Shown here piece after piece: positions 1 through 32,948 of a DNA stretch of 32,948 bases. The translations under genes were made by a program, and so were the position numbers. Positions within the stretch are counted from its first letter, which is position 1. Each line of letters opens with the position of its first letter. The notes below the pieces were generated by a model, which was given only the letters and a program-made list of their open reading frames with translations, was not told the DNA's origin and ran no database searches. Source of the stretch: a virus; IMG/VR virus record IMGVR_UViG_3300030406_000600, positions 1 to 32,948 of that record. The stretch is one strand, 5' to 3'.

Positions 1-89
1 ACATAAGGTTTTACTCTAGTTTCTCCAGAGTACATACCTATGTTTATTTTGTATTCTTTAGCTATCTGTGTCCATAATTGTATGGCAAA
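1..89. repeat. Terminal direct repeat, left copy (contig overlap)
   Basis: Bases 1-89 match 32860-32948 in the same orientation with one difference (T at 78, C at 32937). The offset is 32,859, a multiple of three, and the primase-helicase frame continues unbroken across the join. This is the signature of a circular assembly, so the genome is complete at 32,859 bp. It does not show the physical ends of the packaged DNA. Confidence 0.93.
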
Positions 90-881
90 AGAAGTTTTAC
101 CATGACCAGGAAAACCTGTCATAACACTTACCATACCTTGACCTAACATAACATCTTCATTCCACCCAAACATGGGATTGTATAGTTTTATCTTGGGTGG
201 TTGTGGGATATCATCTAGAGAATAAATACCTTCTAATGGATAATCACATAACCCTTCATTAATTGTCCATTTTATTTCATCTTTACCCCATTTTAATAAG
301 GCTTCATTAACATCCTTAATACCATCAGTCCAATCAAAATACTTACATTTACCATGCCCTAGTATAGAAGCTAAATCCTGTCGTAATGCAAGTCCTGGTT
401 CATCATTATCGGTCAATAATACAAAACAATTAGCTTGGTCTAAACCTTGGTCTAGTGCATCTAATACATACTGATACTTCCTAGACACCTCTGGTTGCTC
501 CGTAGGTGATGCTACAGCACCTGTTGGCACACTTAATATACAATCTATACCATAACCAGCTTCATACAATGCCAGAGCATCCATTTCGCCTTCTACAACA
601 TAGATAGTATTGTTTTTTAAGTTCTTTGAATTTAAAACATTATCAAGATTATAAAATCTTTGTTCTCCACCTTTTTCTTGCTTAAATATCTTCTCTGATA
701 TAGCCCTTGCTTTATAATTTACTCTTTTTCCGTCTAAATTATAGTAACCAAAAACAATACTTTCTAAACTTCTATCACCATATTGGGCTATTCCTCCCTC
801 GACCTTTAAATCTTCTAGTGTTTTCGGACTGATTCCCCTCTTTGCTGCGAATTGAATCACTTTTTCTGTAGGTTTTTTCAT
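1..881 (-). CDS. Primase-helicase, N-terminal part (TOPRIM plus start of RecA-like helicase); continues at 32859
   Basis: This is a T7 gp4-like replicative primase-helicase that makes RNA primers and unwinds DNA at the phage fork. Translation from ATG 881 runs open to the contig edge and joins in frame to 32859-32238, giving 500 aa in total. TOPRIM motifs are VVEGEMDALAL (residues 95-105) and LTDNDEPG (156-163). The Walker A motif is GFPGHGKTS (256-264). The start is chosen because a very strong Shine-Dalgarno, GGAGGAG, lies six bases upstream. The 500-aa length is close to T7 gp4B (503 aa), the form without a zinc domain. The zinc-ribbon module that normally precedes TOPRIM is in the overlapping ORF at 775-1050, in another frame. 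The function is well supported from motifs; how the two parts are expressed together is not known. Confidence 0.93.
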   Translation of the reverse strand, partial: MKKPTEKVIQFAAKRGISPKTLEDLKVEGGIAQYGDRSLESIVFGYYNLDGKRVNYKARAISEKIFKQEKGGEQRFYNLDNVLNSKNLKNNTIYVVEGEMDALALYEAGYGIDCILSVPTGAVASPTEQPEVSRKYQYVLDALDQGLDQANCFVLLTDNDEPGLALRQDLASILGHGKCKYFDWTDGIKDVNEALLKWGKDEIKWTINEGLCDYPLEGIYSLDDIPQPPKIKLYNPMFGWNEDVMLGQGMVSVMTGFPGHGKTSFAIQLWTQIAKEYKINIGMYSGETRVKPY

Positions 882-1050
882 AAAATTCTCCTCCTTTTGC
901 ATTACAATGGTGGCAATAATACACCACACCTTCAGTTTTAATCGTTACACTTAAACATCTATCGTGCTTATTCTTTCTAGTATGGCTACATTCTGGACAT
1001 AAATACTTTCCAGAGTGTTTTCTACTTAATAACCATTCTCTAGTTATCAT
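775..1050 (-). CDS. Zinc-ribbon primase domain ORF overlapping the primase-helicase in another frame
   Basis: A 91-aa ORF whose first 56 residues look like the zinc-binding domain of a T7-type primase: CPEC at 18-21 and CHHC at 46-49, then AKGGEF. In T7 gp4A this domain recognises the priming site and is fused to TOPRIM. Here the ORF reads past the start of the primase-helicase (881) in a different frame, and its last 35 residues are low complexity and basic. It may make a separate zinc protein coupled to the helicase gene, or its first 56 residues may be joined to the helicase by +1 frameshifting. It starts at ATG 1050, overlapping the HTH gene upstream by 11 bases, with only a weak ribosome site. 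A sequencing indel cannot be excluded. Confidence 0.75.
   Translation of the reverse strand: MITREWLLSRKHSGKYLCPECSHTRKNKHDRCLSVTIKTEGVVYYCHHCNAKGGEFYEKTYRKSDSIRSKEGNQSENTRRFKGRGRNSPIW
879..898 (-). promoter_or_regulatory. Strong Shine-Dalgarno plus UUU-U slip site at the primase start
   Basis: On the minus strand GGAGGAG (894-888) is followed by AA, TTTT (885-882) and ATG (881-879). It serves as the ribosome site for the 500-aa primase-helicase. In the frame of the zinc-ribbon ORF the codons are GAA TTT TAT. A one-base forward slip of tRNA-Phe from TTT to the overlapping TTT would put ATG next in the A site and fuse the two ORFs into 556 aa. The arrangement of an SD-like stimulator just before a slip codon resembles the prfB +1 frameshift. 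The initiation role is likely; the frameshift role is inference. Confidence 0.6.
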
Positions 1051-1297
1051 TATTTATTCTATCCATTAAATCCATCTGTCTACCATCACCTTTGTAATGA
1101 TATTCTGCAAAATGATTCTTTTTTACTCCATTATTTTTCATTTTAGTTTCTATATTATGTCCTTCTTCTCTTAATGTAAAAATAATTGCTCCTAAACGAA
1201 ATGAACCATATAGATTCAAGGCTTCAAGAGGGTTTATTTTTTTATTTTCTATTAAATGTGCTAATACTTTATCTTTTTGTGTCAGTTTCTTTGTCAT
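1040..1297 (-). CDS. Small helix-turn-helix DNA-binding protein
   Basis: An 85-aa protein. Residues 5-50 (LTQKDKVLAHLIENKKINP, then EALNLYGSFRLGAIIFTLRE) have the pattern of the small winged helix-turn-helix domains found next to phage replication genes. The C-terminal third is basic and ends QMDLMDRINNDN. A good ribosome site, AAAGGAGCAAC, precedes the ATG at 1297. It overlaps the resolvase-like gene upstream by 29 bases and the zinc-ribbon ORF downstream by 11, so it is co-translated with the replication block. It may regulate this operon or help load the replisome; no target can be read from the sequence. Confidence 0.75.
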   Translation of the reverse strand: MTKKLTQKDKVLAHLIENKKINPLEALNLYGSFRLGAIIFTLREEGHNIETKMKNNGVKKNHFAEYHYKGDGRQMDLMDRINNDN

Positions 1298-1658
1298 TTA
1301 GTTGCTCCTTTAATTTTTCATTTTCTTCATGTAAATATTTAATATCTTTCATAAAACTTATCATCATGTCATATTCCATGTAACATTTAGGATTGCCAAA
1401 ATCTTTTTCTATTACTAATAAGTCAGCAGATTGTTTAGCTTTATCTCCTGTTCTCCAACCATGCTTCCATTTTTTACATTCAATAATAAATTTTTGTCCT
1501 AAAGGTGATACAATATACACATCATTTTTAAAGTCTTGATAGATACCACTACCAGGTTGTTTTCTTGCAGACCAACCAGTAAGTTTGTTGATAGTATCTA
1601 CTATCTTTTTTTCAAACCTACTGCCTTTCTGCTTTGCTCCTCTTGGACTAATAGCCAT
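1269..1658 (-). CDS. Resolvase-like PD-(D/E)XK endonuclease
   Basis: A 129-aa protein with the core of a Holliday-junction-resolvase-like nuclease. It has GSRFEKKIV with conserved E16, a glycine-rich turn PGSGIYQDFKNDVYI with D46, and the catalytic E-x-K as FIIECKK (E60, K62). A basic N-terminus (residues 1-20) would suit DNA binding, and residues 105-129 are a charged coiled-coil-like tail. By position beside the single-strand binding protein and primase-helicase it probably does the work of T7 gp3, cutting branched DNA before packaging. It starts at ATG 1658, overlapping the stop of the upstream gene as TAATG, so translation is probably coupled. The nuclease fold is well supported; the exact substrate is inferred. 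Confidence 0.8.
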   Translation of the reverse strand: MAISPRGAKQKGSRFEKKIVDTINKLTGWSARKQPGSGIYQDFKNDVYIVSPLGQKFIIECKKWKHGWRTGDKAKQSADLLVIEKDFGNPKCYMEYDMMISFMKDIKYLHEENEKLKEQLNDKETDTKR

Positions 1659-2161
1659 TAAAAACTATCGCTGCTTTCTGATAGTCTTTTATGCGTTGCT
1701 ACTAGTCCTGCTTTGTAGTTGTCAAGAATAAACTTTAACTTTTGGTCGGCAGTCATAGTGCTATCTCTATTACAACAACTCTGTAGCACGATTAAAAAAT
1801 CTTTCATACTCATACTACTACTTGGTGCTTGTGGTTGTATCTGTGCATAACCATTACCTGATACTACTTTACTATCTGGAAATGCCTTTTTTATTTCTTG
1901 TGGTACTTCATTATGTCCAGTCGGTGCAGTTACAGGTTCAAAACTTTTAATATACAAGTTACCGAATCTATCTGGATTGCCAATCGTAATAGAAATCTTG
2001 TCATTTTCTTGTACTGAACCTATACCTATATTAGGACTAGCTAAATACTTTGTGCCATCTTCAGAAAAAACTTGATAATTCTTTGTACCAGACCATCCTC
2101 GTTCAACATTAGCAGCCTTAGGTGCTGCCATACTTTTTACTGTTATATCTAATGTCTGCAT
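1658..2161 (-). CDS. Probable single-stranded DNA-binding protein (gp2.5-like)
   Basis: A 167-aa protein that fits a phage single-strand binding protein. Residues 1-80 are beta-rich (MQTLDITVKSM, KYLASPNIGIGS, DKISITIGNP) as expected for an OB fold. A glutamine/serine-rich linker lies near 105-120. The C-terminus is SESSDSF, an acidic tail ending in Phe like the tail of T7 gp2.5 that contacts replication partners. It sits between exonuclease and resolvase-like genes in a T7-like replication set. The ribosome site is AGGAGAATAAA before ATG 2161. No single diagnostic motif exists for this family, so the call rests on fold pattern, tail and neighbours. Confidence 0.65.
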   Translation of the reverse strand: MQTLDITVKSMAAPKAANVERGWSGTKNYQVFSEDGTKYLASPNIGIGSVQENDKISITIGNPDRFGNLYIKSFEPVTAPTGHNEVPQEIKKAFPDSKVVSGNGYAQIQPQAPSSSMSMKDFLIVLQSCCNRDSTMTADQKLKFILDNYKAGLVATHKRLSESSDSF

Positions 2162-2162
2162 T

Positions 2163-2264
2163 TTATTCTCCTATTGGTGGAGGGTAGTAGCTGGAGCAAC
2201 ATCTACATTGTGTAGAGAAAATGTTGACTACTAGCCCTCCATGTTTATTTATAAGTTGCTCCAT
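2163..2264 (-). CDS. Possible 33-aa cysteine-containing peptide
   Basis: A 33-codon ORF fills the gap between the exonuclease and single-strand binding genes. Its ATG overlaps the exonuclease stop as TAATG, and its stop lies one base from the next ATG. It has four cysteines in a CRCC-type cluster (residues 20-24) and a PPP stretch near the end. An AAGAAG ribosome site is present. The precise fit at both ends favours a coupled small gene, but it may only be leader sequence carrying the next ribosome site (AGGAGAA is inside it). Confidence 0.35.
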   Translation of the reverse strand: MEQLINKHGGLVVNIFSTQCRCCSSYYPPPIGE

Positions 2265-3046
2265 TACTTCTTTTCATTTAGAAAAGAATGTATCTGCAAA
2301 TAATTTTTCCATATTTGCAAATCTCTTACATAGCTATCTGTGTCATAAAGATATTCTTTTATTTCTTTTGTATCTTTATCTATTGCTACAATTAATCTGT
2401 TAAATGGTTCTCTGCCTAATTCGTTACAAAGTGCATACATATAACCACATAATTGTATTCGCCATAATTTAGTAACACTTTTTTTTGTAACTGTTTTCCA
2501 ATCTACTAAACATTCACCATATTTTGTGTGGTCAATCCAGGCATCAAACTTTCCTGCATAAGGTAATATAGAATTATCATAAACTAAATATTCTACTGCG
2601 TGTACTTTCTTAACATTTGCATTAAGATATTCATATAAAGGATATTGCATCAATCGTATTTGATTATCTCTTTCGTCATGTCCTTTATGATAACCACTCT
2701 CTGCCATATTACCTCTTAAATAACTTTCAATAAAATTATGAATAATAGTTCCTAAAGCTGCTTGGTCAGTCCATTTATTTTCTGCCATCTTTTTTATGTC
2801 AAATAACTTTTCTTGTAAGTCAGTAAGGTCATTAACTCTTAATAAATTAGTATTGGGTAATTCTTCTACTAATGTTTCTAAAAAGTTTTTACGACCTGCC
2901 ATAGCACCTATACCAAATCCGTCATCTCCCTTAATAATTTTTGATACACTACTTGGATTTATTTTAGTACCATTGTCATTTACATAGTACCTATGATTGC
3001 CTTCACTAAATTTTATCTCAATTCCTTTAAAATTTCTACTTTCCAT
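2264..3046 (-). CDS. PD-(D/E)XK exonuclease (RecB/Cas4-type nuclease fold)
   Basis: A 260-aa nuclease. The motifs are in the order seen in RecB/Cas4-like exonucleases: GTIIHNFIESYL (H103, E107), YAGKFDAWID with catalytic D168, LVDWKT with D182-x-K184, and the Q-x-x-x-Y motif at QLCGYMYAL (Q199, Y202). It would resect DNA ends for recombination or degrade host DNA to nucleotides, the role of gp6 in T7. It lies upstream of the single-strand binding and resolvase-like genes. The ribosome site AGGAGAAAAAAAG lies inside the preceding small ORF, which overlaps this start by 11 bases. The nuclease call is strong; polarity of digestion cannot be read. Confidence 0.88.
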   Translation of the reverse strand: MESRNFKGIEIKFSEGNHRYYVNDNGTKINPSSVSKIIKGDDGFGIGAMAGRKNFLETLVEELPNTNLLRVNDLTDLQEKLFDIKKMAENKWTDQAALGTIIHNFIESYLRGNMAESGYHKGHDERDNQIRLMQYPLYEYLNANVKKVHAVEYLVYDNSILPYAGKFDAWIDHTKYGECLVDWKTVTKKSVTKLWRIQLCGYMYALCNELGREPFNRLIVAIDKDTKEIKEYLYDTDSYVRDLQIWKNYLQIHSFLNEKK

Positions 3047-3191
3047 CTTTTTTTCTCCTAAAATAATCCAAAGTAAGCAAAGGAATTAATTTAGTTTTCT
3101 TTTTATCTGTCGTTACACTAATGGCTCTTGATAGCATATTAACTTTACCTTCTTTTTTTGTTTCAAACTTTATTATTTTTTTTTTCGTCAT
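3036..3191 (-). CDS. Small lysine-rich protein, unknown function
   Basis: A 51-aa ORF (MTKKKIIKFETKKEGKVN at the start) with about 16 lysines or arginines and no recognisable domain. It has its own ribosome site, AAGGAGATGTTAG. It begins inside the end of the upstream coiled-coil gene (3163-3378) and runs into the exonuclease start, so it closes the gap between them. Its basic nature suggests nucleic-acid contact, but this is a guess. Confidence 0.6.
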   Translation of the reverse strand: MTKKKIIKFETKKEGKVNMLSRAISVTTDKKKTKLIPLLTLDYFRRKKDGK

Positions 3192-3378
3192 CTAACATCT
3201 CCTTTTCAATGTCTTTTTCAAAGTCTGAAATAATTTTATCACAATCCCTCATCTTTTCTTCTATTTTTACTATTCTTTCATCTACTCTAATTGATAGTTT
3301 TTTTAATTCTACTGATATATGTAAAAGGTCTATTAAGCTATCTTGAAGTATTATTTTTTGGTCTAGTATATCATTCAT
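3163..3378 (-). CDS. Small coiled-coil protein, unknown function
   Basis: A 71-aa, strongly charged helical protein. From residue 10 the leucine/isoleucine spacing (LIDLLHISVELKKLSIRV, then IVKIEEKM) predicts a coiled coil over nearly its whole length. Ribosome site TAGGAGCAACAAAA precedes ATG 3378. The GGAGCAA form recurs before several genes of this unit. No family recognised. It might dimerise or bind another phage protein. Confidence 0.65.
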   Translation of the reverse strand: MNDILDQKIILQDSLIDLLHISVELKKLSIRVDERIVKIEEKMRDCDKIISDFEKDIEKEMLDDEKKNNKV

Positions 3379-3392
3379 TTTTGTTGCTCCTA

Positions 3393-3464
3393 TTAAATTG
3401 ATAATAATATAAGGTATGCAGTAACTACTAAATTAGAAATAATTACTGCATATAAAATCGTCAT
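3393..3464 (-). CDS. Putative 23-aa transmembrane micropeptide
   Basis: A 23-codon ORF, MTILYAVIISNLVVTAY followed by LILLSI, almost entirely hydrophobic and long enough for one membrane helix. Its ATG overlaps the stop of the upstream gene as TAATG, and the ORF exactly fills the gap to the next ribosome site. GGAGCAAG lies 12 bases upstream of the ATG, slightly far. The composition is unlike chance reading of intergenic AT-rich DNA, but the ORF is very short. Confidence 0.45.
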   Translation of the reverse strand: MTILYAVIISNLVVTAYLILLSI

Positions 3465-3682
3465 TAACAAAACTTGCTCCAATATTCATTAAAATATTCT
3501 TCTGCTTCCTCCTGGAATTTTTCTTGAGATATATGACTAGGTCTTTTTATATCTCCGTCTTTTTCTAAAGCTGCGAACCTACCATAAAATTCTTGTATAG
3601 ATTCAGATTCTTTTATGATGTCAATACAATCAGAAAAAAACTTATCTTCTTCTTCCATTATTAATTTTTTAACTTGTGCCAT
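3464..3682 (-). CDS. Small acidic protein, unknown function
   Basis: A 72-aa protein starting MAQVKKLIMEEEDKFF, with an acidic helical body and an aromatic end (YFNEYWSKFC). No family recognised. The start at 3682 has the ribosome site GAGGAGAATAAAA, located within the end of the upstream gene, which overlaps by 14 bases. It lies in the run of small unknown genes between the leftward promoter region and the replication block, where phages usually keep early host-interaction proteins. Confidence 0.65.
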   Translation of the reverse strand: MAQVKKLIMEEEDKFFSDCIDIIKESESIQEFYGRFAALEKDGDIKRPSHISQEKFQEEAEEYFNEYWSKFC

Positions 3683-3815
3683 TTTTATTCTCCTCTAACC
3701 ATTCTACTACTGTTTGAAAAGCATATAATAATTTAGTTTCAGTAGTAAACTCTGAACCTATATTATCTTTAACGACTTTAACTACTTCATCTATATTTTT
3801 TTCAGTTAACTTCAT
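3669..3815 (-). CDS. Small protein, unknown function
   Basis: A 48-aa ORF starting MKLTEKNIDEVVKVVKDN and ending WLEENKNGTS. It is probably a short helical bundle. It has a strong ribosome site, AGGAGCAAAAAA, and overlaps both neighbours (14 bases each). Its coding character (charged and hydrophobic residues alternating in helical fashion) and tight fit support a real gene. No family recognised. Confidence 0.6.
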   Translation of the reverse strand: MKLTEKNIDEVVKVVKDNIGSEFTTETKLLYAFQTVVEWLEENKNGTS

Positions 3816-4062
3816 TTTTTTGCTCCTGTATTAAATGGTGAATACAATCTCCCTCAATAGTAAATAAATACCCATTCACTTCACAATGCTCTTGCACTTC
3901 ATAATCTTCAGCATCAGCAAAGTATTGATATTTTGTGATGGTGTTGCCGTTCTCATCTTCACAATCATATTCTATCGGATATTTGTCTAACCACCATATT
4001 ACTTTAAATTTAGCATCTTCTTTTAAATCTTTATATTCATATACATTAATTGTTGCTTTCAT
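3802..4062 (-). CDS. Hypothetical acidic/aromatic small protein
   Basis: An 86-aa protein (MKATINVYEYKDLKEDAKF at the start), rich in Asp, Glu, Tyr and Cys. The segment KFKVIWWLDKYPIEYDCED resembles short phage proteins of unknown role. Two in-frame ATGs exist at 4068 and 4062. The second is preferred because GAGGAG is only one base from the first but seven from the second. It overlaps the upstream gene by 17 bases. Function unknown. Confidence 0.65.
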   Translation of the reverse strand: MKATINVYEYKDLKEDAKFKVIWWLDKYPIEYDCEDENGNTITKYQYFADAEDYEVQEHCEVNGYLFTIEGDCIHHLIQEQKNEVN

Positions 4063-4348
4063 TTTCATTCTCCTCTAAATATTCCTCTATATCTTTTTTT
4101 ATTTGTATTAATATTCCAGCTACATGACTACCTTCAATACTATTTATTAAAATGTCATCTTGTTCTATTTCTTTTACTAACTGATTCCACTTTAATTCAT
4201 ATTTAGCAAGTCTACTTTCTACACTATATTTATTTTTACTGCCTACGAATTTTAATGTTCCGTCTTTTTCTTTTTCAATATAATTATTCTTTAAACCATA
4301 TTGTATTAATTCTGTTTCAAATTGTTTTTTTATGTTTTTTTTAAACAT
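4046..4348 (-). CDS. Hypothetical helical protein
   Basis: A 100-aa charged protein. It starts MFKKNIKKQFETELIQYGL, has an amphipathic middle (VESRLAKYELKWNQLVKEI) and an acidic tail EEYLEENENESNN. It is predicted to be mainly alpha-helical. Ribosome site GAGGAGATATAGCT precedes ATG 4348. No domain recognised. It is part of the co-directional run of small unknown early genes. Confidence 0.65.
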   Translation of the reverse strand: MFKKNIKKQFETELIQYGLKNNYIEKEKDGTLKFVGSKNKYSVESRLAKYELKWNQLVKEIEQDDILINSIEGSHVAGILIQIKKDIEEYLEENENESNN

Positions 4349-4350
4349 AG

Positions 4351-4512
4351 CTATATCTCCTCTAATTTTTTTAATAAAGTATCTAAAGGAGAACCATTTA
4401 ATTTTTTCATTTCTTTTTTATCTAATAATATATTTAATGGTAAAGCTTTATTTAAATGATGTTTTAAAACTTTAACTTCTTCTTTGCTTAATTCTATTTT
4501 TATTTTTTTCAT
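4351..4512 (-). CDS. Small lysine/leucine-rich protein, unknown function
   Basis: A 53-aa ORF (MKKIKIELSKEEVKVLKHHL at the start) with two amphipathic helices and a GSPLDTLLKKL segment near the end. Ribosome site GGAGCTGATT precedes ATG 4512. The ORF ends two bases before the next start and carries that gene's ribosome site (GAGGAG). The sequence resembles small phage proteins that start KIxLSxEE, but no function can be named. Confidence 0.6.
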   Translation of the reverse strand: MKKIKIELSKEEVKVLKHHLNKALPLNILLDKKEMKKLNGSPLDTLLKKLEEI

Positions 4513-4557
4513 AATCAGCTCCAATGATTAAGGTTAATAAAATCGTCATTATTTATA

Positions 4558-4586
4558 TAAATAAATCACTATTAGTAAAATGTCAA
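4558..4586 (-). promoter_or_regulatory. Possible internal promoter
   Basis: A perfect TTGACA -35 hexamer reads on the minus strand from 4586 to 4581, directly after the stop of the gene at 4590. At 17-bp spacing the -10 is only TATTTA, with TATATAAAT a little further on. The 77-bp gap here is unusually large for this unit, which supports a regulatory role, but the -10 match is poor. Confidence 0.3.
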
Positions 4587-4589
4587 TTA

Positions 4590-4811
4590 CTATTTGTGAA
4601 ATATCTTTTTAATATAATTTATTTCTTCTTGCTCATACTCTTTATAAAAATGCACTTCATTGTTATATGATTCTGCACCTTTAATTTTTTCTTTTATTTT
4701 TACTGATATATTTCCATTACCAATGTCATATATGGCAAGTATTGTTTTATCTTTTAAATCTACACAAAAATCTGGAAATTTATCTGCTATTAAAGTTTTA
4801 TTTATTTTCAT
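4590..4811 (-). CDS. Hypothetical small protein
   Basis: A 73-aa protein starting MKINKTLIADKFPDFCVDLK, with a beta-rich middle (ILAIYDIGNGNISVKIKEK) and a charged end (EQEEINYIKKIFHK). No family recognised. Its ATG overlaps the stop of the upstream 50-aa gene as ATGA, so the two are translationally coupled. It is followed by the largest gap in this part of the unit. Confidence 0.6.
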   Translation of the reverse strand: MKINKTLIADKFPDFCVDLKDKTILAIYDIGNGNISVKIKEKIKGAESYNNEVHFYKEYEQEEINYIKKIFHK

Positions 4812-4960
4812 TTTAACCTCTTATATATTTTTTTAGCTAGTTTTATATCTTCTTTACTTGGTGCATTGTTTAAAAATTGATTTAATAATTCATAGCTTGT
4901 AAATTGTTTAATCCAAATTCCAAGTTCTCTTTTATTTAATGATTTAAAAAATTGCTCCAT
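4808..4960 (-). CDS. Small hypothetical protein (50 aa)
   Basis: A 50-aa ORF starting MEQFFKSLNKRELGIWIKQF, predicted to form two or three helices, with many aromatic residues and a basic end (KKIYKRLK). It lies three bases after the 177-aa gene and ends in an ATGA overlap with the next gene. The ribosome site is weak (GGAG in the end of the upstream gene). Packing and composition support it; function unknown. Confidence 0.55.
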   Translation of the reverse strand: MEQFFKSLNKRELGIWIKQFTSYELLNQFLNNAPSKEDIKLAKKIYKRLK

Positions 4961-4963
4961 TGT

Positions 4964-5497
4964 TTAAACTCCTTCTTTTATTTCTATATCAAATTCATGT
5001 GGTAAATTGTCATAATCTTTATTAAACTCATTACAAATAAATTCTAAAATATAACAGATTAAAATATTATCTTTATCATTTATAGCTTGTTCATAAGTAT
5101 AATAAGAAATATAACCATCATAAGAAATAGTATTATTTTTTAAATATTCTAAAAATTCACTATGTTTTTTAAAATATTCATTAACTATTTTTACTTGGTT
5201 ATTATCTATTTTACAGTTTATAACATCAGTTTTATAGTTATAATATTTAGGACTATCTAAATATATATCATTAAATTGTATATCTAAATTATACTCATTT
5301 AAAAAATAGCTTTCTAAATTAATACAATAATCTTTTATATAATTATCATAAGTTTTTTGAAAGTTTATATTATCATAATTATATTCTGGGTGGTTGCCAT
5401 CATCAGTATAAGATTCTATTAAATTATCTATATTAGAATCATGTATAGAATAATAAAAACCACCAAAATTTATAGTAGTATCTATATTTAATTTCAT
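4964..5497 (-). CDS. Hypothetical Asn/Tyr/Asp-rich protein
   Basis: A 177-aa acidic protein, by far the largest of the early unknowns. It opens MKLNIDTTINFGGFYYSIHD and is exceptionally rich in Asn, Asp, Tyr and Ile, as expected from very AT-rich DNA. The acidic composition (DDGNHPEYNYDNINF, and HEFDIEIKEGV at the end) could suit a DNA mimic or an inhibitor of a host DNA-binding enzyme, but no family is recognised and this is speculation. Ribosome site TTGGAGCAATAACA precedes the ATG. It lies two bases after the gene at 5500-5682. Confidence 0.65.
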   Translation of the reverse strand: MKLNIDTTINFGGFYYSIHDSNIDNLIESYTDDGNHPEYNYDNINFQKTYDNYIKDYCINLESYFLNEYNLDIQFNDIYLDSPKYYNYKTDVINCKIDNNQVKIVNEYFKKHSEFLEYLKNNTISYDGYISYYTYEQAINDKDNILICYILEFICNEFNKDYDNLPHEFDIEIKEGV

Positions 5498-5499
5498 TG

Positions 5500-5682
5500 T
5501 TATTGCTCCAATTCTGTTAATTCGTCTAAAATATCTTTTTCTATTTCTTTTAAAAAATCATTATCATTTTTAAAATAAAATCTATATTCAGAATCATATC
5601 TAAATTTTTTTTTACTTACTGAATCATAAACAACAGTATCCATAGTACCATCATCTACTATACATAAATCTATTTTATTCAT
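5500..5682 (-). CDS. Small acidic protein (60 aa)
   Basis: A 60-aa protein starting MNKIDLCIVDDGTMDTVVYD, with a probable beta-hairpin start (CIVDDGTMDTVVYD, FRYDSEYRFYF) and an acidic helix at the end (ILDELTELEQ). Short phage proteins with a VDDGTxDTVV-like opening occur in other marine phages, without known function. Ribosome site GGAGTAACAA precedes ATG 5682. Three consecutive hairpins lie immediately upstream (5703-5769). Confidence 0.6.
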   Translation of the reverse strand: MNKIDLCIVDDGTMDTVVYDSVSKKKFRYDSEYRFYFKNDNDFLKEIEKDILDELTELEQ

Positions 5683-5702
5683 TTGTTACTCCATTTAATT
5701 TG

Positions 5703-5769
5703 CTAGTAATGGACTAGCTACCATAAGAATCAAAATAATTCTTAATAATGGGCTTAATTAAAAGCCCAT
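5703..5769 (-). promoter_or_regulatory. Three tandem hairpins in an early intergenic gap
   Basis: Three perfect stem-loops lie within 67 bases. ATGGGCTT/AAGCCCAT (5748-5769) has 8 bp and a 6-base loop, AAGAAT/ATTCTT (5725-5743) has 6 bp, and CTAGT/ACTAG (5703-5717) has 5 bp. They separate the first gene of the leftward unit (stop at 5779) from the next. None is followed by a long U tract on the minus strand, so processing, stabilisation or partial termination is more likely than a simple terminator. Confidence 0.5.
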
Positions 5770-5778
5770 AGTTAAAAA

Positions 5779-6195
5779 TTATAAATTTTTTGCTTCATTA
5801 AATCCTATAACGAATCCTAATAATTCTTCCTTGCTATTAAATCTTTTTAAATCTGAACCATATTGATTAGAACCAATATTAATAGAATATTTATTAAAAC
5901 TAATCCCTCTTTTTTTAATATCTTCTGTAGTAACCATTGAGGGTACCATAGCTAGTTTATAACCATTTTCTAAAATATATTGAGTAAATAGATAACATTG
6001 CCAAGCATAGTAATATTTATTTTTACATGATAATCTAAAATTAATATTATCTTTATTTCTTTTATACTCTAATTCTGACCTTTCCGTAAATAATTTATTG
6101 CTATCAAATTTATTGTAATCTCTATTATTCTCTAGAAATTTATCTATCTCAATTATTCTAGATTCTATTTTATTTAATTGTTTAATATTTAACAT
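5779..6195 (-). CDS. Hypothetical protein, first gene of the leftward unit
   Basis: A 138-aa protein. Residues 1-50 form a charged coiled-coil-like helix (MLNIKQLNKIESRIIEIDKF). The C-terminal part has an aromatic segment (NKYYYAWQCYLFTQYIL) and ends LLGFVIGFNEAKNL. No family recognised. It is the first gene after the divergent intergenic region, has a clear ribosome site (CTGGAGTAATTAAA before ATG 6195), and follows a plausible promoter at 6225-6255. By position it should be among the earliest expressed genes. Confidence 0.65.
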   Translation of the reverse strand: MLNIKQLNKIESRIIEIDKFLENNRDYNKFDSNKLFTERSELEYKRNKDNINFRLSCKNKYYYAWQCYLFTQYILENGYKLAMVPSMVTTEDIKKRGISFNKYSINIGSNQYGSDLKRFNSKEELLGFVIGFNEAKNL

Positions 6196-6224
6196 TTTAA
6201 TTACTCCAGTTAATTAATAATACT

Positions 6225-6255
6225 ATTATATTACACTATCTGTGAATTAATGCAA
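6225..6255 (-). promoter_or_regulatory. Candidate early promoter of the leftward unit
   Basis: On the minus strand a perfect TATAAT -10 (6230-6225) lies 30 bases upstream of ATG 6195. The best -35 is TTGCAT (6255-6250) with a 19-bp spacer, longer than ideal. Position at the head of a unit that appears to have no other strong start, together with the perfect -10, supports a sigma-70-type promoter read by host RNA polymerase. Confidence 0.45.
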
Positions 6256-6607
6256 GTATATATTAATTATTAAAATAGGGATTAACTAAGCAATAATAAT
6301 ATCTAAATCTGTGCCATTATAATAATACACTATACATACCTATAGCATAGTACACTTACAATAATGTAAGGCTAAAATACAAAACACAATTACATATAAT
6401 TTAAAATAATACCTATTATCTAATATAATTACATAACTTCTATTATAAGATACTTATTAACTAAGTTATAACAATATTAAATATAAAGTTAAAAGTTAAA
6501 TAATATATAAGAAGTAATGCTTAGGATTGTTAAGGTATATGGCATATTAATAAATAAAGAGACTAAATCCTTTACAAAAAAGAACAGGAGCAAGGAGCTA
6601 CTATTTT

Positions 6608-6623
6608 GTTCTCTTTCTGTTCC
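6608..6623 (+). repeat. Isolated copy of the GTTCT double box
   Basis: GTTCTCTTTCTGTTCC has two GTTCY boxes 11 bp apart, one helical turn. It matches the three-copy array at 6738-6806 and lies 130 bp before its first unit. A degenerate inverted copy (GTTCTATGCTTGTTAT on the minus strand) is at 6645-6660. Confidence 0.6.
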
Positions 6624-6737
6624 TTATAGTATCATAGTATCCATATAACAAGCATAGAACAACATTAAACATATATGATACAATCATACCTATTAAGTAT
6701 TTAATAGCATTGTATAGCGATTATATGGAAAGTATTT

Positions 6738-6806
6738 GTTCTCTATATGTTCTAGTTCCTGGTGTTCTCTATTTGTTCTATAATATATTTGTTCTTGCTT
6801 TGTTCC
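6738..6806 (+). repeat. Three iterons of a GTTCT-N6-GTTCY double box
   Basis: Units are at 6738-6753 (GTTCTCTATATGTTCT), 6764-6779 (GTTCTCTATTTGTTCT) and 6791-6806 (GTTCTTGCTTTGTTCC). Starts are 26 and 27 bp apart, and the boxes within each unit are 11 bp apart. An extra GTTCC occurs at 6755-6759. Regular spacing on one DNA face is typical of sites for an oligomeric DNA-binding protein, such as an origin binder, a small terminase or a regulator. Confidence 0.7.
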
Positions 6807-6957
6807 AGGATAGAAGGTTCATTACAAAAATTTATTTTTGAAATTTTTTTTACAAATCGGATGTGGGGTGGTACTGGTGCTAATCTAAAGGCATATATCA
6901 AACACATCCCAAACACCTACTTTTAATTTTATAAAATAGTAAAAAACAAAAAAGGTT

Positions 6958-6986
6958 TTGACATAAGGGTTTAAATTAATTATATG
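6958..6986 (+). promoter_or_regulatory. Candidate promoter of the rightward structural unit
   Basis: A perfect TTGACA (6958-6963) is followed after 17 bp by TATATG (6981-6986). It lies just ahead of the small terminase gene, whose ribosome site TTGGAGGTATGG begins at 7001. A sigma-70-type promoter fits a phage without its own RNA polymerase. The -10 matches the consensus at four of six positions. Confidence 0.55.
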
Positions 6987-7012
6987 TGTGTATAACTGTA
7001 TTGGAGGTATGG

Positions 7013-7384
7013 ATGAAAGGCAGACCAAAGTTTGAACCCACAGAGGAGAATAAGAAGCAGGTAGAATTAGCTGTTGGGTTTGGATTGAATCAGGACCAGA
7101 TTGCAAAATTAATGAGCTGTGATGTTACTACCCTTAGGAAATATTTTAGGCATGAATTAGATGCTGGTAAAGAAAAGTTGGTGATGTCTATTGGCAGTCA
7201 GTTGTATAAGAAAGCTATGAAGGGGGATACTATCTCGGCAATATTTTTAGCAAAAACTAAAGGTGGTTTTAGAGAAACTGTGGAACATGAAGGACTGCCG
7301 AATAACATTACAGTTAGTTTTAATTTAGATAATAAAAAAGAGATTGATGCAGAAGTAATACAGGAAAAAATAACAAATGGCTAG
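7013..7384 (+). CDS. Terminase small subunit-like protein
   Basis: A 123-aa protein, probably the DNA-recognition subunit of the packaging motor. Residues 15-50 form a helix-turn-helix (VELAVGFGLNQDQIAKLM, then CDVTTLRKYFRHEL). The following segment, AGKEKLVMSIGSQLYKKAMK with GDTISAIFLAKTKGGFRE, is characteristic of HTH small terminases. The start at 7013 is chosen because GGAGG lies five bases upstream; an earlier in-frame ATG at 6986 lacks a ribosome site. It is the first gene of the rightward unit and is followed, after four tiny genes, by the large subunit. The iterons 200 bp upstream are possible binding sites. Confidence 0.85.
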   Translation: MKGRPKFEPTEENKKQVELAVGFGLNQDQIAKLMSCDVTTLRKYFRHELDAGKEKLVMSIGSQLYKKAMKGDTISAIFLAKTKGGFRETVEHEGLPNNITVSFNLDNKKEIDAEVIQEKITNG

Positions 7385-7535
7385 AGGTTTATATGCAAAT
7401 ATAAATGCAAAGAGAAAACGCATAGCAGCAGGTTCTGGTGAGAAGATGCGTAAAGTAGGAAGTAAAGGTTCACCAACTAATAAAAATTTTAAACAAGCAG
7501 CTAAGACTGCAAAAAAAAATAAAAGGAAAGGATAA
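7377..7535 (+). CDS. Small basic protein (52 aa)
   Basis: This starts MARGLYANINAKRKRIAAGS and continues GEKMRKVGSKGSPTNKNFKQ, with about 17 Lys/Arg residues and almost no acidic ones. A similar opening (GLYANI.AKRKRI) is, to my knowledge, widely seen in small proteins of marine phages. It overlaps the small terminase end by 8 bases and is one of four consecutive basic small genes before the large terminase. Function unknown; binding to DNA or RNA is plausible from the charge. Confidence 0.75.
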   Translation: MARGLYANINAKRKRIAAGSGEKMRKVGSKGSPTNKNFKQAAKTAKKNKRKG

Positions 7536-7539
7536 TATT

Positions 7540-7656
7540 ATGCCAGGATATGGATATGGAAAAATGAGTAAGAAGATGACCAAGAAACCTATGAAGAAAA
7601 AAGTACGAATAGTTATGGGTAATAAAAATAAAAAATCTAAAAAAAGGACTGCTTAA
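7540..7656 (+). CDS. Very small basic protein (38 aa)
   Basis: A 38-aa ORF starting MPGYGYGKMSKKMTKKPMKK with 17 lysines or arginines. It has the ribosome site AAAGGATAATATT and ends in a TAATG overlap with the next gene. Its MPGYGYGKM opening resembles short, abundant-type basic phage peptides. Function unknown. Confidence 0.65.
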   Translation: MPGYGYGKMSKKMTKKPMKKKVRIVMGNKNKKSKKRTA

Positions 7657-7835
7657 TGAAAGGGGTAAATCATTATTTAAAGGATGGAACAAAACACAAA
7701 GGAGGTATGCACAAAATGCCAGATGGAACTCCTCATACTGGCAAGTCTCATACAAGCAAAAGTGTAAAGCTGTTTCATTATGGTGAACTATCAAAAAAAG
7801 CTCAAATGAAAGCAAGAAAATCTTGGAAAGCATAA
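7656..7835 (+). CDS. Small basic His/Lys-rich protein (59 aa)
   Basis: A 59-aa ORF starting MKGVNHYLKDGTKHKGGMHK, then MPDGTPHTGKSHTSKSVKLF, and ending with a basic helix (KKAQMKARKSWKA). The pattern YLKDGTxHxGxxHKMPDGTxHTGxxH occurs in small proteins next to head genes in other marine phages. It starts in a TAATG overlap and ends directly before the next ATG. It could be a minor virion or DNA-binding protein; function not known. Confidence 0.75.
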   Translation: MKGVNHYLKDGTKHKGGMHKMPDGTPHTGKSHTSKSVKLFHYGELSKKAQMKARKSWKA

Positions 7836-8087
7836 ATGGCTATTGAATACAGAGGTGAAAGATTTTCTGGTTACAATAAACCTAAACGCACTCCAAACAA
7901 AAGTAAAAAATTTGCTGTACTTGCAAGAGCTAATGGACAAACAAAACTCATACGATTTGGCGACCCTAATATGAAAATAAAAAAAAATAGTCCTAACAGA
8001 AGAAAAAGTTTTCGAGCAAGACATAAGTGCGATACATCTCCTCCAAGTAAACTTACAGCTCGATACTGGTCGTGTAAGAAGTGGTGA
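7836..8087 (+). CDS. DUF6321-like small basic protein
   Basis: An 83-aa protein with the conserved stretch FGDPNMKIKKNSPNRRKSFR, then ARHKCDTSPPSKLTARYWSC, close to the DUF6321 family as I recall it. Two Cys and a His (HKC, WSC) might bind metal. It starts one base after the preceding stop and lies immediately before the large terminase, whose ATG follows its TGA. Such genes are common beside terminase genes of marine phages, which suggests a role in packaging or the head, but the function is unknown. Confidence 0.78.
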   Translation: MAIEYRGERFSGYNKPKRTPNKSKKFAVLARANGQTKLIRFGDPNMKIKKNSPNRRKSFRARHKCDTSPPSKLTARYWSCKKW

Positions 8088-8088
8088 T

Positions 8089-9423
8089 ATGCACATAACC
8101 ATTCCTTACACACCAAGACCACAACAAGCAGAATTGCATAAAAATAATAAACGATTTAAAATTTGTGTATCACACAGAAGATGGGGTAAATCTGTTTATG
8201 CAATTACAGAAATATTACGACAAGCATTACAAATAAAAACTGAAAGAAATGATGGCAGGTTTGCATACATAGCTCCTTACTACCGACAAGCAAAAGCTGT
8301 GGCTTGGGATTATTTATTATATTATACAAAAGATATTCCTGGTACAAAAGTAAATCAATCTGAATTACGAGTAGATTTATTAAATGGTAGTCGTATCCGA
8401 TTGTATGGTGCAGGTGATGACCCTGATGCTTTGAGAGGAATATTTTTAGATGGATGTGTTTTAGATGAATTTGCTGACATGTCTCCTAGAATGTGGAGTG
8501 AAGTGATACGACCTGCGTTAACAGATAGAAAAGGTTGGGCAATATTTATTGGAACACCAAAAGGTAGAAATCAATTTTGGCAATTATATGAAGATGCAAA
8601 ACACGACAACGAATGGCATAGAGCAATCTATCGTGCAAGTGAAACAGGTGTAGTAGACCCACAAGAATTAGAAGCAGCAAAAAAACAAATGGGTGAAGAT
8701 GAATATATGCAAGAATTTGAATGTTCATGGGCAGCTGCTATCAAAGGTTCTTACTATGGTAATTTAATTATAGAAGCAGAACAAGAAGGTAGAATTACAA
8801 AAGTAGAAAGAGACCCTGCTTTACCTGTTCATGTAGCATGGGATTTAGGAATATCGGATAGTTGTGCATTATGGTTTTTCCAAGTAACTATGGGTGAAAT
8901 CAGAATATTTGATTATTATGAAAGTGCAGGAGTTGGATTAGACCACTATGTAAAAGTAATGGATGAGATGCAAATAGAATATTGGGGTGATGATTACTTA
9001 CCACATGATGCTAAAGTACGAGAACTAGGTACAGGTAGAACAAGAGCAGAAACTTTAATTAATATGGGTAGACGACCACGCATAGTTCCTAACCATAAAG
9101 TTGATGATGGAATAAATGCTGTACGATTATTGTTGCAACATTGTTATTTTGATGTTAGTAATTGCGAAAACGGACTTAATGCTTTGAGAAATTACCAAAG
9201 AGAATGGGATGATGTAAAAAGAGTATTTAAAAGAAATCCTTTACATAATTGGGCATCTCATGGTAGTGATAGTTTTAGGTACTTAGCTATGTCATACAAA
9301 CATATAAAACCAGAACCAAAACCTAAAGATGTGCAAAAAGAAATGTTACGCACTCCAACATTAGATGAAATGATGGATATGTATGATAGAGAACAACGCA
9401 ATAAACCAGAAAAAAGGATATAA
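8089..9423 (+). CDS. terL: Terminase large subunit (ATPase and nuclease)
   Basis: A 444-aa packaging motor that threads DNA into the prohead and cuts it. The ATPase half has the Walker A variant SHRRWGKS (28-35), Walker B VLDEFADM with D126-E127, and the coupling motif IFIGTPKG (152-159). The nuclease half has the RNase-H-like acidic residues WDLGISDS (D252), LPHDA (D307) and SHGSDSFRYL (D394). Length is typical of the large subunits of small podoviruses. The ribosome site is AGAAGTGGTGAT. All key residues are present, so the enzyme should be active. Which end type it makes (headful or defined repeats) cannot be decided from this sequence. Confidence 0.96.
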   Translation: MHITIPYTPRPQQAELHKNNKRFKICVSHRRWGKSVYAITEILRQALQIKTERNDGRFAYIAPYYRQAKAVAWDYLLYYTKDIPGTKVNQSELRVDLLNGSRIRLYGAGDDPDALRGIFLDGCVLDEFADMSPRMWSEVIRPALTDRKGWAIFIGTPKGRNQFWQLYEDAKHDNEWHRAIYRASETGVVDPQELEAAKKQMGEDEYMQEFECSWAAAIKGSYYGNLIIEAEQEGRITKVERDPALPVHVAWDLGISDSCALWFFQVTMGEIRIFDYYESAGVGLDHYVKVMDEMQIEYWGDDYLPHDAKVRELGTGRTRAETLINMGRRPRIVPNHKVDDGINAVRLLLQHCYFDVSNCENGLNALRNYQREWDDVKRVFKRNPLHNWASHGSDSFRYLAMSYKHIKPEPKPKDVQKEMLRTPTLDEMMDMYDREQRNKPEKRI

Positions 9424-9425
9424 TT

Positions 9426-9548
9426 ATGGCTTATGGTAAAAAAAAGAAACCTATGAATGGTGCTTTAAAAGGTAAGCAAAAAAATTTACCACCAGCATTA
9501 AAGAAAAAAATTATAGCATCAAAAAATAAAAAAAATAAAAAAGGATAA
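9426..9548 (+). CDS. Very small lysine-rich protein (40 aa)
   Basis: A 40-aa ORF starting MAYGKKKKPMNGALKGKQKN and ending KKNKKG, with about 18 lysines. It begins two bases after the large terminase stop and carries part of the ribosome site of the next gene (AAGGAGATATA after its stop). It matches the recurring type of tiny basic protein in this head-gene region. Function unknown. Confidence 0.65.
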   Translation: MAYGKKKKPMNGALKGKQKNLPPALKKKIIASKNKKNKKG

Positions 9549-9557
9549 GGAGATATA

Positions 9558-9941
9558 ATGGCAATTAACTCAGGAATGTATAACAGACCCATGACAGAAG
9601 AAGAAGAAAGAATGATGATGTCTCAAACTTTAAGAGGTAATGATAATATGATGGTGGCAGATGCAAATATGATAGGACCAGGAGTTATGACAGATGCAGA
9701 TGCAGCTATGTTAAATGAAAGGTCAAGAGGAGCAGAACTCATACCACCAGGTGCAGATATGTCTCAATTTAATGATGTAACAGGAACTGGTGTAATTGGT
9801 TCTGGTGTAATGACTGAAAATGAAGCTAATATGCTAAGAAATAATGTATCTCCTATGGGAACACCTATGACACCAGAGCAAATAGATGAAGAAATTATGA
9901 GATTACAGATGCTAAAAAATCAAATGATGATGGGTAATTAA
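9558..9941 (+). CDS. Methionine-rich acidic protein before the portal
   Basis: A 127-aa protein with about 24 methionines. It contains two copies of a short unit, GPGVMTDADAAML and GSGVMTENEANML, and a C-terminal helix (EQIDEEIMRLQMLKNQMMMG). The strong ribosome site AAGGAGATATA precedes ATG 9558. It ends in a TAATG overlap with the portal gene, suggesting coupled expression and a possible role in portal or head assembly. Cyanophage-type genomes also carry short unknown genes here. No function can be assigned from sequence. Confidence 0.7.
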   Translation: MAINSGMYNRPMTEEEERMMMSQTLRGNDNMMVADANMIGPGVMTDADAAMLNERSRGAELIPPGADMSQFNDVTGTGVIGSGVMTENEANMLRNNVSPMGTPMTPEQIDEEIMRLQMLKNQMMMGN

Positions 9942-11899
9942 TGGCAGAAACTAGAGATGAAACAGTAAAACTACAAGGTACTGCACAATACTGGCAGATG
10001 GAACTTGATAGTTCTGACCAATCAGAAAAAGATTGGAGAGAAAGAGGTAGAGCTGTTGTAGCACGATACAGAGATGAAAGAGAAGCAGATGGTTATGGTT
10101 CTGGTTTAACCAAACAATTTAATATTCTATGGTCTAATACAGAAACTATGAAAGGTGCATTATTTGCTCGTATGCCAAAAGCAGATGTGCGTAGAAGATA
10201 CAACGATAACAACCCTATAACAAGACAAGTAGCTATCGTACTAGAAAGAGCATTACAATATGGTAATGAGGTATATGCAGCAGATAAACCTATAAAAGCA
10301 GCAATAGAAGATTATTTATTACCTGGTCGTGGGGTAGTTTGGGTAGTATATGAGCCTATTTTTGTAAAAGAAAAGATACAAGTAGAATCTTTAGATGAAT
10401 TTGGCAACATGGTTATGATAGATAAAGAAGAAGAACGCATAGCTGACCAAAGATGTTATTTTGACTATATAAACTGGGAAGATTATAGAGAAAGCCCAGC
10501 AAAAAGACCAGAAGATGTATATTGGAAGGCAAGAAGGCATTTATTAACTAGAGATGAATTAATAGAAAAAGGTTTTAAAAATGCTAAAGATATACCTTTA
10601 AATTGGTCTCCAGAGCCTACAGAAGGCTATCAAGAAGAATATTCTGAGATATTCTCCAGAGCAGAGGTATGGGAAATCTGGGATAAATATTCTAGTAAAA
10701 GATTTTTTATATCAAGAGGGTACAATGAAGTCTTAGCAGAAGATGATGACCCTTATGAATTAGAAAATTTTTTCCCATGCCCTGATTCATTAGTAGCTAT
10801 AAGAACAAATGAAACAAATGTTCCTATACCAGAATTTACTTTGTATCAAGACCAAGCTGATGAATTAGATAGAATTACAACAAGAATAAGTAATTTAATA
10901 GAAGGATTAAAAAGAAGGGGTATATATGATGCTTCTGTACCAGAATTATCACATTTAGCAGATGCAGGAGATAATGATTTTGTACCATCAGAAAACTTTG
11001 CACAATTAGCAGCAAAAGGTGGATTGCAACAAGTATTTCAGCAAGAAGATATAGCACCTATTGCACAAGTTTTATCTGGTTTATATCAACAAAGAAATCA
11101 AATACTAGATACAATATACCAAATAACAGGCATATCAGATATTATTAGAGGTTCTACAAAAGCTAGTGAAACAGCTACAGCACAACAACTTAAAGCACAG
11201 TTTGGTAGTATGCGTATGCGTAAAAAACAATCTGAAATAGCTGAATATATTAGAGATTTATTTAGAATAAAAGCAGAAATTATAGCAGAACACTATGAAC
11301 CAGAAACTTTAGCAGCTATGACAGCTCTTACTATTACCCCAGAAATGATGCAAATAATGCGTGATGATAAATTAAGAGGATATAGTATAGATATAGAATC
11401 AGATGCTACTATTTTTACAGACGAAGAAGAAGAAAAAAAGACTAGAATTGAGTTTTTATCATCTTTTGGTGCATATTTACAACAAGCTATCGGTATAGCA
11501 AATCAATCACCTGCTTTAACACCATTAGCATTTCAAGCACTACGATTTTTAATGGGTGCATGGAAAGTAGGTAGAACTTTTGAGGATGTGATAGATAGAA
11601 CAGAAGCACAACTAACACAACAAGCTCAACAAGCATTACAAGCTGGTCCACAACCTTCAGAAGCTGAAAGAATTGCAGCACAGAAAATGCAAACAGAGAT
11701 GGCTAAAGAAGAATTAAAACAACAAGGCAAACTAGCAGATATACAAGCAAGAGAAAGAGCTTCTGGCAATAAAGTAGCTACAGAAGCACAATCAAGCCAA
11801 GCAAGGTCTAATGCAAAAAAAGAATTAGCATTATTAGAAAGTGATATGAAAATAGCTGAAGAAATGAATAAGGAAGCAAGAGATGAGTTACAGAGATAA
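9941..11899 (+). CDS. Portal protein
   Basis: A 652-aa portal, the twelve-subunit ring at the head vertex through which DNA enters and leaves. The N-terminal half has the expected features: RYRDEREADGYGSGLTKQFN (residues 43-62), IKAAIEDYLLPGRGVVWVVY (about 118-137) and a helical hinge region near ITTRISNLIEGLKRRGIYDA. It also has the typical DIIRGSTKASETATAQQLKA segment around residues 400-420. The C-terminal 90 residues are an Ala/Gln/Glu-rich coiled coil, a usual barrel/crown region in podoviral portals. It directly follows the terminase block and precedes scaffold and capsid genes. It overlaps the next gene by 17 bases. Confidence 0.93.
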   Translation: MAETRDETVKLQGTAQYWQMELDSSDQSEKDWRERGRAVVARYRDEREADGYGSGLTKQFNILWSNTETMKGALFARMPKADVRRRYNDNNPITRQVAIVLERALQYGNEVYAADKPIKAAIEDYLLPGRGVVWVVYEPIFVKEKIQVESLDEFGNMVMIDKEEERIADQRCYFDYINWEDYRESPAKRPEDVYWKARRHLLTRDELIEKGFKNAKDIPLNWSPEPTEGYQEEYSEIFSRAEVWEIWDKYSSKRFFISRGYNEVLAEDDDPYELENFFPCPDSLVAIRTNETNVPIPEFTLYQDQADELDRITTRISNLIEGLKRRGIYDASVPELSHLADAGDNDFVPSENFAQLAAKGGLQQVFQQEDIAPIAQVLSGLYQQRNQILDTIYQITGISDIIRGSTKASETATAQQLKAQFGSMRMRKKQSEIAEYIRDLFRIKAEIIAEHYEPETLAAMTALTITPEMMQIMRDDKLRGYSIDIESDATIFTDEEEEKKTRIEFLSSFGAYLQQAIGIANQSPALTPLAFQALRFLMGAWKVGRTFEDVIDRTEAQLTQQAQQALQAGPQPSEAERIAAQKMQTEMAKEELKQQGKLADIQARERASGNKVATEAQSSQARSNAKKELALLESDMKIAEEMNKEARDELQR

Positions 11900-12146
11900 C
11901 TACGACAATATAGACTGGACTAAAAGTAATTATAAAGTAGTAAAAGCTACAAAAAGAACAAAATCACACCAAGTTATGGGTGATATACAAGAATTTGTGT
12001 CTCCAATCGATAAATCTGTGATAAGCAGTCGTTCTCAAGTAAGAGAACATGAAAGGAAACACAATGTTAGGCAAAGTGGGAACGATTATACAAGTTCTAC
12101 AAAACCTAAATTTTGGGATAACATGATTAACAATAAAAGAGGATAA
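11883..12146 (+). CDS. Conserved head-region hypothetical protein
   Basis: An 87-aa basic protein. The second half, VSPIDKSVISSRSQVREHER followed by KHNVRQSGNDYTSSTKPKFW, has the pattern of a short protein often found between portal and scaffold genes in marine podoviruses. It begins inside the portal gene and ends just before the scaffold start, with GAGGATAAT serving as that gene's ribosome site. It is possibly a head-assembly factor; no enzyme motif is seen. Confidence 0.75.
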   Translation: MSYRDNYDNIDWTKSNYKVVKATKRTKSHQVMGDIQEFVSPIDKSVISSRSQVREHERKHNVRQSGNDYTSSTKPKFWDNMINNKRG

Positions 12147-12147
12147 T

Positions 12148-13272
12148 ATGACAGAAGAAAGCACTCCTAAACAGGAATCAGCACCAGAAAAAGCACCAAA
12201 TTTAGATGCAGTTTTGGAAGGTGCAATAAATCAAGCACTACCGACTGAAGAAACACCCACACCTGAGGAAGTTAAAAAAGCTCCTCAACCTGACACTCCA
12301 CAAAAAGTGGATGAAACTAATTCCGAAGAATCTGATTCTGATTCATTAGACCAGGTAGCTCCTGAAAATGAAGAAGAAACCCAAGATTCTACAGAAGAAC
12401 CTTCTGATGAAATAGATGATGCTGCTGTAGCTCATGTTCAAGGAGAGGATTCGAAAGAACCCCCACTAGAAGCTCCGAAAAACTGGTCAGAAGATGTAAG
12501 AAGCAAGTTCAAGGATTTACCTCGTGATGCACAGGAGTATATGCTAAAGCGAGATAAAGAGATGACAGCAGATTACACACGAAAGACGCAAGAAGTAGCC
12601 GAACAACGCAAAAGTTTTGAATCATTAGACAAAGTTATAGCTCCAATGAGACAGCAAATTGCAGCAAGTGGTGTAGGAGAAGCCGAATATATCTCCAGAT
12701 TACTTAATGCAGATATGGCACTCAGAAATAACCCAAAAATGGCAATCAAACAATTAGCACAAGGTTATGGTATTGACCTTTCATCAATCGAAGAAACTGT
12801 GGATTGGAATGATTCCGACCCACAAATCACCCAATTACAACAACAAAATCAAGCAATCCTTGCAGAATTAAATCAGTTTAAACGACAAAATCTGCAATCT
12901 GCTAGACAACAGACCGAAGCTCAAATTAATGGTTTTGCTAATACTAAAGACGATAAAGGCAATTTAAAATATCCTCATTTTGACAAACTAAGAGTTAAAA
13001 TGGGTAATTTAATTGATGCAGGAGAAGCAAAAGGATTAGAAGATGCTTATGCTAAAGCTGTACGATTAGATGATGAATTGTATAAACAATCTTTAGATGC
13101 ACAAAGAAAAAGTGCCAAAGCTGAAGAAGATGCGAGAAGAAAGGCAGCAGTTGAAAAGGCTAAAAAAGTTCGACCTAGAACAGCTACTGCACCACCTTCA
13201 GGTTCTGTTAAATCTACAGATTTAGATGCTTTGTTAATGGAATCAATTAGTAAAGCAGGGGTAACTAGATGA
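12148..13272 (+). CDS. Scaffolding protein
   Basis: A 374-aa scaffold by position and composition, located between portal and major capsid genes. Residues 1-115 are extremely rich in Pro, Glu, Asp and Thr and likely unfolded (TEESTPKQESAPEKAPNLDA). The middle (about 120-330) is a long charged helical region (SFESLDKVIAPMRQQIA, LQQQNQAILAELNQF). The C-terminus is basic (KAAVEKAKKVRPRTA), as expected for the capsid-binding end of scaffolds. It would guide prohead assembly and then leave or be degraded. No protease gene is seen nearby. Confidence 0.85.
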   Translation: MTEESTPKQESAPEKAPNLDAVLEGAINQALPTEETPTPEEVKKAPQPDTPQKVDETNSEESDSDSLDQVAPENEEETQDSTEEPSDEIDDAAVAHVQGEDSKEPPLEAPKNWSEDVRSKFKDLPRDAQEYMLKRDKEMTADYTRKTQEVAEQRKSFESLDKVIAPMRQQIAASGVGEAEYISRLLNADMALRNNPKMAIKQLAQGYGIDLSSIEETVDWNDSDPQITQLQQQNQAILAELNQFKRQNLQSARQQTEAQINGFANTKDDKGNLKYPHFDKLRVKMGNLIDAGEAKGLEDAYAKAVRLDDELYKQSLDAQRKSAKAEEDARRKAAVEKAKKVRPRTATAPPSGSVKSTDLDALLMESISKAGVTR

Positions 13273-13308
13273 GTTGTGGGTTAACATTAACTTATAGAGA
13301 GGTATATT

Positions 13309-14265
13309 ATGGCAACTTCGCCTAACAGTACATTTACTGAAATCGTTACTACTACTCTTGCTGGTTATTCAAAAACACTAGCAGACAATGTAACAAACAA
13401 CAATGCCTTACTTCGTCATATTGATGCAAAAGGCAACAAGCAAGTAGCTACTGGAAGAACCATTGTGCAAGAATTAGAATATGCAACTAACTCAACTGCA
13501 AAATGGTATAGTGGTTACGAAGTATTAGACACATCTACATCTAATGTATTCACAGCAGCTGAGTTTAATTATAAGCAATTAGCTGGTAATGTGGTTATAT
13601 CTGGATTAGAACAGGTCGAAAACTCAGGAAAAGAAGCAATCTTTAACTTGCTTAAATCAAGAGTAAGAAACTTAGAGAAAACATTAAACAATACTATGGC
13701 TACATCTTTGTATGCTGATGGTACTGGTACAGATGGTAAAGAACTAGGTGGATTACAGTTGATAGTTCCTGGTACAGTCGGAAACACAGTTGGTGGTATT
13801 AACTCTACTACTTACACATTCTGGCAGAACCAAGTGTATGATTTTAGTACCGAGAGTGTAACTCCTAGTGCTACTACTATACAAACAGCTATGAACACAC
13901 TTTGGTTAAGCACTACAAGAGGAGCTGATGTTCCTGATTGTATTGTAGCAGATACAAATTACTTTAATTTCTATTGGAGTTCTTTACAGACTAACCAAAG
14001 ATTTACAAGTGATGATAGTGCTAGTGCAGGGTTTATGAACTTAATGTTTATGAACGCACCTGTGTTCTTTGATGACCAATGTCCAAGTAATAAGATGTAT
14101 TTCTTAAATACGGACTATTTATTCCTTCGTTCAGCTCAAGGTAGAGAATTTACACCTTTAGGTGAGAAGGCTTCTGTTAACCAAGATGCTATGGTATTGC
14201 CTGTAGTATGGGCAGGTAACATGACCTGTTCAAACAGAGCAAGACAAGGCATCATACAAGCATAA
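13309..14265 (+). CDS. Major capsid protein (HK97-type fold)
   Basis: A 318-aa major capsid subunit. The N-terminal arm (MATSPNSTFTEIVTTTLAGY) is followed by the E-loop region around GRTIVQELEYATNSTAKWYS and a spine helix (LLKSRVRNLEKTLNNTMATS). The C-terminal domain is beta-rich (APVFFDDQCPSNKMYFLNTD, QDAMVLPVVWAGNMTC). It follows the scaffold gene, has the strong ribosome site AGAGAGGTATATT, and is followed by a decoration-type protein and a GC-rich hairpin. The short length and lack of a long N-terminal delta domain agree with use of a separate scaffold. Confidence 0.92.
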   Translation: MATSPNSTFTEIVTTTLAGYSKTLADNVTNNNALLRHIDAKGNKQVATGRTIVQELEYATNSTAKWYSGYEVLDTSTSNVFTAAEFNYKQLAGNVVISGLEQVENSGKEAIFNLLKSRVRNLEKTLNNTMATSLYADGTGTDGKELGGLQLIVPGTVGNTVGGINSTTYTFWQNQVYDFSTESVTPSATTIQTAMNTLWLSTTRGADVPDCIVADTNYFNFYWSSLQTNQRFTSDDSASAGFMNLMFMNAPVFFDDQCPSNKMYFLNTDYLFLRSAQGREFTPLGEKASVNQDAMVLPVVWAGNMTCSNRARQGIIQA

Positions 14266-14280
14266 TAAGGAGAGAACATT

Positions 14281-14748
14281 ATGGCTTATATTACTGGAAT
14301 GGACAAAACTGAAGTTAGTGATACTGCTACTTTCCAAGTTGGTCAAAAAGGCATGGATTCAGCTGGTAACACCTTCAAGTATGTTCAATACGATACTGGT
14401 GCTGGAAGTGTAGCAGCAGTAAGTGGACAAGTTGCTTATTACTACGCACCTTCTGGTGCTTCTGCTGGTGCAGTAAATGTGGTAACAAGTGATTTATCTG
14501 ATTCTAATGAGGTAGGTGCTGGTGTTTTACAATCTGCTCCAACAGACGGACAATATTGTTGGATACAGATAGGTGGAACAGCAACTCTATCTATCGCACT
14601 AACAGCAGGTGCTGATGGAGACCCATTAACACCAACAGGTGCTACTGATGGTACATTAGATGTTGTAGGTACAGCAAATACTGAACCAGTATGTGCATTT
14701 GCTATAGATGCTTCAGCTAAAATAATTGCTTGTCAATTTGCTGGTTAG
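14281..14748 (+). CDS. Head decoration-like protein
   Basis: A 155-aa protein rich in Gly, Ala, Ser and Thr with short beta-strands throughout (TFQVGQKGMDSAGNTFKYVQ, YCWIQIGGTATLSIALTAGA). Its TPTGATDGTLDVVGT-type turn is like that of head decoration and head-fibre proteins encoded next to the capsid gene. It has the strong ribosome site AAGGAGAGAACATT and no signal peptide. It would coat the capsid surface. Assignment is from composition and position, not a catalytic motif. Confidence 0.7.
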   Translation: MAYITGMDKTEVSDTATFQVGQKGMDSAGNTFKYVQYDTGAGSVAAVSGQVAYYYAPSGASAGAVNVVTSDLSDSNEVGAGVLQSAPTDGQYCWIQIGGTATLSIALTAGADGDPLTPTGATDGTLDVVGTANTEPVCAFAIDASAKIIACQFAG

Positions 14749-14760
14749 AGCATTATAATC

Positions 14761-14781
14761 GTGGGGGTGTAATTCCCCCAC
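14761..14781 (+). terminator. GC-rich hairpin after the capsid/decoration genes
   Basis: GTGGGGG (14761-14767), loop TGTAATT, CCCCCAC (14775-14781): a perfect 7-bp, nearly all-GC stem, striking in such AT-rich DNA. There is no U tract after it. In T7 a partial terminator lies just after the capsid gene, so an attenuator that lowers downstream expression, or an mRNA 3' stabiliser for the capsid message, is likely. Confidence 0.6.
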
Positions 14782-14799
14782 ACTAATAGGAGGTTAAGA

Positions 14800-15204
14800 A
14801 TGGCAGGAAATAAAAGAATAACAATTTACAGAGATGCTACGGATTCTTTTGATTTAGTAGAAATTAAATTAATAGGAGACCCTAATACTGTAATTTATAA
14901 AATGAAAGATAAAGAGGAACAAATTAAACAAGAGTTTCCTAATGAGTACAATGCGTATTACAAAAGAAAAAAACCAGTTAAAAATACAAAAAAAGAAACA
15001 CCATTAACTAAATTAAAATCTTTAAATATAAACAAAAAAAAGTTTTTTGAAATGGAAGGTATTAATTCAGTAGAACAATTAGCAGGATTATCTGATGGTG
15101 CTTGTCATGGTTTAGGTAAAGATGTATTAGACCATAGAAAAGAAGCTAAACAATTTCTAGCTGGTGAACATACAAAACCTCAACAACCTGTGGTGGGTGA
15201 ATGA
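14800..15204 (+). CDS. Hypothetical protein with possible helix-hairpin-helix end
   Basis: A 134-aa basic protein. The N-terminal 60 residues look like a small beta-rich domain (RITIYRDATDSFDLVEIKL), followed by a lysine-rich linker. The C-terminal segment FFEMEGINSVEQLAGLSDGA, then CHGLGKDVLDHRKEAKQFL, has the alternating short helices and Gly turns of helix-hairpin-helix-like DNA-contact motifs. It has the ribosome site ATAGGAGGTTAAGA. It lies between decoration and adaptor genes, so it may be a minor head or head-tail joining component. No firm family. Confidence 0.65.
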   Translation: MAGNKRITIYRDATDSFDLVEIKLIGDPNTVIYKMKDKEEQIKQEFPNEYNAYYKRKKPVKNTKKETPLTKLKSLNINKKKFFEMEGINSVEQLAGLSDGACHGLGKDVLDHRKEAKQFLAGEHTKPQQPVVGE

Positions 15205-15908
15205 CCTTACTTACAATATGTCAAAATGCAGCTAACGAGATAGGTGTACCTTCTCCTACAACAGTAATAGGTTCTACTGATACTACAAATATACAATTAT
15301 TAGCAGCAGCTAATAGAGAAGGTAAAAATCTAGTATCTGGTTATGACTGGCAGGTATTAATTAAAGAAGAACTACATACAACACTTGCAGCAGAAAGTCA
15401 AGGAAATATGACAACCATAGCTTCTGACTTTCTACGATTTAGTAATGATACTATGTGGAACAGAACAACAGATAGAAAATATTACGGACCACTAAACAAT
15501 GCACAATGGCAAAGATTAAAGGCAAGTGTGAGTAGTGGTATAACAAATTATTTTAGAATAAGAGGTGGTAAGTTATTATTTAGTCCAACACCTCCTGCTG
15601 GAGAAACAGTAGCATTCGAATACATTATTAAAAATTGGGTTGACACTAATGGAGATGGTTCAGCAAATGCTACCAGTTATGCAGCAGATAGCAATACAAC
15701 AGTATTAGATGAAGATTTAATTACACTTGGTGTAATATGGAGATTTTTAAAACAAAAAGGTTTGCCTTATGATAATCAGTTTCAAGAATACCGATTAAAA
15801 TTATCAGAAAAGCAATCCAAAGATGGTGCAAAGCAAATCATTCGTATGGCAGGACCAAATAGACTATATTTACCTGTTAACGAACCAGAAGGTAACTTTT
15901 CACTATAA
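15201..15908 (+). CDS. Head-tail adaptor (P22 gp4 / tail tubular A-like)
   Basis: A 235-aa protein expected to bind under the portal and close the filled head. The opening MTLLTICQNAANEIGVPSPT, the helical part AAANREGKNLVSGYDWQVLI and the sheet region YFRIRGGKLLFSPTPPAGET match the adaptor family of P22-, SU10- and T7-like podoviruses. The late helices ITLGVIWRFLKQKGLPYDNQ are also typical. It overlaps its upstream gene by four bases (ATGA) and its downstream gene as TAATG. Position between capsid and the large tail protein supports the call. Confidence 0.85.
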   Translation: MTLLTICQNAANEIGVPSPTTVIGSTDTTNIQLLAAANREGKNLVSGYDWQVLIKEELHTTLAAESQGNMTTIASDFLRFSNDTMWNRTTDRKYYGPLNNAQWQRLKASVSSGITNYFRIRGGKLLFSPTPPAGETVAFEYIIKNWVDTNGDGSANATSYAADSNTTVLDEDLITLGVIWRFLKQKGLPYDNQFQEYRLKLSEKQSKDGAKQIIRMAGPNRLYLPVNEPEGNFSL

Positions 15909-16033
15909 TGCCTGTTAAAAAAGTAAAGGGTGGTTATAGGTTTGGGAAAAAAGGAAAAGTATATAAATCAAAAGGTAAGGCAAAAAAACAAGCTAGAGCT
16001 ATATATGCTTCAGGGTATAAAGGTAAAAAGTAA
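15908..16033 (+). CDS. Very small basic protein (41 aa)
   Basis: A 41-aa ORF starting MPVKKVKGGYRFGKKGKVYK and ending KKQARAIYASGYKGKK. The KAxxQARAIYASGY motif recurs in short proteins of many marine phages, in my knowledge, without known function. TAATG overlaps occur at both ends (with the adaptor and with the large tail protein), so it is translated in line with tail genes. It is one of several tiny, very basic proteins placed between virion genes. Confidence 0.8.
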   Translation: MPVKKVKGGYRFGKKGKVYKSKGKAKKQARAIYASGYKGKK

Positions 16034-17550
16034 TGGCAGTTTTTAGACCTACAGGAGAGAGTACATCTCAATCTGCTCCTATTGGTGGATTAAACACAAG
16101 AGATGCTGTGGACTTGATGCCACAAACAGATGCTATTCGATTAGATAATTTCTTTCCTGGTTCTACAGATGTAAGTTTGAGAAAAGGTTTTACCAATCAT
16201 GTAACAGGATTACCTAGTACAGTACAGAGTTTAATGTCTTACAGGTCTCCTAGTGCTAATAAACTTTTTGCTGCTAGTAATAATGCTATTTATGATGTAA
16301 CAAGTTCTGGAAGTGTAGGTTCTGCACAGGTTACAAGTTTATCTAATGCACAGTTTCAAGATGTTAATTTTACTACATCAGGTGGTTCATTTTTATTTAT
16401 AGTAAATGGTGCAGATGCACCAAGACATTACAATGGTAGTGCTTGGGCGACACCTACTTTAAGTGGAGTAACAAGTTCTACAATAAACAATGTAACAGTA
16501 TTTAAAGAAAGATTATTTTTCATATTTAATGATAGTTTAAGTTTTGGTTATTTACCTATTAACTCTGTAGCAGGAACAGTATCTACCTTTGCATTAGGAA
16601 GTGTATTTAACTTTGGTGGTAAATTAGTAGCTGCTGGTACACTAACAAGAGATGGTGGTTCTGGTTCAGATGATTATATAGCATTTATAACCTCAGAGGG
16701 AGAAGTGGCAGTTTATCAAGGTACAGACCCAAGTGATGCAACTAAATGGTCTTTAGTAGGTGTATTTAAAATAGCAAGACCTATAGGTAAAAGATGTATT
16801 GTAAATGTAGGACCAGAATTAATTGTTATTACAGAATCTGGTTTTGTGCCTTTAACTAAAATGTATGCAGAAGATGAAACAAACTATGCCAAAGCCATAT
16901 CAGATAAAATAAGTGGTAGTATATTAACAGCAGTAACTAATTTTAAATCTACCTTTGGTTGGGAAGCATTAATCTATCCTAAAGGACAATTTGGTTTATT
17001 TAATGTACCTAATGATGTAAGTGGTTCTTTTGTGCAGTTTGTAGTTAATTTAAATACAGGTGCATGGGGTAGATTTACAGGACAAGATGCTCAATGTTGG
17101 GGTTTATTAGAAGGTGATTTATATTTTGGAGGAAATACTAAAGTATATAAAGCAGATAATGGATTGAGTGATGCAGGAGTACAAATACAGGGTAATGCAA
17201 AAACAGCATTTGTCTATTATGGTGGTAGAGGTACATCTAAAAGATTTACAGCTATACGACCTATAGTATCATCAGATGCAGATTTGCCAGTTAGTATAGG
17301 ATTTGATGTAGACTTTAATGATGGCACTTCTACTTATACACCATCTAGTGCTACTACAGATGGAGCTTCTTGGGATACAGCTACATGGGATGATGCAGAA
17401 TGGGCAGGAACTATTGCATCACAATTAGTATGGAGAAGTGTTGCTGATATAGGATGGAACGCAGCAATACGCATACAAACCAGTACACAAGCACAAAGTA
17501 TTAAATGGCATAGTGTAGATATTTATTATGAAAAAGGAGTAGGTTTATGA
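16033..17550 (+). CDS. Tail tube/nozzle protein (P22 gp10-like stabilisation protein)
   Basis: A 505-aa beta-rich protein, probably the tail nozzle that caps the adaptor ring. The N-terminus, SAPIGGLNTRDAVDLMPQTD followed by AIRLDNFFPGSTDVSLRKGF, is the conserved opening of this family. Repeated blade-like strands follow (KLFAASNNAIYDVTSSG, FLFIVNGADAPRHYNGSAW), as in beta-propeller or P22 gp10-type proteins. A WDTATWDDAEW motif lies near residue 450. It sits between the adaptor and the GNAT-like gene, matching the order in T7- and P22-like tails. Confidence 0.85.
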   Translation: MAVFRPTGESTSQSAPIGGLNTRDAVDLMPQTDAIRLDNFFPGSTDVSLRKGFTNHVTGLPSTVQSLMSYRSPSANKLFAASNNAIYDVTSSGSVGSAQVTSLSNAQFQDVNFTTSGGSFLFIVNGADAPRHYNGSAWATPTLSGVTSSTINNVTVFKERLFFIFNDSLSFGYLPINSVAGTVSTFALGSVFNFGGKLVAAGTLTRDGGSGSDDYIAFITSEGEVAVYQGTDPSDATKWSLVGVFKIARPIGKRCIVNVGPELIVITESGFVPLTKMYAEDETNYAKAISDKISGSILTAVTNFKSTFGWEALIYPKGQFGLFNVPNDVSGSFVQFVVNLNTGAWGRFTGQDAQCWGLLEGDLYFGGNTKVYKADNGLSDAGVQIQGNAKTAFVYYGGRGTSKRFTAIRPIVSSDADLPVSIGFDVDFNDGTSTYTPSSATTDGASWDTATWDDAEWAGTIASQLVWRSVADIGWNAAIRIQTSTQAQSIKWHSVDIYYEKGVGL

Positions 17551-17885
17551 TACTTACAGATAGAGTATGGAAACTATTAGAACCAGCTACTGCAATAGCT
17601 GATAATGTAACAAAGCAAGAAGTAGAGCAAGGATTAAATGATGGTACATATCAAATATTTATGGATGAAAAAAGTGCAGTTATTACAGTAGGGTATAAAG
17701 ATTCTTTGCGTATAGGTTTAGCAGGTGGCGAATTAAATAGTTTGAAAAGTTTAGAAAAAAAGATTATAAAGTATGCAAAAGAAAAAAAATATAAATGTGT
17801 TGACATTTTAGGAAGAATAGGTTGGGAAAAATCATTAAAAGGTTATAAAAGAAAAGCAGTTTTATTAAGAAAGGAAATAGCATGA
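17547..17885 (+). CDS. GNAT-fold-like virion-associated protein
   Basis: A 112-aa protein resembling the small GNAT-like proteins found after the tail nozzle gene in podoviruses (T7 gp13 position). Strand-helix pattern: QIFMDEKSAVITVGYKDSLR (about 35-54), then SLKSLEKKIIKYAKEKKYKC and the C-terminal VDILGRIGWEKSLKGYKRK, like the GRxGWxxxLxGY end of that group. The acetyl-CoA loop (Q/RxxGxG/A) is not evident, so enzyme activity is doubtful. ATGA-type overlaps join it to genes on both sides. It is possibly an assembly factor for the internal proteins. Confidence 0.65.
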   Translation: MILTDRVWKLLEPATAIADNVTKQEVEQGLNDGTYQIFMDEKSAVITVGYKDSLRIGLAGGELNSLKSLEKKIIKYAKEKKYKCVDILGRIGWEKSLKGYKRKAVLLRKEIA

Positions 17886-19075
17886 GTTTTATTGGCAATA
17901 TATTAAGTCCTCCAAAGCCACCTCCAGCACCAGATTATGCAGGTGCAGCACAGGCACAAGGAGCAGCAAATGTAGAAACTGCTAGATTAGAAGGTAGAAT
18001 GAATAGACCTGATGTTGTATCTCCTTATGATATAACTAGAGTAACAGATTTAGGTGATGATAGATTTTTACAGACTTATTCTTTAACACCAGAATATGAA
18101 GCACAAAGAGTAAAACAAGTAGGAATATCAGATGCGTATTTAGATACTGCTGGTAGATTATTAGGTGGATTACCACAAGAAAGTTTTAGTTTAGCAAACT
18201 TACCATCACAACCAGGTATGATAGATAGAAGTAATTTTGCTCAAGTACCTACTATGGAAAATTTAAATGATTATGCAACTAGAGTTGAAACTGCATATTA
18301 TAACAGAGCAGTAGGTAGATTACAACCACAGTTTCAACAGCAAGAAATAGACCTTAGAACACAATTAATTAACTCTGGAATACCAGAAGGCACTACTGCA
18401 TATAATAACGCATTTGCAGAGCTTAGAATGGCTCAGAATGATACTTTACAAGGTGTAGCTGCTGAATCCATTAGAGAAGGACAAGCACTAGCTGATGCTC
18501 AATTAGGCAGAGCTACAGGGTTAAGAAGTTTTCAAATAAGTGATGCAGCTAGTCGTGTAGCAGAACAAGAAAGAATGAGAGATAGACAACTTGCAGATTT
18601 ATTATTACAAAGAGAAGTACCACTATCAGAAATAGCTACATTAACAGGACTACCAGCTCCAGCAACAAGAGGTGGACAAATAGCAGATACTGGATTAAAT
18701 GTACCAGCAACAAGTATTGCACCTCCACCATTATTTGCAGCAACACAAGCACAAGGTCTTGATGCTAATAGAAGATTTGCTACAGAAACTGCTGGTTATG
18801 GCTCACAAATGGCAGCATTAGGTAGTATATTAGGTGGTGCAGCAGGTAATCCTAGTTTATCAGACAAAACACTAAAGAAAAACATTAAATACAAATCTAA
18901 ATCTAAATCTGGATTAAATATTTATGAGTTTGAGTATAATTGGTCTCCACAAAAATATACTGGTGTAATGGCACAAGAAGTTAAGAAAGTAAAACCATCA
19001 GCAGTATCTGAAAACATCTTTGGACACATGATGGTAGATTATAGTCAATTAGATGTAAACATGGAAAGAGTGTAA
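17882..19075 (+). CDS. Virion protein with C-terminal S74-type chaperone domain
   Basis: A 397-aa protein. The N-terminal part (MSFIGNILSPPKPPPAPDYA) and the Ala/Gln/Glu-rich helical middle look like a podoviral internal or ejection protein. The last 71 residues form an intramolecular chaperone domain of the endosialidase (Peptidase S74) type: SDKTLKKNIK from residue 327, LNIYEFEYNW, and YTGVMAQEVKKVKPSAV. In this family Ser and Lys of the SDxxLKK motif carry out self-cleavage after trimer folding. That domain usually ends tail fibres, so its place on a gene before the two large internal proteins is notable. It overlaps the GNAT-like gene by four bases. Confidence 0.8.
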   Translation: MSFIGNILSPPKPPPAPDYAGAAQAQGAANVETARLEGRMNRPDVVSPYDITRVTDLGDDRFLQTYSLTPEYEAQRVKQVGISDAYLDTAGRLLGGLPQESFSLANLPSQPGMIDRSNFAQVPTMENLNDYATRVETAYYNRAVGRLQPQFQQQEIDLRTQLINSGIPEGTTAYNNAFAELRMAQNDTLQGVAAESIREGQALADAQLGRATGLRSFQISDAASRVAEQERMRDRQLADLLLQREVPLSEIATLTGLPAPATRGGQIADTGLNVPATSIAPPPLFAATQAQGLDANRRFATETAGYGSQMAALGSILGGAAGNPSLSDKTLKKNIKYKSKSKSGLNIYEFEYNWSPQKYTGVMAQEVKKVKPSAVSENIFGHMMVDYSQLDVNMERV

Positions 19076-19076
19076 T

Positions 19077-21248
19077 ATGGCAGTAAGAAGATTATTTCCA
19101 AGAAGACAAGAAGACCCATTAATACAACAATTATTACAAAAGGCTAGACAAGAAGCAGCTAAATCTAGTGCTATAGGTTCACCACAAATGTACCAAGCAG
19201 CTGCTGGAGGTGGTATAGGACCAGTAGCAGGTGTATTAACAGCACAAGTTTTAGCAGGTGCTAGGTCTAGAAATGCCTTACAAGCTGCACAGTTAAAACA
19301 AGAACAAACAAATATAGCTAGTTCTAAATTAGCAGAAGTATTAGCAAATAGACAAGTAGATGGTAAAATAATGGGTGCTGATGGAAGATTTTATGATAGA
19401 ACTATAACACCTAGAGAACAAGTAACTGGTTTTAACCAAAACCTACTAGGTCAAACAGAAAGAATGCCTCCACCTCCTGCTGGACAAGAGTATGTAACAC
19501 AAGAATCATATTATAAGCCTGTAGGTGGAGAATTTTATAAAACTTATCGTGACGCAGTAGCAACAACTACTGGAGAAGGTACAGGTGCAGTTATAGATAG
19601 TTCAGTAGCTCAAGCCATGGGTACATCTACAGAAGATGAAGCACAAAATTTAGCTATTGCATTAAAGGCAAAACAAGCAAGAGAAATGACTGGTACACCA
19701 CCTAGTGATTTAGAAAAAGAACTTATACAAGAAACAATGACACCAACAACAGTAGATATACCAGGAACACCTAAAGCAGATAATTTCTTTGCAAAAGCTG
19801 CGAACTTTTTAACAGGCAAACAAAATGTTAAAGATATAAAAGCAACAGATTTATTTGAGTTAGCTTCAGCTTCTGGTAGAAGTCCACTAGAAGTATATAA
19901 TTACTTACAAACACAAAAAACTGGTGGTAAAACTACTTATACTAAACCAGAACAAAAAAATGTAACTACTACTATAGATGGGAAAGAATCTACAGAAACT
20001 GCAACTTTAAGATATAAAACAACAATAGATATGAATGGTAATACAGAGCAGACAATAGAAAAAAGAAAAGATGGAGTTTTTGTAGAATTACTACCTAATG
20101 AAAGAATTTCAGGTAGTTTAAAAAATAATAAACTTAATGAAAAAAATTATGTTTATCAAGGAATAAAGCCAATTAGTTATCTTGATAAAAATAATAAACA
20201 AGTAGTTATTAAAAGAGGTCAAAGAGTTATTTTTGATAAAAACAATCCATCTGATATTAGTTTATTAAAATTAATAAATAATAATCCTAGTTTATTTAGA
20301 ATAGGTAGTATGTATAGCACTTCAAATTTACAAAAAGCTGAACCTTTAGCTTTAAAGACAAATCTAACAAAAAAAATAGGTTATATAGGTACAAAAAAAG
20401 ATTTAACTATAGATAATAGAATGGACCAAATAATTACTTTAGACCAAGATTTAAAAAATGATAATGGTGAAGTTATTGTAAGTAAAGGCACATATAATAG
20501 CATTGATAACGAAGATGATTTTAATTTAATTAAATCATTAGCAGAAGCAACATCTGTATCAGAAAGAAATTTAGATAAAAGAATTGTTTTAAAAGATTCA
20601 GGAGCTATGAAAAAATTAGGAGAAGATTTACAACAAAAAAGAAATTCTTTAAAAGGTATATATAGATTAGTTACTAAAATAGATAATTCAGATGTAGGTT
20701 TTAATAGATTTTTTGATGATTTTAAAAGTAAATATAATACTTTGTTAGCAAGTGGATTAGAGCCTAAAGAAATAGCTTTAAGAGCAGCTAGAGGAGAAAC
20801 TCAAGGATTAATAGGAGCTTTAAGATTAGATGTTCTAGGTCCTGGTGTGGTTACAGAGCAAGATGCTTTAAGATTATTAGCTTTTATAGGAGGTCAAGCA
20901 GGAGCTTTTGAAAATGTAGCAGTATTTAGAGAACAAATAAAAGGCATTTTAGATGTAGCAGAACAAAACTTTTTAGAAGATTATGACTTATATAATAAAT
21001 TAAAATCAGAAAATCCTGAAAGATACAAATATACAATAAATATAAAAGATGTAACAAAAGATTTTGAAAAAAGAGCTTTTTTTGATAATACTACTATACC
21101 TGATTTATCTTCTGGAGCTATTAAAAATGCAAAACAAGGTAGTGCTATATGGAATAGATTATCAAAATTAATAGAAGATAATCCTAATACTTATCAGAAT
21201 ATGATGACACCATTACAATTAGAAGCATTAGAGGAGATGTTACAATAA
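19077..21248 (+). CDS. Putative internal virion (ejection) protein
   Basis: A 723-aa protein at the position of the T7 gp15/gp16 ejection proteins. The N-terminal 110 residues are helical and Ala/Gln-rich with a glycine-rich hydrophobic stretch (MYQAAAGGGIGPVAGVLTAQ). The middle is Thr/Lys-rich and less ordered. The C-terminal 250 residues are strongly helical (MKKLGEDLQQKRNSLKGIYR). No lytic transglycosylase motif (an ES...GxxQ type pattern) is seen. Codon use shifts to an even more AT-rich, Lys/Asn-heavy pattern after about residue 300. It overlaps the next gene by one base (TAATG). Confidence 0.7.
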   Translation: MAVRRLFPRRQEDPLIQQLLQKARQEAAKSSAIGSPQMYQAAAGGGIGPVAGVLTAQVLAGARSRNALQAAQLKQEQTNIASSKLAEVLANRQVDGKIMGADGRFYDRTITPREQVTGFNQNLLGQTERMPPPPAGQEYVTQESYYKPVGGEFYKTYRDAVATTTGEGTGAVIDSSVAQAMGTSTEDEAQNLAIALKAKQAREMTGTPPSDLEKELIQETMTPTTVDIPGTPKADNFFAKAANFLTGKQNVKDIKATDLFELASASGRSPLEVYNYLQTQKTGGKTTYTKPEQKNVTTTIDGKESTETATLRYKTTIDMNGNTEQTIEKRKDGVFVELLPNERISGSLKNNKLNEKNYVYQGIKPISYLDKNNKQVVIKRGQRVIFDKNNPSDISLLKLINNNPSLFRIGSMYSTSNLQKAEPLALKTNLTKKIGYIGTKKDLTIDNRMDQIITLDQDLKNDNGEVIVSKGTYNSIDNEDDFNLIKSLAEATSVSERNLDKRIVLKDSGAMKKLGEDLQQKRNSLKGIYRLVTKIDNSDVGFNRFFDDFKSKYNTLLASGLEPKEIALRAARGETQGLIGALRLDVLGPGVVTEQDALRLLAFIGGQAGAFENVAVFREQIKGILDVAEQNFLEDYDLYNKLKSENPERYKYTINIKDVTKDFEKRAFFDNTTIPDLSSGAIKNAKQGSAIWNRLSKLIEDNPNTYQNMMTPLQLEALEEMLQ

Positions 21249-23014
21249 TGACATTAACTACTCAACAATTACAAAAATTAAAACAAGGAGCATCTGGTTC
21301 TACAGATGATGAAGAAAAAGGATTTTATGTACAAGATGGTAAAGCAGGTGTTCGATTTTCTGTTCCTACTTTTATGGGTGGTAGTGGAGATTTAGATTTT
21401 TATATAGATTTTAATAAAAAAAGAAATGTAGGTGATTTTAAAGCATCTTTACAAGGAGTATCTTTAGGCACAGCAGATGAAGCTGAAGCATGGATAAACA
21501 AAGCACTAGGTGACAATAGACCTAAAGATGAAATATTAAGCGAAATAAGACAAGGGTTAAAAGAATATCAACAAGAAAACCCTAAATCTGCTCTAAGTTC
21601 TGAAATATTAGGTAGTTTAATAACAGGTAAATTAGGTATTGGTAAAACAGCAGTTAATACTTTTTTAAGGGGTATAGGGTTAGGGGGAATTTATAGTGCA
21701 GCAAAAACAGAACCAGATAAAGATGCTACCTTAGGAGAATCTATAGAGCAAAGAGCTAAAGAAGGAGTAAAAGGAGCAGCTATAACTGCACCATTTGCTG
21801 TAGTAGGTAGTGCTTTACAATCTAGTCCAGTATCGCAAAAATTATTAAAAGAAGGAGTTAAATTAAGTCCTGCACAAATAGTAGGTTCTGGAGCTTCTTC
21901 TTTAGAAAGAATACAAGCAGTTACTCCATTTTTAGGTAGGGGAGCTAGAAGGGCAAGAGAAGAAAGTGTTATATCTTTTAGTAGAGCTTCTGCTAATCAA
22001 ATATTAGGTAAAATAAAACAAGCAACAGGATTAAATATTAAACCAATTAAAAGCAATCAAACTGCACAACAAGGTACAATAAAATTAAATAAAGCTATAG
22101 ATGTAGCTTATAATAAAACTATTAGACCTTTGAAAATAGATAAAGCAGAAACTAATATAGAAAATAATTTTTTAAATATTATAGAAAATAATTTATCAGA
22201 CCCTACAGATATAAGAGCAATAAACAAATTTATTAAAAAAGAAATATTAAATAAATTTAAACTTCAAAAAAATAAAACATCTACTAATAATAAACTTTTA
22301 ACTTTTGATTCTTCACCTAATAAAACTTTAGTTCCTAAAATAGATAATAAATCATTACAAAAAAGACAACCAGAAATATTAACAGGTAGAGATTTAAAAA
22401 ATGCTCACAGTAAAATAAGAACAGCTATAACTAGAGCTAAAAATAATCCGTTAACTAGTACAGAAAAATTAGATGCTTTAATTGAAATAGAAAAAGAACT
22501 AGTAAATGCTATGAAAATTTCTAGCAATCCTAAAGATTTTGCTAAATATGTAGAATTAGATAAAGTTTATCCTGATTATTTAGCATACAGAAATGCTGCA
22601 ATAAAAGGTCAAAAAGAAACTATAGAAAAAGCAGGAGATACTGTATCTGGAGCTGTGACACCTGATAAATTAATAGACGAAGGAATATCGGTAGCAAAAA
22701 AAAGAGGAAAAGATACTCTGATATCAGAAGGAAACTTTCCTATGTCTACTATTTCACAAACAGCACAACCAATATTAAAATCAACTAAACTACAAGATGA
22801 ATTAGCTCCATTTTATACTTTAGGTGGACAAGCATTAATATTAGGAGGAGGTTTATCTCAAGCTCCAACTGCTACAGGTATAACAACAGCAAGTTTAGCA
22901 GCATTATATGGTACAGCACCAGGTAGAAGGTTATTATCAGAAATATTAAAAAGAGATATAGTTCCTAGACTTAGCCCAGTAACAGGAGCTGAATTAAATG
23001 AAAGACTTAGATAG
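21248..23014 (+). CDS. Putative internal virion (ejection) protein 2
   Basis: A 588-aa protein that follows the 723-aa ejection candidate in a TAATG overlap. A small domain at 22-75 (GFYVQDGKAGVRFSVPTFMG) is followed by hydrophobic, Gly/Ala-rich segments (KTAVNTFLRGIGLGGIYSAA, about 131-150; KGAAITAPFAVVGSALQSSP, about 171-190) that could enter a membrane during DNA ejection. Further Gly/Ala stretches lie near the C-terminus (GGQALILGGGLSQAPTATGI). The middle is lysine/asparagine-rich and helical. Assignment rests on size, hydrophobic patches and place between tail and fibre genes. Confidence 0.65.
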   Translation: MTLTTQQLQKLKQGASGSTDDEEKGFYVQDGKAGVRFSVPTFMGGSGDLDFYIDFNKKRNVGDFKASLQGVSLGTADEAEAWINKALGDNRPKDEILSEIRQGLKEYQQENPKSALSSEILGSLITGKLGIGKTAVNTFLRGIGLGGIYSAAKTEPDKDATLGESIEQRAKEGVKGAAITAPFAVVGSALQSSPVSQKLLKEGVKLSPAQIVGSGASSLERIQAVTPFLGRGARRAREESVISFSRASANQILGKIKQATGLNIKPIKSNQTAQQGTIKLNKAIDVAYNKTIRPLKIDKAETNIENNFLNIIENNLSDPTDIRAINKFIKKEILNKFKLQKNKTSTNNKLLTFDSSPNKTLVPKIDNKSLQKRQPEILTGRDLKNAHSKIRTAITRAKNNPLTSTEKLDALIEIEKELVNAMKISSNPKDFAKYVELDKVYPDYLAYRNAAIKGQKETIEKAGDTVSGAVTPDKLIDEGISVAKKRGKDTLISEGNFPMSTISQTAQPILKSTKLQDELAPFYTLGGQALILGGGLSQAPTATGITTASLAALYGTAPGRRLLSEILKRDIVPRLSPVTGAELNERLR

Positions 23015-23071
23015 AATAAAATATTGATTTATAAACAAATATAATATAAAAAGAACGAAAGGAGAACAATT

Positions 23072-24106
23072 ATGGGTTGGTCAGGAGGAACATACACAAG
23101 GTCAGATGGAGTATTTACAGGTACTCAGATTTGGCAAAGTAACAGAGATGCAGGAACAAAAATTGTTGCAGATAGACACGATACCCACGACCAAGATTTA
23201 GCAACAGGTATTAACCAATGTTTAAACAAAGATGGTTCAAATGCAGCAACAGCTAATCTTGATGCTGGTACATATAGAATAACAAGAGTAGGTGATGGTA
23301 CTGCACACACAGATGCAGTAAACGCAGGACAGATACAAGATGGTGCTTTAATATTCCAAGCAACAGATAGTGGTGGTAGTGCTAATACTTATGCAATCGC
23401 TTTGACACCAGCAGTAACTGCGTATGTAGCAGGACAAGTATTTCACTTTAAGGCAGCTAACACATCAACTGGTGCTTCTACCTTAAATGTAAATGCTTTG
23501 GGTGCAAAGAATATAAAAAAGAAAAATGACCAAGATATTGCAGCTGGTGATATAGAACAAAATGCAATCGTATCTGTAATCTATGATGGTACATCTTTTC
23601 AAATGTTATCACAGTTAGGTACATCAGCTGGTTCTATGAGTTCTTGGACATTATCTGGCGATAGTGGTTCTAACCAAACTATTAATGATGGTAACACAGT
23701 TGATATAGCTGGTGGAACAGGTATAGATACAGTAGCTGGTTCTACGGATACAGTAACAGTTTCAATAGATGCTACAGTACCACAATTAGCTACTACTAAC
23801 GCATTTACTGGTGTAAATAGAAATGCTTTGACAACAGATAATGATGGTTCATTTGATATGAACGCAAATAATAATTTTAAATGCACTCCTGCTGGTAATT
23901 TGGCTTTGACATTTACTAATTTTGCTGATGGACAATCTGGCTACATACTACTAATTAATAGTGGTGGGCATACTATATCATTACACGCAAACAGTAAAGC
24001 AGATGCTAATTTAGCTACTACAGTATCAAGTGCTGGTACATATTTAATATCATACCTATCAGATGGTACAAATTCTTACTTAACTAACTCTGCTGTATTT
24101 GCCTAA
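23072..24106 (+). CDS. Tail fibre protein
   Basis: A 344-aa fibre. It opens MGWSGGTYTRSDGVFTGTQI and continues with the widely found fibre segment KDGSNAATANLDAGTYRITR, then GDGTAHTDAVNAGQIQDGAL. It has repeated short beta-strands rich in Ser, Thr, Asn and Gly (DSGSNQTINDGNTVDIAGGT) and a small beta-sandwich end near GYILLINSGGHTISLHA. It would attach to the tail by its N-terminus and contact the host surface. It has the strong ribosome site AAAGGAGAACAATT after a 57-bp AT-rich gap, the largest in the tail genes. It ends in a TAATG overlap with the lectin-like gene. Confidence 0.85.
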   Translation: MGWSGGTYTRSDGVFTGTQIWQSNRDAGTKIVADRHDTHDQDLATGINQCLNKDGSNAATANLDAGTYRITRVGDGTAHTDAVNAGQIQDGALIFQATDSGGSANTYAIALTPAVTAYVAGQVFHFKAANTSTGASTLNVNALGAKNIKKKNDQDIAAGDIEQNAIVSVIYDGTSFQMLSQLGTSAGSMSSWTLSGDSGSNQTINDGNTVDIAGGTGIDTVAGSTDTVTVSIDATVPQLATTNAFTGVNRNALTTDNDGSFDMNANNNFKCTPAGNLALTFTNFADGQSGYILLINSGGHTISLHANSKADANLATTVSSAGTYLISYLSDGTNSYLTNSAVFA

Positions 24107-24831
24107 TGGGTATACTCCAAAATGAAAATGCAATACCTAGTGCGTCTGGTGCAGCAGCATTTTATGACCATCAAATAGAACAAAGCTGTAGATTTGATTA
24201 TAGTGATGATACAACTTTAAATAGAACAAATTCTTTTTCTGCAATTACTACTTTTACTTTTTCTACATGGTTTAAAAGAGGAAGGTTAGACCCTTACACT
24301 GGTGGTCAATATGGATTTGTTTTAAAGTGTGACTCTAATAAAGGTGTAGGTTTTACAGATGGAGACCAAATAACTGTTTTAAATGGTTCTTCTCATGCTA
24401 TTAGTAGTGCAGTTCATAGAGATACTGGTGGATGGGGTCATTTGTTATTATCAGTAAATAGTGGAACTGGAACAGCTTTTGTTAATGCAGTTCAACAATC
24501 ATCAAATAGTGGTATGCAACTTGTTGGTGGTGCTGATGGAGAAGCTATTGGTATATGTAATTATGGAACTAATAACTTTGATGGTTTACTAGCAGAAACA
24601 GCATTAATAGATGGACAGGCCTTAACTTATACATCATTTGCAGAATTTAAAAATGGTGTGCTTATACCAAAAGATTTAAGTGGACTTACATTTGGTACGC
24701 AAGGTTTTCTTCTAAAGTATGAAAATGCAAGTGACCTTGGTAATGATAGTTCAGGAAATAATAATGATTTTACAGGAACAAATATGGGTGCAGACCATCA
24801 AGTTCTTGATAGTCCAACATTTGGGAGTTAA
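24106..24831 (+). CDS. LamG/concanavalin-like fibre-tip protein (first half of a split gene?)
   Basis: A 241-aa protein with a LamG-type jelly-roll: FSAITTFTFSTWFKRGRLDP (about 43-62), GWGHLLLSVNSGTGTAFVNA, and FDGLLAETALIDGQALTYTS are hallmark strands of phage LamG domains. It ends DLGNDSSGNNNDFTGTNMG, then DHQVLDSPTFGS. In many marine phages the same text continues without a break into the SPRY-like domain now encoded by the next gene in another frame. Probably a host-surface glycan binder at the fibre tip. TAATG coupling to the fibre gene. Confidence 0.8.
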   Translation: MGILQNENAIPSASGAAAFYDHQIEQSCRFDYSDDTTLNRTNSFSAITTFTFSTWFKRGRLDPYTGGQYGFVLKCDSNKGVGFTDGDQITVLNGSSHAISSAVHRDTGGWGHLLLSVNSGTGTAFVNAVQQSSNSGMQLVGGADGEAIGICNYGTNNFDGLLAETALIDGQALTYTSFAEFKNGVLIPKDLSGLTFGTQGFLLKYENASDLGNDSSGNNNDFTGTNMGADHQVLDSPTFGS

Positions 24832-24836
24832 TTAAT

Positions 24837-26627
24837 ATGGCAAGTAGTGGAAATTTTGCAACAATAGGTGGTTTAGAGAAAAATACTGGTGGCTTTACAT
24901 TTAGTCAAGGTAATTTAAAATATTCAGTAAGCACTAATCAAAGAGGTTTTATAGGTTCAACTGCTTTTCCTAACACAGGTAAATGGTATTTTGAGTGTCG
25001 TGTAATAGGTGTTGGAGCTGGAACAAGCAACGCAGATGATGTTTATATAGGAGTGTGTGAACCAGATAAAATGAGAAGTAATCTTACTGGCAGTAGAGGG
25101 GGAGCATCTGTAAGTGGAGCAGGAGGATATACTGTCAATTCTTATGCTGGAGCAGCTTATTTAGATGGTGTAAAACAAAGTGATGATTCAATAGGATATA
25201 TAAGAAATTTCCCTCAAATATTTGGTATAGCTATTGATAGAGACAATAATAATTTTAAATGGACTTACGATGGAAGTAGCTATAGTTCAACTTATTCTAT
25301 TCCTGCTGATGTTGATTTGTATCTGTATTTAGGCAGTGGAGGTGGTTCAAGTACAGCATCAGGTGTATTTAACTTTGGACAAGATTCTACATTTGCTGGA
25401 GCTATAAGTGCTGGAGGTAATGCAGATGGAAATAGTATAGGTGATTTTAGTTTATCTGTGCCTACTAACTTTTTAGCCTTATCAAGTGCTAACTTACCCA
25501 TATCAGATGACATAGACCCAGCACAGACTGATGACGATTTTCCCCAGAAACAATTTAATGCTATTACTTATACTGGTAATGGAGGTACAAGAACTTTAAC
25601 AGGCTTGGGTTTTCAACCAGATTTAGTATGGATTAAATCAAGAAGTAATGCTAACTCTAATGAACTCTATGATAGTTCAAGAGGTGCAACAAAAAGATTA
25701 AGGTCAGATACAAATGATGCTGAAGATACTAGGTCAAGTGAATTAACTGGTTTTACTAGTGATGGTTTTTCATTAGGTTCTAGTACATTTGGTGGAACTA
25801 ATTTTAATAGTTATACTTATGTTGCATGGTGTTGGAAAGCGAATGGGGGAGTAACCTCATCAAATACAAATGGAGATATTACTACAACAGTACAAGCTAA
25901 TCAAAAAGCAGGATTTAGTATTTTTACTTATACAGGTAATGGTGGAGGAGCAGGAACAACTATGGGTCATGGTTTATCCCAAGCTCCTGATATTTGGTTT
26001 TTAAAACAAAGAAGTAACAATGGAGAATCCTCACAAAAAAATTGGAGAGTAATGTTAAATACTGGAACAGGAGGAGCTTTTCGTAATTTAAGTGGTAGTA
26101 ATCAAACTCTTGTATTAAATGAAGCAGATGCAGCAGCAGGATTATATAATACTGGTGATAATTTTGAACCTACTTCTACAGTAGTTCAAGCACCTGATAA
26201 TGGAAATGCAAATTCGTTTTTTGTGGTAAATGGAAATACTTATATAAATTACTGTTGGCACTCAGTTGAAGGATATAGTAAGTTTGGAAGTTATATTGGA
26301 AATGGTAATGATGATGGACCATTTATTTATCTAGGATTTAGACCCAGATTAGTCGCAATTAAGTGGTTAACAGGTGTAAATTCAGCAGAAGATTGGGGTG
26401 TTTTTGATACAGCTAGAAGCACATCAAATCCTAGTTCAAATGATAGCACTTCTCAATTACAATGGAATAGAAATATAGCAGGAACTAACACAAGTTCACA
26501 CAAAATTGACTTTACATCTTCAGGTTTTAAACTGCGTGGGAATGGTGGATTAAATAATACAAGTGGTGCAACATATATCTACATGTGTTGGGGAGATGTG
26601 CCATTCAAATATAACAATACTTTTTAG
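24837..26627 (+). CDS. SPRY-like and repeat-containing fibre/adhesion protein
   Basis: A 596-aa protein. Residues 1-200 form a SPRY-like beta-sandwich (FPNTGKWYFECRVIGVGAGT, then PQIFGIAIDRDNNNFKWTYD). After it come three repeats of about 110-130 aa, each starting FxxxxYTGNG or SYIGNG and containing GF-PDLVWIK-type text: LGFQPDLVWIKSRSN, GLSQAPDIWFLKQRSN and LGFRPRLVAIKWLTG. This LamG-SPRY-repeat layout is common in marine phage adhesins. The start has GGGAG ten bases upstream and lies six bases after the LamG gene, in another frame. It probably forms the receptor-binding tip. Confidence 0.8.
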   Translation: MASSGNFATIGGLEKNTGGFTFSQGNLKYSVSTNQRGFIGSTAFPNTGKWYFECRVIGVGAGTSNADDVYIGVCEPDKMRSNLTGSRGGASVSGAGGYTVNSYAGAAYLDGVKQSDDSIGYIRNFPQIFGIAIDRDNNNFKWTYDGSSYSSTYSIPADVDLYLYLGSGGGSSTASGVFNFGQDSTFAGAISAGGNADGNSIGDFSLSVPTNFLALSSANLPISDDIDPAQTDDDFPQKQFNAITYTGNGGTRTLTGLGFQPDLVWIKSRSNANSNELYDSSRGATKRLRSDTNDAEDTRSSELTGFTSDGFSLGSSTFGGTNFNSYTYVAWCWKANGGVTSSNTNGDITTTVQANQKAGFSIFTYTGNGGGAGTTMGHGLSQAPDIWFLKQRSNNGESSQKNWRVMLNTGTGGAFRNLSGSNQTLVLNEADAAAGLYNTGDNFEPTSTVVQAPDNGNANSFFVVNGNTYINYCWHSVEGYSKFGSYIGNGNDDGPFIYLGFRPRLVAIKWLTGVNSAEDWGVFDTARSTSNPSSNDSTSQLQWNRNIAGTNTSSHKIDFTSSGFKLRGNGGLNNTSGATYIYMCWGDVPFKYNNTF

Positions 26628-26640
26628 GAGGTGAAATAAT

Positions 26641-27276
26641 ATGTGGGCTTATGTAAAAGATAATAAAATAAAGGAGATTATAAGATTTCCCAAAACAATG
26701 GTAATAGATGATGTTACACATTCAAAGAGAATATTTACATCTTGGTCTTGGACTGAATTAAATAACATAGGTATTTACACAGTAGAAGCTGGAACACAAG
26801 GTGATGACAGGTTTCAAATAACAAGTCAACCTACTTACACTTATAGTGCTTCTGGGAAAAAAGTAACTACTGCATACACTACTACAGATAAAGCATTAGA
26901 TGATGCTGAAGCTAAAGATGAATCTGGTAATAATATATTAGATGAAAAAGGTAATAAGACTTATAACTATGGTTTAAAAACACAAGCTAAAGAAAAAGCA
27001 AAGCAACAAGCAAATGGTCTTATAAATCGTTTTAATTGGCTTGTAGAGAGGTCTATCTATGATAGTAGTAAATCTATACCAGATGCAGTTAAAACTTATG
27101 TGGCAGCCATTAGAACCGATTGTGCTAATATAGAAAAAGCAATAGATGATGCAAGTGATATGTCAGCATTTAGAAAACTATATGATTGGGAATACAATGA
27201 AGATGGTAGTGTAAAAACTATTGCACCAATACAAAATTGGAGTGATGATTATGATGTTAAATCGTATATTAGATAA
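26641..27276 (+). CDS. Fibre-associated (assembly-like) protein
   Basis: A 211-aa protein (MWAYVKDNKIKEIIRFPKTM at the start) with the style of tail-fibre assembly or fibre-tip accessory proteins. It has a beta-rich N-terminal domain (IYTVEAGTQGDDRFQITSQP), a charged linker and an amphipathic helical end (EKAKQQANGLINRFNWLVER, DDASDMSAFRKLYDWEY). It has the strong ribosome site AGGAGGTGAAATAAT. It directly follows the adhesin gene, where chaperones for fibres usually lie. A structural fibre component is the main alternative. Confidence 0.65.
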   Translation: MWAYVKDNKIKEIIRFPKTMVIDDVTHSKRIFTSWSWTELNNIGIYTVEAGTQGDDRFQITSQPTYTYSASGKKVTTAYTTTDKALDDAEAKDESGNNILDEKGNKTYNYGLKTQAKEKAKQQANGLINRFNWLVERSIYDSSKSIPDAVKTYVAAIRTDCANIEKAIDDASDMSAFRKLYDWEYNEDGSVKTIAPIQNWSDDYDVKSYIR

Positions 27277-27373
27277 GATAAAAACAGTTTATCAAAAAGT
27301 TAAAAAAAGATTATTTGGTAAACTATGCGAGTGTAAACCTAAAAAAAGGGGTAGACCTAGAAAGGATAAATAA
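27251..27373 (+). CDS. Small basic protein with AT-hook-like end (40 aa)
   Basis: A 40-aa ORF, MMLNRILDKIKTVYQKVKKR followed by LFGKLCECKPKKRGRPRKDK. The end KKRGRPRK is a classic AT-hook core (RGRP), which binds the minor groove of AT-rich DNA, and a CEC pair precedes it. It overlaps the upstream gene by 26 bases and ends in a TAATG overlap. The motif is short and could arise by chance in a basic protein. Confidence 0.6.
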   Translation: MMLNRILDKIKTVYQKVKKRLFGKLCECKPKKRGRPRKDK

Positions 27374-27624
27374 TGGCTACAAATTCAGAAGCAAAACAAG
27401 CATCTGTAAGAGGAGTTACCTCTACTACAGGTACATTTAACGAAGATTGGTTAGCTTTATTTAATGCTAGAAGTATTGGTGCAGGAACTTACAATGAAAG
27501 ATTACTAGCTTACATTAACAATAAATTAGGTAGTTCTCACACAGATTTAAATAAAGCATTACAAGCATTAGCTGTAGACCAAGGTGATGCAAACTATTCT
27601 AGTATGGGTACATTTACACCATGA
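27373..27624 (+). CDS. Small virion-associated protein, paralogue A
   Basis: An 83-aa protein, MATNSEAKQASVRGVTSTTG then TFNEDWLALFNARSIGAGTY. It is clearly related to its downstream neighbour: TGTFNEDWLALF against NGTYNEDWMKTF, GTYNERLLAYIN against GTFSERMLAYTN, and YSSMGTF against WSSMGTF. Such short tandem genes follow fibre genes in marine podoviruses. It is probably a minor structural or fibre-related component. TAATG start; it ends in a four-base overlap with the paralogue. Confidence 0.72.
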   Translation: MATNSEAKQASVRGVTSTTGTFNEDWLALFNARSIGAGTYNERLLAYINNKLGSSHTDLNKALQALAVDQGDANYSSMGTFTP

Positions 27625-27926
27625 CACAGCAATCATTAAGACAACAAAGTTGCAGAGATGCTTCAGATACAAACGGAACATATAATGAAGATTGGATGAA
27701 AACCTTTGAAGAAGCTGGTATAACCACAGGTACATTTTCTGAAAGAATGTTAGCTTATACAAATGCACAGGGTAGTTCTTGGGATAATGCACAATGGGAT
27801 GTATCTAGTTGGGGTAAAGGACCATTTGTAAATGTTAATCAATCTATGGCACAATTAGGTAAACAAAATGGCACAACAGTTCCTGGTTCTTTATGGAGTA
27901 GTATGGGAACATTTAGTGCAGATTAG
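27621..27926 (+). CDS. Small virion-associated protein, paralogue B
   Basis: A 101-aa paralogue of the gene before it, with an inserted aromatic segment SSWDNAQWDVSSWGKG near residues 52-67. That segment resembles SWDTATWDDAEW in the large tail protein (16033-17550). The shared frame is GTYNEDWMKTF, GTFSERMLAYTN and WSSMGTF. It appears to be an old tandem duplication. Function unknown; coupled by ATGA overlap to its twin. Confidence 0.72.
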   Translation: MTQQSLRQQSCRDASDTNGTYNEDWMKTFEEAGITTGTFSERMLAYTNAQGSSWDNAQWDVSSWGKGPFVNVNQSMAQLGKQNGTTVPGSLWSSMGTFSAD

Positions 27927-27934
27927 GAGATATT

Positions 27935-28324
27935 ATGGCACTGACAGCATTAATAGGACCAGCTACTAAACTTATAGGAAAGTTTGTAAGAGATAAAGAC
28001 AAACAAGCACAATTAGCTCATGAAATATCTACAATGGCAGAAAAACATGGGCAAGAGTTAGCACTAGCACAAATAAAACTAAACACAGAAGAAGCTAAAG
28101 GTAACTGGTTTCAATCCTCGTGGAGACCTCTAGTTGGATGGATATGTGCATTATCATTAGGTATAAACTTTATGGTAGCACCTATTTGTGCAGGGTTTGG
28201 TATAAACATACCACAAGCTGATATGAGTGTTATGATGCCTTTATTATTAGGTATGTTAGGTATTGGTGGTTTGCGTAGCCTAGATAAAATTAAAAAAGTA
28301 GATACAAAGGTTATTAAAAAATGA
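27935..28324 (+). CDS. Holin (3TM family)
   Basis: A 129-aa membrane protein matching the phage 3TM holin family. The cytoplasmic-type helix (LIGKFVRDKDKQAQLAHEIS, about 13-32) is followed by KGNWFQSSWRPLVGWICALS. Hydrophobic segments lie near 66-80 (GWICALSLGINFMVA), 83-90 (CAGFGINI) and 97-111 (VMMPLLLGMLGIGGL), and the C-terminus is basic. It would make pores that release the endolysin. It has the good ribosome site TTAGGAGATATT and lies 400 bp before the endolysin. Confidence 0.88.
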   Translation: MALTALIGPATKLIGKFVRDKDKQAQLAHEISTMAEKHGQELALAQIKLNTEEAKGNWFQSSWRPLVGWICALSLGINFMVAPICAGFGINIPQADMSVMMPLLLGMLGIGGLRSLDKIKKVDTKVIKK

Positions 28325-28500
28325 GAAAGTTTAGAAAAGTAGCTAAAACTAAAACAGGTGTACCAAAAAAATATGTTAAAGGTGCAAAAAACCCTAAAGC
28401 AAGAGCTGCTGAAATAAAAAGAACAGCTAAATTATATAAAGCAGGAAAATTAACACCAGCTATGATGAATAGAATAAGTAAACAAAGGAGCAAAGGATAA
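28321..28500 (+). CDS. Small basic DUF-type protein (59 aa)
   Basis: A 59-aa ORF starting MRKFRKVAKTKTGVPKKYVK, then GAKNPKARAAEIKRTAKLYK and AGKLTPAMMNRISKQR. The KKYVxGAKNPxARAxEIKRT.xLYKxGKLTPxMMxxIS pattern is, to my knowledge, a conserved small phage family without known function. It overlaps the holin end by four bases and the next gene as TAATG. It is placed inside the lysis cassette. Confidence 0.8.
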   Translation: MRKFRKVAKTKTGVPKKYVKGAKNPKARAAEIKRTAKLYKAGKLTPAMMNRISKQRSKG

Positions 28501-28739
28501 TGCCAAGTTTTAAAGGAATAAAAGGAGCTAGTAGATTTTCTCCTAGTACACTAAATAAAGTATATAAAAGAGGATTAGGAGCTTATTATAGTAGTGGCTC
28601 AAGACCTAAGGTATCTGCATCTCAATGGGCTATGGGCAGAGTAAAATCCTTTGTTACAGGTAAAGGTGGAGCTAGAAAAGCAGATGCTGATTTATTAGGA
28701 AAAAAACCTACTAAAAAGAAAGCAACAAGGAAAGCATAA
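28500..28739 (+). CDS. Small basic protein in the lysis cassette (79 aa)
   Basis: A 79-aa protein with LNKVYKRGLGAYYSSGSRPK, then VSASQWAMGRVKSFVTGKGG and ARKADADLLGKKPTKKKA. The AYYSSGSRPxVSxxQWAMGRVxSFxTGxGGARKAD stretch is a recurring family in marine phages (DUF5824-like, as I recall). The C-terminus is polybasic. It is coupled by TAATG on both sides, to the 59-aa gene and to the endolysin. Role unknown. Confidence 0.78.
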   Translation: MPSFKGIKGASRFSPSTLNKVYKRGLGAYYSSGSRPKVSASQWAMGRVKSFVTGKGGARKADADLLGKKPTKKKATRKA

Positions 28740-29167
28740 TGAATAGAGAAAAATTATTAGATATGTTGACCCTACATGAAGGTTTGGAGTTAAAACCATA
28801 TCAATGTACCTCCGATAAACTTACCATAGGTGTAGGGCGAAATATAGAGGATATAGGCATAACTGAAGAAGAAGCTAGATATCTTTTAGAGAATGATGTA
28901 GATAGAATACTAAAAGAAGTAGAACATTGGAGTTTTTTAGAAAAGTTAAATGAACCCAGACAAGCTGTTATATTAGATATGGTGTTTAATATGGGTGTTA
29001 CAAGGTTTAACGCAAACACATGGGTTAAGACATTTGCAGCAGTACAAAACGAAGAATGGGAAAAAGCAGCAAATGAGATGTTAGATTCTAAATGGGCAAA
29101 ACAAGTAGGTCAAAGAGCTATACGATTATCACAAATGATGAGAAAAGGCGAGTGGTATGAATCTTGA
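28739..29167 (+). CDS. Endolysin (GH24 lysozyme)
   Basis: A 142-aa muramidase that cuts the glycan chain of peptidoglycan at the end of infection. The catalytic pattern Glu-8aa-Asp/Cys-5aa-Thr is present: E14 in LHEGLELKPY, C23 in YQCTSDKL, T29 in LTIGVGRN. The Cys variant in place of Asp is known among phage GH24 enzymes. The downstream substrate-domain text QAVILDMVFNMGVTRF is also conserved. There is no signal peptide or N-terminal membrane helix, so export needs the holin at 27935-28324. TAATG overlap with the preceding gene. Confidence 0.94.
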   Translation: MNREKLLDMLTLHEGLELKPYQCTSDKLTIGVGRNIEDIGITEEEARYLLENDVDRILKEVEHWSFLEKLNEPRQAVILDMVFNMGVTRFNANTWVKTFAAVQNEEWEKAANEMLDSKWAKQVGQRAIRLSQMMRKGEWYES

Positions 29168-29405
29168 CCCTATGATGATGTGGAATATTATTATAACTGT
29201 GGTTTTAGGACCATTTGCATGGGCATTTTCTAAAATGTTTAATGAAGTAAAAAGATTACAAATACTTCTAAACAAAACAAGAGAAGATTTAGCGAAAGAC
29301 TATGCCACAAAATCCGAGCTTCACAATGAAACAAAAGAAATCAAGGAGTTAGTGTTGAGAATAGAAAACAAACTTGATAGGTTCATTGAGAAGCAAAATG
29401 GTTGA
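29157..29405 (+). CDS. Small membrane protein with coiled coil (possible spanin- or holin-like)
   Basis: An 82-aa protein. One membrane helix is at about residues 8-27 (MWNIIITVVLGPFAWAFSKM), followed by a charged coiled coil (EVKRLQILLNKTREDLAKDY, then ELVLRIENKLDRFIEKQNG). The layout of one N-terminal helix and a long coiled coil is that of an inner-membrane spanin subunit or an accessory holin. It overlaps the endolysin by 11 bases, the position used by Rz-type genes. No lipoprotein partner (o-spanin with a lipobox) is visible, so spanin function is unproven. Confidence 0.65.
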   Translation: MNLDPMMMWNIIITVVLGPFAWAFSKMFNEVKRLQILLNKTREDLAKDYATKSELHNETKEIKELVLRIENKLDRFIEKQNG

Positions 29406-30021
29406 ACCAGTAACTGCCGTATTAACTGGCATAGCATTAGTAAAAAAATCAGTAGATTTTATTAAAACAAATATTGCAACAGCACAAGATGTTGGTGATA
29501 TTATTGGTCATGTAGATAAAGCATTGAATGGTCAGCAAGAAGTTATCAAAGCTAGAGATAAAGCTAATGTAGACCATTTTGCAACTGAAAATGTGGCTAA
29601 AGAGATTATAGATGCTAAATTAGCACAAGAACAATTATATGAAATGAAACAGTTAATTGACCACAGGTTTGGTCATGGTACTTGGTCTTATATATTAGAA
29701 GAAAGAAAAAGAAGAATAGACAAACATAAACAAGCAGTAAAAGAAGCAAGAGCAAAAAAATTAAAACAACAAAGAGAAATGTATGAGATGGTAAGATTAG
29801 GTTTTTTAGTGTTAGCAGTAATAGCTTTTATAGCTGTTGTAATAGGCATTACCTTTAAATTTGTATTAGCTCACCCTATAGAGGGAGACGAGAAGTCATG
29901 CAAACTTTATGAGCCAAAATATTTTATGATATGTATGAATGAAGGCAGAGGATATGCAGATACAGAGCTATATTTAGATTATCAAATGGAAAAAGATAAC
30001 TGGATTATAGAAAGTGATTGA
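29398..30021 (+). CDS. Membrane/coiled-coil protein, last gene of the rightward unit
   Basis: A 207-aa protein. It begins MVEPVTAVLTGIALVKKSVD, has a long basic coiled coil (ILEERKRRIDKHKQAVKEAR), a strong membrane helix (LGFLVLAVIAFIAVVIGITF, about 139-158) and a Cys-containing C-terminal part (CKLYEPKYFMICMNEGRGYA). ATG 29398 is preferred over an upstream TTG at 29374. Similar proteins are seen late in marine phage genomes, in my knowledge; function unknown. It overlaps the coiled-coil gene before it by eight bases. It may act in lysis or sit in the virion membrane-contact set. Confidence 0.7.
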   Translation: MVEPVTAVLTGIALVKKSVDFIKTNIATAQDVGDIIGHVDKALNGQQEVIKARDKANVDHFATENVAKEIIDAKLAQEQLYEMKQLIDHRFGHGTWSYILEERKRRIDKHKQAVKEARAKKLKQQREMYEMVRLGFLVLAVIAFIAVVIGITFKFVLAHPIEGDEKSCKLYEPKYFMICMNEGRGYADTELYLDYQMEKDNWIIESD

Positions 30022-30139
30022 TTACTATAAAAATATTTATATACTAACAAAACGAACTAAAGTTTTTATAAACCATAAAACAACTGTGGATAGTATTTAT
30101 GGGGATAAGTTACTATGTTGTGGTAGTGCTTTAGTTCGT
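30022..30139. terminator. Convergent intergenic region with long inverted repeat
   Basis: The two transcription units meet here. A perfect 11-bp inverted repeat, ACGAACTAAAG (30052-30062) and CTTTAGTTCGT (30129-30139), encloses a 7-bp hairpin CCATAAA/TTTATGG (30073-30079, 30096-30102). The right arm contains the stop of the SET-domain gene. Stems without a run of U on either strand argue against a classic intrinsic terminator, but the position suits a bidirectional stop or antisense barrier. Confidence 0.5.
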
Positions 30140-30430
30140 AATTTTATATAATGTATATTCTACAGTAATTTCTTCATTAGCTTTAATATTCTTAATGGTA
30201 TGTAACGATAAGCAATCTTTTTTATAAGGAATTTTAATACAATTAGGATTATTAGAATGGTTAATAAACCCACCCAGAGGTGTCCTACTATAGTTATCAG
30301 AAAATCTATTATCATAAATATGTGTTACACCTAAATTAAAATCTATGGGAATATCTCTAATTGCAAAAACTCCTTGCCCATGTATTACTGAATCTCTAAT
30401 AGTTAAAAATGGATGTAATGGATTATACAT
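30131..30430 (-). CDS. SET-domain protein (putative protein lysine methyltransferase)
   Basis: A compact 99-aa SET domain. The motifs are in order: IHGQGVFAIRDIP (17-29, the GxGVFA start), GGFINHSNNPNC (53-64, the RFINHxCxPN-type AdoMet and pseudoknot motif) and NEEITVEYTLY (85-95, the EELxxDY-type catalytic motif). SET proteins move a methyl group from S-adenosylmethionine to lysines in proteins. The small size and lack of pre/post-SET cysteine clusters resemble bacterial and phage SET proteins. It is the last gene of the leftward unit, TAATG-coupled to the DUF1376 gene. The target is unknown and may be a host protein. Confidence 0.85.
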   Translation of the reverse strand: MYNPLHPFLTIRDSVIHGQGVFAIRDIPIDFNLGVTHIYDNRFSDNYSRTPLGGFINHSNNPNCIKIPYKKDCLSLHTIKNIKANEEITVEYTLYKITN

Positions 30431-30873
30431 TACTCATAACCATCATTTAACATCTTTCTAGCCCTTTGTGCAGCAGATAATGTAGGTATAGGTCCTTGCT
30501 TAACTACCTTTGGTTTATTAAATACTTTAGGTTTGTTACTCCATCTTTTTTGCATAGCTTTTTTACCACCTTTACTCTTTTTTACTAAAATATCTTGTAT
30601 CTTACTCTTTAAAGTTTTAATTCTTTTTTGTGTTACTTTTTCTCCGTTATCTATAAGCAAAGGATATACATTAGTCATTATTCTATCAAACCTTCTTTTA
30701 TCTTGTATGCCTAATATATTCTGTATATGCCTTTTAAACACACTACAATCCTCTTGGAGGTACATTGTACTAATTAAAGTTATGTATGCACCTTTTTCTT
30801 CTAAAGTTAATACAGAGACATCTGCTAACCAATCAGCAGGGTAAAATGGAAAGTAAAATAGTTTTTCTTTCAT
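30430..30873 (-). CDS. DUF1376 (YdaU-like) replication-associated protein
   Basis: A 147-aa protein with the clear DUF1376 opening: FYFPFYPADWLADVSVLTLE, then EKGAYITLISTMYLQEDCSV and ILGIQDKRRFDRIMTNVYPL. This winged-helix-like domain is found in prophage replication proteins such as YdaU, often next to helicase loaders. The C-terminal half is basic (KSKGGKKAMQKRW, SAAQRARKML), suited to DNA binding. It overlaps the HTH gene by four bases and the SET gene by one. It may help start replication or load the phage helicase, but that role is inferred. Confidence 0.83.
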   Translation of the reverse strand: MKEKLFYFPFYPADWLADVSVLTLEEKGAYITLISTMYLQEDCSVFKRHIQNILGIQDKRRFDRIMTNVYPLLIDNGEKVTQKRIKTLKSKIQDILVKKSKGGKKAMQKRWSNKPKVFNKPKVVKQGPIPTLSAAQRARKMLNDGYE

Positions 30874-31055
30874 AGATTCTCCATTATTTTATTCCAAGAA
30901 TATTTATATTTATCCTTGATTTTTTTTAATAAATTTATACTTGCTTTTCTATTTCCTGACAAAAGCATACTTGTATAAGATTTAGATATACCTAACTCTT
31001 TAGACACTTGTGTTAAGTTAATTTTGTTTTCTTTCATTATGTTTTCTATAATCAT
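30870..31055 (-). CDS. Cro/CI-type HTH protein (XRE family)
   Basis: A 61-aa single-domain helix-turn-helix: INLTQVSKELGISKSYTSML (12-31), then LSGNRKASINLLKKIKDKYK. This matches the lambda-Cro-like fold, with recognition helix around SKSYTSML. No oligomerisation or protease-sensitive domain is present, so it is more Cro-like than CI-like. Ribosome site AAAGGAAAAA precedes ATG 31055. It starts in an ATGA overlap with the zinc-finger ORF. It may control the leftward unit; its operator is not identified. Confidence 0.85.
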   Translation of the reverse strand: MIIENIMKENKINLTQVSKELGISKSYTSMLLSGNRKASINLLKKIKDKYKYSWNKIMENL

Positions 31056-31219
31056 TTTTTTCCTTTCTTTATTAATTTTTCATAACATTCTTCGCAGTAA
31101 AATTTAAATTTATGATAATGAGCTGCGACATTATCACAAAAGCTACACAACTTGTGGTGTATCAATCGTTTCCAATGGTTACTTGTACCATCTTTTTGTA
31201 TTACTTTTTTTCTAGGCAT
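31052..31219 (-). CDS. Small zinc-ribbon protein (55 aa)
   Basis: A 55-aa ORF, MPRKKVIQKDGTSNHWKRLI followed by HHKLCSFCDNVAAHYHKFKF and YCEECYEKLIKKGKK. Two CxxC knuckles (CSFC 25-28, CEEC 42-45) with intervening histidines predict one bound zinc. Basic ends suit nucleic-acid or protein binding. It overlaps the upstream 56-aa ORF by eight bases and the HTH gene as ATGA. Too short for most gene callers, but the paired knuckles support it well. Confidence 0.8.
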   Translation of the reverse strand: MPRKKVIQKDGTSNHWKRLIHHKLCSFCDNVAAHYHKFKFYCEECYEKLIKKGKK

Positions 31220-31382
31220 TTTTCTTTTCTCTTATTTCTTTTCTTCTCACATAATCATCTTGTTCTTCTGGTGTGCGTAAAGTAAAACCATCTCTTAATA
31301 AATTAAATAATTTAGATTCTACTTCATACTTGCTTGGTCTAGTTTTAAACTCCATTTTATAATTTATTACATACTTACTCAT
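31212..31382 (-). CDS. Small hypothetical protein (56 aa)
   Basis: A 56-aa ORF starting MSKYVINYKMEFKTRPSKYE, then VESKLFNLLRDGFTLRTPEE and ending RRKEIREKKNA. Mixed charged helices; no family recognised. Its ATG overlaps the stop of the PP-loop gene as ATGA, and its end overlaps the zinc-ribbon gene by eight bases, so it is coupled on both sides. Confidence 0.65.
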   Translation of the reverse strand: MSKYVINYKMEFKTRPSKYEVESKLFNLLRDGFTLRTPEEQDDYVRRKEIREKKNA

Positions 31383-32170
31383 ACTCCACACATCCCTTCA
31401 TCACATATATCATTAAACATATCCATTTGGTCTTTGTTAGGGTCTAAATCTGCTTCTTCTAAAGGCATATAAGATTTGTGTAAAAATACCTCATCTTCTG
31501 GTTTTCTAGTAGCATTTCTAATCTTTCTGTCTACTTCTACTACTTCTTTCCACATTTCTTTATCATTATTTTTAATATCTAACCAAAAATCATTTGAATG
31601 ATAAGGGCAAAAAGTACAAGCAGATTTTTTAGGCATTGGATGATTATGACTTTTTAACCATTCTATGCAATCACCTCTATTAAATTTCTTATCAAATACT
31701 AAAGGATAATCATTTTTAATATAAGGTAATCTACTTTCTTTACATCTTACCATCTCATCTCTGGATATACCTATAACCATTTCTACTATAGTACCCTTTG
31801 GTACTCTTTGGTATTTTTTTAAACCTAGTAATTCTCTTATCTTTTTATAAATAGGTTGTATTTTATATTCATTAGTGCATTGACGCATAGTAAAACCTTT
31901 TTTACCTGTTTTATTATTAATGGTATATGTAGGTATTGCTAAAAAGTTATATTTACTAGATAACATATCTTCTTTTAAATTACCTTTAGATACAATATGC
32001 ACAGGATAAGACACTCTACTTTTTAAATATTGTAACCAATCATAAACATATTTAGGTTCATTTTGTGTATCAGCAAATATAGCACAATCAACCATAGGCA
32101 ATTCTCCATACTCTATCATTAATGCTACTGTGCTGCTTTGTACTCCTGCACCTAAAGATAATACTCTCAT
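31379..32170 (-). CDS. PP-loop 'PAPS reductase'-family protein (adenine nucleotide alpha-hydrolase fold)
   Basis: A 263-aa protein. The PP-loop is LSLGAGVQSSTVAL (4-17), which binds ATP or a related nucleotide. Further family motifs are IFADTQNEPK (31-40), RQCTNEYKIQPI (96-107) and a late Cys pair ACTFCPY (C185, C188) that could hold metal or sulfur. In this superfamily PAPS reductases, ATP sulfurylase-type enzymes and DNA or tRNA thiolation enzymes share the fold. The phage branch with GAGVQSST is often labelled PAPS reductase without proof. It may act in nucleic-acid sulfur modification rather than sulfate assimilation. Ribosome site AGGAATATTATA; TAATG overlap with the micropeptide upstream. 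Confidence 0.82.
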   Translation of the reverse strand: MRVLSLGAGVQSSTVALMIEYGELPMVDCAIFADTQNEPKYVYDWLQYLKSRVSYPVHIVSKGNLKEDMLSSKYNFLAIPTYTINNKTGKKGFTMRQCTNEYKIQPIYKKIRELLGLKKYQRVPKGTIVEMVIGISRDEMVRCKESRLPYIKNDYPLVFDKKFNRGDCIEWLKSHNHPMPKKSACTFCPYHSNDFWLDIKNNDKEMWKEVVEVDRKIRNATRKPEDEVFLHKSYMPLEEADLDPNKDQMDMFNDICDEGMCGV

Positions 32171-32238
32171 TATAATATTCCTGCGTTCTGTAAACCTATA
32201 AAGGTATAAATTATCGTATAAATAAATAAATATTCCAT
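32170..32238 (-). CDS. Putative 22-aa transmembrane micropeptide
   Basis: A 22-codon ORF (MEYLFIYTIIYTFIGLQNAG, then IL) that is hydrophobic over residues 3-15. Its ATG overlaps the helicase stop as TAATG, and its own stop overlaps the PP-loop gene ATG as TAATG. It thus exactly bridges the two genes, with AAGGATTTAGAATA as possible ribosome site. The double overlap is hard to get by chance and argues that ribosomes read through it. It could be a real membrane peptide or a device that couples translation of the two enzymes. Confidence 0.5.
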   Translation of the reverse strand: MEYLFIYTIIYTFIGLQNAGIL

Positions 32239-32948
32239 TATTCTAAATCCTTTCTTTCTTGCCAATCGTGTTTTTTATCTTCTTCTATAATCTTTTCAAA
32301 ACATCCTGTGTCTAAATTCATTTGTATATCTAATATTCTAGGGTATCCTAACTCCTCATAACGAGTTTTGCAAATAGTTAACAAACTATCCGTACATCTT
32401 GAACCATCTTCATTCTCAAATTTAGGTCGCCATAAGCTAAATATATGGTCTGGTTTATTAAACCAATGAGCAGAACCTGCAATCTGATAAGCAGTTGGTG
32501 CAGAGTTACCCATCTTCATATCTGGCTTTGCAGGATGTGCTAGTACCATAATATGTATATCTAATATTTTAGCTAAATTAGTAAGATGGTCTAAACACTT
32601 GCCTATCCATGCAGTTTCGGACATTTTACCAAACTCTGGTGTTTCTAGTTTATTCCAAGGGTCTAATACAAATGCACCCATACCAAATCGTGCCTTCATA
32701 TCGGATATTTTATCACACATCCAGTCAAAATTAGGACAGTTATTAGGATGATTAAGAAATACAAAATGTTTGCGTATAAATTCATCTGCTTGGTGTTTTT
32801 CTTCATCTGATTGCTCCCATTCTAGTTTTTTATGATAAAATGTTCTTATATTTCTTTGCACATAAGGTTTTACTCTAGTTTCTCCAGAGTACATACCTAT
32901 GTTTATTTTGTATTCTTTAGCTATCTGTGTCCATAACTGTATGGCAAA
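32238..32948 (-). CDS. Primase-helicase, C-terminal part (RecA-fold helicase); continues from position 1
   Basis: The remaining part of the replicative primase-helicase, ending with LD-LE-type residues RKDLE at 32238. Read with the part at 1-881 it makes one 500-aa protein; bases 32860-32948 duplicate 1-89. After Walker A (in the other part) come SGETRVKPY, Walker B GAFVLDPWN (catalytic-type D at about residue 360) and motif H3-like text IMVLAHPAKP. Next is the DNA-binding and arginine-finger region QIAGSAHWFNKPDHIFSLWR. It would form a hexamer on the lagging strand. All helicase motifs look intact, so the enzyme should work with a host polymerase, since the phage encodes none. Confidence 0.93.
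   Translation of the reverse strand, partial: FAIQLWTQIAKEYKINIGMYSGETRVKPYVQRNIRTFYHKKLEWEQSDEEKHQADEFIRKHFVFLNHPNNCPNFDWMCDKISDMKARFGMGAFVLDPWNKLETPEFGKMSETAWIGKCLDHLTNLAKILDIHIMVLAHPAKPDMKMGNSAPTAYQIAGSAHWFNKPDHIFSLWRPKFENEDGSRCTDSLLTICKTRYEELGYPRILDIQMNLDTGCFEKIIEEDKKHDWQERKDLE
32860..32948. repeat. Terminal direct repeat, right copy (contig overlap)
   Basis: The second copy of bases 1-89. The single mismatch (C here, T at 78) changes a Gln codon from CAA to CAG on the minus strand and is silent, as expected for a natural variant in a phage population rather than an error that breaks the gene. Confidence 0.93.

Follow-up and report, generated by a model that had tools for sequence, protein, structure and literature searches.

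In the phage genome studied here, and in a large and old set of relatives, a T7-type primase has very probably been split, in the distant past, into two overlapping genes, such that the zinc ribbon representing the primase ZBD is encoded separately, carries an overprinted basic tail and presumably acts in trans. The sequence analysed is the whole of a 32,948-nt stretch (the window; IMGVR_UViG_3300030406_000600, positions 1-32,948) from an uncultured marine phage, and comparison with the sequences of its relatives establishes the gene structure, its single origin, the dual coding of the overlap and an initiation signal for the second gene that is situated inside the first. Since the overlap is under selection on both proteins, the ribosome would enter each of the two reading frames at a normal translation start of its own and not slip from one into the other.

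The zinc-ribbon open reading frame (775-1050, minus strand) encodes 91 aa, of which the last 35 form a basic C-terminal tail. Its core, upstream of the overlap (883-1050, minus), contains the cysteine pairs C18-x2-C21 and C46-x2-C49 and the residues KGGEF, as a sequence-only reading of the window had described. Of the primase-helicase, a TOPRIM plus DnaB-like protein, the N-terminal part occupies positions 1-881 (minus), and its ATG (881-879) lies in the +1 frame with respect to the zinc ribbon. The gene is cut by the contig ends and continues over the circular join into a C-terminal part at 32238-32859 (minus). The ends share an 89-bp terminal direct repeat (1-89 and 32860-32948, with a single mismatch at position 78, T versus C), so that the contig is circular or terminally redundant; the 500-aa TOPRIM-helicase of the earlier reading, one base out of phase with the zinc ribbon, is obtained only if the contig is closed via this repeat. 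Within the zinc-ribbon codons for K-G-G-E is the Shine-Dalgarno (SD) sequence of the helicase, AAGGAGGAG (888-896, minus), which is followed by the UUUU run that had been proposed as a slip site (882-885, minus) and is not conserved among relatives, and then by the ATG, in agreement with the join as first reported. Absent from that reading is a further, conserved feature: past the helicase ATG, another 35 codons of the zinc-ribbon frame are free of stops. The zinc-ribbon and primase-helicase genes thereby overlap by 107 nt (775-881, minus), a region that encodes both the zinc-ribbon tail (YEKTYRKSDSIRSKEGNQSENTRRFKGRGRNSPIW-stop) and the first ∼35 helicase codons and that is designated dual-coding on the basis of synonymous constraint, conservative wobble changes and the avoidance of stop codons in relatives.

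Upstream, a winged-helix open reading frame (HTH_39; 1040-1297, minus) overlaps the start of the zinc-ribbon gene by 11 nt at its 3′ end and belongs to the same replication operon, which also holds a RusA-like resolvase and an exonuclease. A PAPS-reductase-like protein (PHROG 424, a family of auxiliary metabolic or host takeover functions; 31379-32170, minus) is encoded just downstream of the primase-helicase, and the product of 30430-30873 (minus) matches the phage "primosomal protein" PHROGs 9327 and 3992 and is adjoined by a small HTH regulator at 30870-31055. The terminase is ∼45% identical to those of pelagiphages and the capsid protein 49% identical to that of a Bradyrhizobium phage.

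The 500-aa protein resembles T7 gp4-type enzymes, which are hexameric helicases that prime at a specific trinucleotide, in combining TOPRIM and a DnaB-family helicase in one polypeptide. Pfam matches to Toprim_2 (1.5e-7) and DnaB_C (4.9e-7) both exceed the cut-off, PHROG 239 (DNA primase/helicase) is matched at 3.4e-67, and T7 gp4 structures (5ikn, 6n7i, 1q57) rank best when the primase-helicase profile is compared with the PDB. The catalytic acidic residues of the TOPRIM domain, E97-G-E99-x-D101 (EGExDA) and D158-x-D160 (DxD), are invariant across the aligned window clade, and their retention suggests that a template reader is still required for priming. The N-terminal ZBD is absent from this polypeptide, being out of frame in the window and in 210/210 dereplicated split loci. 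It is the small open reading frame that has the CPxC-CxxC zinc ribbon of a primase ZBD (CPxC...CHHC in the window), homologous to the fused ZBDs of relatives (hhalign probability 99.8, E 2.6e-28). AlphaFold modelling of this protein indicates that residues 1-57 are ordered and the tail disordered; a fold search of the PDB with the model returned generic zinc ribbons only, with no significant match to these or to the solved ZBD folds. Tails are basic in composition (26% K+R vs 11% D+E in 152 tails).

To collect relatives, viral contigs were scanned five times with proteins or profiles and prokaryote genomes once; the best 80 matches of each scan yielded ∼400 loci, in which the frame relation was called by locating both domains with HMMs. 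Among the matches listed, 282 loci had the +1 arrangement, 87 were in frame and one was apparently different; after dereplication the figures were 210 split, 80 fused and one apparently different. This exception (L312) was rejected, as it is +1 at the junction start and has an indel further on, and loci whose two genes seemed not to overlap proved to be artefacts of start choice. The +1 offset is therefore common to every resolvable split locus listed, down to ∼30% identity. It is identical in ∼30 close relatives from other assemblies (70-100% identity), and the close in-frame relatives that would have spoken against a genuine offset were sought and not found, all close relatives listed being out of frame. 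A DNA-level search of phage records using the junction gave no match. At the protein level, the split arrangement is present in a Methylocapsa contig and also in a cultured phage, Bradyrhizobium phage BDU-MI-1 (KY940711.1), in which the zinc-ribbon gene is unannotated and located just upstream of, and overlapping, the annotated primase/helicase CDS at 1245.

In a tree of the TOPRIM-helicase built without the overlap region and with T7 as outgroup (a quick search with SH-aLRT support and no bootstrap), the split loci fall on one side of a branch with an SH-aLRT of 100 and are nested among fused relatives. As the split loci form one clade, the constant +1 phase is attributable to one inherited event and not to repeated convergence; fused reversions within the clade may exist beyond the best 80 matches per scan. 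A natural recombinant was also encountered, in which locus L016 (∼1000-1300) and locus L008 (3832-4104) have near-identical helicase genes and different zinc-ribbon modules, that of L016 having a longer CHHC...GANKGGNY loop. From these two sequences it appears that one zinc-ribbon module can replace another without loss of the +1 overlap.

Several lines of evidence indicate that both frames of the overlap are open and selected as protein, as expected of an overprinted gene pair. In 95% of split representatives, vs 5% of fused controls, no stop interrupts the zinc-ribbon frame over 28 codons, and synonymous resampling would seldom leave it so free of stops (Fisher p=2e-4 over 38 lineages, the effect being weak in any single GC-rich lineage; the pair-based statistics accompanying these openness and resampling figures used disjoint rather than phylogenetically independent pairs). 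The constraint statistics that are relied on come from 57 phylogenetically independent pairs with non-overlapping tree paths, in which synonymous change in the helicase frame was depressed within the overlap (observed/expected 0.73, z=-9.0), 46/57 pairs falling below expectation. The ratio was lowest just 5′ of the zinc-ribbon stop (0.60) and rose to 0.91-0.97 after it, with fused controls at ∼1.0. In addition, wobble changes that are silent in the helicase were conservative in the zinc-ribbon frame in 105/210 cases within the overlap vs 1389/4449 outside (p=3.6e-8), which suggests that selection acts on the protein and not on an RNA structure. Part of this signal may be mutational, because the third-frame control was also slightly raised (55/248, 22%, vs 736/4720, 16%; p=0.0075). 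Both effects are present in the superclade of the window alone, where synonymous change had an observed/expected ratio of 0.79 (z=-3.5) and conservative wobble changes amounted to 47/80 vs 385/1142 (p=1.6e-5). The conserved W-stop that ends the tail was considered as a mere by-product of helicase Tyr-Gly-Asp codons, given that TAT GGT GAY forces W-stop in the other frame, a reading that is overruled by the synonymous-constraint and wobble-change tests over the whole overlap. In 28 loci of one GC-rich subclade (L350-L398) the zinc-ribbon frame runs on into the helicase gene for 71-155 codons without a stop, and a reduction of synonymous change reaches as far as about codon 120, as measured on pairs that are disjoint and not strictly independent; the overprinted tail may thus be much longer in these sequences.

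The second gene has an initiation signal of its own. An ATG, GTG or TTG follows the last cysteine in 203/210 split loci, mostly 19-25 nt on, and the seven loci that lack such a codon between the last cysteine and the conserved core all have an upstream start. Two of the seven have CTG at the place; other codons at the usual place are CTG at SD distance in L365 and L390 and CTA in L354 and L355, where the choice of start may differ. Of the junction starts in the standard position (n=188), 93% have SD complementarity of at least 4 nt and 31% of at least 6 nt, compared with 30% and 1%, respectively, of the start-like codons inside these genes. The SD is mostly encoded in Gly-Gly codons that the zinc ribbons of the family carry anyway.

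The UUUU run behaves differently. It was detected in 10/21 distinct junctions of the window clade (41 listed loci with >55% identity to the window), the remainder having UAUU, UACU, UUCU, AAUU or AACU at the slip position, and in 29/188 split junctions overall. At the junction it is the amino acids that are conserved, mostly as Glu followed by Phe/Tyr and Tyr, while the wobble positions on which slippage would depend vary freely, UUU interchanging with UUC and UAU with UAC. The recombinant described above constitutes a natural test, since L016 has AAUU in place of UUUU in front of its L008-type helicase gene. Of the sequence features whose conservation had been suggested as a check on slippage, the SD and the out-of-frame state are thus kept and UUUU is not. 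Furthermore, a fusion made by slippage would have a linker, measured from the last zinc-ribbon Cys to the Arg that is conserved in the R-G-I motif (by position, T7 R84), of 15-26 residues vs 34-59 in fused relatives and 44 in T7, and the distributions do not overlap.

Among the alternatives to two separately initiated proteins, the one that survives best, improbable as it is, combines them with slippage, two separate proteins being the rule and a little fusion being made by slippage in the UUUU lineages. The occurrence of UUUU together with an SD in about half of the distinct window-clade junctions is compatible with such a mixture. Against it stand the linker and slip-site arguments just given and the slip-codon wobble bases, which show no sign of being held.

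Programmed +1 frameshifting as the general mechanism, which the sequence-only reading had put forward as a means of obtaining the two T7 forms, has still less in its favour and is judged very unlikely. In this scheme a slip at UUU-U after the SD would yield a 556-aa ZBD-primase-helicase (the arithmetic, 56+500, is sound) and plain initiation the 500-aa protein. A strong SD is indeed found 4 nt before UUU-U in the correct phase, but it serves initiation at the ATG equally well, and the +1 phase, universal in the clade, is accounted for by one origin. The window-clade junctions that lack UUUU keep an aromatic or Asn codon at the slip position without the slippable base, as UAU-U, UAC-U, UUC-U, AAU-U and AAC-U, and the A-site codon in the window is UAU, neither a stop nor rare, in contrast to release factor 2, where CUU_U before UGA is highly conserved (PMC5009743). 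Nor does the zero frame terminate at the junction; its stop is 35 codons on, and for about that length it is selected as protein. Non-conservation of the slip site, selection on the zero frame and the length of the linker led to the rejection of UUU-U slippage as a general mechanism, the SD and start codon being sufficient to explain the junction. The other possibility entertained in the same reading, a zinc domain that works as a separate protein, is borne out as regards gene structure and selection; such a protein would presumably act in trans.

Artefacts that shift a T run by one base are common, and animal Twinkle has lost its primase function. The human case is described in PMC9860392. 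An explanation of the offset as a sequencing or assembly indel, or of the zinc ribbon as a decayed pseudogene in a phage that works without a ZBD, is nonetheless refuted by the comparative data and almost certainly wrong, as the offset is common to >200 contigs from many habitats and to a cultured phage, all four cysteines are invariant in an alignment of 42 diverse split zinc ribbons, and tail and core are both under selection.

The preferred explanation, a primase split into two overlapping genes, can be elaborated as follows. A T7-type primase-helicase would have been split once, long ago, probably by a frameshift in an ancestor that already possessed an internal start for a short form, as T7 gene 4 does. 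The first gene would now specify the ZBD as a free protein of ∼90 aa, whose frame runs through the start of the second gene and so appends a basic, disordered extension of ∼35 aa, overprinted on the N-terminus of the helicase. The 500-aa TOPRIM-helicase would be the product of the second gene and the putative equivalent of 4B, the short T7 gp4 form that has no ZBD; its translation would begin from a dedicated SD that lies within the conserved Gly-Gly codons of the zinc-ribbon gene. A single message would serve for both proteins. Recognition of the priming site would probably fall to the free ZBD, which would contact template and primer in trans on the helicase hexamer, and the tail may stand in for the lost covalent linker as a tether or docking element.

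A broader proposition, towards which we lean with some reserve, is that in this whole clade of T7-like replisomes, which extends over phages and prophages of very different kinds, the ZBD is a detachable subunit used for priming, that the tail is a docking element replacing the linker, and that docking of the ZBD and tail sets the priming frequency. If so, this frequency would be determined by the number of free ZBD-tail proteins docked on the ZBD-less helicase hexamer, and the tail may bind the very helicase N-terminus on which it is overprinted. Textbook primases of phages and bacteria have the ZBD covalently linked to the polymerase as a fixed feature, and its action in trans has been deduced from proteins that were dissected. 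In the split clade the two parts are naturally separated and kept apart across lineages that are only ∼30% identical, so that priming in trans becomes directly testable with a ∼90-aa subunit. The overlap also represents well-supported dual coding within a core replication gene. The zinc-ribbon gene is easily missed by annotation, as its absence from the BDU-MI-1 record illustrates, and the primases of the clade may consequently be recorded as ZBD-less. The domains and enzymes concerned are of known kinds, and the out-of-frame overlapping split with a selected tail is a variant of them; searches of the literature available without subscription found no account of a primase whose ZBD is encoded by an overlapping gene of its own.

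Compared with known systems, the junction resembles the +1 frameshift site of prfB (release factor 2) in having an SD a few bases before a U-rich P-site codon, but differs from it in having no in-frame A-site stop, a slip codon that is not conserved and a zero-frame product that extends beyond the site and is selected. The primase-helicases of vB_RanS_PJN03 (UXN81028.1) and an elemovirus (QMP85537.1) are sister lineages by sequence with a homologous ZBD, which in these proteins is in frame and joined by the linker of 34-59 residues. In DnaG and T4 gp61, too, a TOPRIM polymerase domain comes after the zinc ribbon. The ZBD of these primases is covalently linked, whereas in the window phage the ZBD is free and it is the helicase that is fused to the polymerase domain. 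In DnaG the ZBD acts on the polymerase domain of another molecule (Corn 2005, as cited in PMC12418098). In T4 the zinc ribbon is immediately followed by a motif that binds the helicase (PMC10359460), which is the position occupied by the overprinted tail in the window phage.

There is also a likeness to T7 gene 4 (gp4A, 63 kDa; gp4B, 56 kDa), in which TOPRIM and a DnaB-type helicase are also found in one chain, the ZBD is encoded immediately upstream and a ZBD-less form arises by internal initiation. The 56-kDa form retains helicase activity and lacks primer synthesis (PMC9198812). T7 has an annotated out-of-frame gene as well (gene 4.1; 336-458 of the T7 locus), situated in the ZBD part of gene 4 and ending on the 4B start codon, though its frame relation differs from that of the split-primase overlap. 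In T7 the form with the ZBD is read in frame (566 aa) and the short form starts at codon 64 (PMC9198812), whereas the ZBD of the window phage is always out of frame with the helicase and comes from a separate gene, which has a selected tail of its own.
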